Assembly (NCBI GenBank): GCA_030528645.1
Contig: JAUMYM010000006.1
Location: 1-61,135 of the forward strand
Length of the DNA: 61,135 bases
Source: Erysipelotrichaceae bacterium
GTDB lineage: Bacteria > Bacillota_I > Bacilli_A > Erysipelotrichales > Erysipelotrichaceae
Reading direction: 5' to 3'
The notes under the pieces were generated by a model, which ran no database searches, had not been told where the DNA came from, and saw only the letters and a list, made by a program, of their open reading frames with translations. Made by a program: the position numbers and the translations under genes. Positions 1 through 61,135 of the stretch are shown piece by piece. Position 1 is the stretch's first letter; the number at the start of each line of letters is the position of its first letter.

Positions 1-9
1 GTTTTCTCT

Positions 10-34
10 AAAGATATCTTTTGATATCTTTTTT
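10..34 (+). terminator. Intrinsic terminator of the upstream transcript
   Basis: A 9-bp stem (10-18 with 23-31) with a 4-base loop runs straight into a T tract (29-34). It closes whatever transcript enters the window from the left and sits just before the tsaE promoter. Confidence 0.7.
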
Positions 35-42
35 ATTTTATG

Positions 43-51
43 TGGTATAAT
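43..51 (+). promoter_or_regulatory. Extended -10 promoter for the tsa operon
   Basis: TGG followed by TATAAT (46-51) is a perfect extended -10 box, 22 bases before the tsaE start codon at 73. No good -35 is visible, because the region where it would lie belongs to the upstream terminator. Confidence 0.55.
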
Positions 52-72
52 TTTTAAGATTGAGGTTTTAGT

Positions 73-519
73 ATGAAAAAAAAATTTACAATGCATTCGT
101 ATGAGGATACGATTTCCCTAGGGATTAAACTTGGTCATCTTACGAAAAATAAAATGGTTTTTATTTTGGAAGGGGATTTAGGTGCAGGAAAAACAACACT
201 GACCAAAGGTATTGCGAAAGGATTAGGTATTGATAGTACAGTAACAAGTCCGACATTTACGATTTTAAAAATATATAAGGGACGTTTAAATTTATATCAT
301 TTTGATGCGTATCGTCTTGAAGGAGTAAGTCATGAGTTAGGGTTTGAAGAATATATCAATCAAGATGGACTTTCTGTAATTGAGTGGTCAAATCATTTAG
401 TGGATTTGCTTCCAAGTGAATTATTAAAGATAGAAATAGCGTATATTGATGATGAAACAAGAGAAATTACCCTAACGTCAATTGGTAAACAATATGATGA
501 TTTATTAAAGGAGTTATAA
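73..519 (+). CDS. tsaE: tRNA threonylcarbamoyladenosine biosynthesis ATPase TsaE
   Basis: TsaE is the small ATPase that works with TsaB and TsaD to put the threonylcarbamoyl group on A37 of tRNAs reading ANN codons. The 148-residue length is normal for the family. The Walker A loop is GDLGAGKTT at residues 34-42, followed by the SPTF switch segment near 59-62, HFDAYRL near 76-82 and EWSNHL near 104-109, all TsaE hallmarks. The gene opens a run of four packed genes: tsaB follows after one base, then rimI and tsaD. This is the usual Firmicutes order. An extended -10 promoter lies just upstream. Confidence 0.95.
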   Translation: MKKKFTMHSYEDTISLGIKLGHLTKNKMVFILEGDLGAGKTTLTKGIAKGLGIDSTVTSPTFTILKIYKGRLNLYHFDAYRLEGVSHELGFEEYINQDGLSVIEWSNHLVDLLPSELLKIEIAYIDDETREITLTSIGKQYDDLLKEL

Positions 520-520
520 T

Positions 521-1114
521 ATGCTTACATTGTGTTTAGATACAAGTCATAAATATTTATCTGTATCCATTATTAAAGATCAAAAAATTTTAGCTAGCTA
601 TGATGAGTTATGCTTTAAAAAACAATCTGAGAGTGTTTTTCCAATTATTTTAAAAGTAGTTCAAGAAGCTAAAATAAAAAAAGAAGAGATTGATAGTGTT
701 TGTATTTCAATTGGTCCAGGTTCATATACGGGTTTACGTATTGCATTGACGATAGCTAAGGTTATGTGTAGTATGAAGAAACTGGATTTATACGTAATTT
801 CTACGTTGAAGCTATACGCAAATAATATGAAAAATACGTATGTCATGTTAGATGCTAGAGGTAATCGAGTTTATCATGCTTTATATGACCAAGGAAAAGT
901 AATAATGGAAGAACATGTCACGACAATTGATGAATTAAACTTAGATCGTAGTTATCATCTTGTTGGCGATGCCTCTTTACTTGGATTAGAAGATCATTAT
1001 GAATGTATCAGTGAATGTTTTTTAAATACGAAAGCGGATTGGAAGAAGGTAGATTCTATCCATACATTAATTCCTTCGTATTTAAAAAGTGATCAGGAAT
1101 ATATAAAATCATGA
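521..1114 (+). CDS. tsaB: tRNA threonylcarbamoyladenosine biosynthesis protein TsaB
   Basis: TsaB is the inactive paralogue of TsaD that scaffolds the t6A-forming complex in the cytoplasm. The N-terminal DTSHKYLSVSI matches the ASKHA-fold start, and SIGPGSYTGLRIALTIAK around residues 63-80 is the TsaB signature. At 197 residues it is shorter than the roughly 230 of the E. coli protein, as is common in low-GC Gram-positives where the C-terminal half is degenerate. Its stop overlaps the rimI start by four bases (ATGA), which implies translational coupling. Confidence 0.93.
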   Translation: MLTLCLDTSHKYLSVSIIKDQKILASYDELCFKKQSESVFPIILKVVQEAKIKKEEIDSVCISIGPGSYTGLRIALTIAKVMCSMKKLDLYVISTLKLYANNMKNTYVMLDARGNRVYHALYDQGKVIMEEHVTTIDELNLDRSYHLVGDASLLGLEDHYECISECFLNTKADWKKVDSIHTLIPSYLKSDQEYIKS

Positions 1115-1557
1115 TACGTAAAATGTGCGTAGAAGATTTATATGTGATTTTGAAGTTGGAACAACAATTATTTTCTTCTTGTTGGACCTATGATATGTTT
1201 TATCAAGAAATAACGAGTAATGAGTTTGCTCATTTATTTGTATATGAAGTAGAAGGAGAAATCATAGGCTATTATGGTTTATGGATTTTATTTGAACAAG
1301 CTCAAATTACAACGATTGGGATTAAGCCTTCTTTTCAAGGAAAAGGTTTTAGCAAGGTCTTAATGGACGATTTGATTCAAAAGGCTATTGATGTTGAATG
1401 TGAGTTTATTTCTTTAGAAGTACGTATTAGTAATTTTAAAGCAATCCAATTGTATAAAAACTACGGGTTTGAAATTGTAAATATACGTAAGAATTATTAT
1501 CAAGATAATTATGAAGATGCCTACTTAATGGTTAAGGCGATAGGAGGTTTATCATGA
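1111..1557 (+). CDS. rimI: Ribosomal-protein S18-alanine N-acetyltransferase-like GNAT
   Basis: This 148-residue protein is a single GNAT acetyltransferase domain. The acetyl-CoA loop is visible as GIKPSFQGKGFSKVLMDDLI, and NFKAIQLYKNYGFEIVNIRKNYY gives the RimI-type C-terminal motif. RimI acetylates the N-terminal alanine of ribosomal protein S18 in E. coli, and Firmicutes homologues sit in tsa clusters as here. The gene overlaps both neighbours by ATGA junctions (1111-1114 and 1554-1557). The substrate in this organism is inferred from family and context only. Confidence 0.88.
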   Translation: MIRKMCVEDLYVILKLEQQLFSSCWTYDMFYQEITSNEFAHLFVYEVEGEIIGYYGLWILFEQAQITTIGIKPSFQGKGFSKVLMDDLIQKAIDVECEFISLEVRISNFKAIQLYKNYGFEIVNIRKNYYQDNYEDAYLMVKAIGGLS

Positions 1558-2564
1558 GTGTTTATATTTTAGCGCTTGAAACAAGTTGTGATGAAACAGC
1601 ATGTTCCGTTATTAAAGATGGGAAAGAAGTATTAAGTAATATTGTTTCTTCACAGATTAATATACATAGTCAATTTGGTGGAGTGATTCCGGAAGTGGCT
1701 TCTAGAATTCATGTGGAAAATATTTCGCTTGTTATTCAAGAGGCTTTAGAGAAAGCAGAAATTACGATGGATGAAGTCGCAGGTGTAGCTGTTACAGTAG
1801 GACCAGGTTTGATTGGTTCTTTACATGTTGGGGTTATGGCTGCTAAGACCATCGCTTGGTTGTATGATAAACCACTGATTCCAATTCATCATATCGTTGG
1901 TCATATCTATGCGAATAAAATTGTTGATGAGATTCAATTTCCTTTGTTATCCTTGGTGGTTTCAGGTGGCCACAGTGAATTGGTCTTTATGAAAGATGAG
2001 TGGTCATTTAAAGTATTAGGTACAACACAAGATGATGCGGTGGGGGAAGCTTATGATAAAGTGGCTCGTTTATTACACCTTCCATATCCTGGAGGACCAC
2101 AGATTGATCGTTTGGCAAAGCAAGGGAAGCCACATTATACATTAAAAACACCAAAAACAGAAGGCACTTATGACTTTTCATTTTCAGGTTTAAAATCTTC
2201 CGTTTTACAATTGATGGAACGTTTAAAAAAACAAAAAGAAGAAATTGTAGAGGCAGATATTGCCTATAGTTTTCAGGAAGTAGCGTTAAACATGTTGGTG
2301 GATAAAACTATGCTTGCAGTAGAGCAATATAAGCCTAAGCATGTTGTATTAGCTGGTGGAGTAGCAGCCAATTCTCGTTTACGTAGTTTAATTACGGAAA
2401 AAATGGAAGCCTATCCCGATGTGAAGTTAACAATTCCTCCATTAAGTTGTTGTACAGATAATGCGGCAATGATAGGAGTAAGTGGATATATGGCTTATCA
2501 AAAAGGGCTATTTGCAGATTTATCGATTGGAGCAAACCCTTGGATTGATATAGAAAGTTCATAG
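1554..2564 (+). CDS. tsaD: tRNA N6-threonylcarbamoyltransferase TsaD
   Basis: TsaD is the catalytic subunit that transfers threonylcarbamoyl from threonylcarbamoyl-AMP to A37 of tRNA. At 336 residues it is full length. It starts with LALETSCDETACSVI, has the metal-binding HHIVGH (HxxxH) segment near residue 110 and the nucleotide-binding SGGHSELV near 138-145. Late in the protein it has VLAGGVAANSRLR and the CCTDNAAMIG motif. It closes the t6A block. The rex promoter follows immediately, so rex is probably transcribed separately. Confidence 0.97.
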   Translation: MSVYILALETSCDETACSVIKDGKEVLSNIVSSQINIHSQFGGVIPEVASRIHVENISLVIQEALEKAEITMDEVAGVAVTVGPGLIGSLHVGVMAAKTIAWLYDKPLIPIHHIVGHIYANKIVDEIQFPLLSLVVSGGHSELVFMKDEWSFKVLGTTQDDAVGEAYDKVARLLHLPYPGGPQIDRLAKQGKPHYTLKTPKTEGTYDFSFSGLKSSVLQLMERLKKQKEEIVEADIAYSFQEVALNMLVDKTMLAVEQYKPKHVVLAGGVAANSRLRSLITEKMEAYPDVKLTIPPLSCCTDNAAMIGVSGYMAYQKGLFADLSIGANPWIDIESS

Positions 2565-2574
2565 TGACAAATTA

Positions 2575-2603
2575 TTCACATATTTAACAAATTGTGCTAG
2601 AAT
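2575..2603 (+). promoter_or_regulatory. rex promoter with possible Rex half-site
   Basis: The -35 box TTCACA (2575-2580) and extended -10 TGC-TAGAAT (2595-2603) are separated by exactly 17 bases. The predicted transcription start, near 2610, lies about 11 bases before the ATG at 2621. This rules out the in-frame GTG at 2594 as a start. TTAACAA at 2584-2590 inside the spacer equals one half of the clostridial Rex operator (TTGTTAA-N4-TTAACAA); the other half is poor. Autoregulation is therefore only a suggestion. Confidence 0.6.
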
Positions 2604-2620
2604 GTTATGGGGTGAAATAT

Positions 2621-3241
2621 ATGTTAAAAAATAAAGCAGTTCCAAAGGCGACATTACAAAGATATCCAATCTATTTAAAAGCGTTAAGAAAGCTTAAAGA
2701 TAATAATGTAGAGAAGATAATGTCAAAAGAGTTAGCGGAATATGTAGATATCCAACCAACAACGATTCGTCGTGATTTTTCTTTGATTGGTAGTTTAGGA
2801 AAACAAGGGTATGGATATGATGTTGAAAGTTTAATTGAAGTATTTTCTGAAGAGTTAGGTATGGGCTTTGATGAAAAAATTATTTTAGTTGGAGCTGGTA
2901 ACTTGGGAAAAGCGCTTTTAAATTATAATCGTTGGGATAATGTTGTAGGTGAGATTGTTTGTGCCTTTGATATTAATCCGGAACAAGTTACAAATTTAAA
3001 TATTCCTGTTTATGATTTTAAAGATTTAAGTAAATATATGCCAAAGGGTTGTCGTATTGCCATTGTTTGTGTTTCACAAGATGTTCAGCAAACGGTTGAT
3101 CGATTAATTGAATGTGGTATTAAGGGCATTGCCGATTTTACGCATCAACATTTTCAAGTTCCAAAGAATGTATCGGTGCGAAATGTAGACGTTGTTTCGA
3201 CCATACAAGAATTAGTGTTTGAGACAAACGCACGCAGATAG
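2621..3241 (+). CDS. rex: Redox-sensing transcriptional repressor Rex
   Basis: Rex binds DNA when NAD is high and lets go when NADH rises, controlling fermentation and respiration genes. The N-terminal winged helix shows [20 protein letters not shown], then the GKQGYGYDV linker. The Rossmann domain has [10 protein letters not shown], and a C-terminal domain-swap helix follows. With the ATG at 2621 the protein has 206 residues, the family norm, and begins [20 protein letters not shown] as Rex proteins do. GGGGTGA (2609-2615) is its ribosome site. An upstream GTG at 2594 is rejected because it lies before the predicted transcript start. Confidence 0.95.
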
Positions 3242-3254
3242 ATTGGAGATAAAT

Positions 3255-4634
3255 ATGTTATTTGCAACAGTAAGAGAATTATATGAACTTTGTTATTCAA
3301 AAAATCAAATTGAATTAGATCAGATTGAGTATGTTACATTAGATGGTTGGATTCGCACAAACCGTAAAATGGGTTTGATTGGATTTATTGAATTAAACGA
3401 TGGTTCGTATTTTAAGAATGTACAAGTCGTATGTAGTGAGCGATTAAGTAACTTTGAAGAAGTGGAAAAAATGCTTACAGGGTGTGCGATTACCGTTGTT
3501 GGTAAGTTTAAGCTTACCCCTCAGGCGAAACAGCCATTTGAAGTAGAGGCAACAGAAATTATCCTGCAAGGAGCTTGTGGCAGTGAATATCCATTGCAAA
3601 AGAAACGTCATAGTTTTGAGTATTTAAGAGAGATAGCACATTTAAGACCAAGAACAAATACGTTTAGTGCTGTATTTCGTGTTCGTTCTAGTTTGGCAAT
3701 GGCTATTCATGAATTTTTCCAAGATCAAGGTTTTGTGTATGTAAATACACCAATTATTACAGGAAACGATGCGGAAGGGGCAGGAGAAGTATTTACCGTT
3801 ACCAACCGTCAAGATGCAAATTATGCAGAGGATTTCTTTGGTAAAAAAGCGAGTTTAACTGTTTCAGGACAATTGCAAGCTGAAGCCTTTGCCTTAGCAT
3901 TTCGTGATGTGTATACCTTTGGTCCAACATTTAGAGCGGAAAATTCAAATACGACAACGCATGCGAATGAGTTTTGGATGATTGAACCTGAAATTGCGTT
4001 TGCGGATTTAGAGAATAATATGGATCTTATTGAAGATATGGTGAAATATTGTATTGAATATATTATGGATAATTGTCCTGAAGAAATGAATTTCTTCAAT
4101 CAGTTTATTGATAAAGGACTAATGGATCGTTTAAACTTAGTGAAAAATACACCGTTTGTTCGCATGACTTATACAGAAGCTATTGACCATTTATTAAAGG
4201 CAGATGTTAAGTTTGAAAATAAAGTATCTTGGGGTATGGACTTAAATACGGAGCATGAAAAATATATATCTGATGTTGTGGTAAAGGGTCCTGTCTTCTT
4301 AACGGATTATCCAAAAGATATTAAAGCATTTTATATGCGTGTAAATGATGATAATAAAACGGTTGCGGCTTGTGACTTATTAGTTCCACATGTTGGAGAA
4401 TTGGTTGGAGGTTCACAACGTGAAGAGCGTTTAGATGTATTAAAACAACGTATGAAAGAAATGAATGTGCATGAAGAAGGTCTACAATGGTATTTAGACT
4501 TAAGACGTTATGGTGGATGTCAACATGCAGGCTTTGGCTTAGGATTTGAGCGTTTCATTATGTATTTAACAGGAATACAAAACATTCGTGATGTGATTCC
4601 ATTTGCACGTACACCACGTAATTTAATGTTTTAA
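3255..4634 (+). CDS. asnS: Asparaginyl-tRNA synthetase
   Basis: This is a class IIb aminoacyl-tRNA synthetase that charges tRNA-Asn. An N-terminal OB fold holds [21 protein letters not shown]. Motif 2 is visible as [21 protein letters not shown], where the EPE rather than a GAD pattern fits asparagine specificity. Motif 3 is [15 protein letters not shown]. The ATG at 3255 follows TTGGAGAT and gives 459 residues, typical for AsnRS. An in-frame ATG inside rex (3219) lacks a ribosome site. A terminator follows at 4635. Confidence 0.96.
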
Positions 4635-4662
4635 TAGGGAACACTTAGTGTTTCCTATTTTT
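4635..4662 (+). terminator. Terminator after asnS
   Basis: A 9-bp stem (4635-4643 with 4649-4657, one G-T pair) with a 5-base loop is followed by TTTTT at 4658-4662. It separates the rex-asnS transcript from the licD-like gene. Confidence 0.75.
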
Positions 4663-4676
4663 AGAAAGGTAAACGT

Positions 4677-5486
4677 ATGAAATATGTGTTGAAGGTCAAT
4701 GAAGATGGCAGTGAAATTTATGTGCATGATGTTCATAAAGTCTTATTAAAGATGTTGGAAGATATTGATGCGATATGCAAAAAACATCATATACCTTATT
4801 TTTTAAATGGAGGTTCTGCATTAGGAGCTATTCGTCATAAGGGATTTATCCCTTGGGATGATGATGCGGATATTGCGATGATGCATGAAGATTATGTAAA
4901 ATTTATCGATGTATTAAAACAAGATTTATCATCAGAGTATATCTTTCAATGTTTTGATACCCATAAAGAATACAATGTGTTAATACCCGCTATGAAGATT
5001 CGAAAAAAAGATACGTATATTAAAGAAGCGAATTCTTTACTATCAAATAAGTGTAAAGATAGTGACGGTATTTTTGTAGATGTATTTGTTTATGATTATT
5101 GTAATAAAAATAAGTTATATGATTTGCCGTTGCGTTTATTAAATCAGTTTTTAATGCCTTGGATTGTTTTAATTGAAAATATTGGTTTAAATCCGATCTT
5201 TTTAAAGAAATGGTTTGTGAATAATGCACGTCTATATGGGAAGTTAAATAAAGATAGTGAATATATTGGGTTTGATTTAACATGGACTTTTAAGAGTGCA
5301 TGGAATCCGTTTATCTTTAAAAAAGAACATATCTATCCCGTGAAGTATGTTGCGTTTGAACATCTTCAACTTCCAGTAGCAAACAATGCGCATGAATATT
5401 TAACGGTGGCGATTGCGCCGACCTATCATCAACTCCCGCCAAAAGAGAAGCGTAATCCTAAACATATTGTAGATATTAAATTGTAG
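4677..5486 (+). CDS. LicD-family phosphotransferase
   Basis: LicD proteins transfer phosphocholine, or related phospho-groups, to cell-surface glycans or teichoic acids. The family signature is clear near residues 45-65: NGGSALGAIRHKGFIPWDDD, the nucleotidyltransferase-fold core with its metal-binding aspartates, then DADI. The protein has 269 residues, about the family length. It has no signal peptide, so it acts on the cytoplasmic side. One base separates it from the amidase gene, linking it with cell-envelope work. The acceptor and the transferred group are unknown; no choline kinase or cytidylyltransferase genes are in the window. Confidence 0.85.
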   Translation: MKYVLKVNEDGSEIYVHDVHKVLLKMLEDIDAICKKHHIPYFLNGGSALGAIRHKGFIPWDDDADIAMMHEDYVKFIDVLKQDLSSEYIFQCFDTHKEYNVLIPAMKIRKKDTYIKEANSLLSNKCKDSDGIFVDVFVYDYCNKNKLYDLPLRLLNQFLMPWIVLIENIGLNPIFLKKWFVNNARLYGKLNKDSEYIGFDLTWTFKSAWNPFIFKKEHIYPVKYVAFEHLQLPVANNAHEYLTVAIAPTYHQLPPKEKRNPKHIVDIKL

Positions 5487-5487
5487 T

Positions 5488-6777
5488 ATGAATTATTCCG
5501 TAACATATATACCAAAACCTAAGAAAATAAAGTGGAAACTATGGGTTTCTCTTTTCATCGTGGTTACAATAGGTTTATATGTTACCTATCAGATTCATCA
5601 TCAGCGACAACAAGATGCCATAACAACATATGGGATATGTGGGTTTACCAATAAGCAAACACGTCAGAAAATCAAAAATAGTTTGAATTCCATGCCTGTC
5701 AGTGAACATTTATATTATGGAGAAACTTTAAATTTATTTCATGAGCCTTTTGTATTAAACCAAAAAGATTTTTTCCATGGGAAAACCTTAACGCTTGTAA
5801 ATGTATGCAATGGTTTAGATTACGCTTATGTTCTTGAAAAAAAGGTGGATGGTCAAATTCCATTAGAGACCTTAGAACCGGGTTATTATGAAGTATATGT
5901 CAATGATAATTTTAAGGCGTATCGTTTGTATTTTAATGAAAAGCGATATGATACTTTTTATACCGTTACACGTAATCAGACTAATCGTAAAATTGAAGTG
6001 ATTGCCGATCAAAGTTTATTTAAAGAAGAGCAGGAAGAAAATTACTTGGATAAGCATTATATGTTTATTAAAGTCAGTGAAGAGATGGCAAGTGATGAGC
6101 ATTATGATGTCATTTTAGATCCGGGACATTTAACGAAGGATGATGGTTGGTTAGAAAAAGGGATTACGGTTAATGATTTAAATGAAGCGGAAGAAACTTA
6201 CAAATTAGCGGTTTTAATGAAAAAGTATTTAGAAGAAGCCGGATTAAAGGTTTTAATCACACGTGATGATCAATCTTTTGTAAATAGTTATGGTAAAGAT
6301 GGACGTTTGTATAAGGCGTATAGTGCTCATGGTAAATATTTTATTGAATTACAATTAAAAGCGTCGACGAATCCAAGTATTCGCGGAACACAAGTCATAC
6401 ATTCCAGTTTTTCTTCTAATAAATTAGCTAGCAGTATTCTTGAAAGCATTACAAGCCGAACAAACTTAGTGGCTACGGCTAATCGAGGAAAAGGGAAGGT
6501 ATATGGGGTCTTGGCTTCCGTTGTTGATCAAGGTTTTGATGGACGAATGATGATACGTGAAAGTGGTGGTAAGATTTTAGGAGCCGGTTTATATTCGCAG
6601 CGTTCTAGAAATGAAAATGGTACATTTAATGCAGAAAGTCCATATGGAATGCAGGCAGTAACGATAGAGTATATATATATGTCAAATGCAGAAGATGTAG
6701 AGGTTTGGAAACATCATTTAGATGATGTAGCAGCATCTACAGTGCATGGGTTGTTAGTGTATTTAGGAATAGAATGA
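5488..6777 (+). CDS. Membrane-anchored N-acetylmuramoyl-L-alanine amidase-like protein
   Basis: One membrane segment (about residues 18-38) leaves a large C-terminal part outside. From about residue 208 the Amidase_3 fold is visible: VILDPGHLT supplies the first zinc histidine, EETYKLA follows with a glutamate, and VLITRDD is also present. Near the end VTIEYIYMSN supplies the catalytic-glutamate-type motif. The second histidine segment reads SAHGKYFIELQLKAS, where typical enzymes have a SIHAN-like stretch, so activity is not certain. The middle region (about 60-200) is not recognised. It is almost fused to the licD-like gene and lies seven bases before the ABC-F gene. The likely role is cell-wall remodelling. 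Confidence 0.72.
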   Translation: MNYSVTYIPKPKKIKWKLWVSLFIVVTIGLYVTYQIHHQRQQDAITTYGICGFTNKQTRQKIKNSLNSMPVSEHLYYGETLNLFHEPFVLNQKDFFHGKTLTLVNVCNGLDYAYVLEKKVDGQIPLETLEPGYYEVYVNDNFKAYRLYFNEKRYDTFYTVTRNQTNRKIEVIADQSLFKEEQEENYLDKHYMFIKVSEEMASDEHYDVILDPGHLTKDDGWLEKGITVNDLNEAEETYKLAVLMKKYLEEAGLKVLITRDDQSFVNSYGKDGRLYKAYSAHGKYFIELQLKASTNPSIRGTQVIHSSFSSNKLASSILESITSRTNLVATANRGKGKVYGVLASVVDQGFDGRMMIRESGGKILGAGLYSQRSRNENGTFNAESPYGMQAVTIEYIYMSNAEDVEVWKHHLDDVAASTVHGLLVYLGIE

Positions 6778-6783
6778 GGATTT

Positions 6784-8616
6784 ATGTTATATCAAATTAA
6801 AAATGGAACAAAATTTTATGGTGCAACGGATGTCTTTGAAAACATTCTTTTTGAAGTGCAAGAACAACAGAAAATTGCGATTGTTGGTCGCAATGGTTGT
6901 GGTAAATCTACTTTGCTTAAAATCATGATGAATCAGGAAGCTTTATCCAGTGGAACAATTCATGTGGTCAATAATATTCGTATCGGTTATTTGGCACAAA
7001 GCACGTTTGAGGATGAATCCATTACGGTTGAACAAGAGCTTTTAAAAGTATTTGAAGAAGTATTGATGTTAAAAGAACAGTTGGATAAGCTTGCGTTAAA
7101 GATGCAAGAAAATTATGAAGATTTACTTGAGCAATACAGTATCTTACAAAATAAGTTTGAGTGTTTAGGTGGTTACACCTACCATAATGAACTGTTGCAG
7201 GTTTTTACAAAGTTTGGTTTTGAGGAAGATGATTTGAAACGAAAACTTGCTTCATTTTCCGGAGGACAAAAAACAAGAATTGCGTTTGTGAAGTTATTGC
7301 TTTCAAAGCCAGATATTTTATTGCTGGATGAGCCAACCAATCATTTAGATTTAAAGACGATAGAATGGCTAGAAGGGTATTTAAAAAAGTATCCCAAAGC
7401 GATTGTTTTGGTTTCGCATGATCGAGTGTTTCTAGATCAAATTGCTCAAGTAGTCTATGAAATTGAATATGGTGTAATGCGAAAATATGTTGGTAATTAT
7501 ACGAAATATCAAGAACTAAAAAAATTAGAACGAGAGAAAAATGTGAAAGAGTATCAAAGACAACAAAAAGAAATAGAACGTTTAAATCAATTGATTGAAC
7601 GTTTTCGTTATAAAGCAAGTAAAGCATCATTTGCTCAATCTAAAATAAAATACTTAGAAAAAATGGATAAAGTAGAGCTTTTAAAAGAAAGTGATACGAA
7701 AAGTTTTAAGGCACAGTTTCGATGCAAACACAAGGGTGGACAAAATGTTTTAATGATGGAAGATTTAGTGATTGGTTATGATAAACCGTTATGTAAACTT
7801 ACTTTAGATGTTCATCGTCAAGATGCCATTTGCATTTTAGGAGATAATGGAACAGGAAAATCAACGTTAGTGAAAACTTTAATGGGACTTCTTCCTAAAA
7901 TTTCAGGTCATTATTTATTTGGTCATCAAATTGAAATTGGTTACTTTGATCAACAATTAGCCCAGTTTGATTCCAATAAGACCGTCTTGGAAGAGTTGTG
8001 GGATGCTTATCCGGATTTAACACATACTCAAGTCCGTAACGTGTTAGGACAGTTTTTATTTACTGCAGATGATGTGTTTAAACATGTGCAAGTATTATCA
8101 GGTGGTGAAAAAGTACGATTATATTTTGCAAAGCTCATGCTTCAACAGCCAAATCTATTGATATTGGATGAACCGACCAATCACTTAGATATTGTTGGAA
8201 AAGAAGCTTTGGAAGAAGCTTTAAAGAATTATGATGGAACGATACTATTTGTTTCTCACGATCGTTACTTTATTAGACAAATTGCGAAGTCTTGTTTGGT
8301 ATTAGATGGTAAGCAGGCGATTTATTATTCAAATGGTTATATGGATTATATGGAAAAGCAAGAGGCAAAAAAGGAAGAAATCAAAATTGCCAATAAGCCG
8401 AAAGTGAAACAATCTAGCATTAATACGCAAATTAGAAAAGTAGAAGCTAGAATTGATGAATTAGAGAAAGCCATTGCTTTAAAACGAGAGTTGCGTTTTG
8501 AAGAAGAGTATTATCATGATTATCAAAAGATGAATCAATTAAATGAAGAAATTGATGAATTAAATAATGAAATTGCAAGGGCGATGCTACTTTGGGAAGA
8601 GTTATCAAATATGTAG
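6784..8616 (+). CDS. ABC-F family ATP-binding protein
   Basis: There are two ABC ATPase domains in one 610-residue chain and no membrane segments, the ABC-F pattern of ribosome-associated factors. Domain 1 has Walker A GRNGCGKSTL, signature FSGGQKTRI and Walker B ILLLDEPTNHLDL. Domain 2 has GDNGTGKSTLVKTL, LSGGEKVRLYFAKL and LLILDEPTNHLDI. A charged linker of the P-site tRNA interaction type lies between them near residues 240-300, and a coiled-coil tail occupies about 540-605. The subgroup (Uup, YdiF, antibiotic resistance) cannot be fixed by eye; the C-terminal coiled coil resembles YdiF/Uup types. Confidence 0.93.
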   Translation: MLYQIKNGTKFYGATDVFENILFEVQEQQKIAIVGRNGCGKSTLLKIMMNQEALSSGTIHVVNNIRIGYLAQSTFEDESITVEQELLKVFEEVLMLKEQLDKLALKMQENYEDLLEQYSILQNKFECLGGYTYHNELLQVFTKFGFEEDDLKRKLASFSGGQKTRIAFVKLLLSKPDILLLDEPTNHLDLKTIEWLEGYLKKYPKAIVLVSHDRVFLDQIAQVVYEIEYGVMRKYVGNYTKYQELKKLEREKNVKEYQRQQKEIERLNQLIERFRYKASKASFAQSKIKYLEKMDKVELLKESDTKSFKAQFRCKHKGGQNVLMMEDLVIGYDKPLCKLTLDVHRQDAICILGDNGTGKSTLVKTLMGLLPKISGHYLFGHQIEIGYFDQQLAQFDSNKTVLEELWDAYPDLTHTQVRNVLGQFLFTADDVFKHVQVLSGGEKVRLYFAKLMLQQPNLLILDEPTNHLDIVGKEALEEALKNYDGTILFVSHDRYFIRQIAKSCLVLDGKQAIYYSNGYMDYMEKQEAKKEEIKIANKPKVKQSSINTQIRKVEARIDELEKAIALKRELRFEEEYYHDYQKMNQLNEEIDELNNEIARAMLLWEELSNM

Positions 8617-8634
8617 TATAAAAAGAGATTAAGA

Positions 8635-8663
8635 TTGAAAAAATTGTCTTAATTTAATATAAT
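8635..8663 (+). promoter_or_regulatory. pfp promoter with overlapping inverted repeat
   Basis: TTGAAA (8635-8640) and TATAAT (8658-8663) are 17 bases apart, a near-consensus sigma-A promoter. An inverted repeat ATTAAGA / TCTTAAT (8628-8634 and 8647-8653) brackets the -35 and could be either an operator or the remains of the upstream terminator. Confidence 0.8.
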
Positions 8664-8693
8664 AAATGAGCAAAAGTGCTAAAGGAGGAAAAA

Positions 8694-9896
8694 ATGGCAA
8701 ATTGTATCGTGGCTCAATCTGGAGGACCATCATCAGTAATTAATGCGACTATTGCAGGTGTGGTAAAAGCAAATCAAATGAATCCAATTTATGAAACTGT
8801 ATATGGTGGTTTAAATGGGATTGAAGGAATTCTACAAGAAAGATTTGTAGATTTAACGCATATGTCTGAAGAGGAAAATCGTATTCTTCGTCAAACACCA
8901 TCTAGTGCTTTAGGTTCTTGTCGTTATAAATTAAAAAGAGAGAATATTAAAGATTTTGAAAAGTTATTTGAAATCATGGAAAAATATAACGTTGAGACAT
9001 TATTCTACACAGGTGGTAATGACTCTATGGATACAGTAGCGGCATTAAGTGAATATGCAAAAGAAAAAGGCATTACAAATAGACGTTTTGTTGGTTGTCC
9101 AAAAACAGTAGACAATGACTTACAACATACAGATCACTGTCCGGGATTTGCATCAGCTGCAAAATTCATCGCGACAACTGCAATGCAAACATGGCTTGAT
9201 GTAAACGTATATACTCGTCAAGAAGTATTTATTCTTGAAACAATGGGTCGTGATGCCGGTTGGTTAGCGGCAAGTGCTTGCTTAAGTGGTATTGTAGACT
9301 TAGTTGTCTTGCCGGAAGTACCATTTAACAAAGAAGTGTTCTTAGCTGAAGTGAAAAAATGCATTGATGCTAAAAATAAATGTTATGTTGTAGTATCGGA
9401 AGGAGTTAAATATCCAGATGGTACATACTTAGCAGCTGGTGAAGCAAAAAACGATGGCTTTGGTCATGCGGTATTAGGTGGAGCTGGTAATGCGATTAAA
9501 AATATGATTTTAGAATCAAAAACAGCAGAAAGATGTAAAGTGCAAGATTTATCAACAGCACAAAGATGTCATGCTTCTGAACAATCTTTAGTGGATGTAG
9601 AAGAATCATTTAAATTAGGAATGTCTGCTCATATGAGAAGTGCAGATAAGACATTTACTGGTAAAATGGTTGGTGTAAAACGTAAAGATCAAGAAGAATA
9701 TGATGTAGAATACTTTGCAATCGATGCAAATAAGGTTGCTAACTTTGTAAAATCATTCCCGAAAGAATGGATGCTAGATAACTATCGTGGGATTACAGAA
9801 GAAGCTTATAAATACTTAAGACCATTGATTATGGGTTCACCTGTGGTAATCTATGAAAATGGTATTCCAGCATACGTAAAACCATATTATATGTAA
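8694..9896 (+). CDS. pfp: Pyrophosphate-dependent phosphofructokinase
   Basis: This enzyme interconverts fructose 6-phosphate and fructose 1,6-bisphosphate. The phosphoryl-donor residues indicate pyrophosphate rather than ATP: GGNDSMDTV has Asp where ATP enzymes have Gly, and PKTVDNDL has Lys where ATP enzymes have Gly. QSGGPSSVINATIAG forms the N-terminal phosphate loop. The ATG at 8694 follows AAAGGAGG, giving 400 residues; an in-frame start at 8676 has no ribosome site. It has its own promoter and terminator, so it is a single-gene unit. PPi use would save ATP in glycolysis and could also serve tagatose 6-phosphate, which is inference. Confidence 0.9.
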   Translation: MANCIVAQSGGPSSVINATIAGVVKANQMNPIYETVYGGLNGIEGILQERFVDLTHMSEEENRILRQTPSSALGSCRYKLKRENIKDFEKLFEIMEKYNVETLFYTGGNDSMDTVAALSEYAKEKGITNRRFVGCPKTVDNDLQHTDHCPGFASAAKFIATTAMQTWLDVNVYTRQEVFILETMGRDAGWLAASACLSGIVDLVVLPEVPFNKEVFLAEVKKCIDAKNKCYVVVSEGVKYPDGTYLAAGEAKNDGFGHAVLGGAGNAIKNMILESKTAERCKVQDLSTAQRCHASEQSLVDVEESFKLGMSAHMRSADKTFTGKMVGVKRKDQEEYDVEYFAIDANKVANFVKSFPKEWMLDNYRGITEEAYKYLRPLIMGSPVVIYENGIPAYVKPYYM

Positions 9897-9900
9897 GAAG

Positions 9901-9926
9901 AGAAACTCTCAGGAGTTTCTTTTATT
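9901..9926 (+). terminator. Terminator after pfp
   Basis: An 8-bp stem AGAAACTC / GAGTTTCT (9901-9908 and 9913-9920) with a TCAG loop is followed by a T-rich tail. Confidence 0.8.
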
Positions 9927-10012
9927 TATGAAAATTGTTACAGTAAAGAAAGAAAGTTTTTTCAAATGAATGAAAGAAATTATAAAAAAATGATAAATTT
10001 CAATGAAAAATA

Positions 10013-10066
10013 TTGACAAAATTGTAAATGGTGCTAAAATTAGTACCATAAACTAATTTAGTTTAT
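10013..10066 (+). promoter_or_regulatory. oppA promoter and palindromic operator
   Basis: TTGACA (10013-10018), a 16-base spacer and extended -10 TGC-TAAAAT (10032-10040) form one of the strongest promoters in the window. Directly over the expected start lies a perfect 19-base palindrome, ATAAACTA-ATT-TAGTTTAT (10048-10066). A second, overlapping inverted repeat pairs AAATTAGT (10037-10044) with ACTAATTT (10052-10059). The arrangement fits repressor binding. I do not recognise the regulator. Confidence 0.75.
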
Positions 10067-10080
10067 CGGAGGGAAAGAAA

Positions 10081-12057
10081 ATGAAGAAACTCTTAATCTT
10101 ATTTATGAGCCTTCTAACTGCATTATCTCTTGCAGCTTGTAGTACAAAAGATACAGGCAAACAAGGTGATGGTGGTACGGAAGGAGCCTACAACGGTCCT
10201 AAAGAATTTGTTTATATTTATACAAATGATTTAACGACATTGGATTATACAACGACAAATCAAAACGGTGACTCGGAAATCCACGCCAATTTAGTTGACA
10301 CATTACTTGAAAATGATAGACATGGTAACTTTGTTGGTGCTTTAGCAGAAAGTTGGAGTGCAAATGATGATGCAACAGAATGGACATTTAACATCAGAAA
10401 AGGTGTGAAATGGGTAACTTCTCAAGGAGAAGAATATGCTGAAGTAACAGCGCATGACTTTGTTACAGCATTACAACACGCTGTAGAATTTAAATCTGAA
10501 AGTGCACCTATTTTATATGGTGTAGTTAAAAATTTAGAGCAATTCGCTGGTGGAGAAGTAAACTTTGATGAAGTTGGTGTTAAAGCTTTAGATGATCATA
10601 CATTAGTGTATACATTAGAAAATTCAACTCCATATTTCTTTACAATGACTGTATATAGTATTTTTACTCCAATTAATCAACAATTCTTAGAATCAAAAGG
10701 TGTTGGATGTAAATTAGGTGCTCCAAATCGCGATGATTGTACATTTGGTGCTTTAGAATTTGATTCTATCCTATATAACGGTGGATATATTTTAACAAAG
10801 AATGATGCAAAAGCAGAACAAGGTTTACAAAAAAATGAAGCTTATTGGGATGCTGAAAATGTATTTGTTGAAACAATTAAGTTGATTTATGATGATGGCT
10901 CAGATAGCTACTCAACAATTAAAGGTTTTGAACAAGGAACTTATCCGGCTGCAGGTTTAAATGCTGGTTGGGAAGACTTTGATGCTTATATGCAAAAATA
11001 TGATGGAAAGACAACAGTTACACTAGCTAACTCTACAGCATTTGGTGTAAACTTCAATTACAATCGTAAGGCATATGATTTTACAGTTCATAAAACTGAT
11101 GAAGATAAAGCAAACACACAAGCGGCTATTCGAAATGAAAATTTCCGTAAAGCATTCCGTGCTTCATTTGACCGTGTTGCTCAATTAGCTATTTCAGCTC
11201 CTGAATTCTTGGTAATTGATCAATTACGTAACATTTATAACTATCCTGAAATCGTAAAAACATCAGATGGTAAAGATTATGGTCAATTAGTAACAGAAGT
11301 ATTTAATAAAAATACAGGCATGAATGTGGATTTAGGTGATGGAAAAGACCCTTGGTTAAGTCAAGAAGAAGCGGCAAAATACATTGCTGCAGCAGAAGCT
11401 GATGGAATTAAGTTCCCAGTTACATTAGATTTACCTACATTGTCTACAAGTGATCGTTTAACAAAAAATGCTTATTCATTAAAAGAATCTGTAGAAAAAA
11501 ATAGTGGTGGAAAAATTCTAATTGAAGTACATTTACTTGAAAGAGATACACTGATTGCAAAAGCTTATGGATTATCTGATCCATCTTTAGCGGATTACGA
11601 TATTAATACATTTGCAGGTTGGGGTCCAGACTATGCCGATCCTAAGACGTTTGTAAACACACATTCTCCAATTAGTGGGGACACAATTACAAACCTTGGT
11701 CTATGGGCAAAAAATGAAAAGAATGATCCTGAATATGAAGCAATTAAAGAACAACTTGGATTATATGAATTCCAAGCATTGTATGAAGCAGCTGATGCAA
11801 TTACAGATGACTTAGATGCGCGTTATGCAGCATTTGCAAAAGCCGATTCATATTTGATTGAACATGCAATTTTATTCCCAACATCTCAACAAACAAGAGC
11901 AGTACGTGTTTCAAAAGTTGTTCCATTTTCTCGTCCATTATCATTTGTAGGAGTTTCAGAACACAAATATAAAGGCATGAAACTTCAAGATGATATTGTA
12001 ACAACTGAACAATATGAAGCTGCAAAAGCAGAATGGGAAAAAGCTGTAGCTAAATAA
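10081..12057 (+). CDS. oppA: Oligopeptide ABC transporter substrate-binding lipoprotein OppA
   Basis: This is the extracytoplasmic peptide receptor of the Opp importer. A lipoprotein signal ends in LAAC with the lipidated cysteine at residue 20. The 658-residue body is SBP_bac_5-like: [20 protein letters not shown] near the start, [20 protein letters not shown], then [13 protein letters not shown]. It is longer than many OppA proteins (about 540). Two cysteines in the mature part ([11 protein letters not shown]) could form a disulfide. It is the first gene of oppABCDF, driven by a strong promoter with a palindrome over the start site, and is followed by a hairpin that may favour oppA message over the permease genes. 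GGAGGG precedes the ATG. Confidence 0.93.
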
Positions 12058-12068
12058 AATAATTATTA

Positions 12069-12109
12069 AGGAGGATTGGAAACTTCTTGAGTTTCCAATC
12101 TCCTATTTT
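12069..12109 (+). terminator. Stem-loop between oppA and oppB (partial terminator or mRNA stabiliser)
   Basis: Sixteen paired positions (12069-12084 with 12090-12104, one bulged G at 12074) close a 5-base loop. The tail ATTTTG is weak, so complete termination is unlikely. Such hairpins after binding-protein genes commonly raise the receptor-to-permease ratio. The left arm also contains AAGGAGGA, a sequestered Shine-Dalgarno-like stretch. Confidence 0.6.
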
Positions 12110-12133
12110 GCGTTTAGGGAGGCAAATAATATT

Positions 12134-13612
12134 ATGAAAAAATATATCATTAATCGTGTAATTCGATCAATATTAGCTATCCTTTTAGTCGTTTCCATTG
12201 CGATTGTTATGCTTTTTACTATGATTTCAAGGACTTTAGTTTTTGAACAAGATGCAACAATAAAAAAATTATCAGGTGATAAAAGAACAATATACGCATA
12301 TAACAAGTGGGAAGATTTAGGGTATTTAGATTTTGAACAAATGAGTGCTATGTGTAAAGAAGAATCAAAGGATTTTGGTTCGTGTATGATTACAGGTAGT
12401 GATGAAAATAATCGAGTAGTTAATCTTTATAAAGATAAGGGATATACCATTCAATATTTAAATGATGGTACTCCGTTTGCTTCAAGAGATTATACAGCGT
12501 TGGAATTGATTTCAAAATTTTATTCAAGGCTGATTAAAATTGATAATCCAACATTTGTTAAGGATGAAGATAACAAGGATTTAAAACGTGGGTATAGCAT
12601 TGGTTTAGACCACAATAATTTACCGGCAATCATGTGTTCAGGATGCGAGTATCAGTATCAACTCTATGTTGACGGAAAGTTTCCATTTATTCATCAAAAT
12701 ATCTTTAGACTAGATTTTGGTAATTCATTTCCTACCAGTCAAGGGATTCCTACTATTGATGTTATTTCTACAGGTCAAGGTAAAACGGTAAATAAACAGG
12801 TGAAGTTTCCAAGTGGAAATGTGAGTAAAAGTGCAGTAGATTTGCATACTTGTAAGTATAAAGCAAGTTCTACTTTAGATCATTTAGATAAAAATAAATT
12901 TAATAATAATTATGCAAATTGTCAGTCAAATTATGATTCACCATCTATGATTTCGACTTCATATATGTTTGGTATACTTTCGATTCTTTTATCGTATTTA
13001 ATTGCATTGCCGGCAGGTATGTACATGGCACGTAAAAAAGGAAAGTGGCAAGATAAAGTTGGGATTGCTTATATCAATTTCTTAATTGCCGTTCCTTCAT
13101 TAGCATTTATTTATTTTGTGAAATTACTTGGACAAGGTTTTGGTTTGCCAGATAAGTTCCCTCAATTAGGATATGGAAATATTAAGTCGTATATTCTACC
13201 AATTTTAATTTTAGCGTTATTACAAACAGCGGGATTAATGACTTGGATTCGTCGTTATATGGTAGACCAATCGAATGCGGATTATGTTAAGTTTGCTAAA
13301 GCAAAAGGGTTATCACAACGTGAAATTTTTAATCGTCACATTCTTAAAAATGCAATTTTACCAATTGTAAACGGTATTCCGGCTTCGATTATCTTAGCGA
13401 TTTCTGGTTCGGTTATCACAGAGTCTGTATTTGCGATTCCGGGTATGGGTAAAATGCTACCGGATGCAATTAAGTCTTATAATAACAACATGGTTATTAC
13501 ATTGACGTTTATTTTTACATCGTTGTCAATTTTCTCTTTATTATTTGGTGATTTATTAATGATTTTTATTGATCCACGTATTCAATTAAGTACAAAAGGA
13601 GGTACACGTTAA
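12134..13612 (+). CDS. oppB: Oligopeptide ABC transporter permease OppB with enlarged outside domain
   Basis: OppB is one of the two channel subunits of the peptide importer. Its 492 residues far exceed the usual 310 or so. TM1 spans about residues 12-33. Residues 34-272 form an insertion predicted outside, and the normal BPD_transp_1 core with about five membrane helices begins near 274. The EAA-type loop is visible as NADYVKFAKAKGLSQREIF, and IPGMGKML lies near the end. The insertion has six cysteines (74, 84, 168, 171, 240, 263), suggesting disulfides or metal binding. Its stop overlaps the oppC start (TAATG). AGGGAGG precedes the ATG. Confidence 0.92.
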   Translation: MKKYIINRVIRSILAILLVVSIAIVMLFTMISRTLVFEQDATIKKLSGDKRTIYAYNKWEDLGYLDFEQMSAMCKEESKDFGSCMITGSDENNRVVNLYKDKGYTIQYLNDGTPFASRDYTALELISKFYSRLIKIDNPTFVKDEDNKDLKRGYSIGLDHNNLPAIMCSGCEYQYQLYVDGKFPFIHQNIFRLDFGNSFPTSQGIPTIDVISTGQGKTVNKQVKFPSGNVSKSAVDLHTCKYKASSTLDHLDKNKFNNNYANCQSNYDSPSMISTSYMFGILSILLSYLIALPAGMYMARKKGKWQDKVGIAYINFLIAVPSLAFIYFVKLLGQGFGLPDKFPQLGYGNIKSYILPILILALLQTAGLMTWIRRYMVDQSNADYVKFAKAKGLSQREIFNRHILKNAILPIVNGIPASIILAISGSVITESVFAIPGMGKMLPDAIKSYNNNMVITLTFIFTSLSIFSLLFGDLLMIFIDPRIQLSTKGGTR

Positions 13613-14532
13613 TGTCAGATAACAAGTTTACATTTGTGCAACTTGAAGAAAGTGCATCTGAACATATTGCTTCTCCTCAATACTCTTATTGGAAAAGTGT
13701 ATTTCGTAAGTTTTTTAGTTCTAAGCTTGCCATCTTTATGTTGATTGTCGCTTTCTCTGTATTATTAATTGCATTTATTCAACCAATATTTTCTAAGTAC
13801 AATCCAACAATTATGCCACATATTAACGATCGCACTATGAAATATATTCGACCTAATGCAACTTATTGGTTTGGTACGGATGATGTTGGAAATTCTTTGT
13901 TTGATGCGGTTTGGGCAGGTACAAAAAATTCCTTGATAATTTCTTTAATTGCAACTGCAATTACAACGGTATTGGGAGTTATTGTAGGTATGTTCTGGGG
14001 TTATTCCAAAAAAATGGATCAAATTATGATTCAAATTTATAATGTATTTGCAAATATTCCTTTTACTTTATTAGTTATGGTGTTGATGTATACATTTGGT
14101 CAAGGGATGGCACAGCTCATCTTTGCTTTATCTGTTACTTCATGGCTTAGTACCGCTTATTTCATTCGTGTACAAGTTATGATTATTCGTGATAGAGAAT
14201 ACAATTTAGCGTCAAGATGTCTTGGTACACCAACACATCGTATTTTAAAACAAAATGTACTTCCATATTTAGTTTCAGTTATTGTTACTGCAATTTCACG
14301 TGATGTACCTTTATTTATTTCTTATGAAGTGTTCTTATCTTTTATTGGTGTTGGTTTATCGCAAAAAGAAGCTTCTCTTGGTGGTATGATTCAAAAGTAT
14401 TCTGTATATTTACAGTCTGCATCTTATTTATTTTGGATTCCGGTTTGTATAAGCGCCTTTATTTCTGTTTCCTTTTATATTGTAGGACAAACATTAGCGG
14501 ATGCAAGTGATCCACGTACACATATGGTCTAG
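13612..14532 (+). CDS. oppC: Oligopeptide ABC transporter permease OppC
   Basis: This is the second channel subunit of the Opp importer, 306 residues, normal length. After a cytoplasmic N-terminus the first membrane helix is at about 39-61. HINDRTMKYIRPNATYWFGT is the typical OppC segment just before the core, and the coupling EAA loop reads REYNLASRCLGTPTHRILK. SYEVFLSFIGVGL and the final SDPRTHMV are OppC-like. It starts one base into the oppB stop codon and is followed after 11 bases by oppD. Confidence 0.94.
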   Translation: MSDNKFTFVQLEESASEHIASPQYSYWKSVFRKFFSSKLAIFMLIVAFSVLLIAFIQPIFSKYNPTIMPHINDRTMKYIRPNATYWFGTDDVGNSLFDAVWAGTKNSLIISLIATAITTVLGVIVGMFWGYSKKMDQIMIQIYNVFANIPFTLLVMVLMYTFGQGMAQLIFALSVTSWLSTAYFIRVQVMIIRDREYNLASRCLGTPTHRILKQNVLPYLVSVIVTAISRDVPLFISYEVFLSFIGVGLSQKEASLGGMIQKYSVYLQSASYLFWIPVCISAFISVSFYIVGQTLADASDPRTHMV

Positions 14533-14543
14533 GAGGAATAACA

Positions 14544-15602
14544 ATGAGTGAAAGAAAAATTATATTATCTGCAACAGATGTTGAGGTAAAATTCCAAGTT
14601 AGATCAAAAACATTAACAGCTATTCGTAATGTTTCCTTAGATATTTATGAGGGAGAAACCATTGCGATTGTTGGTGAGTCAGGATCTGGGAAGTCTGTAT
14701 TTACAAAAACATTTACAGGTATGTTAGAAAGTAATGGTTCTGTAAGTAATGGGAAGATTGTATACGATGGTACTGTATTAACTGATATTAAAACAGATAA
14801 AGAATGGGAAAAGATTCGTGGACGTAAGATTTCTACTATCTTTCAAGATCCAATGACGTCGTTAAATCCGGTTCGTACGATTGGATATCAAATTAGTGAA
14901 GTCATTATGAAACATCAAGGTAAGAATAAACAGGAAGCGAAACAAGAAGCGATTGACTTGATGCGTAAAGTAGGAATTATTAATCCGGAAAATCGTTTTG
15001 ATGAGTATCCATTCCAATATTCTGGTGGGATGCGTCAAAGAATTGTTATTGCGATTGCTTTAGCGTGTAAGCCAAATATCTTGATTTGTGATGAACCTAC
15101 TACAGCGTTGGATGTAACGATTCAAGCACAAATTTTGAAATTAATTAAAGATTTACAAAAAGAATATGGTTTTACAATTATTTTTATTACTCATGATTTA
15201 GGGGTTGTTGCCAATGTGGCAGATCGTGTTGCGGTTATGTATGCTGGGCAAATTGTAGAGTATGGTACAGTAGAAGATATTTTCTATCGTCCGGCGCATC
15301 CTTATACTTGGGCATTATTATCAGCTTTACCACAAATCGGTAAAAAAGGTGAAGATTTATTTGCGATTCCAGGAACGCCTCCATCGTTATTTAGTGAAGT
15401 AATTGGAGATGCGTTTGCACCTCGTAATCCCTATGCGATGAAAATTGATTTTGAACAAGAACCACCGATGTTTGGGATTAGCTTAACGCATTTTGCAAAA
15501 ACATGGTTGTTGGATCCGCGTGCTCCAAAGGTGGAGTTACCGGATTCTATTAAAAATTTACATGAAAAATTATTAGAAGTAGTAAATGGAGGTCAAAACT
15601 AA
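14544..15602 (+). CDS. oppD: Oligopeptide ABC transporter ATPase OppD
   Basis: One of the two ATPases that power peptide uptake. Walker A is [10 protein letters not shown], the Q-loop lies in [18 protein letters not shown], the signature is [16 protein letters not shown], Walker B is [13 protein letters not shown] and the switch histidine is in FITHDLGVV. The C-terminal peptide-transporter extension is present ([20 protein letters not shown]), but it lacks the cysteine cluster that many OppD proteins use to hold a 4Fe-4S centre. At 352 residues it is full length. GGAGG precedes the ATG. It shares a TAATG junction with oppF. Confidence 0.94.
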
Positions 15603-16534
15603 TGGATGATAAAAAAGTAATTCTTGAAGTCAAAGACTTATCCATTACCTTTGGTTCTGGTAAAAAAACATTTACAGCTGTAAAGAATGTGAATTTCAAT
15701 GTGTTTGAAGGAGAAACATTTGCGATTGTTGGAGAATCTGGTTCAGGTAAAACAACGATTGGTCGTGCAATTGTAAGAATTAATCCATTGAGTAGCGGAG
15801 AAATTATTTATGATGGCAAAAAAATTAGTGGTAAACTAAGTAAAGAAATGGATCAGTGGGTTATTAAAAACATTCAAATGGTGTTTCAAGATCCAGCTGC
15901 TTCTTTAAATGAAAGAGCTACTATTGACTATATTATTTCAGAAGGTCTATATAATTTTAAATTATATAAAAATGAAGCAGATCGTAAGGCTAAGGTTGAT
16001 CAAGCTTTAAGTGATGTAGGATTGCTTCCTGAGCATAAATCAAGATATCCACATGAGTTTTCAGGTGGACAACGTCAACGTGTTGGTATTGCACGTGCGA
16101 TGATTATGAAACCAAAGTTATTAATTGCGGATGAGCCTATTTCAGCCTTGGATGTTTCGATTCGTGCTCAAGTATTAAATTTATTAAAGAAATTCCAAAA
16201 AGAAAGAAATCTAACGGTTGTCTTTGTTGCGCATGATTTATCGGTTGTTCGTTTTATTTCAGATCGTATTGCGGTTATTCATAAAGGACGTATTGTTGAG
16301 TTGGCTGAAACGGAAGAGTTATTTAATAATAGTTTACATCCATATACAAAGTCATTACTTTCAGCGGTTCCTCTTCCAGACCCAGAAATTGAAAAAAGTA
16401 AAGAATTAATTGTATATGATGAAAGTGTACATGATTATTCGGTGGATAAGCCAAGTTTCCATGAAATTAAACCTGGGCACTTTATTTGGGCAAATCAAGC
16501 AGAATTAGAAAAATATCGTTTAGAACTAAAATAG
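15602..16534 (+). CDS. oppF: Oligopeptide ABC transporter ATPase OppF
   Basis: This is the second ATPase of the importer, partner of OppD. Walker A is [12 protein letters not shown], the Q-loop is in [17 protein letters not shown], the signature is [16 protein letters not shown], Walker B is [13 protein letters not shown] and the H-loop is in VAHDLSVV. At 310 residues it is close to family length. The C-terminus ends near [14 protein letters not shown], an OppF-like tail. It is the last gene of the operon; its stop codon lies in the left arm of the terminator at 16531. Confidence 0.94.
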
Positions 16535-16560
16535 TGTGTTAAATTACACACTATTTTTTT
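16531..16560. terminator. Bidirectional terminator after oppF
   Basis: A 9-bp stem ATAGTGTGT / ACACACTAT (16531-16539 and 16546-16554) is followed by a T tract on the plus strand. On the minus strand it is followed by TTTTA, so it can also serve the convergent membrane-protein gene. Confidence 0.8.
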
Positions 16561-16846
16561 ATAAGTTATATAGAAGATTTAAGAGAATCGCTAGAATCGC
16601 AATCGTTATCGATGTTGGTAATAAGCGATTCTTTTTATTTTCACTTGGTTCTACTTTTAATAGTCTAAAGTCTCCTTGATCAGCCATGTGCTTAAATAGT
16701 CCAATAACGCCTAAAATCAAAGCAATCATCGTTAAGGTGTTAATGGCTGTCAGAAGTTTATTTGGTGTAAAACTAGAGCGTATCATCGTAAGGATAACGA
16801 TAAGAACAATGTAAGTAATGGTTTGTTTATCATATATGTTTTTCAT
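16559..16846 (-). CDS. Small membrane protein of unknown function
   Basis: I do not recognise this 95-residue protein. It has three hydrophobic segments: TYIVLIVILTMIRSSF near residues 9-24, LTMIALILGVIGLF near 37-50 and TSITIAILAILLNLLYNL at the C-terminus. A charged loop (residues about 53-75) lies between the last two. The chosen ATG at 16846 follows AAGGAGTT; an upstream ATG at 16888 has no ribosome site. The gene is convergent with oppF and divergent from the PTS operon. It may be a DUF3899-like small membrane protein, but that is a guess. Confidence 0.7.
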   Translation of the reverse strand: MKNIYDKQTITYIVLIVILTMIRSSFTPNKLLTAINTLTMIALILGVIGLFKHMADQGDFRLLKVEPSENKKNRLLPTSITIAILAILLNLLYNL

Positions 16847-16926
16847 AAAGAACTCCTTTTTCTTTTGATGAATAGTGTAATTTAACATATATATTATACT
16901 AAAAATGATTCAAGTAAACATTAATT

Positions 16927-16935
16927 TGTTATAAT
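16927..16935 (+). promoter_or_regulatory. Extended -10 promoter for the first PTS operon
   Basis: TGT-TATAAT (16927-16935) is a perfect extended -10, 24 bases before the EIIB start at 16960. The -35 region is poor. AGGAGG at 16947-16952 is the ribosome site. Confidence 0.6.
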
Positions 16936-16959
16936 GAAATTAAGTTAGGAGGTGAATAG

Positions 16960-17430
16960 ATGCAAGATAATATACTTCTAGCACGAATTGATAATCGACT
17001 TGTGCATGGTCAAGTGGGGGTAACTTGGACAAAAACAATTGGTGCGAATTTAATCGTTGTTTGCGACGATGATGCTGCAAAAGATTCTTTACAGCAATCT
17101 TTGATGTCGTTTGTTGCAAAGTCAAGTGGTGCTGGTATACGTTTTTTTACCATAGAGCATACCGCAAGTGTTATCAGTCGTGCATCAAGTGATCAAAAAA
17201 TATTTTTGATTGTTAAAACACCTCAAGTAGCACGCAAACTGATTGAACTTGGTGTTCGATTCAAAGCTTTAAATGTAGGCAATATGCATTTTTCGCAAGG
17301 AAAGAAGCCATTTACAAAGAAAGTGTATGTAGATGATCAAGATATGGAGGATTTAAAGTTCATAGCTTCTTTTGGCGTTCATGTATATTGTCAAGACATT
17401 CCTGGAGATGCAATTTCGACAATTAAATAA
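16960..17430 (+). CDS. PTS mannose-family EIIB component (orphan set)
   Basis: This phosphocarrier passes phosphate from EIIA to the incoming sugar. The active-site histidine is residue 16 in ARIDNRLVHGQVGVTW, the mannose/sorbose EIIB signature, and NVGNMHFSQGKK is a second family motif. At 156 residues it is full length. It leads an EIIB-EIIC-EIID operon with no EIIA gene of its own; the nearest mannose-type EIIA is at 33223-33654. Substrate is unknown. Similarity to the EIIB at 28967 suggests an amino sugar or hexose. Confidence 0.92.
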   Translation: MQDNILLARIDNRLVHGQVGVTWTKTIGANLIVVCDDDAAKDSLQQSLMSFVAKSSGAGIRFFTIEHTASVISRASSDQKIFLIVKTPQVARKLIELGVRFKALNVGNMHFSQGKKPFTKKVYVDDQDMEDLKFIASFGVHVYCQDIPGDAISTIK

Positions 17431-17447
17431 AAGGAGAACATAATACT

Positions 17448-18254
17448 ATGCAAATAACATTAATACAAGGATTATTGTTATCAATTGCAGCCATTATCAT
17501 TGGGGTAGACTATTGGTTAGAAGCGTTCTTTATTTTTAGACCATTAGTCGTTTCTACAATTACAGGAATTATCCTTAATGATGTTAAATTAGGTCTAACA
17601 ACAGGAGCATTGACAGAATTAGCATTTGCTGGTTTAACTCCAGCTGGAGGAACACAACCACCAAATCCGGTGCTTGCAGGTTTTATGTCTACGGTGATTG
17701 CTTATACCGCTAATGTAGATGCAAAGGCGGCATTGGGATTATGTTTACCATTTTCATTTCTAATGCAATATGTTATTTTATTTTACTATTCTGCTTTTTC
17801 TTTCTTTATGGCTAAGGCTGATAAAGCAGCATTAGAAGCAAATCCAAATGCAATTGTTAAAATCAATATGATTACAACGTTGATTGTTGCGGTAAGTTAT
17901 GGAGTAATTGTATTTGCATGTACGTATCTTGCACAAGATGCGATGGCAAATTTAGTGAACTCAATGCCAGAAAAATTAATTCATGGCTTAGAAGTGGCCG
18001 GAGGAATTTTACCAGCTATAGGGTTTGGGATGTTGTTAAGAGTTATGATGAAAGCAAAATACATTCCATATTTCATCGTTGGTTTCTTGATGGCAAACTT
18101 TATTCCAATGTCAAATTTATTACCGGTTGCATTAGTTGGTTTTGCATTTGCTGCGTATGATTTCTTTAACGCAAAACAACGCAAGTATGAACTACAAGAA
18201 GCATTATCAAGCACAAATATAAATACGCATGGAGGAAATCAAGATGGCATCTAA
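17448..18254 (+). CDS. PTS mannose-family EIIC component (orphan set)
   Basis: This is the sugar-translocating membrane subunit, with 268 residues and several hydrophobic helices. The mannose-family EIIC motif GLTPAGGTQPPNPVLAGFMS appears near residues 63-82, and a glycine-rich segment GGILPAIGFGMLLRVMMKA lies near 185-203. It follows the EIIB gene by 17 bases. Its 3' end contains the ribosome site of the EIID gene and overlaps that gene by 11 bases, the standard arrangement. Confidence 0.92.
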   Translation: MQITLIQGLLLSIAAIIIGVDYWLEAFFIFRPLVVSTITGIILNDVKLGLTTGALTELAFAGLTPAGGTQPPNPVLAGFMSTVIAYTANVDAKAALGLCLPFSFLMQYVILFYYSAFSFFMAKADKAALEANPNAIVKINMITTLIVAVSYGVIVFACTYLAQDAMANLVNSMPEKLIHGLEVAGGILPAIGFGMLLRVMMKAKYIPYFIVGFLMANFIPMSNLLPVALVGFAFAAYDFFNAKQRKYELQEALSSTNINTHGGNQDGI

Positions 18255-19038
18255 AGTGTTAACAAAAAAAGATGTTACGATGCTTGGTATTCGATCATCC
18301 TTATTACAGGCATCGTTTAACTATGAACGTATGCAAGCCGGCGGTTGGCTTTGGGCACAACTTCCTGCTTTAAAGAAGATTTATAAACAGGATTTTAATG
18401 CTTTATCATCAGCCATGGCTGATAACTTGGAATTTATTAATACCCATCCGAATTTAGTCGGATTCTTAATGGGCTTATTAATTTCTTTAGAAGAAAATCA
18501 TGAAGATCGTAATTTGATTAAAGGGTTAAAATTAGCTCTATTTGGTCCAATTGCCGGAATTGGAGATGCTATTTTCTGGTTTACGTTTTTACCAATCATA
18601 GCCGGTATTTCTTGTTCGTTTGCTTCCGAAGGATTAATCATTGGTCCAATCATTTTTGTGGCATCGTATGTTGCCATTTGGATTTTACGTATTGTATGGA
18701 CACACATGGGTTATACGTTAGGCACAAAATCTTTTGAAATCTTAAAAGATAATTCGGATATTATTTCTAATTCTGCAACCATACTAGGTATTACCGTGAT
18801 TGGTGCATTAATTGCTACCTATGTAAGTATTGAATTATTGCCGGTTATTCAAGTGGCAGGAGGTATTGAAGTAAGCATTCAAACAGCTTTCTTTGATACG
18901 ATATTCCCAAAATTATTGCCTATGGCTTATACATTACTGATGTTTTATCTATTAAAGAAAAAACAAATCAGTCCAGTGGTTTTGATTATCGCAACGATAA
19001 TACTTGCCATTATCTGTTCTTATATGAATCTATTGTAG
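18244..19038 (+). CDS. PTS mannose-family EIID component (orphan set)
   Basis: EIID pairs with EIIC to form the sugar channel, a protein unique to the mannose family. Family motifs are SLLQASFNYERMQAGGWLWA near the N-terminus, ADNLEFINTHPNLVGFLMG and GPIAGIGDAIFWFTFLP. The ATG at 18244 follows GGAGG inside the EIIC gene and gives 264 residues; an earlier in-frame ATG at 18229 has no ribosome site. The protein is clearly paralogous to the EIID at 30265. A perfect long terminator follows. Confidence 0.93.
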   Translation: MASKVLTKKDVTMLGIRSSLLQASFNYERMQAGGWLWAQLPALKKIYKQDFNALSSAMADNLEFINTHPNLVGFLMGLLISLEENHEDRNLIKGLKLALFGPIAGIGDAIFWFTFLPIIAGISCSFASEGLIIGPIIFVASYVAIWILRIVWTHMGYTLGTKSFEILKDNSDIISNSATILGITVIGALIATYVSIELLPVIQVAGGIEVSIQTAFFDTIFPKLLPMAYTLLMFYLLKKKQISPVVLIIATIILAIICSYMNLL

Positions 19039-19040
19039 TG

Positions 19041-19077
19041 AAAAAAAGCTTTTATCCTTAAGATAAAAGCTTTTTTT
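19041..19077 (+). terminator. Terminator after the first PTS operon
   Basis: A perfect 16-base arm pair (19041-19056 with 19062-19077) with a 5-base loop ends in a T tract. It is one of the strongest terminators in the window. Confidence 0.9.
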
Positions 19078-19087
19078 ACGTAAACAT

Positions 19088-19116
19088 TTGAATTTCATGA
19101 TAAATAGGAGTATTAT
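19088..19116 (+). promoter_or_regulatory. V-ATPase operon promoter
   Basis: TTGAAT (19088-19093) and TATTAT (19111-19116) are 17 bases apart, 31 bases before the first gene. AGGGGTG (19134-19140) is the ribosome site. Confidence 0.6.
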
Positions 19117-19146
19117 GTTATAGTTAAGTAGAGTAGGGGTGTTTTT

Positions 19147-19464
19147 ATGATAAGTGAAAAAGAATTTAAAGAGTTCATTAAATATGATCAAGAAACACAA
19201 AATGAAGTATTAAATATTCATCAATTAAAGTTGGATACTAAGAAACAAGTCGTAGATGAAAAAACTAAAATCTATCATTCTAGTTGGGACACGATTAAGC
19301 AAAAAGTAGAAGATACTAAAAAAGCTTTAGATCACCGTGTAAGTGAATCGGTTGAAGTTTGTAACATTGACTTAGATCAAGGTGTGATGAAATTAAATAC
19401 GATGTATCAAGAGCATAAAGAACAGTGGAAACAAGAAATTCTTAAGCGTTGTATAGGTGATTAA
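19147..19464 (+). CDS. ntpF: V-type ATPase peripheral-stalk subunit G/H-like
   Basis: A 105-residue, almost wholly charged helical protein with strong coiled-coil character (for example KTKIYHSSWDTIKQKVEDTK) and no membrane segment. It is the first gene of the V-ATPase operon, where E. hirae NtpF and archaeal AhaH sit. Those subunits form the peripheral stalk with subunit E. The sequence is too low in complexity for a motif-based call, so the name rests on position, length and coiled coil. AGGGGTG precedes the ATG. Confidence 0.65.
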   Translation: MISEKEFKEFIKYDQETQNEVLNIHQLKLDTKKQVVDEKTKIYHSSWDTIKQKVEDTKKALDHRVSESVEVCNIDLDQGVMKLNTMYQEHKEQWKQEILKRCIGD

Positions 19465-19465
19465 T

Positions 19466-20503
19466 ATGCTTAATAAAAGTAGTTATGCAATTAGTTCAAA
19501 AGCGAAAGCGATGTATGGGAAACGTTTAAAATTAGAGGATTATCAAGCGTTAATAGCAAAAAAATCTATTCCTGAAATTGCAAGTTATCTAAAAAAAGAA
19601 ACGTATTATCAAGAAGTCTTGGATGGTATTAATGAAGGATCGATTCATCGAGGTAAATTGGAGTATTTAATCCGTCAAGATTTATTTGAACGTTTTAATC
19701 GTTTGTTGAAATATGGACTTGGAGATCAACATGGAACGTATCGATGGTTTATTGTTTTAACTGAAGTAGAACAAATCTTAGAGAGTATACGTGTGATACA
19801 ATCACAAGATAACTTTGATATGATTTCTCGTTTACCATTATTTTTAGAGAAGTCTATGAGTTTTGATTTAAAAGAACTTATTAATGCACGTAGTTTTCAA
19901 GACTTACATAAAGTGATTGAACATACACCTTATAATGAATTGTTATCAAGGTATTTATTTGTTGAACAGGAAAATGTAGATTATGTACAATGTGAACATA
20001 TTTTAAAGGAATATTATTATCAAACCATTTTTGATATTTTAAAAGAGAATCCGAATAGTGCATCTTTTAAAGCAATGGAAGATATTTTTCACTTACAGAT
20101 GGAATTAGAAAATATCAATAAGATTTATCGTTTAAAAAAATATTTTAAAACAGCGCCTAGTCAAATTAATAAATATATGAATAAGGCACGTTATCACATT
20201 AATGATAAGTTATTACATAAGTTTATTTATGATTGTAATTTAGAAGAGTTTATTGAAGCGTTGAAACATACGTATTATGGTAAGTTTATTAAGAAAAGTG
20301 GAGTGGATGATATCGAGTGGTTATCGAAGCAAATTCTATATCATAATCATCGTCAAAATTTATTGTATTCGAATGATCCGGATTTGGTTTTAATTGCTTA
20401 TCTGGCGTTAATTGAGGTAGAAATACAAAATATTATTGATATTATTGAGGGGGTTCGTTATAAGGTTCCTCAAGATAAAATATTTAAGTTATTACTTATA
20501 TAG
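19466..20503 (+). CDS. ntpC: V-type ATPase subunit C (AC39/d type)
   Basis: This is the central-stalk subunit joining the rotor shaft to the membrane ring. The 345-residue, mostly helical protein begins SSYAISSKAKAMYGKRLK, typical for bacterial and archaeal subunit C. Family-like stretches include EKLRQ-type helices and LLKYGLGDQHGTYRWFI. The chosen ATG at 19466 follows AGGTGAT and lies just after the previous stop; the GTG at 19457 is rejected. Subunits I and K follow, so the membrane part is encoded together. Confidence 0.88.
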   Translation: MLNKSSYAISSKAKAMYGKRLKLEDYQALIAKKSIPEIASYLKKETYYQEVLDGINEGSIHRGKLEYLIRQDLFERFNRLLKYGLGDQHGTYRWFIVLTEVEQILESIRVIQSQDNFDMISRLPLFLEKSMSFDLKELINARSFQDLHKVIEHTPYNELLSRYLFVEQENVDYVQCEHILKEYYYQTIFDILKENPNSASFKAMEDIFHLQMELENINKIYRLKKYFKTAPSQINKYMNKARYHINDKLLHKFIYDCNLEEFIEALKHTYYGKFIKKSGVDDIEWLSKQILYHNHRQNLLYSNDPDLVLIAYLALIEVEIQNIIDIIEGVRYKVPQDKIFKLLLI

Positions 20504-20514
20504 GAAGGGTTATT

Positions 20515-22338
20515 ATGTCGATAGTAAAAATGAAATATATTCAAACTATTGCAGATAAGAACCATTATAAAGAGATGTTGATTACGGGTGCTAATAGCAA
20601 CTATTTACATGGGGAATTAGCTAGTAATTGGATTGATGTTGAAAATGGTGATACTGTTTTAGTTGAAGATACTTTATACAATGACACATTGAATCAAATA
20701 CATAATTTATGTCATATGGCAGGTTATCAAATTAAACCAAAAGAGCAGTTTAAAAAATATACAGTAGAAGAAATACAAGCTTTTTTAGTTGATTTTGAAC
20801 GTATATTTAAAACAGTATGTGAAGTGAATGATGCGGTTAGTTTGAATGCAGATGATGGGGTAGCTTTAGAGAAATTACGTGAAATTGGCTTTGAAGCAAT
20901 GAATCAATGTCGTTATGTTACTTTTGGTTTCGGTCGTATGCCAAATGAAAGTATGAAGAAATTAGATTTACATGATCAAAGTAAATATGAAATGGTAGAG
21001 TTACATAAGTCAAATATCTATACGTGGGTTGCTTATGTGACAAGCAATACGTTTGTAAAAGAGGTTAAGCGTATTTTTGACAGTTTGTATTTTGAAGAGA
21101 TTAAAATACCAATTATTGATACGCATCGTATATTAGTTGAATATGCAGATGCGGTGGATGATATGGTTGCGTTTTTGAAATATCGTTATGATTTAATGAA
21201 GCTATATAAATATGTTGGTATGGTGGATGGAAAGTATATCTTGGCTGGTTTTGTCAGCGAACAAGATGTTCGTGCATATAAAGCATTGTTTCAGCATATT
21301 GATGTCGTGTTTCAAGAAAAGGATGTCAATGAAGTTTCAAACTTAAAACCTCCAACAAAATTAAAGAATAATTGGTTTACAAGACCGTTTGAAATCTTCA
21401 TCAATATGTATGGCTTACCGGGTTATTGGGACATAGATCCTACAACCTTTGTGTGTCTAACGTATTGTTTGTTGTTTGGAATTATGTTTGGTGATTTTGG
21501 GCAAGGTTTCGTATTATTTTTACTAGGAACATTGTTAGAATTGAAAAACCCTAAGTTATTATTAGCGGGTGTTATCTCACGTGTTGGAATTACATCAATG
21601 GTCTTTGGATTCTTATTTGGTTCTTTCTTTGGGAATGAAGAATTATTTAATCCAATACATCAAGCTTTATTTGGTGTAAAAGATAAATTGTTCCACGTTA
21701 TGGATGGATCAAGTACAATGATTTTATTGTCATCCGCCATCTTAATTGGAGCTGTGTTAATTTTAATTAGTATGCTAATTAATATGTATCTGCATATTAA
21801 GCATAAAGCTTATGGAGAATTGTTATTTAGTCCCAATGGGATTACAGGGTTTATCTTATATGGCTATATATTCTATGGATTACTTGGTATGTTTATGTTT
21901 CAATACCAAGCCTTTACAAAGCTAAATTTAATCTTATTTTTAGGAATACCAGCACTTATCTTTTTAATGAAAGAACCGTTGGTTCATCTAGTCGAAGGTA
22001 AGGCTATCAAGCCAAAACATGGTTGGGGTGCTTATTTTACAGAGGCTATCTTTGAGGTGTTTGAAATCTTCTTGAGTTATATTACCAATTCGATGTCATA
22101 CCTAAGAGTAGGTGGCTTTGTGTTATCTCATGCTGGTATGATGCTTGTGGTGATGACTTTAGTGGAAATGACAGGTAAATCCGGTTTGTTGGTTATGATT
22201 ATTGGGAATATATTTGTAATTGGCTTAGAAGGTTTGATTGTTGGAATACAAACATTACGTTTACAGTACTATGAAATGTTTTCACGCTACTACAGTGGTG
22301 GTGGAAAAGAATTTAAATTAATATCTAAAGATATCTAA
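20515..22338 (+). CDS. ntpI: V-type ATPase subunit I (a subunit)
   Basis: This membrane stator subunit carries the ion half-channels. A cytoplasmic N-terminal half (about residues 1-300) is followed by a membrane half with seven to eight hydrophobic segments. PFEIFINMYGLPGYWDIDPT marks the junction. LLFGIMFGDFGQGFVLFLLG is the conserved first helix motif. NSMSYLRVGGFVLSHAGM contains the essential arginine, and IQTLRLQYYEMFSRYYSGGG gives the C-terminal signature. At 607 residues it is full length. Confidence 0.95.
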   Translation: MSIVKMKYIQTIADKNHYKEMLITGANSNYLHGELASNWIDVENGDTVLVEDTLYNDTLNQIHNLCHMAGYQIKPKEQFKKYTVEEIQAFLVDFERIFKTVCEVNDAVSLNADDGVALEKLREIGFEAMNQCRYVTFGFGRMPNESMKKLDLHDQSKYEMVELHKSNIYTWVAYVTSNTFVKEVKRIFDSLYFEEIKIPIIDTHRILVEYADAVDDMVAFLKYRYDLMKLYKYVGMVDGKYILAGFVSEQDVRAYKALFQHIDVVFQEKDVNEVSNLKPPTKLKNNWFTRPFEIFINMYGLPGYWDIDPTTFVCLTYCLLFGIMFGDFGQGFVLFLLGTLLELKNPKLLLAGVISRVGITSMVFGFLFGSFFGNEELFNPIHQALFGVKDKLFHVMDGSSTMILLSSAILIGAVLILISMLINMYLHIKHKAYGELLFSPNGITGFILYGYIFYGLLGMFMFQYQAFTKLNLILFLGIPALIFLMKEPLVHLVEGKAIKPKHGWGAYFTEAIFEVFEIFLSYITNSMSYLRVGGFVLSHAGMMLVVMTLVEMTGKSGLLVMIIGNIFVIGLEGLIVGIQTLRLQYYEMFSRYYSGGGKEFKLISKDI

Positions 22339-22355
22339 AGGAGAGGAAAGAAGTT

Positions 22356-22802
22356 ATGTTATCGATGATTGAAATGTTTTTACCTTTAATTGCAGTTGTA
22401 TTAGTAATTGCACCATTGTTTATTATGTTTAAAAATGAAAGAAACGCAAAAAGTGCGAAAGTAAAGTTAATGAGTCAAATTGCAGTATTTATTGGTGTCT
22501 TTATTTTTGCGGTGATTTTCCAAATTGGTAGTATCTCAGCTTTGGCATCAAGTGGTGAAACGGTAAGTAATCCTATTGTTGGTACAATGGCGCAAGGGAT
22601 GGGCTTTATTGCAGCAGCGATTGCGACTTCAGCAAGTGCAATTGGGGCTGGTTTAGCCGTTGCAGCAGCAGCACCTGCTGCCATTGGAGCTATTAGTGAA
22701 AATAGTGAAAACTTTGGGAAAGCTATTATCTTTGTTGCCTTAGGTGAAGGGGTTGCGATTTACGGTTTGTTAATTTCGATTTTAATTATCAATAAGCTAT
22801 AG
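22356..22802 (+). CDS. ntpK: V-type ATPase membrane-ring subunit K
   Basis: This proteolipid forms the rotor ring. Its 148 residues hold four membrane helices. The second hairpin is a canonical c-subunit: ATSASAIGAGLAVAAAAPAA, then ALGEGVAIYGLLIS with the ion-binding glutamate. The first hairpin (LPLIAVVLVIAPLFIMF and AVFIGVFIFAVIFQIG) has no carboxylate, so each four-helix subunit carries one ion. This matches the clostridial type. Whether the ion is sodium or a proton cannot be read with confidence. Confidence 0.94.
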   Translation: MLSMIEMFLPLIAVVLVIAPLFIMFKNERNAKSAKVKLMSQIAVFIGVFIFAVIFQIGSISALASSGETVSNPIVGTMAQGMGFIAAAIATSASAIGAGLAVAAAAPAAIGAISENSENFGKAIIFVALGEGVAIYGLLISILIINKL

Positions 22803-22810
22803 GGTTCACT

Positions 22811-23128
22811 ATGAAGATGACTTTGATTAGCGATAATATTGATACGCAAATTGGACTTAGATTAGCTGGGGTAGAAGGTGTTGTTGTTCACAGCAAGACC
22901 GAGGTGTTACAGGAGTTGGAAAAGGCGATTGCAAATGAAGAAATTGCAATTGTTTTGATGACGACAAAGATAGTTAATTTATGTCCGGATGTTATTTCAG
23001 AAATGAAGTTAACCTTATCAAAACCTTTGCTAGTTGAAATTCCTGATCGCCATGGTTCAGCTAAAATAGGAGAGACCATTGACTCTTATATTTCACAAGC
23101 CATTGGTATAAAGCTAGGAGGTTTATAG
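22811..23128 (+). CDS. ntpG: V-type ATPase subunit F
   Basis: This small rotor subunit binds subunit D and modulates coupling. The 105-residue protein begins MKMTLISDNIDTQIGLRLAG, the usual subunit F opening. It has a central VLMTTKIVNLCPDV beta-alpha stretch and ends IGETIDSYISQAIGIKL, typical of the bacterial and archaeal family. It lies between subunits K and E, as in many bacterial V-ATPase operons. In E. hirae this subunit is called NtpG. Confidence 0.9.
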   Translation: MKMTLISDNIDTQIGLRLAGVEGVVVHSKTEVLQELEKAIANEEIAIVLMTTKIVNLCPDVISEMKLTLSKPLLVEIPDRHGSAKIGETIDSYISQAIGIKLGGL

Positions 23129-23129
23129 A

Positions 23130-23702
23130 ATGGATGCAAAGAAAGTAATACTGGATGATGTACAAGAGCAAGCAAACTTGATTATTGGTCGTATTAATCA
23201 AGAGATTGAAGTGTTAAGGGATGATGAAATTAATTATTATTTACAAGGTTTAAATCATGAAATAGATGCTTATTATGAAGCAGAGTTAAATGATTTACGT
23301 CTAAAAACGGCAATGGCTATTTCACAGAATAAATTAAAGACAAAACGTGATTTATTAAAATTAAGACAAGAGTTAGTAAATGAATTGTTTAAAGAAGTAG
23401 TGGATGAAATTTTAAAGTTTAAAAAAAGTGAAGAGTATTATCCATATTGTTATAGGAAATTAAAGGCATTGGATGTTGATTTATCATTGGGTTACTTAGA
23501 GATCAATCAAGAAGATGTCCATGTGTTTGAAAAGATTTTAAGTGCATTAGAAGTAAAGTGTGAACTACGAAGTGGACTTGTTAAATTAGGTGGATTTCGT
23601 TTTATTAGTGAAACGTTAAAAGTTGAAATGGATGAAACGTTTGATACAAAAGTGAAGTTACAAGAACAATGGTTTTATGATCATTCAGGGTTTATGTTGT
23701 AG
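23130..23702 (+). CDS. ntpE: V-type ATPase peripheral-stalk subunit E
   Basis: The 190-residue protein has a long charged N-terminal helix (about residues 1-90) and a compact C-terminal domain ending in LVKLGGFRFISETLKVEMDE. That shape and sequence fit subunit E of the peripheral stalk, which pairs with the G/H-like coiled coil and clamps the catalytic head. GGAGGT precedes the ATG, which follows the previous stop by one base. Confidence 0.88.
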   Translation: MDAKKVILDDVQEQANLIIGRINQEIEVLRDDEINYYLQGLNHEIDAYYEAELNDLRLKTAMAISQNKLKTKRDLLKLRQELVNELFKEVVDEILKFKKSEEYYPYCYRKLKALDVDLSLGYLEINQEDVHVFEKILSALEVKCELRSGLVKLGGFRFISETLKVEMDETFDTKVKLQEQWFYDHSGFML

Positions 23703-23710
23703 AGGTGACT

Positions 23711-25459
23711 ATGGAAAATAAAATATATTCAATTAATGGTCCTGTTATAACGGTGAAAGATACAAATGATTTTTCTATGTTGGAAATGGTTTATGTCGGT
23801 CATAAAAAGTTATTAGGAGAAGTTATTAAAATTGATAATGACTTGGTAACAATCCAAGTGTATGAGTCTACAACAGGGTTAAAGCCAAATGAACCGGTGG
23901 TTGGCAGTAAAGAACTTTTGTATGTGACGTTAGGTCCTGGGATTGTTGGAAATATCTTTGATGGAATAGAGCGTCCTTTAAAAGATTTATATGAAAAACA
24001 AGGGGCTTTTATTGATATTGGTAGTCAAGTAGATTCTTTAGATGTCAAAAAATTATGGAATGTTGAAGTGCTTTGTAAAGTTGGAGATTATCTTTACGGG
24101 GGATCTGTTTATGCCCAATGTCAAGAAACAAGTCTTATTATGCATCGTTGTTTATTGAGTCCATCTTTAAGTGGCCAAGTTATTGAAGTCGTAGAGAATG
24201 GTGCATACAATATTCAACAAACCATTATCAAAATAAAAGATGATTATGGTTTAATCCATAATATTGATTTAACATCAAAGTGGCCAATTCGTAATCCACG
24301 TCCTATTCGTAAACGTTTAGGGATTCATCGACCTTTAATTACAGGACAAAGGGTTATTGATACGTTATTTCCGATTGCCAAAGGTGGTGCGGCAAGTGTT
24401 CCGGGAGGATTTGGTTCTGGTAAAACAATGACGCAACATCAAATTGCTAAATGGTGTGATGCGGATTTAATTGTATATGTGGGCTGTGGTGAGCGTGGTA
24501 ATGAAATGACACAAGTGTTACAAGAGTTTTCGGAGTTGATTGATCCTAAGAGTAATCAACCGCTGTTAGCTCGTACGGTGTTAATTGCCAATACAAGTAA
24601 TATGCCGGTGGCTGCTCGTGAGGCAAGTATTTATACAGGAATTACTCTGGCTGAGTATTATCGTGATATGGGTTATCATGTTGCTATTATGGCAGATTCT
24701 ACTTCTCGATGGGCTGAGGCATTAAGAGAAATATCAGGACGATTGGAAGAAATGCCGGCTGAAGAGGGGTTTCCTGCGTACTTGCCTTCTCGTATTGCAC
24801 AATTTTATGAACGTGCCGGTTTGGTTGAGACCTTAAATCAACAAGAAGGTTCAATCACCATCATTGGTGCAGTTTCACCACAAGGTGCAGATTTTTCAGA
24901 GCCTGTTACACAAAATACGAAGCGTTTTGTTCGTTGTTTTTGGGCATTGGATAAGTCATTAGCTTATGCAAGACATTATCCGGCTATTAACTGGAATACT
25001 TCTTATAGTGAGTATATTGATGATTTAAGTAAGTATTATAGTGAACATGTTGCCCGTGATTTTAGCGGTTTACGTAAAGAAATGATTATGCTTTTGGCAG
25101 AAGAGAATAAATTAAATGAAATTGTTAAGTTGATTGGTGCAGATGTATTGCCGGATGATCAAAAGTTAATTTTATTAGTTGCGAAAATGATTCGTGTAGG
25201 TTTCTTGCAACAAAATGCTTATCATCAAGAGGATACATATGTTCCACTTGCAAAACAATATCAAATGTTAAAGGTAATTCATTACTTTTATCAAGAAGCT
25301 AAAAAGTTAGTAACAAGAAAGATTCCTGTTAGTTTACTGAATAAAACAGGAATTGTAGATAAAATTATTAAGATAAAATATGATGTTAGAAATGATGATT
25401 TAATGGCATTTGACAATTACTATGTAGAAATTGATCAAGCATTAAAATCCATTGATTAA
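23711..25459 (+). CDS. ntpA: V-type ATPase catalytic subunit A
   Basis: The catalytic subunit, 582 residues. The Walker A loop is [12 protein letters not shown] near residue 230, preceded by [20 protein letters not shown]. The catalytic glutamate lies in [13 protein letters not shown]. The non-homologous insertion of A subunits (about residues 110-190) is present. [20 protein letters not shown] and [20 protein letters not shown] are family signatures. The ATG at 23711 is chosen because AGAGGTG covers the alternative GTG at 23705. Confidence 0.97.
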
Positions 25460-25470
25460 GGAGGTATTTC

Positions 25471-26889
25471 ATGACTTTATCAATTTTAGGTTTAAATGAA
25501 ATTGCTGGTTCATTAGTAGTGATGGATAATGTTGATGATGTATCGAATGAAGAAATTGTCGAGATAAAAACACAAGATGGACATATTCGCTTAGGAAGAG
25601 TTGTTGAAATAGAAGGAAAAAAAGCGATTGTGCAAGTCTTTGAAGGAACAAGCGGTTTGTCAAAAACAAATACCAAGACAAAGTTTTTAGGGCATCCAAT
25701 GGAACTTCCTTTGAGTAAGGAAATACTGGGACGTATTTTTAATGGTTCTGGTAAGCCGATCGATGGATTAGGAGAGGTATATTCGAATTTTAAGGCGGAT
25801 ATTAATGGAAATCCATTAAATCCGGTTGCACGTGTCTATCCACGTAATTATATCAATACAGGTATTAGTACGATTGATGGATTAAATACTTTGATTCGTG
25901 GACAAAAACTTCCTATTTTTTCAGGAAGTGGGATGCCACATGATAAGTTAGCTGTACAAATTGTTCGTCAGGCACAGATTGCTGATTCGCAAGGAAAAGA
26001 CTTTGGTATTGTGTTTGGTGCCATGGGTGTAAAAAATGATGTAGCAGAGTACTTTAAGCGTTCGTTTGAAGAAACAGGGGTTATGGAAAAGGTATGTATG
26101 TTTATCAACTTAGCCAATGATCCAATTATTGAGCGTATCATTACACCTCGTTGTGCTTTAAGTGCAGCAGAGTATTTAGCGTATCAACAAGATATGCATA
26201 TCTTAGTTATTTTGACTGATATTACGTCTTATTGTGAAGCACTACGTGAGTTTTCAAGCAGTAAGGGAGAAATTCCGGGTCGTAAAGGGTATCCGGGTTA
26301 CATGTATTCGGATTTGGCTTCGCTTTATGAGCGTGCCGGTATTGTTCAAGGGAAGAAAGGGTCAGTGACTCAAATTCCGATTTTGACTATGCCTAACGAT
26401 GATATTACCCATCCTGTTCCGGATTTAACTGGCTATATTACCGAGGGACAAATTGTGTTAGATCGCCAATTGCATCAAAATGGTATCTATCCACCTGTTG
26501 GTCCATTGGCTTCTTTATCACGTCTTATGAAAGATGGTATTGGTAAAGGATATACGAGAGAAGATCATAGTGCCTTAGCTAATCAGTTGTTTGCTTCTTA
26601 TGCCAAGGTGATTGAAGCTCGTTCACTAGCTTCTGTTATTGGAGAAGATGAATTATCAAGCAGTGATCAAATGCATTTAGAATTTGGTCGTCAATTTGAA
26701 AAAATTTTCATTGGTCAAGGCTTTGATACAAAGCGTTCTATCAATGAAACCTTATCATTGGGATGGGCATTATTAAGCATGCTTCCGGAATCTTCGCTTG
26801 ATCGTCTTGATCAAAATTTAATCAAACAACACTATAATCCAAGTACAGCCTCTCGTATTCTTGAAACTTTAGCAAGTGTTGGTGTGTAG
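25471..26889 (+). CDS. ntpB: V-type ATPase non-catalytic subunit B
   Basis: This regulatory nucleotide-binding partner of subunit A has 472 residues. It lacks a classical P-loop: [20 protein letters not shown] stands in its place, as expected for B subunits. [40 protein letters not shown] and [20 protein letters not shown] are family motifs. GGAGGT precedes the ATG. Confidence 0.97.
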
Positions 26890-26891
26890 TT

Positions 26892-27527
26892 ATGTCAAAG
26901 GAACATAAAATATTTCCAACGAAAGGGAATTTATTAGCTACGAAAAAATCATTGATCTTAGCGAAAGATGGTTATGAGTTACTTGATAAGAAACGTAATG
27001 TGTTAATACGTGAAATGATGCTTCTACTTGATAAAGTAAAGATATTACGTAATGAAATTACGGAGAGTTATGAATTGGCTTATTATTATCTTCAACAAGC
27101 CAATATCTCTAATGGGGTAATTAGTGAATTAGCTAGTAGTGTACAAGTAGAGTCTTCGATTCATATCAGCTATCGAAGTGTTATGGGAGTTGAAATACCA
27201 AGTATTGGTTATACACAAAAACCAATTAAAATGGAGTATGGGTTTAGTGAATCCAATGCTAAAGTCGATGAAGCGTATGTTCAATTTCAAAAGGTAAAGG
27301 AATTAACGTTTATATTAGCGGAAGTAGATAATAGTGTATATCGTTTAGCAAATGCAATTCGTAAGACACAAAAAAGAGCCAATGCATTAAAAAATATAGT
27401 AATCCCTAATTTTGAAGATACCGTTAAATTTATTCAAGAAGTGTTAGAAGAAAAAGAACGTGAAGAATTTTCAAGACAGAAGGTCATTAAATTAAAAAAA
27501 GAAAAACTTAAATCAAGCCAGATTTAA
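26892..27527 (+). CDS. ntpD: V-type ATPase central-shaft subunit D
   Basis: This rotor shaft subunit, 211 residues, is two long helices around a short middle. The opening FPTKGNLLATKKSLILAKDG and the late RTQKRANALKN-like stretch (RKTQKRANALKNIVIPNF) are the subunit D signature. It is the last gene of the nine-gene operon. Its final codons and stop lie inside a terminator hairpin shared with the convergent araC-type gene. Confidence 0.94.
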   Translation: MSKEHKIFPTKGNLLATKKSLILAKDGYELLDKKRNVLIREMMLLLDKVKILRNEITESYELAYYYLQQANISNGVISELASSVQVESSIHISYRSVMGVEIPSIGYTQKPIKMEYGFSESNAKVDEAYVQFQKVKELTFILAEVDNSVYRLANAIRKTQKRANALKNIVIPNFEDTVKFIQEVLEEKEREEFSRQKVIKLKKEKLKSSQI

Positions 27528-27534
27528 GTTTTTT
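27502..27534. terminator. Bidirectional terminator overlapping the ntpD 3' end
   Basis: Arms 27502-27514 and 27521-27533 pair perfectly around a 6-base loop, with A-rich and T-rich flanks on both sides. The hairpin includes the last ntpD codons and reaches the stop codon of the minus-strand regulator, so one element ends both transcripts. Confidence 0.85.
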
Positions 27535-28708
27535 AGTTATCTTTATAAATACTTTTTGCATAGTAGGAAGGAGTGACTTTATATCTTTGGGTAAATTTTC
27601 TTGAGAAGTAGTGAATACTGTTGAAGCCAAGCATAGATGAAATTTCTGAAATGTTGTGTTTATTTTCTCTGATTAAAATACGACTTTTCTTAAGTTTTGC
27701 TTCATTGATGTATTTCTTAGGGGCAATCTTAATATTATCTTTAAATAAATTTTGTAAAGATGATCTTGATATCGAGAAATGATGACATATTTCAGCGATG
27801 GAAAGAGGTTCATATAGATGACTGTCAATATAGTTGATGATTTCATTCACCATTTCGTTTTCGAAGTGTTGATTGATTGGAGAGGTTGGTTTTTGTTCTT
27901 CCAGATGGAAGTCATATTGCAATAGATTAATGATTAATACTTTTAGTAAGCTAATCATTAAATCTTCTCGATATGGTAAATCAATGTTTGATTCATCCAC
28001 AAATTTATTTAGTGTAGATAGCAGTTCTCTTTTAATTTTAAATTTACGATTAATTAAGGATTGATAATGTTCGATTGACATATTAAACATGATTGTTAAA
28101 TAAGAACATGGTTTATTGGCGGTTACCTTTTGGCGATGAAATTGGTTAGGACCAAAAATCATAAGCTCATATTCATTAATCTCATAGTTTTTTCCTTCTA
28201 CTTCCACATTTAAAGAACCATTATCGACATATGTTAATTCAAAGTATTCATGTTGCTCCCCGTCAAAATAATAGCCGGTACCTTTTACACTATAGTAAAA
28301 AGAGAAGATTTCATCGATATGAAAGCTTGTTTTAATGTGTGTGATACCATAAGGTTTTGATAAAGGAGCAACCCTTTTTTTAGCATGTTTTTTATGGATG
28401 ACTTCACAAGTTGTTTTATTAGTCATTGGAATAATGTTGAAATATAAATTAGGATGAAGTTTTACAGTACGATGCATGACGAATTGTTGCATGATAGGAT
28501 CACTGTTGTGTTCTTTGATACATAACATGGCAATACCATCAATACATTTAATAATAACCTCATCGTTATATTGATGTAATTCTGATAAATCTTTTATGGT
28601 TGTTTCTACGGTAGTTACTGTGTAAGTATCCATATTTAGTAAATTTGTATCAATTTCATATATAGAACCATATTGCGTAAATTGTGTTCCAGTTGTTTTT
28701 TTATACAT
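27533..28708 (-). CDS. AraC-family transcriptional regulator of the amino-sugar locus
   Basis: The C-terminal 100 residues form a double helix-turn-helix of the AraC type: PLSIAEICHHFSISRSSLQN and then ISEISSMLGFNSIHYFSRKF, the standard signature. A cupin-like sensor occupies the middle (YFELTYVDNGSLNVEVEG, then ELMIFGPNQFHRQKV). An extra N-terminal part of about 110 residues (TQFTQYGSIYEIDTN, then KLHPNLYFNIIPM) is unusual and resembles a second cupin of the ureidoglycolate-lyase type. The ATG at 28708 follows AAAGGTG; a GTG nine bases earlier is rejected. It is divergent from the EIIB gene at 28967, which it probably controls. Confidence 0.85.
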   Translation of the reverse strand: MYKKTTGTQFTQYGSIYEIDTNLLNMDTYTVTTVETTIKDLSELHQYNDEVIIKCIDGIAMLCIKEHNSDPIMQQFVMHRTVKLHPNLYFNIIPMTNKTTCEVIHKKHAKKRVAPLSKPYGITHIKTSFHIDEIFSFYYSVKGTGYYFDGEQHEYFELTYVDNGSLNVEVEGKNYEINEYELMIFGPNQFHRQKVTANKPCSYLTIMFNMSIEHYQSLINRKFKIKRELLSTLNKFVDESNIDLPYREDLMISLLKVLIINLLQYDFHLEEQKPTSPINQHFENEMVNEIINYIDSHLYEPLSIAEICHHFSISRSSLQNLFKDNIKIAPKKYINEAKLKKSRILIRENKHNISEISSMLGFNSIHYFSRKFTQRYKVTPSYYAKSIYKDN

Positions 28709-28751
28709 ATTAATCACCTTTTATATTATAAATCTATCTTCATTTTTGTAC

Positions 28752-28775
28752 AATTCATTTAATCATAAATGAATT
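28752..28775. repeat. Inverted repeat in the regulator-EIIB intergenic region
   Basis: AATTCATTTA and TAAATGAATT (10 bp each, perfect) flank ATCA. It lies 44 bases upstream of the regulator start, so it could be an operator on the minus-strand promoter or a leader hairpin. Confidence 0.6.
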
Positions 28776-28791
28776 AAATTTAAAAGTACAA

Positions 28792-28814
28792 ATTAGGAAA
28801 TGATTTTTCCTAAT
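28792..28814. repeat. Second inverted repeat in the regulator-EIIB intergenic region
   Basis: ATTAGGAAA and TTTCCTAAT (9 bp each, perfect) flank TGATT. It lies midway between the divergent genes and is followed by 10-base spaced direct repeats. Confidence 0.6.
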
Positions 28815-28843
28815 GGATAGTTGGATATTCCTAGTTTATATAA

Positions 28844-28860
28844 AAAAGTGTTGAAAAGTG
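28844..28860. promoter_or_regulatory. Direct repeat, possible AraC-type binding half-sites
   Basis: AAAAGTG occurs at 28844-28850 and again at 28854-28860, one helical turn apart. AraC/XylS proteins often bind such tandem half-sites. The EIIB promoter -10 (TATAAT, 28945-28950) is about 85 bases downstream and has no good -35, as expected if it needs an activator. Confidence 0.4.
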
Positions 28861-28944
28861 CAAATCAAAAGTTATTTTGTATAAAGAAATATTAAGTAAA
28901 TACAAGTAAAATATTTTTATAGTAAGCGGTTTAATTTTCCGCTC

Positions 28945-28950
28945 TATAAT
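28945..28950 (+). promoter_or_regulatory. -10 box of the second PTS operon, preceded by an inverted repeat
   Basis: TATAAT (28945-28950) lies 17 bases before the EIIB start. AGCGG and CCGCT (28925-28929 and 28939-28943) form an imperfectly spaced inverted repeat just upstream, where a -35 or operator would lie. Confidence 0.5.
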
Positions 28951-28966
28951 GAAGGGATGAGCAAAT

Positions 28967-29443
28967 ATGCCAAATATCGTATTAACGAGAATTGACAACC
29001 GACTAATTCATGGTCAAGTTGCTACACAATGGTGTGGCAGCATTGGGGCTAACTTAATTTTAGTGGCTAATGATGATGTTGCTGGCAATTCATTTCGACA
29101 AGGCTTGATGGATATGGCTGCTCCTAGTTACGCTCAAACACGTTATTGGACGATTGAGAAAACGATTAGCACAATCCATAAGGCTTCTGATGCACAAAAG
29201 ATTTTCTTAGTTTGTGAAACACCTACTGATGTTTTAAAACTAGTAGAAGGTGGAGTACCGATTAAGAAAGTTAACATTGGTAATATGCATATGGCAGATG
29301 GTAAACGCCAAGTTGCGACAACTGTTGCTGTAGATGATACTGATGTTGCTGCATTTAAAAAACTTCAAGAACTTGGGGTTGAACTAGAAATTCGTAAAGT
29401 TCCACAAGAGGGAACAGAAGATGTTTCTAAATTATTTAAGTAA
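28967..29443 (+). CDS. PTS mannose-family EIIB, probably N-acetylgalactosamine-type
   Basis: This phosphocarrier of the second mannose-family PTS has its active-site histidine at residue 15 in TRIDNRLIHGQVATQW. NIGNMHMADGKRQ is the second family motif. At 158 residues it is full length. It leads an EIIB-EIIC-EIID operon facing nagA, agaS, kbaZ-type and EIIA genes, and the divergent araC-type regulator lies upstream. N-acetylgalactosamine or galactosamine is the likely substrate by context; other amino sugars are possible. Confidence 0.92.
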   Translation: MPNIVLTRIDNRLIHGQVATQWCGSIGANLILVANDDVAGNSFRQGLMDMAAPSYAQTRYWTIEKTISTIHKASDAQKIFLVCETPTDVLKLVEGGVPIKKVNIGNMHMADGKRQVATTVAVDDTDVAAFKKLQELGVELEIRKVPQEGTEDVSKLFK

Positions 29444-29480
29444 TTGCAAAAAATAATCATAATGAAAGGGGACTAATATA

Positions 29481-30275
29481 ATGGATATACTTCAAATTAT
29501 ATTACTTGCAATTGTAACATTTATATTTGCAATCGACCAATTCTCATTAACCGAATTATTATACCGTCCAATTATCGCTTGTCCAATTATTGGGATTATC
29601 TTAGGTGATGCTCAAACTGGTTTAGCAATTGGTGGTACTTATGAATTAATGATGATTGGTAACATGCCGGTTGGTGGGGCACAACCTCCAAATGCGGTAC
29701 TTGGTGGTATCGTTGCTATGATTTTCGCGGTAAAAGCTGGATTCGGTGTTGAAGAAGCATTAGGTGCTTCAGTTGTCTTCGCTGTATTCGGTCAATATGC
29801 AGTAACAACTACATTTGCTTTAATGTCAGGTATCATGGCAAAAGCAGACAAACATGCTGACTTAGCAGAGCCTAAGGGAATTGCTCAAGTTAACTACATC
29901 TCTATGTTAATCTTAGGTAGTTTATTTGCGTTGTTTGCTGTATTAGCTTACGTTGGTGGAGAAGCTATGGGTGCAACTTTACAAGACTTCTCTGATAAAT
30001 TCAAATGGTTCATGGTAGGTCTTGGAGCGGCAGGTGGAATGATGCGTTTCGTTGGGTTTGCAATCTTAATGAAAATTATGCTTGCTAACGATATGTGGGG
30101 TATTTACTTCGCTGGATTTGCAGCAGCTGCAATTTTAGGAAATATTCCAGCTACTTCAGGAGCTACATTGTTATTAGTTGCGTTTATTGGTGCAGCAATT
30201 GCATTATACGACTATAACACAAACGTTAAAATTAAAAACTTAGTAGGAAATGGAGGTACTAGTGATGGCATCTAA
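29481..30275 (+). CDS. PTS mannose-family EIIC, probably N-acetylgalactosamine-type
   Basis: This membrane translocation subunit has 264 residues. The family motif reads GNMPVGGAQPPNAVLGGIVA near residues 60-79, and ACPIIGIILGDAQTGLAIGG lies just before. It follows EIIB by 37 bases with a good AAAGGGG site. Its last codons carry the ribosome site of EIID and overlap that gene by 11 bases, exactly as in the first PTS operon, which points to common ancestry. Confidence 0.93.
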   Translation: MDILQIILLAIVTFIFAIDQFSLTELLYRPIIACPIIGIILGDAQTGLAIGGTYELMMIGNMPVGGAQPPNAVLGGIVAMIFAVKAGFGVEEALGASVVFAVFGQYAVTTTFALMSGIMAKADKHADLAEPKGIAQVNYISMLILGSLFALFAVLAYVGGEAMGATLQDFSDKFKWFMVGLGAAGGMMRFVGFAILMKIMLANDMWGIYFAGFAAAAILGNIPATSGATLLLVAFIGAAIALYDYNTNVKIKNLVGNGGTSDGI

Positions 30276-31125
30276 TGTTACAGCTTATAAAGATTTAACT
30301 CCAGCTAAATCACTAGATAAAGCTACCTTAAATAAAATGGTATGGTTATCTACTATGCTTCAAGCATCTTTCAACTACGAAAGAATGCAAGCAGCTGGTT
30401 GGTTATGGGGTATTTTACCTGGATTAGAAAAAATCCATACTAATAAAGAAGACTTATCTGCTTCAATGACTCACAACTTAGAGTTCTTTAATACTCACCC
30501 ATTCTTAGTAACATTCGTTATGGGTATCGTATTATCATTAGAACAACAAAAAGCAGACATCAATACAATCCGTGCGGTACGTGTTGCTGCAATGGGTCCA
30601 TTAGGTGGTATTGGTGATGCGTTGTTCTGGTTCACATTAGTTCCAGTTACTGCTGGTATTACAGCTGGTATGGCAATTAATGGAAGCTTTGCAGGTCCAA
30701 TCTTATACTTCTTAATTACATTTGGAGTACAAATGGGCTTACGTTTCTGGTTAATGTACTGGTCTTATTCTTTAGGAACAAGTGCAATTGGTGTATTAAC
30801 TAAGAATGCAAAAGAATTTACACATGCTGCAAGTATGTTAGGGGTATTCGTTGTTGGTGCTTTAACATGTAACTTTGGTGGTACAAGACTTGGAATGGTA
30901 ATTCCAAACGGTGAAAAACCAATCGATGTACAAGCTTTATTAGATGGTATTTTACCAGCATTAATACCTCTTGGATTAACATTAATGTGCTACACATTAA
31001 TCAAAAAGAAAAACTGGTCTCCAATGAAATGTATCGGTTTATTATTAGTAATCGGTATCGTTGGAGGATTCTTAGGAATTTGGCCAGGGGATTACAAAAC
31101 TGTAATTCAATTCCCTTGGCACTAA
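30265..31125 (+). CDS. PTS mannose-family EIID, probably N-acetylgalactosamine-type
   Basis: This partner of EIIC has 286 residues from the ATG at 30265, preceded by GGAGGT; the in-frame ATG at 30250 has no ribosome site. Motifs are TMLQASFNYERMQAAGWLWG, MTHNLEFFNTHPFLVTFVMG and GPLGGIGDALFWFTLVPVTA. The sequence is closely paralogous to the EIID at 18244, but it is longer and has GC-ending codons such as TTC and AAC more often, as expected of a highly expressed gene. A terminator follows at 31159. Confidence 0.94.
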   Translation: MASNVTAYKDLTPAKSLDKATLNKMVWLSTMLQASFNYERMQAAGWLWGILPGLEKIHTNKEDLSASMTHNLEFFNTHPFLVTFVMGIVLSLEQQKADINTIRAVRVAAMGPLGGIGDALFWFTLVPVTAGITAGMAINGSFAGPILYFLITFGVQMGLRFWLMYWSYSLGTSAIGVLTKNAKEFTHAASMLGVFVVGALTCNFGGTRLGMVIPNGEKPIDVQALLDGILPALIPLGLTLMCYTLIKKKNWSPMKCIGLLLVIGIVGGFLGIWPGDYKTVIQFPWH

Positions 31126-31158
31126 GCTATTATATTTAATTTTGCTTGAACTTCATTT

Positions 31159-31186
31159 AAAACACGCAGGGCATGCGTGTTTTTCT
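31159..31186 (+). terminator. Terminator after the second PTS operon
   Basis: A 10-bp perfect stem (31159-31168 with 31174-31183), a 5-base loop GGGCA and a T tail. It lies 21 bases before the next gene, so that gene depends on readthrough or on a weak promoter of its own. Confidence 0.8.
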
Positions 31187-31206
31187 TGATAGTAGAAAGG
31201 ATTGTT

Positions 31207-31833
31207 ATGGATCGTAATGTCATTTTAGTTTTAATATTTATAGTATTAGCAATATTCTTTTCAATTACAGTAAAATTTGTTAAAAAACATTATTCTACTA
31301 AAATTGTTCGTTTATTAGAAGAAAGAAAGTTTGATGAGTTTGATCAGTTAATTGAAACCTTTATCATTAAAATTTTATTTATGCCATTTAACATCGATTA
31401 TATGAAGTTAAATAGTGCTATTTTAAGAGATAACAAAAAAATGATTCTTCAAGCGTTTGAGAAGTTTGAAAAACATCGTTTGAATCATAAGCAAAAATCG
31501 TTGATTTATATGATGGCATTTAATTATTATGTTTCAGTTGAAGATCAAAAACATGCGAAAAAGTATTTAAATTTAGTTATTGATTTAAAAGATGAACAAA
31601 TGATAAAAGAAGCAAGTCGTATTTATGATATATATATTGAAAAAGGAGATCGTTACTTAGAAGAAATCTTAGAGGAAACAAAGAATCTTCCAGAGGAACA
31701 TCGTGGAGTAAACGAATTCTTAATTTCAATTATGTATGAAAATAAAAAAGATCATAAAAAGGCAAAAGAATATCGAGAACTTTCTGAGACACATATTGCA
31801 ATGTTAGATGAACTACTAAAAGCAAAAAAATAA
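31207..31833 (+). CDS. Membrane-anchored helical-repeat protein of unknown function
   Basis: I do not recognise this 208-residue protein. A single N-terminal membrane helix (about residues 5-24, NVILVLIFIVLAIFFSITVK) precedes a soluble part of regularly spaced amphipathic helices resembling tetratricopeptide repeats. Examples are MAFNYYVSVEDQKHAKKYLN and LISIMYENKKDHKKAKEYRE. The ATG at 31207 follows GAAAGG; an earlier ATG at 31177 lies in the terminator. It is convergent with the kbaZ-type gene. A scaffold role at the membrane is possible but unsupported. Confidence 0.72.
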   Translation: MDRNVILVLIFIVLAIFFSITVKFVKKHYSTKIVRLLEERKFDEFDQLIETFIIKILFMPFNIDYMKLNSAILRDNKKMILQAFEKFEKHRLNHKQKSLIYMMAFNYYVSVEDQKHAKKYLNLVIDLKDEQMIKEASRIYDIYIEKGDRYLEEILEETKNLPEEHRGVNEFLISIMYENKKDHKKAKEYRELSETHIAMLDELLKAKK

Positions 31834-31860
31834 CCACTTCTATGAAGTGGCTATTTTTTT
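31834..31860. terminator. Bidirectional terminator
   Basis: A 7-bp stem CCACTTC / GAAGTGG (31834-31840 and 31844-31850) with a 3-base loop is followed by a T tract on the plus strand and by TTATTTTTTT on the minus strand. It ends both the helical-repeat gene and the kbaZ-type gene. Confidence 0.8.
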
Positions 31861-33178
31861 AATCATTTAATTTATCTTGGTGTGTTGCGTATAGATATTC
31901 ATCTACTGTATTGATTACGCGATCTTTTACTAATTCACGAGGACAATTCTTTAATACACCTTCACGTACTTTTGTGTACTGGATTGGCATAAATTGACTT
32001 AATAAGTTTAAAGGTACACCATCCTTAAAGTTAGTAAATAATGTATCAATCGCTTGTTTTACACTTTCTTTTGGCATGAAATAACGACTACGATCTGAGA
32101 ATGAATATTTACGTTTCAATGCAATTTCTTGTGTAGTTCCATGATAGTGTTTTGACCAATATTTAGGTTCCTTTAACATTTCTTCTTCTAGAATTTCAAT
32201 GAGATGACTTGTTTTTGTATCCGTATCTTTGAAATATTCTTTTTCAGCGAAGGCTAGGGCAAATAGAGCTTCACGAGCTTGGAATGTCAAACCCGGACCA
32301 ACTTTTAAGATACCAACACCATCTTCGACAAGTTCTCTTAGTTTAATTTTTGTTTGATAGTCTGTAGAGTGACCTTCATAAACTAAAGATGAATATTCTT
32401 TAATGGCATTCATTAAGTCAGTCGCTTTGAAGCGATCGTATTCGGTACATCCGGCATCTTTTTCTTCCACACCGGGTTGTACAACAACCGCAATAACATA
32501 CTTCCAAGCTTCTTGCAGATTTTCACTTGCAAATGCTGTTTCAAATGCTTTTACAGTATCTTTGAAGTCAGATACCTTTGTAACCGATACCCCACTGTCT
32601 TTTGCATCTTGAGAACCTCCAGGGATTGGAACTTCACTACCAACAATATATACCGGATGTATAGCATCTGGTTTTGTCTTTAATAACTCTTGGTAGGCTG
32701 CTTCAGCCACTTTGGCAAGCATAGCACCTCGACGAGCGATGGTTTCATCGGTTAAACGTGTATTAGGATTATCGCTATTTACCTTCATACTTGTATCAAT
32801 ATGAATTTTCGTAAAGCCAGCTAATACATAGTCATGAATTAATTGACTTGCTTCTTGCATAGCTTTTTCTTCATCGTAGTGTGTAAATGTTAATGGACCT
32901 AAGTGATCTCCTCCAAGAATAATACGATCTTGTGCTAATCCTACTTTCTTAGCCAATGTATTGATAAATTGAACAAAATCACTTGGTTTCATACCTGTAT
33001 AGCCACCGTATTGGTCCACTTGATTGGCTGTTGCTTCAATTAATAAAACAGTATTTGTTTCAATTGCGCGTTTCATACAAGCTTCCAATACCAATTCATT
33101 GGCTGTACATGCACTATAAATACCTACTGGAATTCCTTTTTTTTGTAAATCAATAATTTTTAATAATGGATGTTTCAT
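31859..33178 (-). CDS. kbaZ: Tagatose-1,6-bisphosphate aldolase subunit KbaZ/GatZ-like
   Basis: KbaZ/GatZ proteins partner with the class II aldolase KbaY/GatY, which splits tagatose 1,6-bisphosphate in galactitol and N-acetylgalactosamine breakdown. The family signatures are GIPVGIYSACTANELVLEA, LIEATANQVDQYGGYTGM, IILGGDHLGPL and KIHIDTSMKV. At 439 residues it is full length. The ATG at 33178 follows GGGAGG. It is downstream of EIIA and agaS on the minus strand, but a perfect palindrome with T tract (33201-33224) lies between. No kbaY is in the window. Confidence 0.9.
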   Translation of the reverse strand: MKHPLLKIIDLQKKGIPVGIYSACTANELVLEACMKRAIETNTVLLIEATANQVDQYGGYTGMKPSDFVQFINTLAKKVGLAQDRIILGGDHLGPLTFTHYDEEKAMQEASQLIHDYVLAGFTKIHIDTSMKVNSDNPNTRLTDETIARRGAMLAKVAEAAYQELLKTKPDAIHPVYIVGSEVPIPGGSQDAKDSGVSVTKVSDFKDTVKAFETAFASENLQEAWKYVIAVVVQPGVEEKDAGCTEYDRFKATDLMNAIKEYSSLVYEGHSTDYQTKIKLRELVEDGVGILKVGPGLTFQAREALFALAFAEKEYFKDTDTKTSHLIEILEEEMLKEPKYWSKHYHGTTQEIALKRKYSFSDRSRYFMPKESVKQAIDTLFTNFKDGVPLNLLSQFMPIQYTKVREGVLKNCPRELVKDRVINTVDEYLYATHQDKLND

Positions 33179-33200
33179 AGTTCCTCCCAATTTTAAACAT

Positions 33201-33224
33201 AAAAAAGCGATATATCGCTTTTTT
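33201..33224 (-). terminator. Palindromic internal terminator between EIIA and kbaZ-type gene
   Basis: A 24-base perfect palindrome (AAAAAAGCGATA and its complement) overlaps the EIIA stop codon and lies 22 bases before the kbaZ-type start. It probably lowers, or makes conditional, the expression of the last gene. Confidence 0.6.
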
Positions 33225-33654
33225 AAATACCATCTTCACTTTCTACTTCTACTTTTTCAACATACGTGTATTTTACGATTTGATCTTTACCGGTATTTAT
33301 TGCCATATCCGCTAAAGCATCCACATCTTCTATAAATCCACGTGCCATTGAAATCTCAATTAACATAGCTAAATTAGTTCCAGCAAGAACTTTAATGTTT
33401 TCTTTACGATTCATTGAAATTTCCACAGCCGTTTTAAATGGTGAACCACCAGCTAAATCGGTAAATACTAAAATACCATTACAATCTTTTAATTCATCCA
33501 TCGCTTTGTTTAATTCTCTTGCTAAATCTTCTACAGAATATTCTTGCACAAAATCAATAGCGATGTAATGCTCAGGCATTCCAGCGATTAATTTTACAGA
33601 GCTCGTTAAACCTGAGCCGAAGTTACCATGACCAGTAACAATAATTCCTACCAT
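33223..33654 (-). CDS. agaF: PTS mannose-family EIIA component
   Basis: This soluble phosphocarrier accepts phosphate from HPr and hands it to EIIB. The active-site histidine is residue 9 in VGIIVTGHGNFGSGL, and LVFTDLAGGSPFKTAVEIS is the second family motif. At 143 residues it is full length. It lies between agaS and the kbaZ-type gene on the minus strand. It is the only mannose-type EIIA in the window, so it may serve both EIIBCD sets. AGGAGG precedes the ATG. Confidence 0.93.
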   Translation of the reverse strand: MVGIIVTGHGNFGSGLTSSVKLIAGMPEHYIAIDFVQEYSVEDLARELNKAMDELKDCNGILVFTDLAGGSPFKTAVEISMNRKENIKVLAGTNLAMLIEISMARGFIEDVDALADMAINTGKDQIVKYTYVEKVEVESEDGI

Positions 33655-33665
33655 ATATGTTCCTC

Positions 33666-34847
33666 CTATTTTGAATATGGGTATAAAGTAACACCTTTAA
33701 CCACACGATTTACTTCTCCACTTGGACAAGGGTTATCTGGTGTAATATTTAATAATAATGATTTATAAAGGGCAATTAATTGTGCAACAATAATATAATC
33801 TAAACCTAAGAATACATTATCTAATGCATATTCATTTTTAAATGAATAGTAATAATCAACAAGTGGTTCTAACTCACTGTAATAGCGATTTGAAATAACT
33901 AAGATTTTATTGCCTTTACGCTGTAGAGACATTTCTTTAATTAAATCAAGTTCATATTGATAACTATAAGCATCATCACTTACGTAAATAACGGTTAATG
34001 TTTCATCGTTAATGATAGATTTAGGACCATGTCTAAATCCAAGTGGTGTATCATACATCGTTACTGTTTTTCCAGCTGTTAGCTCTAACATTTTTAATGC
34101 AGATTCTTGGCTAACACCTTTTAATGCATTGGCACCTAAATAAACGATACGATTAAAGTTATATTCTTGAACTAATTGATGGAAGTAAGAGAAATCTTCT
34201 TGTACCATCTTGTAAGCGTTGTTTATAACTTGTTGGAACTCTTTTTCTAATGTATCTAAGTTATCCAAGTGGAAACACAATAGGGTTGCTAAGTACATAT
34301 TTGTATAGCTTGATGTCATCGCAAAACTTTGATCATGTGTTTCATCGGTTAAATTAATCGCATAAGCATGTGGATTGTTCATTGCAGCCTTACTTAATGC
34401 ACCATTTTTATTGCATGTAATAAATAAATGATACACGTTATCTTGACATACCGCATTTGCAACATCGACAGCTCCAACAGATTCTGGAGAATTACCACTA
34501 CGCCCATAAGAAACTAAAAGCGTTGGTTTACTTCTAGATAAATAGTTTTCCGGAGTAGCGACTAAATCGGTTGTTCCATACGATTTTACTTTGTAGTTTT
34601 TCATTAGTTTGTTTAAGTAACTATATACAGAGTTACCAACAAATTCACTTGTTCCAGCACCGGTTAAAATAATATCGTAATCTTCGTGCTTTAATACATT
34701 ATTTAAAAATGAAGCAAGTTCATCTTTCATTTCTTTTATCTGTGTAAATGTTTTTTTCCAAGTGTCAGGTTGTTGATGGATTTCACTTGCTGTAAATGTA
34801 CTTGTTGATAATGTAAGTTGTTCATCAGTCATATTAAAAAAAGCCAT
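33666..34847 (-). CDS. agaS: Galactosamine-6-phosphate deaminase/isomerase AgaS
   Basis: AgaS converts galactosamine 6-phosphate to tagatose 6-phosphate with release of ammonia. The 393-residue protein has two SIS domains: DIILTGAGTSEFVGNSVYSY with LVSYGRSGNSPESVGAVD, and NRIVYLGANALKGVSQESAL with FRHGPKSIINDETL. HGPKS and the final GEVNRVVKGVTLY fit the AgaS group. It starts a minus-strand unit agaS-EIIA-kbaZ type, divergent from nagA. Its promoter (TTGTTT-N17-TATAAT) overlaps a palindrome. Confidence 0.9.
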   Translation of the reverse strand: MAFFNMTDEQLTLSTSTFTASEIHQQPDTWKKTFTQIKEMKDELASFLNNVLKHEDYDIILTGAGTSEFVGNSVYSYLNKLMKNYKVKSYGTTDLVATPENYLSRSKPTLLVSYGRSGNSPESVGAVDVANAVCQDNVYHLFITCNKNGALSKAAMNNPHAYAINLTDETHDQSFAMTSSYTNMYLATLLCFHLDNLDTLEKEFQQVINNAYKMVQEDFSYFHQLVQEYNFNRIVYLGANALKGVSQESALKMLELTAGKTVTMYDTPLGFRHGPKSIINDETLTVIYVSDDAYSYQYELDLIKEMSLQRKGNKILVISNRYYSELEPLVDYYYSFKNEYALDNVFLGLDYIIVAQLIALYKSLLLNITPDNPCPSGEVNRVVKGVTLYPYSK

Positions 34848-34873
34848 TTATTTACCTCTTTTCTACTAACATC

Positions 34874-34903
34874 ATTATAGTAAATGAATTGTTTAAAAAC
34901 AAT
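34874..34903 (-). promoter_or_regulatory. agaS promoter with overlapping palindrome
   Basis: On the minus strand TTGTTT (34902-34897) and TATAAT (34879-34874) are 17 bases apart. The palindrome ATTGTTT-AA-AAACAAT (34888-34903) covers the -35, a good place for a repressor. The nagA start is about 90 bases away on the other strand. Confidence 0.65.
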
Positions 34904-34990
34904 AAATAGGTTAAAATATATAAGTAATATAGATAAAAATACAAATGAAAAATATAAAAATTATGTAGAATTATATATGGAGGGAAAAGT

Positions 34991-36130
34991 ATGATAATTC
35001 AAAGTAAAAAAGTATGGTTAGTTGGTCAATTTCATCCTGCACAAATCGAGATTGAAAATCAAAAGATTAAAAATGTATATCCTTATGGAACAAAGGAAGT
35101 GGACCAAGATTATGGCTCATTAAGAATTGTTCCCGGTTTTATTGATATTCATACACATGGTGCTTATGGATTTGATACCAATGATGCCAATGAAGAAGGA
35201 TTAAGACATTGGCTAGCTAACATTCCAAGTGAAGGGGTTACAGGTTTATGTCCTACAACGATTACACAATCAAATGCAGTATTGACAAAAGCTGTAAAAA
35301 ACGTTGCGAAAGTAGTGGAAGATGGATATACAGGTGCTGAAGTATTAGGTATTCATTTTGAAGGGCCATATTTAGATATGGTATATAAAGGGGCTCAACC
35401 TGAACAACACATTGTTACTCCTACCGTTGAAGAATTTAAACAGTATCAAAAAGATGCGAATGGATTAATTAAAGTTATGACCTTAGCAACTGAACATGAT
35501 CCAGATTTTGCATTAACAAAATATTGTCAAGAAACAGGAGTGAATGTATCAATTGGACATTCATCAAGTACGTATGATCAAGTATTAATGGCAGTAGCCA
35601 ATGGAGCTCGTTCAATGACACATATTTATAATGGTATGTCACCATTTAATCATCGTAAAAATGGAATGATTGGAGCAGCATTACGTATGAGAGAATTATA
35701 TGGTGAAGTAATTTGTGATGGAAATCATTCAACACCTGCAGCATTAAATATTCTATTTAAGTCAAAGGGTATGAATAAGACTATTATGGTTACCGATTCA
35801 TTAATGGCAAAAGGAAAACCGGTAGGTTCTAAGTTTATTTTTGGTGGAAATGAAATTGAAATTTATCCCGATGGTTCAGCGCATCTTACATCTACAAAAG
35901 GATTAGCAGGTTCAACCTTATCAATGAATAATGGACTACGCATTTTGGTGGAAGAGGCTGATTTACCTTTTGAACAAGCCTTAGCTTCTGCAACCATCAA
36001 TCCAGCAAAATTATTAAGAGTAGATGATCGAAAAGGTTATATTGTTTCTGGCTATGATGCAGACTTAGTGGTATTAAATGATGACTATAGTGTTGCACAA
36101 ACATATTGTAGAGGAATTGCTAGTTTATAA
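34991..36130 (+). CDS. nagA: N-acetylglucosamine/galactosamine-6-phosphate deacetylase
   Basis: This enzyme removes acetate from N-acetylated hexosamine 6-phosphates. The amidohydrolase metal site is complete: IDIHTHGAYG, HFEGPYLD, SIGHSSSTYDQ, SMTHIYNGMSPFNHRKNG and VTDSLMAKG. At 379 residues it is normal. Neighbourhood (agaS, EIIA, kbaZ type) suggests it acts as AgaA on N-acetylgalactosamine 6-phosphate, but NagA and AgaA cannot be told apart by eye. GGAGGG precedes the ATG. The stop overlaps the next gene (TAATG). Confidence 0.92.
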   Translation: MIIQSKKVWLVGQFHPAQIEIENQKIKNVYPYGTKEVDQDYGSLRIVPGFIDIHTHGAYGFDTNDANEEGLRHWLANIPSEGVTGLCPTTITQSNAVLTKAVKNVAKVVEDGYTGAEVLGIHFEGPYLDMVYKGAQPEQHIVTPTVEEFKQYQKDANGLIKVMTLATEHDPDFALTKYCQETGVNVSIGHSSSTYDQVLMAVANGARSMTHIYNGMSPFNHRKNGMIGAALRMRELYGEVICDGNHSTPAALNILFKSKGMNKTIMVTDSLMAKGKPVGSKFIFGGNEIEIYPDGSAHLTSTKGLAGSTLSMNNGLRILVEEADLPFEQALASATINPAKLLRVDDRKGYIVSGYDADLVVLNDDYSVAQTYCRGIASL

Positions 36131-36660
36131 TGATAAAAGATGAAAAAGTAAGCCCAAGTGGCATAAATATTTATCAGGATGATCGTGGTCGAACAATTTA
36201 TTTTGATCGCTTTACAAAACGTGGATATGTAATTACAGATAAAGAAGCGAAAAACTACATGACTTTTCAAAATCGATTTTTCATTGCCTTAGCAGCTTTG
36301 ATTTTGACATATTCTTTGGTTAAGAATATCTTTGTCGCTATCTTTGTTTGTCTTTTGGTTGTTGTAGCTTTAGAGTTAGCGTTTCGTAAAAAGTTCTTGG
36401 CTCATTTGACATATATGTCAAATTTTAAACCGATGCATCGTCAGTGTATTGTAAAACAATTAGCGAATAAAACGTCGAAGACGCGTTTACTATTGAAGTC
36501 GATCTTATATTTAACCTTAGCCGTACTATTGGTGTTAAATGCATTAGAAAAAAAACACGATATTACATTAATCGCTGTTTCTTATGGGATTGCTGGAATT
36601 GTAACGGTTGTTTCTATCGTTCATTTTTTAGCTTATTTTAATGCAAAAAATAAGAAGTGA
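36130..36660 (+). CDS. Four-helix membrane protein of unknown function
   Basis: I do not recognise this 176-residue protein. A hydrophilic N-terminus (about residues 1-45, containing IYFDRFTKRGYVITDKEAKN) is followed by two membrane hairpins, at about 49-85 and 118-168. Its ATG overlaps the nagA stop by one base, so it is translationally coupled to nagA. That is a hint, not proof, of a shared role. A terminator follows directly. Confidence 0.75.
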   Translation: MIKDEKVSPSGINIYQDDRGRTIYFDRFTKRGYVITDKEAKNYMTFQNRFFIALAALILTYSLVKNIFVAIFVCLLVVVALELAFRKKFLAHLTYMSNFKPMHRQCIVKQLANKTSKTRLLLKSILYLTLAVLLVLNALEKKHDITLIAVSYGIAGIVTVVSIVHFLAYFNAKNKK

Positions 36661-36686
36661 GTATTTCTAATTAGAAATGCTCTTTT
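36659..36686 (+). terminator. Terminator after the nagA unit
   Basis: A 10-bp stem (36659-36668 with 36673-36682, one G-T pair) with loop AATT and a T tail; its first bases are in the preceding stop codon. Confidence 0.75.
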
Positions 36687-36744
36687 TCTTGAGGTAAGAA
36701 TAATGATTTATGCAGTAGAATATCTGTATAATGTTTTTAATCTA

Positions 36745-36753
36745 TGTTATAAT
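36745..36753 (+). promoter_or_regulatory. Extended -10 promoter for sepF
   Basis: TGT-TATAAT (36745-36753) lies 25 bases before the sepF ATG at 36779. Another TATAAT at 36727-36732 may be a second start. AGGAGG at 36767-36772 is the ribosome site. Confidence 0.6.
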
Positions 36754-36778
36754 GAACTGGTATTTAGGAGGATTTTTT

Positions 36779-37183
36779 ATGGGAATCGCAGATAAAATCA
36801 AAAACTTTATTGCACCGTTAGAACCTGTTGATGAAGAATTGGAATTAACACAAGAAGAAGCTAAAGTTGTTAGCGAATATGAAGCTCCAAAAAATAAAGG
36901 GGTAGCAAAAGTAGCACAAGATACAAAAATGGTATTATTTGAACCTCGTAGTTTTGATGAAGCGGAAGAAATCGCAAAGCATTTAAAGTTTCGTCGTGCA
37001 TGTGTTGTAAATTTGCATCGTTTACAAAGAGATTACGCACAACGTACTATTGACTTTTTAACGGGTGTAGTATTTGCATTAGATGGTTCAATTCAAAAGA
37101 TTGGACATAATGTTATTTTATGTACTCCAAATTCGATTGGTGTACAAGGAGAAATTAGTTTAGAGTCACTTGAAGAAAACTAA
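36779..37183 (+). CDS. sepF: Cell division protein SepF
   Basis: SepF binds the membrane with its N-terminal amphipathic helix (MGIADKIKNFI) and tethers FtsZ rings during division. The conserved C-terminal domain reads MVLFEPRSFDEAEEIAKHLK, RRACVVNLHRLQRDYAQR and IDFLTGVVFALDGSIQKIG. At 134 residues it is normal. The ATG at 36779 follows AGGAGG. Two predicted -10 boxes upstream rule out longer versions. ylmH, divIVA and ileS follow, the conserved Firmicutes order, though the usual ylmG (YggT) gene is absent. Confidence 0.95.
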   Translation: MGIADKIKNFIAPLEPVDEELELTQEEAKVVSEYEAPKNKGVAKVAQDTKMVLFEPRSFDEAEEIAKHLKFRRACVVNLHRLQRDYAQRTIDFLTGVVFALDGSIQKIGHNVILCTPNSIGVQGEISLESLEEN

Positions 37184-37895
37184 TTTATTTCTTGCTAGAA
37201 TTGAAGATTGGATTTTACAATCTTTAACCTATCAACGTCCCGTTGAAACGGATTTTCTAAGTGAAGAAGAGTATGCAACATTAAAAAATAATGTTTTTCA
37301 TCGCGTCGATTTTATAGAAGATGGTGGTTACCCTCAAGCGATACGAAAGAAAGTTATTTTTAATAGTGAAGGCTATCAAAGTCAAGTTGTTTGTTTAAAG
37401 AGTAAGTATCATAATAAATTTACATCGTTGAGACATCAAGATGTTTTAGGTGCTCTAACTTCTTTGGATATTAAGCGTAATCAAATTGGTGATATTGTTA
37501 TTTTTGAAAATATGGTTGCGGTATATACGACTGCAACAATGGCTTTGTTTATTATGAATCATTTACATAAAATTAAACATATAGGTGTTAAATTTCAAAT
37601 TAGTACTGAAATGTTGTATCAACCGGTACAATTTGAAGAAATAAAGATCAATGTGTCAAGTACAAGAATGGATACGATTGTTGCAGGTCTTATGCATATA
37701 TCACGTAAGGAAGCGAATCGCTATATTGTAGAAGGTCTTGTGTATGTAAATGATGTTGTTGTTATGCAAAACAGTTATCTATGTAAAGAGCAAGATAAGA
37801 TTACCATTCGTCGATTTGGTAAATTTATTTTTGAAGCTTCTTTGGGAGTTAGTAAAAAAGAACGACTGTTTTTATTATTTAAGAAGTATATTTAA
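37170..37895 (+). CDS. ylmH: S4-domain RNA-binding protein YlmH
   Basis: YlmH binds ribosomal particles and has been tied to rescue of stalled 50S subunits and to cell division. The C-terminal S4 domain (about residues 168-225) is clear: STRMDTIVAGLMHISRKEAN, then GLVYVNDVVVMQNSYLCKEQ. The N-terminal part contains FHRVDFIEDGGYPQAIRKKV, typical of the family. The only usable start is TTG at 37170, inside the last codons of sepF (14-base overlap) with a weak ribosome site, so translation is probably coupled to sepF. Confidence 0.88.
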   Translation: MKKTNLFLARIEDWILQSLTYQRPVETDFLSEEEYATLKNNVFHRVDFIEDGGYPQAIRKKVIFNSEGYQSQVVCLKSKYHNKFTSLRHQDVLGALTSLDIKRNQIGDIVIFENMVAVYTTATMALFIMNHLHKIKHIGVKFQISTEMLYQPVQFEEIKINVSSTRMDTIVAGLMHISRKEANRYIVEGLVYVNDVVVMQNSYLCKEQDKITIRRFGKFIFEASLGVSKKERLFLLFKKYI

Positions 37896-37911
37896 TCTAG
37901 GAGGTGAAATT

Positions 37912-38397
37912 GTGAGCGAAAAGTTTCGTATGATGAAAAATGGATACGATCGTTTTGCGGTGGATGATGCCATTAGTGAATATCAAAGTACCATTTCCTA
38001 TTTAAATATACAGAATGATTTATATTTGAAAGAAATTAATCGATTAAAAGAAGAAATGAAGCAGTTAAAAGAAGAACTTGCGGATGTCTCTTTGCAAGTG
38101 CAAACAAAAGAGAGTGCATATCAAGAAATTTCTCGTTTAGCAATTAAAGAAGCTAACTCTGTCATTGGTTGTGCCAGTAATAATGCGGATGTGATTGTGA
38201 AAGAAGCCTTAACAACTGCTCGCATTATTATTACAGAGTTAAGCACGATTACATCTTCAACAGATCTTATAAAAAAAGATATGATTATGAAACTTAATCA
38301 ACTGAAACAAGATATTGATGATATAATGTTACCAAGGCTTCCCGACATTCGTTGGATTGAAGCGATTAATAAAGAAAGCGATGAGCAAGACAAGTAA
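37912..38397 (+). CDS. divIVA: DivIVA-family cell-pole protein
   Basis: DivIVA binds curved membranes at poles and septa and recruits partners. The N-terminal lipid-binding domain reads SEKFRMMKNGYDRFAVDDAI, followed by coiled coil (about residues 28-75, KEINRLKEEMKQLKEELADV) and a second helical part. GTG at 37912 is the start, preceded by TAGGAGGTG; longer versions lie inside ylmH. At 161 residues it is normal. Its stop codon sits inside stem I of the downstream T-box. Confidence 0.92.
   Translation: MSEKFRMMKNGYDRFAVDDAISEYQSTISYLNIQNDLYLKEINRLKEEMKQLKEELADVSLQVQTKESAYQEISRLAIKEANSVIGCASNNADVIVKEALTTARIIITELSTITSSTDLIKKDMIMKLNQLKQDIDDIMLPRLPDIRWIEAINKESDEQDK
38319..38327 (+). promoter_or_regulatory. 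Possible internal promoter for the ileS T-box
   Basis: TGA-TATAAT (38319-38327) is an extended -10 inside divIVA, about 64 bases before the first paired base of the T-box. The -35 is poor. Without it, ileS would rely on readthrough from sepF. Confidence 0.4.
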
Positions 38398-38590
38398 CTA
38401 TAAAGGATTTTATAGAGAGTTTGGGGTTGGTGGAACCAAATAGAGAGTTTATAGTTGTATCACTTGCAAGTATTATCAGGAAATGGATAATCGTAGGCTT
38501 TGCGTTAAAAGGCAAAAGGGCATATGTTTACATATGAACTAAGGTGGTACCGCGGAAATTTTCGTCCTTAGATTATTAAGGACTTTTTTT
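38391..38590 (+). ncRNA. T-box riboswitch controlling ileS (isoleucine, AUC specifier)
   Basis: The T-box sequence AAGGTGGTACCGCGG is at 38541-38555. A terminator follows: GTCCTTA / TAAGGAC (38564-38570 and 38577-38583) plus seven Ts. Stem I pairs CAAGT (38391-38395) with ACTTG (38462-38466) and AACTATAAA (38396-38404) with TTTATAGTT (38448-38456). This leaves AUC (38459-38461), an isoleucine codon, unpaired opposite an AGUA motif. The AGAGAG and GGTGG elements are at 38414-38419 and 38429-38433. Uncharged tRNA-Ile would favour the antiterminator. Stem I is short and begins inside divIVA. Confidence 0.92.
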
Positions 38591-38604
38591 ATTGGAGGAT
38601 AGAT

Positions 38605-41331
38605 ATGGAATTAAAAGATACGTTATTAATGCCTAAAACAGAATTTGAAATGCGAGGGAATTTACCTACAAAGGAACCAAAGATTTTACAAACATGGATA
38701 GAAGATCGTCATTATGAGGAAATTTTAAAGCGACATGAAGGAAAGCCTTCTTTCATTTTGCATGATGGTCCTCCTTATGCCAATGGAAATCTTCATGCAG
38801 GAACGGCGATGAATCGTACGATTAAAGATATTATTGTACGTTCACATGCGATGAGTGGTTATTATACACCATTTTTTCCTGGTTGGGATACACATGGTTT
38901 ACCAATTGAAAATGCCATGGCAAAACTTGGGGTAAATCGTAAAGAAATGACTTCAGCACAATTTAGAAAGAAATGTGAAGAGTTTGCTTTAAAGCAAGTA
39001 GAAATACAAAAAGAAACAATGATTCGTTTAGGAACCATTGCAGACTATGATCATCCTTACATTACCTTATTTAAAGAGTTTGAAAGTAGAGAGATACAGT
39101 CATTTGCGAAAATGGCATTAGATGGCTTAATTTATCAAGGTTTAAAACCCATTTATTGGTCACCTGTACAGGAAACAGCAATTGCAGATAGTGAAATCGT
39201 ATATATTGATAAGAAAGATCCAGCTATCTTTGTGGCATTTGACGTACTGGATGGTAAAGGGGTTTTAAGTGATGAACGTTTTATTATCTGGACAACAACA
39301 CCTTGGACAATACCAGCTAATTTAGCGATTTGTTTAAATGAATCTTTTGATTATGCAGTTGTAAAAACAAATAAAGGAAAGTTGGTTGTTTTAGCAAGTA
39401 AGGTAGATGAACTATTACAAAAATTTAATCTTGAACATTTAGGGATTGAAAAACTATATAAAGGGAAAGAGTTAGAATATATTACTGTTAAGCATCCATT
39501 TTATCCAGAGCGTCCATCTTTGGTTATTTTAGGAAATCACGTTACAGATGAAGATGGTACAGGATGTGTCCATACTGCTCCAGGGCATGGTAGTGATGAC
39601 TTCTATGTTGCAAGTAAGTATGGAATTGCACCATTTTGTCCGGTGGATGAAAAAGGATGTATGATGCCTGAGGCAGGAGAAGACTTGGTTGGTTTATTTG
39701 TTGATGATTGTAGTAAAAAAGTAATTACGAAATTAAATGAGTTAAATGCTTTAATGCACGTTGAAACAATCGTGCATAGTTATCCGCATGATGAACGTAT
39801 GAAAAAACCGGTTATTTTCCGTGCAACGGTACAATGGTTTGCATCTATTGAAAAGGTACGTGAAAAATTACTGGCAGAAATTAAAAGTGTAAACTGGGAA
39901 AATCAATGGGGTGAAGTTCGACTTTACAATATGATTAAAGATCGTGGCGATTGGTGTATTTCAAGACAACGCCTATGGGGAGTACCAATTCCAATCATTT
40001 ATAATGAAGATGGCTCACCAATCATGGAAAAAGAAGTCTTTGATCACATTGCTGATTTAGTACTTCAACATGGTTCTAATGTTTGGTTTGAAAGAGAAGC
40101 GAAAGATTTATTACCGTTAAATTATAAAAATCCAAAATCACCAAATGGTTTATTTACCAAAGAAAAAGATATTATGGATGTTTGGTTTGATTCAGGTTCA
40201 AGTTCCAATGAGTTACAAGCAAGAGGACTTCGTTATCCTGCTGATTTATACTTTGAAGGTAGTGACCAATATCGTGGTTGGTTTAACTCTTCGTTAATCA
40301 TAGGTAGCATTGTGCATGGACAAGCACCATATAAGTCTGTACTATCACATGGTTATGTATTGGATTCAAAAAGAGAAAAAATGAGTAAATCTCGTGGTAA
40401 TGTCTTAAATCCAATTGATGTAATTAATAAGTACGGAGCTGATATTTTTAGACTTTGGGCAAGTAATGTCGATTTTAAACAAGATATGTGTATCGGTGAT
40501 GATAACTTAAAACAAGTTTCAGAGTTATATCGTAAAGTTCGTAATACGTTTAAATTTATGTTAGGTACACTACATGATTTTGATGCTTCAAAAGATCTTG
40601 TTGCTTATAAGGATTTAACAGAAGTTGATCAATATATTTTGATACGTTTAAACGAAACATTAAATGATGTAAAAGAAAAATATTTACGTTATGACTATGT
40701 CGGTTTAAGTGGGCAATTGATGAATTTAATGACCAATGAATTAAGTAGTTATTATTTAGATTTTTCTAAGGATATTTTATATATTGAGAAAATGGATAGT
40801 GTACGTCGTAGACAAGTACAATCTGTTATTTATCAATGTGTAAATGTTTTAAGTAAATTATGGGCTCCAATTTTAGTGTTTACGATGGAAGAGGTTTGGA
40901 GTAACTTTAAACATCATCAAGAAAAGAGTATCCATTATCATGATTTCCCTGTTACAGAAATGTATGAAAATAGTCAAATTATCAAAGATAAATTTGCTCG
41001 TTTGTTCTTAATTCGTAGTGATGTATTTAAAGCTTTAGAAGTATCACGTGCAGAAAAAATAATTGGAAAACCATTAGAGGCAACGGTACAATTAGATGTT
41101 TCCGACGAAGATAAAGCGTTATTATTATCAACTTTAGATGGTAAGGTTGCTCAATGGCTGATTGTTTCTAACGTTGAATTTGTATCAAATAGTGCCTTTA
41201 CTCAATATGAAACATGTAAAGTAAATATCGTTAAGGCAGAAGGAACAGTATGTCCAAGATGTTGGAATGTAGTTAAGGATATTGATGAAGAAGGTTTGTG
41301 TTGCAGATGTCATGAAGTCTTAAAGAAGTAG
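38605..41331 (+). CDS. ileS: Isoleucyl-tRNA synthetase with an altered HIGH motif
   Basis: This class Ia synthetase charges tRNA-Ile. It is full length at 908 residues, with WTTTPWTIPANLAICL (editing domain), MDVWFDSGSSSNELQ, EKMSKSRGN (the KMSKS loop) and a C-terminal zinc finger CPRCWNVVKDIDEEGLCCRC. The HIGH motif is altered: residues 61-70 read GNLHAGTAMN, so positions 64-67 are HAGT and the second histidine is threonine. GGAGG precedes the ATG. Expression is governed by the T-box directly upstream. The KMSKS loop and the rest of the protein look intact, so it is probably active. Confidence 0.96.
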   Translation: MELKDTLLMPKTEFEMRGNLPTKEPKILQTWIEDRHYEEILKRHEGKPSFILHDGPPYANGNLHAGTAMNRTIKDIIVRSHAMSGYYTPFFPGWDTHGLPIENAMAKLGVNRKEMTSAQFRKKCEEFALKQVEIQKETMIRLGTIADYDHPYITLFKEFESREIQSFAKMALDGLIYQGLKPIYWSPVQETAIADSEIVYIDKKDPAIFVAFDVLDGKGVLSDERFIIWTTTPWTIPANLAICLNESFDYAVVKTNKGKLVVLASKVDELLQKFNLEHLGIEKLYKGKELEYITVKHPFYPERPSLVILGNHVTDEDGTGCVHTAPGHGSDDFYVASKYGIAPFCPVDEKGCMMPEAGEDLVGLFVDDCSKKVITKLNELNALMHVETIVHSYPHDERMKKPVIFRATVQWFASIEKVREKLLAEIKSVNWENQWGEVRLYNMIKDRGDWCISRQRLWGVPIPIIYNEDGSPIMEKEVFDHIADLVLQHGSNVWFEREAKDLLPLNYKNPKSPNGLFTKEKDIMDVWFDSGSSSNELQARGLRYPADLYFEGSDQYRGWFNSSLIIGSIVHGQAPYKSVLSHGYVLDSKREKMSKSRGNVLNPIDVINKYGADIFRLWASNVDFKQDMCIGDDNLKQVSELYRKVRNTFKFMLGTLHDFDASKDLVAYKDLTEVDQYILIRLNETLNDVKEKYLRYDYVGLSGQLMNLMTNELSSYYLDFSKDILYIEKMDSVRRRQVQSVIYQCVNVLSKLWAPILVFTMEEVWSNFKHHQEKSIHYHDFPVTEMYENSQIIKDKFARLFLIRSDVFKALEVSRAEKIIGKPLEATVQLDVSDEDKALLLSTLDGKVAQWLIVSNVEFVSNSAFTQYETCKVNIVKAEGTVCPRCWNVVKDIDEEGLCCRCHEVLKK

Positions 41332-41348
41332 GTAAACCTACTTCTTTA
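41325..41348 (+). terminator. Terminator after ileS
   Basis: An 8-bp stem GAAGTAGG / CCTACTTC (41325-41332 and 41337-41344) with loop TAAA includes the ileS stop codon; the T tail is short and interrupted. Confidence 0.6.
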
Positions 41349-41390
41349 TCTTGTTTTAGAAATGTGCTATTATCAAAAGGAGGTGATGGA

Positions 41391-42524
41391 ATGAAAATTG
41401 ATTTTTCTAATCGTATCAAAGAGAATGTTATATCTGGTATTTTAGTTGGATTAGTTATTGTTAGTGTTTATTTCTTATTTTTAAATTTTAATAGCGTAAA
41501 AGCAATTTTAACGAAAACCTTTGACATATTACTTCCTTTTATATCGGGTTTTGCCTTAGCATTTATTTTATTACCAATTACCAATCACATTGAACGTATT
41601 TTACCAAAGTCTATGAAGTTTGCGACACGCCGTAAAATTTCAGTGTTTTTATCTATGTTGTGTTTCTTTTTGGTATTATCCACGTTTCTTGGTATTTTAA
41701 TACCACAACTAGTATTTAGTGCAACACAACTATCAAATAAAATGTCGGAATACATCACCAATGCTTCAAAATTTATTATGGACTTAAATACAAATCTTAA
41801 TATCAGTAGTGAAGTCTCTAACTATATTTTAAGTACAGGTAGTGGTATTGTAGATAATGTAATTGTTTCGATAAGAAATTATTTACCACAGTTATTATCA
41901 AGTTCGATTAACTTCATTACAAAAACGTTTTCTATGATTATTGGTATTATCATTGCGGTATATATCTTACTGGATCGTGAGAAGTTTGCTTTGCAAATTA
42001 AAAAAACTGTTTATGGTTTATTTGGTGTTAATGTTGGAAATCGTTTTGTATCCATTATGAAGTTATCAAATCGTGTCTTTAATAGTTTCATCATTGGGAA
42101 AATTATAGATTCTATTATCATTGGAATTTTATGCTTTATAGGTATGACTATCTTTAAGTTTGACTATGTCTTATTGATTAGTTTCATTGTCGGTTTAACA
42201 AACATGATTCCTGTTTTTGGACCTTTTATTGGAGCGATACCTGGAATATTTATCTTATTTATTATTAATCCAATTAGCGCATTGTGGTTTGCTTTATTTA
42301 TATTAGGCTTACAACAATTTGACGGTAATATTTTAGGTCCATATATTCTTGGTGACTCGTTAGGTTTATCAAGTTTGTGGGTTATGTTTGCAATCTTATT
42401 AGGTGGTGGGTTGTTTGGTATTGTAGGAATGTTCTTAGGAGTTCCTGTCTTTGCGATTTTCTATCACTTATTTAAAGGGTTTATTTACCGACGATTGCAT
42501 CATCAAAATATAAATATAAATTAA
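41391..42524 (+). CDS. AI-2E family transporter (PerM/YdiK type)
   Basis: This membrane protein of 377 residues has about eight hydrophobic segments and the family hallmarks: PFISGFALAFILLPITN near the start, VYILLDREKFALQIKK in the middle and MIPVFGPFIGAIPGIF, FDGNILGPYILGDSLGLSSL near the end. Characterised members export autoinducer-2 or act as sodium/proton antiporters. The substrate here is open. The ATG at 41391 follows AGGAGGTGA. It is convergent with pgi and shares a bidirectional terminator with it. Confidence 0.88.
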   Translation: MKIDFSNRIKENVISGILVGLVIVSVYFLFLNFNSVKAILTKTFDILLPFISGFALAFILLPITNHIERILPKSMKFATRRKISVFLSMLCFFLVLSTFLGILIPQLVFSATQLSNKMSEYITNASKFIMDLNTNLNISSEVSNYILSTGSGIVDNVIVSIRNYLPQLLSSSINFITKTFSMIIGIIIAVYILLDREKFALQIKKTVYGLFGVNVGNRFVSIMKLSNRVFNSFIIGKIIDSIIIGILCFIGMTIFKFDYVLLISFIVGLTNMIPVFGPFIGAIPGIFILFIINPISALWFALFILGLQQFDGNILGPYILGDSLGLSSLWVMFAILLGGGLFGIVGMFLGVPVFAIFYHLFKGFIYRRLHHQNININ

Positions 42525-42556
42525 AAACAAGGTTTGAAAACCTTGTTTTAATTTTT
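42525..42556. terminator. Bidirectional terminator between the AI-2E-type gene and pgi
   Basis: An 11-bp stem (42525-42535 with 42539-42549) has T-rich tails on both strands and overlaps the pgi stop codon. Confidence 0.8.
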
Positions 42557-43822
42557 ACCTAATAATTTAAACATATTCTTTTTATAGACTTCAACGCCCG
42601 GTTGATTAAATGGATTAATATCTAATAAATAGCAACTAACTCCACATGCGATGAAGAAGAAATATGCCATGTATCCAAAGCTTCTAGCTGAAGTATCTTC
42701 AAGTGTAAGGATAATGTTTGGTACATTTCCTTCTTTTTCATGAGCTAATAGGGTTCCTTGCATAGCCATCTTATTAACCCAATCTAGTGATTTACCGGCT
42801 AAGTAATTCATGTTATCTAAATTATCTTCATCACTTGGGAATGTTCCATCTAACATTGGTTTATCAATTAAAAGTAGAGTTTCAAATAATACACTACTAC
42901 CTTCTTGGATAAATTGACCAAGTGAGTGTAAATCTGCTGAGAATGTACATGAAGTAGGTAGTAATCCTTTTCCTTCTTTTCCTTCTGATTCTCCAAATAA
43001 TTGTTTCCACCATTCAGTAACCATTTGTAAATGTGGTTCATATGTAACAAGCATTTCAGCTTTTTTACCTTGATTGTCTAGGATTCTTCTTGCAACAGCG
43101 TATTGATATGCGATGTTTGTTTTTACATCATCATTGTTAAATGTATGGTAGGCATCCAATGCTCCTTGCATCATTTCATCAATATTTACTCCGGCAATGG
43201 CTAATGGTAGTAAACCAACCGGTGTTAATACTGAATAGCGACCTCCAATATCGTTTGGAATTGTAAAGGTTTGATACCCTTCTTTCATCGCCAATTCTTT
43301 TAATGTTCCTTTACAAGCATCTGTTGTAGCGATAATGCGTTGTTTACATTCTTCTTTGCCATATTTCTTTTCCATGATTTGTTTTAACATACGAAAAGCA
43401 ATGGCTGTTTCTGTTGTTGTTCCAGACTTGCTAATTACATTTAAGACTACGCTTTTATCTTCAATGTATTGTTCCACTTGTTTGAAGTATGTACTTGAAA
43501 AGGTATTTCCAATATAAATGACTTTTGTTTTTAATTGAGGATATAGACCATAAATCATTTCTAAAGCACTACGTGCACCAAGGTAAGATCCCCCAATTCC
43601 ACAAACCAATAGTACTTCTGCTTTGTCTTTAACGACATTAGCGACTGTTTTAATTTTTTCAAATTCAGCCTTATCATATTCTAATGGCCATTTTACCCAT
43701 CCAACGTAGTCATTACCTAAACCAGTTTTATTATGTAACATGTCATGAGCTACTTTCACTTTGCTAGCGTAATCTTCTACGTTTTCCTTTAATAATGCAT
43801 GTGTTAAATCTAATTTAATCAT
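42548..43822 (-). CDS. pgi: Glucose-6-phosphate isomerase
   Basis: This enzyme interconverts glucose 6-phosphate and fructose 6-phosphate. Signature 1 is DIGGRYSVLTPVGLLP and signature 2 is GVEVYKKNMFKLLGK at the C-terminus. VISKSGTTTETAIAFRML binds the phosphate. At 424 residues it matches the shorter Gram-positive form. The ATG at 43822 follows GGAGG and overlaps the stop region of the upstream S1-domain gene by eight bases, so the two are coupled on the minus strand. Confidence 0.96.
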   Translation of the reverse strand: MIKLDLTHALLKENVEDYASKVKVAHDMLHNKTGLGNDYVGWVKWPLEYDKAEFEKIKTVANVVKDKAEVLLVCGIGGSYLGARSALEMIYGLYPQLKTKVIYIGNTFSSTYFKQVEQYIEDKSVVLNVISKSGTTTETAIAFRMLKQIMEKKYGKEECKQRIIATTDACKGTLKELAMKEGYQTFTIPNDIGGRYSVLTPVGLLPLAIAGVNIDEMMQGALDAYHTFNNDDVKTNIAYQYAVARRILDNQGKKAEMLVTYEPHLQMVTEWWKQLFGESEGKEGKGLLPTSCTFSADLHSLGQFIQEGSSVLFETLLLIDKPMLDGTFPSDEDNLDNMNYLAGKSLDWVNKMAMQGTLLAHEKEGNVPNIILTLEDTSARSFGYMAYFFFIACGVSCYLLDINPFNQPGVEVYKKNMFKLLGKN

Positions 43823-44168
43823 TTTGAGCCTCCTTAATCCATTGTGGCATTTTCTCTTTAATTGATGTAAAACCAATTTTCATTTGTGGTAATCTTTGCA
43901 TATAATTTCTTTTATATTGATTGCGTCGATTTTTGTGTAGGGCTTTAATGGATAGACGTAGTTGATGTGTTTGAGAATCTACATCAATCACTTTTACTTT
44001 TACATGATCTTTTAGAGATACAAATAATCGTACATCTTTAACAAAGCCATCACTTAATTCTGAAATATGAATCAAACCAATCGCACCATCTTCAAAAGCG
44101 ACAAAGACACCATATGGTTGTATACCGGTTACGATGCCATCTACAACCATTCCTGGCTTATATTGCAT
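43815..44168 (-). CDS. S1 RNA-binding domain protein (YugI/CvfD-like)
   Basis: A single S1 domain (residues about 3-75) reads PGMVVDGIVTGIQPYGVFVA, then IGLIHISELSDGFVKDV and HVKVKVIDVDSQTHQLRLSI. A short basic tail rich in Lys, Arg and Asn follows. Length (117 residues) and layout match the YugI/general stress protein 13 and CvfD group, which bind ribosomes and modulate translation. The ATG at 44168 follows GGAGGT. Overlap with pgi couples the two genes, an arrangement seen in other Firmicutes. Confidence 0.88.
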   Translation of the reverse strand: MQYKPGMVVDGIVTGIQPYGVFVAFEDGAIGLIHISELSDGFVKDVRLFVSLKDHVKVKVIDVDSQTHQLRLSIKALHKNRRNQYKRNYMQRLPQMKIGFTSIKEKMPQWIKEAQND

Positions 44169-44245
44169 ATTTACCTCCAATACCTGATATATTATACCAT
44201 ATATTTTTTAAAATTATGATATACTTATTAGGCGAGGTGAGTCAT

Positions 44246-44707
44246 TTGAAACTTATGTTAGATCAGATGTATCCTTTTTGGGCATGTATTATTTCTATGT
44301 TATCGGCACAGTTATTAAAGCCGTTGTTTCATTATTTAAAGACAAATAAATGGGATTGTTCACAGATATGGGCAAGTGGTGGCTATCCATCTTCTCATAC
44401 AGCTGCAGTGTCTGCCTTAAGTTTATCGGTTGGTATTCAAGAACGTTTCTCAAGTACAATTTTTGCGGTTGTGTTGGCATTTTCTATGATTGTTGCCTAC
44501 GATGCTGCAAATGTACGTCGATATGCTGGACGTAATATACAAATAACACAACAGCTAATTAAGGATGTTCAAGAGATTACGGATGTGAAGTTAGATGATC
44601 CCGTATATTTTTTAAAGGTGAAAAATGTACTAGGACATGAATGGTTAGAAGTATTTGGTGGCATCCTACATGGAGTTATGATCGCATTGATATTGTTTTA
44701 TTGGTAG
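44246..44707 (+). CDS. Divergent PAP2-family membrane protein (YuiD-like)
   Basis: This membrane protein of about 153 residues belongs to the DUF212/YuiD group, distant relatives of acid phosphatases and haloperoxidases. The family motif is ASGGYPSSHTAAVSALSLSV, followed by VAYDAANVRRYAGRN and the C-terminal LGHEWLEVFGGILHGVMIAL. The start is set at TTG 44246, seven bases after GAGGTGA; an ATG at 44255 is the alternative. Longer readings run into the divergent promoter. Physiological role is unknown. Confidence 0.82.
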   Translation: MKLMLDQMYPFWACIISMLSAQLLKPLFHYLKTNKWDCSQIWASGGYPSSHTAAVSALSLSVGIQERFSSTIFAVVLAFSMIVAYDAANVRRYAGRNIQITQQLIKDVQEITDVKLDDPVYFLKVKNVLGHEWLEVFGGILHGVMIALILFYW

Positions 44708-44715
44708 AGGAAGTT

Positions 44716-44955
44716 ATGGAAGAAAATATTATTGAAGTTTTAGAAAAGATTAGACCCTATATTCAACGTGACGGAGGTGATGTTGAATTTGTCTCTGTAG
44801 ATGAAGAGGGTGTAGTAACTGTGCGTTTGCTTGGGGCCTGTGTAGACTGTCATGCTATTGATGATACTTTACAAGGTGGAATTGAAAGTATTTTACTAGA
44901 TGAAGTTCCGGGGGTAACAAGAGTTGTTTTAGCAGATATGGATATGTATCTTTAA
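44716..44955 (+). CDS. NifU-like iron-sulfur scaffold protein (Nfu)
   Basis: This 79-residue protein equals the C-terminal NifU domain: IRPYIQRDGGDVEFVSVDEE, then VRLLGACVDCHAIDDTL with the CxxC pair that holds a transferable 4Fe-4S cluster. Canonical Nfu has GxCxxCPxSxxTL; here Pro-Ser is replaced by His-Ala, a small deviation. The ATG at 44716 follows AGAGGAAG, eight bases after the YuiD-like gene. Several Fe-S proteins in the Rnf operon nearby would need such a carrier, which is inference. Confidence 0.9.
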   Translation: MEENIIEVLEKIRPYIQRDGGDVEFVSVDEEGVVTVRLLGACVDCHAIDDTLQGGIESILLDEVPGVTRVVLADMDMYL

Positions 44956-44981
44956 TACTGAAGGAAATTCAGTATTTTTTT
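44954..44981 (+). terminator. Terminator after the Nfu-like gene
   Basis: A 9-bp stem AATACTGAA / TTCAGTATT (44954-44962 and 44968-44976) with a T tract; it overlaps the last base pair of the stop region. Confidence 0.85.
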
Positions 44982-45006
44982 GTAAAAGCAGAAAAGTTTC
45001 TTAAAA

Positions 45007-45015
45007 TGTTATAAT
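45007..45015 (+). promoter_or_regulatory. Extended -10 promoter for the glycoside-hydrolase-like gene
   Basis: TGT-TATAAT (45007-45015) lies about 49 bases before the ATG at 45064. No convincing -35 is present. Confidence 0.55.
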
Positions 45016-45063
45016 GTACTTAGTCAATCGAAGTATAAAAGGTAATGTATCTTTGGAGATTTT

Positions 45064-46014
45064 ATGTGTAAAAGAAAACACCGTAAAAACATATATGTTT
45101 CTTTCTTAGTCATGACTATTTTTTTAATGTGTATGTTATGGTTTTATATGGTTTCAAATGTACAAAAAGCACGTTCTATAGATCAATGGATGTATGGTAT
45201 TACCATCGATGATACTTGGTATGAAAGGGTAAGTGTCCATGAAATTGTAGATGCCATTAAAAATATGCCTGTAAAACCAACTGTACGTGTTGTTATGTCA
45301 TTGGATCGATCGCCTTCTACTTATGAAACATTGTTTAAAGAACTGAATCAAGTTGCTTATGTGATGGCATCACCGGTAGATTCCAGTGATATGTCTTCCT
45401 ATAAGGATGAAGAGTCTTATTTAAAACGTTTTAAAGAGACTTATGATGTGTTATCAATGTATGTTGATGTATGGGAAATTGGTAATGAAATCAATGGTAT
45501 AGAATGGATTCAGCAGGATTCCAAGTTGATTGTAAATAAAGTTTCACAGGTGTCTGCTTTTATTAAAGATAAGGGTGCAAAAAGTGCAGTAACTTTATAT
45601 TATACCGATCCAAGTAAAGAGGATATGTTTGATTGGATGTCTAAGTATTTTTCAGATTCTTGGACGTTAGAGATTGATTATATATTAATTAGTTATTATG
45701 AAGATGATAATGATGGTTACAAACCTGATTGGAATATTGTGTTTTCTTCTTTAGAAGCGTATTTTCCTAGCTCTAAGCTTGGTATTGGAGAATGTGGTAA
45801 CACAGCAATAGATGCAAGTGATGACAGCAAAATTTCTAGGATACGTTCTTATTATTCTGCCCAAAAGTATTCTGAATCATTTGTTGGAGGATATTTTTGG
45901 TGGTATTGGGTAGAAGATTGTATCCCTCATACATATAATAAACTTTATGAAGAAATTAATTATGGGATGCAGCTACAAGAGATTATGTTAGATGAAGAGA
46001 ATAAAAAAAGATGA
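45064..46014 (+). CDS. Membrane-anchored glycoside-hydrolase-like protein
   Basis: One N-terminal membrane helix (about residues 10-31) anchors a 280-residue outside domain with the pattern of a clan GH-A TIM barrel. VDVWEIGNEINGIEW places an acid/base glutamate at residue 142 (the Asn-Glu pair), and SKLGIGECGN places a candidate nucleophile at 243, each at a strand end. The N-terminal WMYGITIDDTW and PTVRVVMSLD fit the first barrel strands. No signal for a particular GH family or substrate is readable. It has its own promoter and is convergent with apbE. Confidence 0.65.
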   Translation: MCKRKHRKNIYVSFLVMTIFLMCMLWFYMVSNVQKARSIDQWMYGITIDDTWYERVSVHEIVDAIKNMPVKPTVRVVMSLDRSPSTYETLFKELNQVAYVMASPVDSSDMSSYKDEESYLKRFKETYDVLSMYVDVWEIGNEINGIEWIQQDSKLIVNKVSQVSAFIKDKGAKSAVTLYYTDPSKEDMFDWMSKYFSDSWTLEIDYILISYYEDDNDGYKPDWNIVFSSLEAYFPSSKLGIGECGNTAIDASDDSKISRIRSYYSAQKYSESFVGGYFWWYWVEDCIPHTYNKLYEEINYGMQLQEIMLDEENKKR

Positions 46015-46023
46015 TTTACATCA

Positions 46024-47136
46024 TCAATAGCTAATCTTATCGTTTATATTAGCTGTCCATATGATTTGTAAACCGTCTTTTATGGTTGAATATTGTACAT
46101 CCATTTTATTTTTTTCATCTAAAATCCAAATAACATCAATAGTATCTTCAGGATGTGCTTGGTTATAAGTCTCAATAAAAGCTAAACCTTGTTGATAATC
46201 CATTGTAAATAAGGTCGTACTTAAAGCATCCGCATGACCACTATCACTTCCTAAAATAGTAACTGAGTAAAAGTGTTGAGCAGGGAATAGGGTATCATTA
46301 TCAATAATGTGATGATACCTTTTTAAATCACTTGTGATAAAGAAGTTTTGATAATCGCCTGAAGTTACAAAGGCTCTTGAATCACTTAGTTTGATTGAGG
46401 CAATACTTGCATTATGTTGTTGACTACGAGGGTGTGTAATTCCAATGGACCATGGATGATGATCTGGCTTATTGTTGATCGTACGAATATTACCGCCAGC
46501 ATTAACGGAGGCGTGTTTTAAACCTAATGCTTCTAATTCTAAGGCAACCACTTCAGCTGCATAGCCTTTTGCAATACCACCGACATCTAAGCTAACGCCT
46601 TTTTCTTTGATGAAAACAGTCTTTTGTTCTTCATCAATTTCAATGAAATCCCATCCTGTTTTCAAACTAGCCTTTTGAAGTTCTTCTATCTTTGGAAGTT
46701 TAATTTCATCCAGTTTATTTTCCTCGGTAAGCAGTAAAGCATCTTCACGATATGTATGCCAGATCTTTAATACAGAGCCCATGGTGATATCAAACTCACC
46801 ATTGGAAAGTTCACTAAAGTAGCGGGCTTTTAGTAATAAATCGATGATTTCTTGTTGAACCTTTACGGGTTGGATACCAGCATATTTATTAATGGTATAT
46901 AGGTTATTCATATCGGGATATTCATGATAAATATCGAATAATTGATTTAATTCTTTAAAACGTTTGGTTGTATGGTTGAAATATGTTTCAAAGTCTTTTG
47001 CATCTTTTGTATAAGCAATTAACTGTATAAAGGTATTAAAGCCAGCATCGACTGTAATATTTGAATATTTTTTTAATGGAGTATGACATCCTGTTAAAAG
47101 GAGTATTGTCAATAGGATAAATAGTATTTTTTTCAT
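46024..47136 (-). CDS. apbE: FAD:protein FMN transferase ApbE, lipoprotein
   Basis: ApbE attaches FMN through a phosphoester to threonine in Dxx(S/T)(G/S)AT motifs of Rnf and Nqr subunits outside the membrane. The lipoprotein signal ends LLTGC with Cys17. ApbE motifs are SNGEFDITMGSVLKIW, SLDVGGIAKGYAAE, SVNAGGNIRTI and HADALSTTLFTMDYQQGLAF, a variant of the usual A-D-A-LST segment. At 370 residues it is normal. It is divergent from the rnf operon, whose products carry four candidate target motifs. Confidence 0.94.
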   Translation of the reverse strand: MKKILFILLTILLLTGCHTPLKKYSNITVDAGFNTFIQLIAYTKDAKDFETYFNHTTKRFKELNQLFDIYHEYPDMNNLYTINKYAGIQPVKVQQEIIDLLLKARYFSELSNGEFDITMGSVLKIWHTYREDALLLTEENKLDEIKLPKIEELQKASLKTGWDFIEIDEEQKTVFIKEKGVSLDVGGIAKGYAAEVVALELEALGLKHASVNAGGNIRTINNKPDHHPWSIGITHPRSQQHNASIASIKLSDSRAFVTSGDYQNFFITSDLKRYHHIIDNDTLFPAQHFYSVTILGSDSGHADALSTTLFTMDYQQGLAFIETYNQAHPEDTIDVIWILDEKNKMDVQYSTIKDGLQIIWTANINDKISY

Positions 47137-47164
47137 AAAATCACCTCATTTAGTATAGCATAAA

Positions 47165-47186
47165 TTGTTAAAAAATATGATATAAT
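47165..47186 (+). promoter_or_regulatory. rnf operon promoter with possible Rex half-site
   Basis: TGA-TATAAT (47178-47186) is an extended -10, 36 bases before the rnfC ATG. TTGTTAA (47165-47171) upstream of it equals one half of the clostridial Rex operator, but the second half is not conserved. Confidence 0.5.
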
Positions 47187-47221
47187 AACAAGTACTTAGA
47201 TGATTGAGAGGGAGGAATGAA

Positions 47222-48508
47222 ATGTCTTTATTATTAGGACCTATGAGTAAACATTTACCGGGTCATAAAGAACTAACGAGTCATAAAGAGATTATCAAGT
47301 GTAAAGATGTTGATAAAATCTATATACCACTAACGATGGGTACTGCGCTCCTAGAAAAAAAAGTTAGTGAAGGTGACTATGTAAAAGTTGGAACAGTAGT
47401 GGCATTGCGTAATGATCATTTTTATGTTCCGGTCTTTTCAAGTGTCTCGGGCGTTGTTAAGGGTTTTGAAAAACGTATGACATCATCAACAAAGATGGCA
47501 GAGCATATTGTCATTGAAAATGATTTTAAGTATGTTGTAGAAGACTTAACAACCTTATCAGAAGATGCTAGTAAAGAAGAAGTTGTTAATTTCATAAAAG
47601 AAAAGGGTATTGTAGGTTGTGGTGGTGCCGGTTTTCCTACATACTTTAAGTTTGTAAAAACAGATGGGTGCCAAACACTATTAATCAATGCGGTTGAGTG
47701 TGAACCATATTTGACAAGTGATTATTTAAATATGAAAGAAAACTTAGAGGATATGGTGTTAGGTATTAAAACATTATTCCGTATAAGTGGGGCTTCAACA
47801 TGTAAAATAGCGATTAAGAAAACGAAAAAAGAGTTTATTGAACGTATCAAAGAGTTATTTAAGAATGAAACAAATATTGAAGTGGTAGGTGTTTCGGATG
47901 TATATCCTATGGGTTGGGAACGTACTTTAGTGTATGAAGTATTGAAAAAACGTTATGATAAACTTCCGATTGAAGCAGGTTGTATTGTTTCAAACGTTAC
48001 AACAGCAATTAAAACAGCACAGGCTATGCGTACAGGATTGCCAATCGTAGAAAAGATTGTAACTGTTAGTGGAGATGGGATTAAAAGCCCATGTAATGTG
48101 TCGGTTCGAGTTGGTACACCGGTTAGTCATTTGGTAGAACTTTGCCAAGGATATACAACAGAAAATATCCAGTTGATTGCTGGAGGACCAATGATGGGTA
48201 ATGCGATTACAAATGATAATTTTGTAATTACAGCATCAGATAATGGATTAACGGTTTTAAAATATCAAGAAGTAAAATCAATGGCTTGTTTGCGTTGTGG
48301 GGCATGTGTCGATCATTGTCCAAGTGCAATTATGCCTGTGAATATTAACAATGCTGAAAAGACTAAAAATGTCGATCGCTTGCTAAAACTAAATGTAAAT
48401 GCATGTATTGAATGTGGTATGTGTACGTATGTTTGTCCAAGTAAGTTAGATGTTACAGAAGGTGTTCGTCGTGCCAAGAGATTTTTAGCATTGAAGGGAA
48501 AGAAGTAG
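47222..48508 (+). CDS. rnfC: Rnf electron-transport complex subunit RnfC
   Basis: RnfC is the cytoplasmic NADH-interacting subunit of the ferredoxin:NAD oxidoreductase. The flavin/NAD-binding stretch is GIVGCGGAGFPTYFKF. Two 4Fe-4S motifs follow near the end: CLRCGACVDHCPSAIMP and CIECGMCTYVCPSKLD. A barrel-sandwich domain (GDYVKVGTVVALRNDHFYVP) lies near the N-terminus. At 428 residues it is normal. The ATG at 47222 follows GGAGG. It heads the operon rnfC-D-G-E-A-X-B. Confidence 0.95.
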   Translation: MSLLLGPMSKHLPGHKELTSHKEIIKCKDVDKIYIPLTMGTALLEKKVSEGDYVKVGTVVALRNDHFYVPVFSSVSGVVKGFEKRMTSSTKMAEHIVIENDFKYVVEDLTTLSEDASKEEVVNFIKEKGIVGCGGAGFPTYFKFVKTDGCQTLLINAVECEPYLTSDYLNMKENLEDMVLGIKTLFRISGASTCKIAIKKTKKEFIERIKELFKNETNIEVVGVSDVYPMGWERTLVYEVLKKRYDKLPIEAGCIVSNVTTAIKTAQAMRTGLPIVEKIVTVSGDGIKSPCNVSVRVGTPVSHLVELCQGYTTENIQLIAGGPMMGNAITNDNFVITASDNGLTVLKYQEVKSMACLRCGACVDHCPSAIMPVNINNAEKTKNVDRLLKLNVNACIECGMCTYVCPSKLDVTEGVRRAKRFLALKGKK

Positions 48509-48517
48509 GAGGTATTT

Positions 48518-49984
48518 ATGAAGTTTGTATTTAAGCCGTCTCCGAATTATCGTGATAAAAAGTCAACACAGAGTATTATCTTTGAACTTACATTGGGGTT
48601 ATTAGTAGTTTATGCGTTTGGACTTTATAATAGTTTTAAGTTAGGTAGCCAATATGGTATCAATGCGATAGTGTTATTGATTGTTAGTGTTGTGGTATCG
48701 TTTCTAAGTGAATTTGCTTATGCAAAACTAAGAAAGTTAGATCCAATCCAATTCTTTAAAACATCATTTCCATGGGTAACACCATTAATTTTAGTGTTGA
48801 TGGTTCCGGTAAATACATCTGCTTATGCAGTAGGAGCTAGTACCTTTATTGGTGTTGTTTTTGCTAAATTGGTGTTTGGTGGATTTGGTCAAAATATTTT
48901 TAATCCAGCGGGTGTTGGTCGTGCGTTAGTGTTTAGTTCATTTTCTTCTGCTGTGGTTACTGATTTAGTGACTTCAGCAACGCCTACAGCATCATTTGCT
49001 TCTGCTGGATGGATTATGCAAGCAGATCTTTTTGACAAATTTATTGCTCAATTTGGTGGTTTAACCAATATGTTTATTGGTAATTATCCAGGGACATTAG
49101 GTGAAACCAGTGCGTTGTTAATTATGTTAGTGGGAATTGTATTAATCATTCGTAATGTGATTGATTATCGTATTCCTCTTGTGTATTTAGGTACAATTTT
49201 TGCTTCTGCAACCGTGATTGCATTGGTTCGTAATACAGGTATGTATTATCCGTTGTTTCATATCCTAACAGGTGGAGCAATGTTTGGTGCATTCTTTATG
49301 TTAACAGATCCTGTTACCAATCCAACTTCGATTACAGGTCGTATTTTATTTGCTATGGGAAGTGGATTTATTACTGTCTTGATCCGTGTATTAGCAAACT
49401 TACCGGAGGGTGTATTATTCTCTATTTTGATTATGAATATGTTAACACCGGCGATTGATCGTGCATTAGAAGGTAATCAAATTAAAAAGTTAAAAACAAA
49501 TATGATTGCAGTGGTTTCTCTTGCGGTGATTGGTCTTGTAACAATTGGGTTTAGTTCTACCACATTAGAAGCAAAAGAGATTAAAATCGCTGGTGGCACA
49601 ACTGATACATCAAGTTTGTCATTTAGTGAAACCATGAAAGTAATGGATGATTATGTTAAATATGATGCAAAAATCATACGTGTAGAAGGGAATACCTATA
49701 CTGTAGAAGCAAAAGGGTATGGTTTATTAGAAGGTGATGCTTCTCACTTTGATTATGTAAAAAATGTATTTGAAATTGTGATTGAAGATCAAAAAGTCGT
49801 TTCTGTGAAATTTGTTACTTTTGGAGATACGCCGGGAATTGGTGATAAGGTAGATGATGTTTATTTATCAATTTATAAAGGTTTATCTTTAGAGGATGAA
49901 GTAGATGCTTTATCTTCAGCAACTTTTACAAGTAAATCTGTGGTGGCTGCTGTATCTTTAGCACTACAAGAGGCAGGAAAGTAG
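48518..49984 (+). CDS. rnfD: RnfD fused to an extra FMN-binding domain
   Basis: Residues 1-315 are a standard RnfD: multi-helix membrane protein with GGFGQNIFNPAGVGRALVFS and MLTDPVTNPTSITGRILFAM, plus the flavinylation-type motif D149-LVTSAT. Normal RnfD ends near LTPAIDR. Here a further membrane helix (about 329-346) and an exported-type FMN_bind domain (about 383-488) follow, with a second motif D463-ALSSAT. The added domain closely resembles the second domain of RnfG (both hold GYGLLEGD, SHFDY and VTFGDTP). At 488 residues it exceeds the usual 310-350. Confidence 0.93.
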   Translation: MKFVFKPSPNYRDKKSTQSIIFELTLGLLVVYAFGLYNSFKLGSQYGINAIVLLIVSVVVSFLSEFAYAKLRKLDPIQFFKTSFPWVTPLILVLMVPVNTSAYAVGASTFIGVVFAKLVFGGFGQNIFNPAGVGRALVFSSFSSAVVTDLVTSATPTASFASAGWIMQADLFDKFIAQFGGLTNMFIGNYPGTLGETSALLIMLVGIVLIIRNVIDYRIPLVYLGTIFASATVIALVRNTGMYYPLFHILTGGAMFGAFFMLTDPVTNPTSITGRILFAMGSGFITVLIRVLANLPEGVLFSILIMNMLTPAIDRALEGNQIKKLKTNMIAVVSLAVIGLVTIGFSSTTLEAKEIKIAGGTTDTSSLSFSETMKVMDDYVKYDAKIIRVEGNTYTVEAKGYGLLEGDASHFDYVKNVFEIVIEDQKVVSVKFVTFGDTPGIGDKVDDVYLSIYKGLSLEDEVDALSSATFTSKSVVAAVSLALQEAGK

Positions 49985-49993
49985 GTGTAGAAA

Positions 49994-50905
49994 GTGAAGA
50001 AAACAGTTCAATTAATGTTGTTTTTAGCAATTGTTAGTGCAATTGCTGGGGGCATTTTGGGTTATGTCAATAGTATCACTGCACCTGTTATTGAAAAGAT
50101 GGCAATTGCTGCTGAACAAAAGAATTTAGAGTTATTATTTCCAAATGGTGAATTTAAAGCCTTGGAATTTAAGGATGAAACAGGTTTAGTAAAAGGTGTG
50201 TATCAAGTCGAAGGACAAGGGTATGTCTTTAAAGTAGAAACAGTAGGATATAATTCGTCAACCCCAATTGTTTATATGGTTGCCTTTAGTAATGAAGGTA
50301 ATATTATAGGGTTTAAAGAACTACAACAACAAGAAACAAATGGAATTGGTTCTCGTGTATTTACAGATGAATATTCACAGGGCCTACTAAAGAAAACAAA
50401 CAAAGACAATTATGATACTTTAACAGGTGCTACTGTTACAAGTACAGCAGTTGTAAAAGGTTTAAATGCTTCTAGAGATTTATTTAATACCATCAATGGT
50501 CTTGAAAAAGTTGAAACGGTTGAACAAGAACCGAAAGAAGCACAAGCTATAAAAGTTGCGATGAATCAAGATTGGTCATTGTATGATGCGCAAGTTACGG
50601 CAGATGGAAGTGCATATCGTGTAAATGTAAAAGGATACGGATTATTAGAGGGTGATTCTTCTCATTTTGACTATGCAAGAAATGAATTTGTGATAGAAGT
50701 AGAAGATCAAAAGATTAAATCAATTACACTGGTTACTTTTGGTGATACTCCCAATATTGGAGATAAAGCTGTAGAACAAGCCTATTTAGATCAATTTATT
50801 GGAAAAACGATGGATGATGAAGTTGATCTTGTTACAGGTGCAACTTATACAAGTAATAGTGTGATTGCTTCTGTGTTAGCTGCATTACAAGCAGCTGGGC
50901 AGTAG
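49994..50905 (+). CDS. rnfG: RnfG with two FMN-binding domains
   Basis: RnfG carries a covalently bound FMN outside the membrane. One N-terminal helix (about 7-25) is followed by two FMN_bind domains where the usual RnfG (about 190-210 residues) has one. Domain 1 ends in D141-TLTGAT and domain 2 in D278-LVTGAT, both matching the ApbE target pattern. Domain 2 is much more similar to the tail of RnfD than to domain 1, so it arose by duplication between the two genes. Starts GTGAAG at 49994, with a weak ribosome site (TAGGTG). Confidence 0.92.
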   Translation: MKKTVQLMLFLAIVSAIAGGILGYVNSITAPVIEKMAIAAEQKNLELLFPNGEFKALEFKDETGLVKGVYQVEGQGYVFKVETVGYNSSTPIVYMVAFSNEGNIIGFKELQQQETNGIGSRVFTDEYSQGLLKKTNKDNYDTLTGATVTSTAVVKGLNASRDLFNTINGLEKVETVEQEPKEAQAIKVAMNQDWSLYDAQVTADGSAYRVNVKGYGLLEGDSSHFDYARNEFVIEVEDQKIKSITLVTFGDTPNIGDKAVEQAYLDQFIGKTMDDEVDLVTGATYTSNSVIASVLAALQAAGQ

Positions 50906-50915
50906 GAGGTAATGT

Positions 50916-51566
50916 ATGAATAGAATGAAGAATTTCACTGCTGGTTTTATTCGTGAAAATCCAGTATTTGGTTTATATTTAGGTATATGTTCAACACTTG
51001 CGATTTCTACTTCTTTAAATAATGCTTTAGGTATGGGAATTGCGGTTATCTTGGTATTAATCGTTTCAAATGCGGTGATTTCATTAATGCGTAATATCAT
51101 TCCTGATGATATTCGTATTCCAGTGTATATTGTTATTATTGCAGCGATTGTAAAAGCGATTGAAATGTTAATACATGCGTATATGCCAAGTATTTATAAT
51201 GCTCTTGGTGTATTTATTCAGTTAATTGTTGTAAACTGTATTATTCTAGGGCGTGCAGAAGCTTTTGCCTCAAAAAACAATGTATTTGATTCTATGCTGG
51301 ATGGTTTAGGCATGGGCTTAGGTTATACATTTTCTCTTGTTATGATTTCTGTGATACGTCAAGTCTTAGGAACAGGTATTATTAATCTAACCAACCCAAT
51401 GACAGATCAATTGATTTTCCAATTACGTATTATTCCGGAGAATTATAAGATTTCTATGTTTACAACTTCGACAGGTGCCTTTTTAACCTTTGCACTATTG
51501 GCTGCAGCATTAGCGGCTTACAAAAATAGTTTAGAACCAAAAACAAAGAAGAAAGGAGTAAAATAA
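50916..51566 (+). CDS. rnfE: Rnf complex membrane subunit RnfE
   Basis: RnfE and RnfA form the inverted-repeat membrane core that holds a 2Fe-2S centre. The 216-residue protein has about six helices, with NPVFGLYLGICSTLAISTSL near the start (a cysteine at the expected cluster position), IVVNCIILGRAEAFASKNN in the middle and MGLGYTFSLVMISVIRQVLG later. AGGAGGT precedes the ATG. Its stop overlaps the rnfA start (TAATG). Confidence 0.95.
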   Translation: MNRMKNFTAGFIRENPVFGLYLGICSTLAISTSLNNALGMGIAVILVLIVSNAVISLMRNIIPDDIRIPVYIVIIAAIVKAIEMLIHAYMPSIYNALGVFIQLIVVNCIILGRAEAFASKNNVFDSMLDGLGMGLGYTFSLVMISVIRQVLGTGIINLTNPMTDQLIFQLRIIPENYKISMFTTSTGAFLTFALLAAALAAYKNSLEPKTKKKGVK

Positions 51567-52141
51567 TGCAAACAATATTTACGATTTTCTTAACAGCGAT
51601 TTTAATCAATAATGTTATCTTATCTAAGTTTTTAGGTATGTGTCCATTTCTTGGTGTAAGTCGTAAGACAAGTAGTGCCCTAGGTATGGGCTTTGCAGTA
51701 ACGTTTGTTATTGTTGGGGCATCTATATTTACATATTCATTGTATTATTTAGTGCTTGTACCATTAAATTTAGAATATATGGACTTAATTACCTTTATTC
51801 TAGTAATTGCATCTTTTGTACAATTTACGGAGATGTTTATTAAAAAGTTTTCTCCAGCTTTATATAAGTCATTAGGAATCTATCTTCCTTTGATTACAAC
51901 AAACTGTGCAGTGTTATATGTTGCATTAGATAATATTTCAAGTAAGTATGATTTCTGGCAAATGTTAGCAAGTGCATTTGGAGTACCTTTAGGCTTTACG
52001 TTAATTCTTTATATCTTCTCATGTATTCGTGAGCGTTTAGATGAATCAAATGTTCCATTACCATTTATCGGTAATCCGATTGCTTTGGTGTGTGCAGCTA
52101 TTATGGCACTAGCGTTTTCAGGATTGGCAGGGTTGATTTAG
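51566..52141 (+). CDS. rnfA: Rnf complex membrane subunit RnfA
   Basis: RnfA is the inverted partner of RnfE in the membrane core. The 191-residue protein has six helices and the family motifs NNVILSKFLGMCPFLGVSRK, with the 2Fe-2S-type cysteine, and LPLITTNCAVLYVAL. Length is exactly the family norm. AAAGGAG precedes the ATG, which lies on the rnfE stop. The next gene begins one base after its stop. Confidence 0.96.
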   Translation: MQTIFTIFLTAILINNVILSKFLGMCPFLGVSRKTSSALGMGFAVTFVIVGASIFTYSLYYLVLVPLNLEYMDLITFILVIASFVQFTEMFIKKFSPALYKSLGIYLPLITTNCAVLYVALDNISSKYDFWQMLASAFGVPLGFTLILYIFSCIRERLDESNVPLPFIGNPIALVCAAIMALAFSGLAGLI

Positions 52142-52142
52142 T

Positions 52143-52325
52143 ATGACGTATATTTATGCAATAGTATTCGTTGGTGTATTAGCGATGTTTTATGCCTTAG
52201 GCTATTATTTAAATCATAAAACACCACTTCCTAAAGAATGTCAAGATTTAAAATTAGAATGTGAAGGATGCAATATTACTTCTTGTGAAGTACATCCAGT
52301 ACATGATATTAAGGAGGAAGAGTAA
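52143..52325 (+). CDS. Small cysteine-bearing membrane protein in the Rnf operon
   Basis: I do not recognise this 60-residue protein. One membrane helix (about residues 3-23) is followed by a hydrophilic tail with four cysteines (33, 40, 43, 48; spacing C-x6-C-x2-C-x4-C) and an acidic end. The pattern could bind Fe-S or metal. It starts one base after rnfA and ends two bases before rnfB, so it is surely co-translated. Tight packing and co-conserved spacing suggest a bona fide Rnf accessory subunit; no published name is known to me. Confidence 0.8.
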   Translation: MTYIYAIVFVGVLAMFYALGYYLNHKTPLPKECQDLKLECEGCNITSCEVHPVHDIKEEE

Positions 52326-52327
52326 AC

Positions 52328-52636
52328 ATGTTAAATGCTGTTTTAGTTATGTTAGTAGTTGGTGGTTTGATGGGGCTTGTTTTAGGAGTAGCTTCTATCT
52401 TATTCCATGTAGAAATTGATAATCGTATTGATCAAGTGATTTCCATGCTTCCAGGTATTAACTGTGGTGGATGTGGTTATGCCGGATGCAAGGGGATGGC
52501 AGAAGCGTTAGTATCACAAGATACAAATACAGTTAGTCTATGTAAGCCATCAAAAATGGATGCAAAAATAAAGATTGCGGAGTATTTAAATTCTACACCT
52601 GGTCCAGATGGAAAAGTATTAAATGTAAAACCTTAG
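52328..52636 (+). CDS. rnfB: Short RnfB lacking the ferredoxin-like domains
   Basis: RnfB normally receives electrons from ferredoxin. An N-terminal helix (about 4-25) and the RnfB-specific 4Fe-4S motif LPGINCGGCGYAGC (Cys 46, 49, 54, with Cys72) are present. The protein then ends at 102 residues, where family members (about 180-330) go on with two or more 4Fe-4S ferredoxin modules. The stop is followed at once by a strong terminator, so this is not a frameshift. AAGGAGGAAG precedes the ATG. Confidence 0.9.
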   Translation: MLNAVLVMLVVGGLMGLVLGVASILFHVEIDNRIDQVISMLPGINCGGCGYAGCKGMAEALVSQDTNTVSLCKPSKMDAKIKIAEYLNSTPGPDGKVLNVKP

Positions 52637-52663
52637 TAGTGCATGTTTGCACTACTTTTTTTT
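52635..52663 (+). terminator. Terminator of the rnf operon
   Basis: A 9-bp perfect stem AGTAGTGCA / TGCACTACT (52635-52643 and 52648-52656) and eight Ts. It begins inside the rnfB stop codon. Confidence 0.92.
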
Positions 52664-52709
52664 AGTAAATCGACTCTTTCTTACTATAAAAAGGTAGTGA
52701 GGTGATTAT

Positions 52710-53417
52710 ATGAAAAAGATACTTAGTGTTTGTTTAATGTTGCTTGTTGTAGCTTTGTTAGGGTATGGTTATGTGATGCTATTAAAAATGAATTTGATAA
52801 AAATGGTGAAGATTCCCATTGCCAAAAAAACCATTGCGCCAAGAAGCTTGATTACAGAGGAAGACATTGATTATATAGAGGTTGTACAAGGATATCAAGT
52901 TGAGCAAGTGATGTTACATAAAGAAGATCTTCTGGGAAAGTATACCGATATTCATACAACCATTCCTGAAGGTAGTATGTTTTATGCTTCAAGTTTATTT
53001 GACATTAAACAGTTACCGGATTATCCTTCTTTATTACTTAAGGAAAATCAAGTGGCGTTTTCTTTGCCGGTAGATTTAAATAAACTAAATGGCAATACGA
53101 TTGTAGAAGGACAGTATGTAGATATTTATGTATCATTACCGGTAAAACATGAACAACCTATTTTTGATAAAGTGTTGAGTCATGTACGCATTATTTCGAT
53201 TAAAGATCGTAAAGGATTAACGTTAGATGATACAAGGTCAAATGGAGTACCACATATTTGTGTTTTAGCAATTTCACAAGAAGCGGTGAAGGTATTATCC
53301 AATGCAAGTAAAGTAGGAGAAATCGAATTATATGTCAGTTTTGATAGTTATGAAGTAAAAGAAGAATCGATTCTTCATAATGAGTCAAAGGTATTAGAAT
53401 ATTTAAATAATGTTTGA
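52710..53417 (+). CDS. SAF-domain protein, CpaB/RcpC-like
   Basis: One N-terminal membrane helix (about residues 5-25) precedes a SAF domain: MVKIPIAKKTIAPRSLITEE, DIDYIEV, then GKYTDIHTTIPEGSMFYASS. The rest (QYVDIYVSLPVKHEQPIFDK, VRIISIKDRKG) resembles CpaB/RcpC, a Flp (tight-adherence) pilus assembly factor. At 235 residues it is in range. No other pilus genes are near, so its partner is unknown. GAGGTGA precedes the ATG; no clear terminator separates it from the methyltransferase gene 23 bases on. Confidence 0.75.
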   Translation: MKKILSVCLMLLVVALLGYGYVMLLKMNLIKMVKIPIAKKTIAPRSLITEEDIDYIEVVQGYQVEQVMLHKEDLLGKYTDIHTTIPEGSMFYASSLFDIKQLPDYPSLLLKENQVAFSLPVDLNKLNGNTIVEGQYVDIYVSLPVKHEQPIFDKVLSHVRIISIKDRKGLTLDDTRSNGVPHICVLAISQEAVKVLSNASKVGEIELYVSFDSYEVKEESILHNESKVLEYLNNV

Positions 53418-53439
53418 TAAAATATAGTAGGGTGAAATA

Positions 53440-54573
53440 ATGGAAACATATTTAAATCAAATTCTTCATGATACTACCTATAAAATTGTGTTAAGTAATG
53501 TAAAAGAAAAATCATTTTCTTATTATAAAATTGTGATTGAAATAAAAGATAATAAGTATATTGCCAGTAAATACACAGATAAACAGGTATTTCATGATAA
53601 TGATATTTCTTTAATGGACTATCTTTTAACATACATTGAACATTATAAACAGGTAAATAGTTTTGATGAGCAATATGAATATTGTTTAAAAGTAAGTAAA
53701 AAAAATAAAATTATGATTGGTAAAAGTAAAAACCGAGTAGTAAAGAAAACAATGGAACACAATCGTAAAAAACAGTATCTTTTAAAAGAAGGAATGTTGA
53801 TACCTCCGTTAGTAGATATGGGTATTTTTACCAAAGAGGGTAAAGTCGTTGCCTCAATGTATGATAAGTTTAAACAAATTAATAAATTTTTAGAAATTAT
53901 TGATGATCAATTGAGACAAAAAGAATATAAAGAATTAACGGTTATTGACTTTGGTTGTGGGAAGTCTTATTTAACATTTGTGTTATATTATTTTTTAACA
54001 AAAGTAAAACAGATTGATGTTTCAATGGTCGGATTGGATTTAAAAGAAGATGTTATTGTGCATTGTAACGAAGTTGCCAAACGATATGGTTATCATAACT
54101 TACGATTTGAAGTTGGTGATATTCATGGATATAAAGTAGATTATGAAGTAGATATGGTCATTACTTTACATGCATGTGACATTGCAACGGATTATGCTCT
54201 TTTTAATGCGATTGTTTGGAATGCTAAAATGATTTTTAGTGTTCCATGTTGTCAACATGAATTAAATAGTCAGATACATTGTGAGGAATTCTCTATTCTT
54301 ACAAGATATGGTATTGCTAAAGAACGTTTATCAGCTATCTATACAGATGTAATACGTTGTAATTTATTACAATCTATGGGCTATAAGACACAATTGTTAG
54401 AGTTTATTGATTTACAGCATACTGCTAAAAACTTATTGATAAGGGCAGGGAAAACGCATATTCCTGCTTCAATCAAGCATCAAATGTTAAAAGAAGTAGA
54501 AGCGATAATGGAGAAATTTCATCTTCAACCTAAGCTTTATGCATTACTTAAAAGTCATAAATTGTTTCCATAA
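53440..54573 (+). CDS. SAM-dependent methyltransferase, METTL25/RRNAD1-like
   Basis: A 377-residue protein with a class I methyltransferase fold in the middle: VIDFGCGKSYLTFVLYYFLT is motif I and MVGLDLKEDVIVHCNEVAKR is the acidic-loop region. VITLHACDIATDYAL and IFSVPCCQHELNSQI are characteristic of the family related to eukaryotic METTL25/RRNAD1. The N-terminal 150 residues are basic and could bind RNA (SKKNKIMIGKSKNRVVKKTM). The substrate is unknown. The tRNA-His gene follows. Confidence 0.75.
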   Translation: METYLNQILHDTTYKIVLSNVKEKSFSYYKIVIEIKDNKYIASKYTDKQVFHDNDISLMDYLLTYIEHYKQVNSFDEQYEYCLKVSKKNKIMIGKSKNRVVKKTMEHNRKKQYLLKEGMLIPPLVDMGIFTKEGKVVASMYDKFKQINKFLEIIDDQLRQKEYKELTVIDFGCGKSYLTFVLYYFLTKVKQIDVSMVGLDLKEDVIVHCNEVAKRYGYHNLRFEVGDIHGYKVDYEVDMVITLHACDIATDYALFNAIVWNAKMIFSVPCCQHELNSQIHCEEFSILTRYGIAKERLSAIYTDVIRCNLLQSMGYKTQLLEFIDLQHTAKNLLIRAGKTHIPASIKHQMLKEVEAIMEKFHLQPKLYALLKSHKLFP

Positions 54574-54591
54574 TTATTTTGTATTTTATCC

Positions 54592-54620
54592 TTTACAAAC
54601 ATAGTTATTTCATGTATCAT
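54592..54620 (+). promoter_or_regulatory. tRNA-His promoter
   Basis: TTTACA (54592-54597) and TATCAT (54615-54620) are exactly 17 bases apart. The predicted start lies about seven bases before the mature tRNA. Confidence 0.75.
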
Positions 54621-54633
54621 ATATAGTGCTAAT

Positions 54634-54710
54634 GGCGGTTGTGGTGAAGCGGTTAACACTCTGGATTGTGGCTCCAGCACTCGCGGGTTCGATCCCCGTC
54701 AATCGCCCCA
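54634..54710 (+). tRNA. tRNA-His (GTG anticodon)
   Basis: The cloverleaf is complete. The acceptor stem pairs GGCGGTTG with CAATCGCC and includes the extra G at position -1 opposite C73, the hallmark of tRNA-His. The anticodon stem CTGGA / TCCAG holds loop TTGTGGC with GTG at 54668-54670. The T-loop reads GGGTTCGATCCCC. CCA is encoded at 54708-54710. It is a lone tRNA gene with its own promoter and terminator. Confidence 0.97.
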
Positions 54711-54722
54711 TTATAGTGATAG

Positions 54723-54747
54723 AAACCTTAAAATTAAGGTTTTTTTA
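54723..54747 (+). terminator. Terminator after tRNA-His
   Basis: An 8-bp stem AAACCTTA / TAAGGTTT (54723-54730 and 54735-54742) with a T tract. Confidence 0.85.
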
Positions 54748-54866
54748 TTTATATAGTATAAATATAGTTATGTTTATGTTGTTATCTAGAGTCTGATACT
54801 AGCTAAATTTGCTTGTTTATAAAGTAAGCATTTGGTAGAATTTAAAATAGTTAGGAGTTGATAATT

Positions 54867-55715
54867 ATGAATAGAATTGCAATTTTGACAGATTCATCTG
54901 CAGATATTGATGCAGTAAAAGCAAGTGAATTAGGAATACATGTGGTAAGAATGCCAGTAATTGTAGATTATGTAGAATATATTGAAGAAGAACAAATTAA
55001 GATTGAACAATTACTTTCGGAGATGAAAAACAATAAAACAGTCAGTACTTCTCAACCGATTCCTGGACACTTAATGCAAAATTTTGATGCATTACTAAAA
55101 GAATATGACCATATTATTTTTGTGCCTATTTCACATAAGTTAAGTGGTACATATCAAACAGCGGTATCTGTTGCAAGTGAATATGAAGGTAAGATTACAG
55201 TCATTGATGCGAAGCATGTGTGTTATTTCTTAACCGATTTATGTTTACAAATCAAAGAGTTTGTAAAACAAGGTTTAACGCCGTTACAAATCAAAGAACT
55301 TGTGGAACAAGAAGGACAAATGAATGCTTGGATTATTCCTGGTGATTTAAAATATTTAAAGCGTGGAGGACGTATTTCTGCAGCAGCAGCAGCCTTAGCG
55401 AGTTTATTGAAGATTTTCCCAATCTTGAAGTTTGAAGATGGTGCGATTGATGTATTTGATAAGGTTCGTACGTTAAAGAAAGCTCATCAAACAGCGTTCA
55501 ATGAATTATTAAATGTTGAAAATTATGATGATTATAATTTCTATGTGATTGAAGCGGAAATGGAAGAGGAAGCAGCTATCTATGCAAAAGAAATTGAAGT
55601 TAAGATTGGGCGACCTGTATTCATTAACAAAATTAGAGCGGTTGTTTTAGCCCATGTAGGTCCTGGAACACTTGCTTTTGGACGTGTTAAGAAAATTAAT
55701 GGAAATCGTAATTAA
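54867..55715 (+). CDS. DegV-family fatty-acid-binding protein
   Basis: DegV (FakB) proteins bind a fatty acid and present it to a kinase for phospholipid synthesis. The 282-residue protein shows ILTDSSADID at the start, VSTSQPIPG (the fatty-acid carboxylate loop), FVPISHKLSGTYQTAVSVAS and GDLKYLKRGGRISAAAAALA, the standard signature. The ATG at 54867 follows AGGAGTTG; ATGs earlier in frame have none. Its end overlaps the metallopeptidase gene by 17 bases. No fakA is in the window. Confidence 0.92.
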   Translation: MNRIAILTDSSADIDAVKASELGIHVVRMPVIVDYVEYIEEEQIKIEQLLSEMKNNKTVSTSQPIPGHLMQNFDALLKEYDHIIFVPISHKLSGTYQTAVSVASEYEGKITVIDAKHVCYFLTDLCLQIKEFVKQGLTPLQIKELVEQEGQMNAWIIPGDLKYLKRGGRISAAAAALASLLKIFPILKFEDGAIDVFDKVRTLKKAHQTAFNELLNVENYDDYNFYVIEAEMEEEAAIYAKEIEVKIGRPVFINKIRAVVLAHVGPGTLAFGRVKKINGNRN

Positions 55716-56379
55716 TCAGCAAAAAGTCCAAGTCTTGGTTATACGAAAACGCATTAAAAACATGTACCTTAGGGTAGTTGATAAGACTACCTTAAAGCTT
55801 ACATGTTCTTTTCATGTAGATGAAAGACAAGTGTTAAGGTTTATTGAAGAGAAAAAGGATTGGATAGAAATTCATCTTAAACAGTATGATTCTATAAATG
55901 GAAAAAACTATATTGGATTAAAAGGACCCTATATTTATTTTTATGGTGATCGATTTTATTTTGATATTATTTTAAGCTCTTTTGATGATGTTTTAATAGA
56001 TGAAAATCGTATTTGTATCTATAGTATCAAAGAGGATGAAGAGTATGCCTTACATTTGTTTTATCAGTTTGCTAAAAAAGAGTTGGAAGTAGCTATTTTT
56101 GATTTAAAAGAAACGTGGTTAAAAGAGCTTTCTGTCTTTGGTGATTATAATCCTAGTATTCGTGTTAAAAAGATGAAGGGGAAATGGGGACAGTGTAATA
56201 AGATAAAAAATCACATTGATATGAATGTACATTTAATTCATTTCGATATTCGTTGTTTGGATTATGTGTTATTACATGAGTTAGTCCATTTAGTAGAATT
56301 TAATCATTCTAAACGGTTTTATCAAATCATACAAGCTTGTATGCCGAATTATAAGAAGTATGAAGGTCTATTAAGATAA
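55699..56379 (+). CDS. YgjP/SprT-like zinc metallopeptidase
   Basis: The 226-residue protein belongs to the DUF45/YgjP group. The zinc site is HELVHLVEFNHSKRF, where HExxH plus a later His match the family, and KMKGKWGQCNKIKNHIDMN precedes it (usually W-G-S-C). An N-terminal arginine-rich start (VIRKRIKNMYLRVV) is also typical. It lacks a signal peptide and is thus cytoplasmic. ATG 55699 lies inside the degV gene with a weak ribosome site, which suggests coupling. Substrates are unknown. Confidence 0.85.
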   Translation: MEIVINQQKVQVLVIRKRIKNMYLRVVDKTTLKLTCSFHVDERQVLRFIEEKKDWIEIHLKQYDSINGKNYIGLKGPYIYFYGDRFYFDIILSSFDDVLIDENRICIYSIKEDEEYALHLFYQFAKKELEVAIFDLKETWLKELSVFGDYNPSIRVKKMKGKWGQCNKIKNHIDMNVHLIHFDIRCLDYVLLHELVHLVEFNHSKRFYQIIQACMPNYKKYEGLLR

Positions 56380-56386
56380 AAAGTTC

Positions 56387-56415
56387 TTGCATTAAGATGT
56401 GATAGCGTTTACAAT
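56387..56415 (+). promoter_or_regulatory. Promoter of the leader-peptide/ankyrin unit
   Basis: TTGCAT (56387-56392) and TACAAT (56410-56415) are 17 bases apart, just after the preceding stop codon. The transcript would start near 56422 and run through a 26-codon ORF and a hairpin before the ankyrin gene. Confidence 0.75.
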
Positions 56416-56447
56416 ATTACTAAAGATACCTGATTGGAGTGACGTTT

Positions 56448-56528
56448 ATGAATACTGTTAATCATGTTTGGGATTTGTATAATGTAAGTGAGGACGATGT
56501 TTTAAACGGGGTTTGTACGACAAATTAG
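56448..56528 (+). CDS. 26-residue leader peptide or small protein
   Basis: An ATG at 56448, preceded at 56435-56441 by GGAGTGA, opens a 26-codon frame ending TAG at 56526. The peptide begins MNTVNHVWDLYNVSEDDVLN and has one Cys and one Trp, no signal sequence and no membrane helix. It lies just before a hairpin with T tail and is followed by the ankyrin gene. This arrangement fits a translated leader that controls termination, but no codon run identifies a sensed amino acid. It could also be a free-standing small protein. Confidence 0.5.
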   Translation: MNTVNHVWDLYNVSEDDVLNGVCTTN

Positions 56529-56535
56529 GTTTTTC

Positions 56536-56565
56536 AGTGGGCATTAATGTGTCCGCTTTTTATTT
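56536..56565 (+). terminator. Terminator/attenuator before the ankyrin gene
   Basis: An 8-bp stem (56536-56543 with 56550-56557, two G-T pairs) with a 6-base loop and a T-rich tail. It lies eight bases after the 26-codon ORF and 31 bases before the ankyrin start. No other promoter is visible after it, so ankyrin/EF-G-like expression probably depends on readthrough. Confidence 0.65.
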
Positions 56566-56595
56566 ATATTGTTTGTAGCTAAGGAGGAAACTATT

Positions 56596-57264
56596 ATGGA
56601 TCTAACAAACAAAGAATTTTTTGATGCATGTGCAAGTGGTGATTTTGCCAAAGTGTGTGCGGCTGTTTCAAAGGGAGCAGATGTTAATGTTAAAAATGGA
56701 GATGGACGTACGGGTTTAATGCGTAGTGCAAAACGTGGGTATGAAGATATTGTTCGTTTCTTATTAGACAATAACGCAAATGTTCGAGCTCGTGATAAAG
56801 ATAATAAGACTGCTTTAATGGGTGCAGCTAAAAAAGGGCATTTAGATATTTGTAAGTTACTAATTGAAAGCGGGGCTGATGTTGATGCTCACGATAACAA
56901 TGGTCGTAATTCACTGATGCGTGCAGCTTTTTTAGGTCATGTGGATGTATGTGAGTTGTTAGTGAGTCATAAAGCAGATGTTAATGCGAAAGATAATCGT
57001 GGACGTAGTGCATTATCAGAAGCTGTTTTAGCGTTTAAAGTGGATGTTATTCATTTTTTGATTAATGCCGGTGCAGATATTAACGCGAAAGATAATAAAG
57101 GGTGTACAGCGCTTATGAGAGCTAGTTACGGCGGTTATGTAGATTTAGTTATTTACTTATTAAATAAAGGTGCAGATAAAGATATTGTTGACCATGAAGG
57201 AAATAAAGCAATTCATTATGTTCGTGAACATTGTTTCTTAGAACTAAAGGATTATTTGAAGTAG
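56596..57264 (+). CDS. Ankyrin-repeat protein
   Basis: The 222-residue protein consists almost wholly of ankyrin repeats, about six of 33 residues. Repeating units such as NKTALMGAAKKGHLDICKLL, NNGRNSLMRAAFLGHVDVCE and GADINAKDNKGCTALMRASY are regular and well conserved. No signal peptide or membrane segment is present, so it is a cytoplasmic binding platform. The ATG at 56596 follows AAGGAGG. It is nine bases before the EF-G-like gene. Partners are unknown. Confidence 0.92.
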   Translation: MDLTNKEFFDACASGDFAKVCAAVSKGADVNVKNGDGRTGLMRSAKRGYEDIVRFLLDNNANVRARDKDNKTALMGAAKKGHLDICKLLIESGADVDAHDNNGRNSLMRAAFLGHVDVCELLVSHKADVNAKDNRGRSALSEAVLAFKVDVIHFLINAGADINAKDNKGCTALMRASYGGYVDLVIYLLNKGADKDIVDHEGNKAIHYVREHCFLELKDYLK

Positions 57265-57273
57265 GTGATTAGC

Positions 57274-59346
57274 ATGAAAGACTATTTAGCAAGTGAAGTT
57301 CGCAATGTTGTTTTGTTAGGGCATAGTGGAAGTGGTAAAACAAGTTTAGTAGAAGCTGCGTTATATTTTACAAAAGCGATTGATCGTTTAGGTAAAATTA
57401 GTGATGGTAACTGTACATTGGATTATGACCAAGAAGAAATGAAGCGTCAACAATCTGTATTTACAGCTTTAGCGCCGGTAGAGTGGTTAAATTGCAAAAT
57501 TAACTTTATTGATACTCCAGGTTATTTGGATTATGAAGGAGAACAAAGAGCTGGAATTCGTGTTGGAGATAATGCTTTGATTGTTGTTGGTGCAAAAGAA
57601 GGCGTAGAGGCTGGCACACTAAAGGCTTGGAAGATTGTCAATCGTAAAAAATTACCGACGATTTTCTTTATTAATAAAATTGACGAAGAAAATGCTTCGT
57701 TTGATAAGACATATAATGAGCTAAGAGAACATTTTGGTAAGACGGTTATTCCATTTGAAATGCCAATTGTAGAAAATGGTGTTGTAGTGGGTTCTGTTAA
57801 TATTTTAAGAAATAAGGCTTGGTATTATGCTGATCGTGAAACGGCTAAGGAAGTTCCTGATCATTTAAAAGAGGCAGTAAGTGTGTATTATCAACAAATT
57901 GCTGAAGCAATTGCAATGCAAGATGAAGAGTTAATGGAAAAGTTTTTCTCAGGAGAAACATTTGATGAAAAAGAAGTAGCTAAGGGTTTACGTATTGGTG
58001 TACGTAATGGTGATATACGTCCAGTTTATTGTGGTAGTGCAACCCATTCAACAGGTATTCGTCGTTTAATGGATTTAATCATTGAGTATTTCCCTTCTTA
58101 TGCTGAAAAAGGAGTTGTGGAAGCGAAAGATCTTGATGGTAATCAAGTGTTACTTGAGACAAATGAAAAGGAAAGTTTATCAGCATTTGTCTTTAAAACA
58201 ATTATTGACCCGTTTGTTGGTAAAATTTCATTCTTAAAGGTCATGAGTGGAACGTTAATTAGCGATTCTGTTGTTTATAATTCAAAGAAAGAACAAAATG
58301 AAAAGATTGCTCAAATTTATTTAATTAAAGGTAAGAACCAAGTTGCAGCAGGTAAATTGTTTACCGGAGATATTGGTTGTGTGGTTAAACTTTCTAATAC
58401 AGATACAAATGATACATTGTGTTTAAAAAATAAAGTGGTAGTATTTGATGAAATTGAGTTTCCAAAACCAATGCTTGGTGTTGCGATTTGGCCAAAAACA
58501 AAACTTGATGAAGATAAGATGAGTTTTGCGGTTGCTAAAATGTTAGAAGAAGATAAATCTTTAAGATTAGATAAAAACGTTGAAACACACGAACAAGTCT
58601 TATATGCAATGGGTGATCAAGCGATTGATGTTGTGATTAATAAGTTAAAAACAAAATATAAAGTAGAAGTTACAACAACACAGCCAAAAGTTCAATACCG
58701 TGAAACAATTCGTGGTAAAGTAGAGGCAGAAGGTAAACATAAAAAACAATCAGGTGGTGCAGGACAATATGGTCATGTATGGATTCGTTTTGAACCATGT
58801 GAAAGTGAAGAAATGGTATTTGAAGAAGAGGTGTTTGGTGGTGCAGTTCCTAAACAATATTTCCCTGCAACGGAAGCAGGCTTGAGAGAGTGTATGAATA
58901 AGGGAGTATTGGCTGGATATAAAGTTGTAGGTGTAAAAGCAACGCTTTATGATGGAAGCTATCACGATGTCGATAGTAAAGAAATTGCCTTTAAAGCAGC
59001 AGCAAGGTTAGCTTATAAGGCAGGTATGCCAAAAGCAAAACCTGTGTTACTTGAGCCGGTAGGTAAGGTTATTGTGGAAGTTCCTGAAGAATATACAGGA
59101 ACAATTATTGGTGATTTTAATAAACGTCGTGGAATGATTGTCGGTATGGAATTAAATGATGATAAAGATCAAGTAATTACCGCGGAAGTTCCAATGTCTG
59201 AAATGCAAAAGTATGCGACAGATTTAAGAAGTATGACACAAGGTCGTGGTGTATATAGTATGGAATTTGATCGCTATGAACAAGCTCCGGCCCATATTTC
59301 TGATAAGGTAATTAAAGAAGCAGTAAAAGACGAAGACGAAGATTAA
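57274..59346 (+). CDS. EF-G-like translational GTPase (FusA2 type)
   Basis: A 690-residue EF-G paralogue. G1 reads GHSGSGKTSL in place of the canonical EF-G AHIDAGKTT, G3 is DTPGYLDY and G4 is NKIDEE. Domain IV contains GGAGQYGHVWIRFEPC and the C-terminal domain ends SMTQGRGVYSMEFDRYEQ. The altered G1 and G3 motifs are those of the FusA2/EF-G-like group rather than housekeeping EF-G or TetM-type protection proteins. The ATG at 57274 follows AGGTGAT. It is co-transcribed with the ankyrin gene. Role unproven. Confidence 0.92.
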   Translation: MKDYLASEVRNVVLLGHSGSGKTSLVEAALYFTKAIDRLGKISDGNCTLDYDQEEMKRQQSVFTALAPVEWLNCKINFIDTPGYLDYEGEQRAGIRVGDNALIVVGAKEGVEAGTLKAWKIVNRKKLPTIFFINKIDEENASFDKTYNELREHFGKTVIPFEMPIVENGVVVGSVNILRNKAWYYADRETAKEVPDHLKEAVSVYYQQIAEAIAMQDEELMEKFFSGETFDEKEVAKGLRIGVRNGDIRPVYCGSATHSTGIRRLMDLIIEYFPSYAEKGVVEAKDLDGNQVLLETNEKESLSAFVFKTIIDPFVGKISFLKVMSGTLISDSVVYNSKKEQNEKIAQIYLIKGKNQVAAGKLFTGDIGCVVKLSNTDTNDTLCLKNKVVVFDEIEFPKPMLGVAIWPKTKLDEDKMSFAVAKMLEEDKSLRLDKNVETHEQVLYAMGDQAIDVVINKLKTKYKVEVTTTQPKVQYRETIRGKVEAEGKHKKQSGGAGQYGHVWIRFEPCESEEMVFEEEVFGGAVPKQYFPATEAGLRECMNKGVLAGYKVVGVKATLYDGSYHDVDSKEIAFKAAARLAYKAGMPKAKPVLLEPVGKVIVEVPEEYTGTIIGDFNKRRGMIVGMELNDDKDQVITAEVPMSEMQKYATDLRSMTQGRGVYSMEFDRYEQAPAHISDKVIKEAVKDEDED

Positions 59347-59349
59347 TGT

Positions 59350-59386
59350 AACAAAAACAAACCTTTAAAGGTTTGTTTTTGTTTTG
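59350..59386. terminator. Long palindromic terminator after the EF-G-like gene
   Basis: A 34-base perfect palindrome (arms 59350-59366 and 59367-59383) rich in A and T with a T-rich tail. Confidence 0.85.
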
Positions 59387-59432
59387 CAGAATATAATTAT
59401 GATTAAGTAATTATTTAATTTAAAATTTAGTA

Positions 59433-59461
59433 TTTACAAAAATAAATTGAAATAGTATACT
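59433..59461 (+). promoter_or_regulatory. Promoter of the MFS gene
   Basis: TTTACA (59433-59438) and TATACT (59456-59461) are 17 bases apart. The spacing is ideal, and the start would fall near 59468. Confidence 0.75.
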
Positions 59462-59488
59462 TTATTTAAATATATATTAAATTAAATA

Positions 59489-59504
59489 TTAAACAAATGT
59501 TTAA
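59489..59504. promoter_or_regulatory. Possible operator in the MFS leader
   Basis: TTAAAC-AAAT-GTTTAA is a perfect inverted repeat directly before GAGGTG (59505-59510), the ribosome site. A looser AT-rich repeat (59465-59481) sits over the transcript start. Both suit a repressor of an efflux gene. Confidence 0.45.
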
Positions 59505-59516
59505 AGAGGTGTGCGT

Positions 59517-60770
59517 ATGAAAAAGATTTTAAAGAACAAACTATTTATGTATTTAACCTTTTCTGATTTAATTTCAAATTTTGGTGATACTGTATATTAT
59601 CTAGCTTTGATGAATTATGTGCTTTTTTTAGAAAATCCAAGTCTTGCATTATCCATTATTGCCTTTTCTGAAACATTGCCTATAGGAGTTCGCTTGTTTA
59701 CGGGGTATATATCGGATAAAATTCACAATAAAATTAAAGTTATAAAACTATCTTTAATGATTCGATCTGTGATGTTTATGATATTAGGTTATATGATGAG
59801 GTTTAATCCCAATTTGTGGATTGTTGTAGTAGCTTCTGTGATTAGTTTTTTATCTAGTGTTGCCGGGCAACTTGAAAATGGTCTTTATATCCCAATACAT
59901 TTAAGAATAATTGAGAATGAAGAACGAGGGAAATATATGGGTTTTACACAAAGTTTGCATTTAAGTGCATATATTCTTTTCCAACCGTTAGGAGCGCTAT
60001 TAATTTCACTGCTAAGTTTTTCTCATTTAGCTTATTTAAATGCATTTACTTTTTTAATTCCATTGGGAATCATTATCCTTTTAAGTAAACGATTAAACCA
60101 TTTATTTGATGAAAAACCGATTCACTTTAATCAAGGTGAACTTCAAAAAAATGGTGTTTTTAAAAATATGATCAATACTTTAAAGTTATCTGTTAGTGAA
60201 ATGAAAAAAATACCTGATTTAAATATGTGTATGATTATAGTTCCTATTATCAATGGATTATTTGCTGTATTTCCAATCATTATTACATTAATTATGGCAA
60301 GTAATGTTCAATTTATTATTAAAACACCTGCTATTACTTTAGCTATGATACAAACAAGTCATTTAATAGGTGCGATTTTAGGTGGTGTATTGGTGATGTC
60401 TCTGTTTAAAAATCTTAGTATTTATAATACATTAAAAATATCAATGGTGATTACCGTGTTACTTATGGTTTCACTATTCATTCAACAAGTTTATATTATG
60501 ATGATTTTATTTTTGATTTTGGGAATTGTAGTTGGAGGAGTAAATCCTAAATTACAGACCTTAATTTTTAATCGTATTTCAGAGGATAAAATTGCGACAG
60601 TCAGTGGTGGTATTGCAACCTATTTCCAAATGGGAATGATTATTATGAAGATGGTAGTTTCAGGCTTGTTGTTAGTCTTGAATGCCGAAGCATTATCGCT
60701 TATTATGTTAGTGATAGCTTTGATTTTTTTAGGGTATGTTATTTTTAGTAGAAAGGAAGTGAAGAATTAA
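59517..60770 (+). CDS. Major facilitator superfamily transporter
   Basis: This 417-residue protein has about 12 hydrophobic segments. The first reads LFMYLTFSDLISNFGDTVYY, similar to the MFS_3-type and macrolide-efflux-like exporters. GVRLFTGYISDKIHNKIKVI matches the conserved loop between helices 2 and 3 (G-x-D-R/K type). NEERGKYMGFTQSLHLSAYI and VVGGVNPKLQTLIFNRIS are also typical. The ATG at 59517 follows GAGGTG. The substrate cannot be told. The next gene starts two bases after its stop, so they are co-transcribed. Confidence 0.82.
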   Translation: MKKILKNKLFMYLTFSDLISNFGDTVYYLALMNYVLFLENPSLALSIIAFSETLPIGVRLFTGYISDKIHNKIKVIKLSLMIRSVMFMILGYMMRFNPNLWIVVVASVISFLSSVAGQLENGLYIPIHLRIIENEERGKYMGFTQSLHLSAYILFQPLGALLISLLSFSHLAYLNAFTFLIPLGIIILLSKRLNHLFDEKPIHFNQGELQKNGVFKNMINTLKLSVSEMKKIPDLNMCMIIVPIINGLFAVFPIIITLIMASNVQFIIKTPAITLAMIQTSHLIGAILGGVLVMSLFKNLSIYNTLKISMVITVLLMVSLFIQQVYIMMILFLILGIVVGGVNPKLQTLIFNRISEDKIATVSGGIATYFQMGMIIMKMVVSGLLLVLNAEALSLIMLVIALIFLGYVIFSRKEVKN

Positions 60771-60771
60771 T

Positions 60772-61135
60772 ATGGAAGTTTTTGTCTATAAACATCAAAG
60801 TCAAATTATGGATTATTTATATGCACCTTATATACTGATAGAAGATTACAATCAAATTTCATTGACCAGTGAAGAAAAGGAGAAAGCAGAAGATATTTTT
60901 AATGATTTAAAAGAGGTAAAGAAGATATTACATCCTTTTAAGAAACGTATTGAAAAATATTATCATAATAAGAATCATAAAATATATATCATAAATTTAT
61001 ATCTTAATTTATTAAATGAAGGAAAAGATCCCAAAACGATGGAAGATTTGTTTGAAATGGTAATGGAATTATCGAATTCAATACTAAAGGAAGTCTTTTT
61101 ATATACTGTTTTTGATAAAAAAATAAATATTGAAT
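60772..61135 (+). CDS. Partial CDS, unknown, downstream of the MFS transporter
   Basis: An open frame of 121 codons begins at ATG 60772, one base after the MFS stop, with AAAGGAAGTGAAG upstream. It runs off the window end. The visible part begins MEVFVYKHQSQIMDYLYAPY and is rich in Lys, Glu, Tyr and Ile with helical character and no membrane helix. I do not recognise it. Its position suggests an ArsR/winged-helix-type regulator or partner of the transporter, but the visible residues show no clear DNA-binding motif. Confidence 0.6.
   Translation, partial: MEVFVYKHQSQIMDYLYAPYILIEDYNQISLTSEEKEKAEDIFNDLKEVKKILHPFKKRIEKYYHNKNHKIYIINLYLNLLNEGKDPKTMEDLFEMVMELSNSILKEVFLYTVFDKKINIE

What the first reader, a model, noticed from the sequence alone, without database searches (positions are those of the whole stretch)
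52328..52636. RnfB reduced to its membrane helix and first Fe-S motif
All recognised RnfB proteins I know carry, after the CGGCGYxGC segment, two or more 4Fe-4S ferredoxin modules that take electrons from ferredoxin. Here the protein stops at 102 residues, and a strong terminator starts within the stop codon. The complex may therefore dock ferredoxin directly, use another subunit or use a separate small ferredoxin. This would be a simplified Rnf architecture.
Basis: partly seen in the sequence, partly recalled or inferred. Interest (0 to 1): 0.8.

Follow-up and report, generated by a model that had tools for sequence, protein, structure and literature searches.

The report
Rnf complex with single-cluster RnfB
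This gene makes a very short but genuine version of RnfB, the electron-entry part of a membrane energy pump; it is shared by a whole branch of Firmicutes, works by precedent in Thermotoga maritima, and travels with a tiny undescribed cysteine-rich membrane protein that deserves study.

Summary
RnfB is 102 aa (52328-52636): one membrane helix plus one PF04060 Fe-S domain, followed by a terminator. It sits in an otherwise intact rnfC-D-G-E-A operon. The genome holds no second PF04060 protein. The short form is neither an error nor unique. 53 short RnfBs read from the same order are 87-106 aa, and 120 of the 124 RnfB-bearing genomes in a 392-genome phylum sample have the short form. On an RnfA+RnfE tree, 104 short-B and 16 long-B operons separate at one branch. 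The soluble carrier therefore most likely docks directly on the remaining cluster. This genome has PFOR and a flavodoxin but no detectable small ferredoxin, so flavodoxin is the likely carrier here. New: a 60-aa protein (S, 52143-52325; one helix, four cysteines) occurs in 113 of 120 short-B genomes and 1 of 272 others, usually between rnfA and rnfB, and never in long-B operons. It is probably a cofactor-assembly factor, less likely an electron-entry subunit. RnfD and RnfG carry two extra FMN domains.

The parts
52328..52636 (+). rnfB, short form: TM helix (model residues 2-25), FdI-type 4Fe-4S domain, about 12-residue tail; Cys 46, 49, 54, 72
   Evidence: 53 order-level relatives of 87-106 aa
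52448..52549 (+). PF04060 Fe-S domain of RnfB (only copy in the genome)
52143..52325 (+). gene S: 60 aa, one TM helix, then N-x2-TP-x-P ... C33-x6-C40-x2-C43-x4-C48; undescribed companion of short rnfB
51566..52141 (+). rnfA (191 aa); cluster cysteines 26 and 114 invariant
50916..51566 (+). rnfE (216 aa); cluster cysteines 25 and 108 invariant
49994..50905 (+). rnfG (303 aa) with two FMN_bind domains (flavinylation-type motifs TGATVT at 144, TGATYT at 281)
48518..49984 (+). rnfD (488 aa): membrane part (TSATPT at 152) fused to a C-terminal FMN_bind domain (residues 418-484, SSATFT at 466)
47222..48508 (+). rnfC (428 aa from the ATG at 47222): RnfC_N, Complex1_51K, SLBB, two CxxCxxCxxxCP motifs
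46024..47136 (-). apbE, FMN transferase, divergent from rnfC
52635..52656 (+). intrinsic-terminator-like hairpin closing the operon

Best explanation
This is an ion-translocating Rnf complex whose RnfB is the minimal, single-cluster form. The RnfB domain that receives ferredoxin in Clostridium or Acetobacterium is absent. A reduced soluble carrier made by pyruvate:ferredoxin/flavodoxin oxidoreductase docks directly on the mobile FdI 4Fe-4S domain of RnfB (inferred; by precedent from T. maritima). In this genus the carrier is probably the roughly 140-residue flavodoxin; in most relatives it is probably a small ferredoxin. The electron then follows the usual path: RnfA/E 2Fe-2S, RnfG FMN, RnfD flavins, RnfC, NAD+, with Na+ or H+ export. 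The extra FMN domains on RnfD and RnfG may also hand electrons to secreted flavin reductases. The companion protein S most likely helps insert an Fe-S cluster into this type of complex. Shown here: gene content, domain content, conservation of the cluster cysteines, lineage-wide conservation, a single split on the tree. Inferred: docking, choice of carrier, direction of electron flow, role of S.
For: Only one PF04060 in the genome. Short RnfB in 53/53 order-level loci chosen as short and read in full, 87-106 aa, and in 120 of 124 RnfB-bearing genomes of the phylum sample. Single short/long split on the RnfA+RnfE tree, SH-aLRT 98. All four RnfA/E cluster cysteines invariant in 104/104 short-B operons, and both RnfC Fe-S motifs in 101/101, so the electron path is kept. 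T. maritima precedent: RnfB of 10.56 kDa, same gene order, active with clostridial ferredoxin and Na+-pumping (PMC7414866). In C. tetanomorphum FdI is the mobile shuttle to RnfA/E (PMC9588780). Carrier: Fer4_7, Fer4, Fer4_13 and FdxA models find only PFOR and RnfC in the genome; a flavodoxin and a PFOR are present.
Against: No biochemistry was possible. The genome is 97.5% complete in 28 contigs, so a small ferredoxin gene could be missing, though the sister genome G001 also gave no FdxA-family match. The T. maritima RnfB sequence could not be fetched, so kinship between it and this clade was not tested. S does not match the NqrM family by Pfam. Extra FMN domains could mean that a different electron outlet dominates.
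Confidence: 0.6

Rival explanations
1. S is a structural electron-entry subunit: its four-cysteine motif holds a cluster and, together with short RnfB, replaces the lost ferredoxin domains.
For: S lies between rnfA and short rnfB in 53/53 order-level operons, in 0 of 18 long-B operons, and co-occurs with short B genome-wide (113/120 against 1/272). TM helix plus cysteines that are invariant in 52/52 of the order.
Against: In four genomes S is a lone gene next to housekeeping genes, away from rnf. In two genomes one S serves two rnf operons. Outside the order the first cysteine is often lost. T. maritima-type activity is explained by RnfB alone. Weak Pfam likeness is to FeoB-associated Cys-rich proteins.
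Confidence: 0.17
2. The complex chiefly runs as an NADH- or carrier-driven exporter of electrons to extracytosolic flavin reductases through the extra FMN domains, so the ferredoxin input domain became dispensable.
For: Extra FMN_bind domains on RnfD and RnfG; an enlarged RnfD or RnfG in 67 of 115 short-B operons; three secreted FMN_bind reductases in this genome, one confirmed as FMN_bind + FAD_binding_2; multi-flavinylated RnfG already proposed as a side branch (PMC8238504).
Against: Many short-B operons have ordinary RnfD and RnfG. A few long-B operons also have an enlarged RnfD. The RnfA/E path and its cysteines are fully conserved.
Confidence: 0.17
3. The missing ferredoxin modules are supplied by a detached subunit or small ferredoxin encoded elsewhere.
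For: Most relatives in the order have small ferredoxins.
Against: This genome has no Fer4-type protein other than PFOR and RnfC.
Confidence: 0.05
4. Truncation by assembly error, frameshift or pseudogene.
Against: Second assembly of the genus identical in length; over 100 independent genomes, some single-contig, have the same length; conserved tail.
Confidence: 0.01

Closest known systems
Rnf complex of Thermotoga maritima (Kuhns et al. 2020, PMC7414866)
   Same: Gene order rnfCDGEAB; RnfB of about 10.6 kDa with one predicted 4Fe-4S centre; a fermenter
   Different: No report of an S-like gene or extra FMN domains there (not testable here, sequence not held); this genome lacks a detectable small ferredoxin
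Rnf of Clostridium tetanomorphum / Acetobacterium woodii (7zc6, 9eri)
   Same: RnfA, C, D, E, G homologous with conserved cofactor motifs; RnfB N-terminal helix and FdI align
   Different: Their RnfB continues with a polyferredoxin domain (274 and 333 aa chains); no S was found in any long-B operon examined
Na+-NQR with NqrM
   Same: Core homologous; NqrM is also a small membrane protein needed for the RnfA/E-type 2Fe-2S cluster (PMC12174285)
   Different: No NqrF or NqrA; S does not match PF04400 NqrM
Multi-flavinylated RnfG clusters (Meheust et al. 2021, PMC8238504)
   Same: More than one FMN_bind domain in RnfG
   Different: Here RnfD also carries a fused FMN_bind domain and RnfB is minimal

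Membership tests
Rnf complex (RnfABCDGE) | All six subunits in one operon | tested here: met
   order C-D-G-E-A-S-B
Rnf complex (RnfABCDGE) | Cys pair in RnfA and in RnfE for the intramembrane 2Fe-2S | tested here: met
   104/104 short-B operons
Rnf complex (RnfABCDGE) | RnfC with NADH/FMN domain and two 4Fe-4S motifs | tested here: met
Rnf complex (RnfABCDGE) | Flavinylation-type motifs in RnfD and RnfG, and ApbE present | tested here: met
   motif only, flavin not shown
RnfB family | N-terminal TM helix plus PF04060 FdI with four cysteines | tested here: met
   TIGR01944 66.5 bits against a cut-off of 68.7, because half of the profile is absent
RnfB with C-terminal polyferredoxin (Clostridium/Acetobacterium type) | Two or more further 4Fe-4S modules | tested here: not met
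T. maritima-type minimal RnfB | About 10-11 kDa RnfB with one predicted 4Fe-4S | tested here: met
   102 aa, one PF04060; published description
T. maritima-type minimal RnfB | Common descent with the T. maritima subunit | not tested
   T. maritima sequence not available with these tools
Rnf complex (RnfABCDGE) | Reduced ferredoxin or flavodoxin:NAD+ activity coupled to ion transport | not testable with these tools
   needs biochemistry
NqrM (for protein S) | Match to PF04400 | tested here: not met
   30 members scanned, no match at E up to 5
FeoB-associated Cys-rich membrane protein (for protein S) | Match to PF12669 | tested here: inconclusive
   8 of 30 members weakly, best E 0.0013; the window protein does not match

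The most novel reading that the evidence does not exclude
Short-RnfB Rnf complexes of this class form a distinct Rnf type with a seventh, undescribed gene S that is dedicated to it (an Fe-S assembly factor or an electron-entry subunit). In ferredoxin-free members such as this genus the complex is driven by flavodoxin docking straight onto the FdI cluster.
Probability: 0.45. Interest if true: 0.65.

Novelty: new variant of a known kind. Interest (0 to 1): 0.45.

Why it matters
RnfB is described as the ferredoxin acceptor through its C-terminal polyferredoxin domain. A whole class of Firmicutes manages without that domain, which shows that the minimal T. maritima form is not a thermophile oddity. 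It also gives a natural minimal system for asking where the carrier docks. The companion S is a specific, testable candidate for a missing Rnf maturation factor or subunit. A genome with PFOR and Rnf but no detectable small ferredoxin offers a clean test of flavodoxin-driven Rnf.

Tried and rejected
S as NqrM: no PF04400 match. A search for NqrM in genomes reached through other loci, meant to give a comparison set, found none over the cut-off, so no profile comparison of S with NqrM was possible. S against solved structures: no match. Fold search with the RnfB model (pLDDT 71): nothing significant; corrinoid Fe-S proteins and NFeoB at E above 1, uninformative. PPR proteins in the sequence search of solved structures are repeat artefacts. 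Assembly error or pseudogene rejected on relatives. The 390-570 aa PF04060 proteins of relatives are another family (not RnfB) and were left out of the counts. Literature searches for a short RnfB in Erysipelotrichia, Mollicutes or Turicibacter found no description, but most subscription journals are not in the library.

Full report
What is there. The ORF at 52328-52636 (+) encodes 102 residues: a membrane helix and one PF04060 Fe-S domain (residues 41-74, E 2.6e-11) and nothing more. Its best solved relatives are the RnfB chains 7zc6_B, 8ahx_B and 9eri_B, and the match covers only their N-terminal helix and FdI segment. An AlphaFold2 model of modest confidence (pLDDT 71) shows helices 2-25, 32-40, 53-63 and 77-89 and a loose tail from 90. 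The gene ends the operon rnfC-D-G-E-A-S-B; a terminator-like hairpin starts at 52635, overlapping the stop codon. The divergent neighbour is apbE. The other subunits look intact: RnfC has its NADH/FMN domain and two cluster motifs, RnfA and RnfE each keep two cysteines, RnfD and RnfG keep flavinylation-type motifs.

Is it an error? No. The genome (1.38 Mb, 97.5% complete) has no other PF04060 protein. In the order, open frames of roughly 90-150 codons are the rule; 53 such loci read in detail give RnfBs of 87-106 residues, median 102. In a phylum sample of 392 genomes, 120 of the 124 genomes with a true RnfB have the short form; only four have the long form alone. The genus sister (RQZE01000010.1, Erysipelotrichaceae bacterium OH741_COT-311) is identical in length. 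On a tree of RnfA plus RnfE, which contains no RnfB sequence, 104 short-B and 16 long-B operons part at a single branch with SH-aLRT support 98. Long-B operons inside this order sit with those of Clostridia and other phyla, as expected for transfer (inference). The outgroup is small and the search was the quick one, so a single origin is consistent with the data rather than proven.

Prior art. Kuhns et al. 2020 report that the T. maritima RnfB is 10.56 kDa with one predicted 4Fe-4S centre, in an operon of the same order, and that the purified complex transports Na+ and takes electrons from clostridial ferredoxin (PMC7414866). Vitt et al. 2022 state that this RnfB consists only of the FdI domain, and assign FdI as the mobile shuttle between the polyferredoxin part and RnfA/E (PMC9588780). 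The 2025 review describes RnfB's C-terminal domain as the ferredoxin acceptor with two to seven clusters (PMC12174285). So a single-cluster RnfB is known and active. I found no report that a whole class uses it (open-access library only).

The companion protein S. Between rnfA and rnfB lies a 60-residue ORF (52143-52325) with one helix and four cysteines. It was found in 52 of the 53 order-level short-B loci with a single-sequence search (one of them is the window's own genus) and in the last one with a profile. In the order-level alignment N24, T27, P30 and the four cysteines (window numbering) are invariant; the one exception is the Erysipelothrix-type copy found by profile, which has three cysteines. 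S was found in none of 18 long-B operons. In the phylum sample 113 of 120 short-B genomes and 1 of 272 others have S. These genomes are related, so the p-value printed there is not a measure of independent events. Of the seven without a hit, five have a small cysteine-bearing ORF at the same place that scores below threshold. In four genomes S is a lone gene next to housekeeping genes while the rnf operon lacks it, and in two genomes one S accompanies two rnf operons. That distribution favours a factor acting in trans, such as an Fe-S assembly factor comparable in role to NqrM of Na+-NQR, over a fixed subunit. But S does not match the NqrM family, and only weakly matches the FeoB-associated Cys-rich family. 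The 40 class-level loci were picked by S hits, so they show where S sits, not how often it occurs.

Which carrier? In this genome the models Fer4_7, Fer4_13 and Fer4 find only PFOR (1164 aa) and RnfC; the FdxA-family model finds nothing here or in the sister genome, while 189 of 209 genomes of the order have a match, many of them small ferredoxin-sized frames. A flavodoxin and an ODP/flavodoxin A-type flavoprotein are present. Flavodoxin-driven Rnf has been proposed for Treponema pallidum on the same reasoning (PMC7512555). I therefore favour PFOR, then flavodoxin, then the RnfB FdI cluster, in this genus, and a small ferredoxin in most relatives. This is inference.

Extra flavin domains. RnfD carries a fused FMN_bind domain and RnfG has two; an enlarged RnfD or RnfG occurs in 67 of 115 short-B operons examined, some of them near-duplicates. 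The genome also encodes three FMN_bind proteins of about 600 residues with lipoprotein-like N-termini; one was confirmed by Pfam as FMN_bind plus FAD_binding_2. A side exit of electrons to these reductases fits the proposal of Meheust et al. for multi-flavinylated RnfG (PMC8238504) and is untested.

Verdict. The minimal RnfB itself is a known kind. What is new is its reach across a class, the close company of S, and a member without detectable small ferredoxin.

Noticed in passing
52143-52325: Gene S, 60 aa, TM helix plus four cysteines, conserved companion of short rnfB across the class; no named family fits well.
   Followed up: yes
48518-50905: RnfD fused to an FMN_bind domain and RnfG with two FMN_bind domains; in other loci RnfD with three FMN_bind domains (L156) and RnfE fused to FMN_bind (L136).
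   Followed up: partly
L278:7943-11437, L287:1444-1893, L288:718-1923 (window's own genome): PFOR, a flavodoxin and an ODP-family flavoprotein, but no small ferredoxin detectable in the genome.
   Followed up: partly
L278:5447-7243, L279:5293-7155, L280:3759-5570 (window's own genome): Three FMN_bind proteins of about 600 aa with lipoprotein-like N-termini that look like extracytosolic flavin reductases; one lies about 0.7 kb upstream of PFOR.
   Followed up: partly
L228:9125-9688 (G537); also G414:C151:30814-31344: RnfB with two PF04060 domains in tandem, an alternative way to extend the short form.
   Followed up: partly
L215:2197-6498, L245:3332-6676: RnfG-like proteins of 1434 and 1114 aa within rnf operons (at least three FMN_bind domains in the first).
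   Followed up: partly
L217, L220, L223, L225: S as a lone gene beside housekeeping genes in genomes whose rnf operon lacks it.
   Followed up: partly
L168-L175: Long-RnfB (260-270 aa) rnf operons inside the same order that group with Clostridia and other phyla, probably by horizontal transfer.
   Followed up: partly
56569-57264: Ankyrin-repeat-like protein (231 aa) directly upstream of an EF-G-like GTPase (57265-59346).
   Followed up: no
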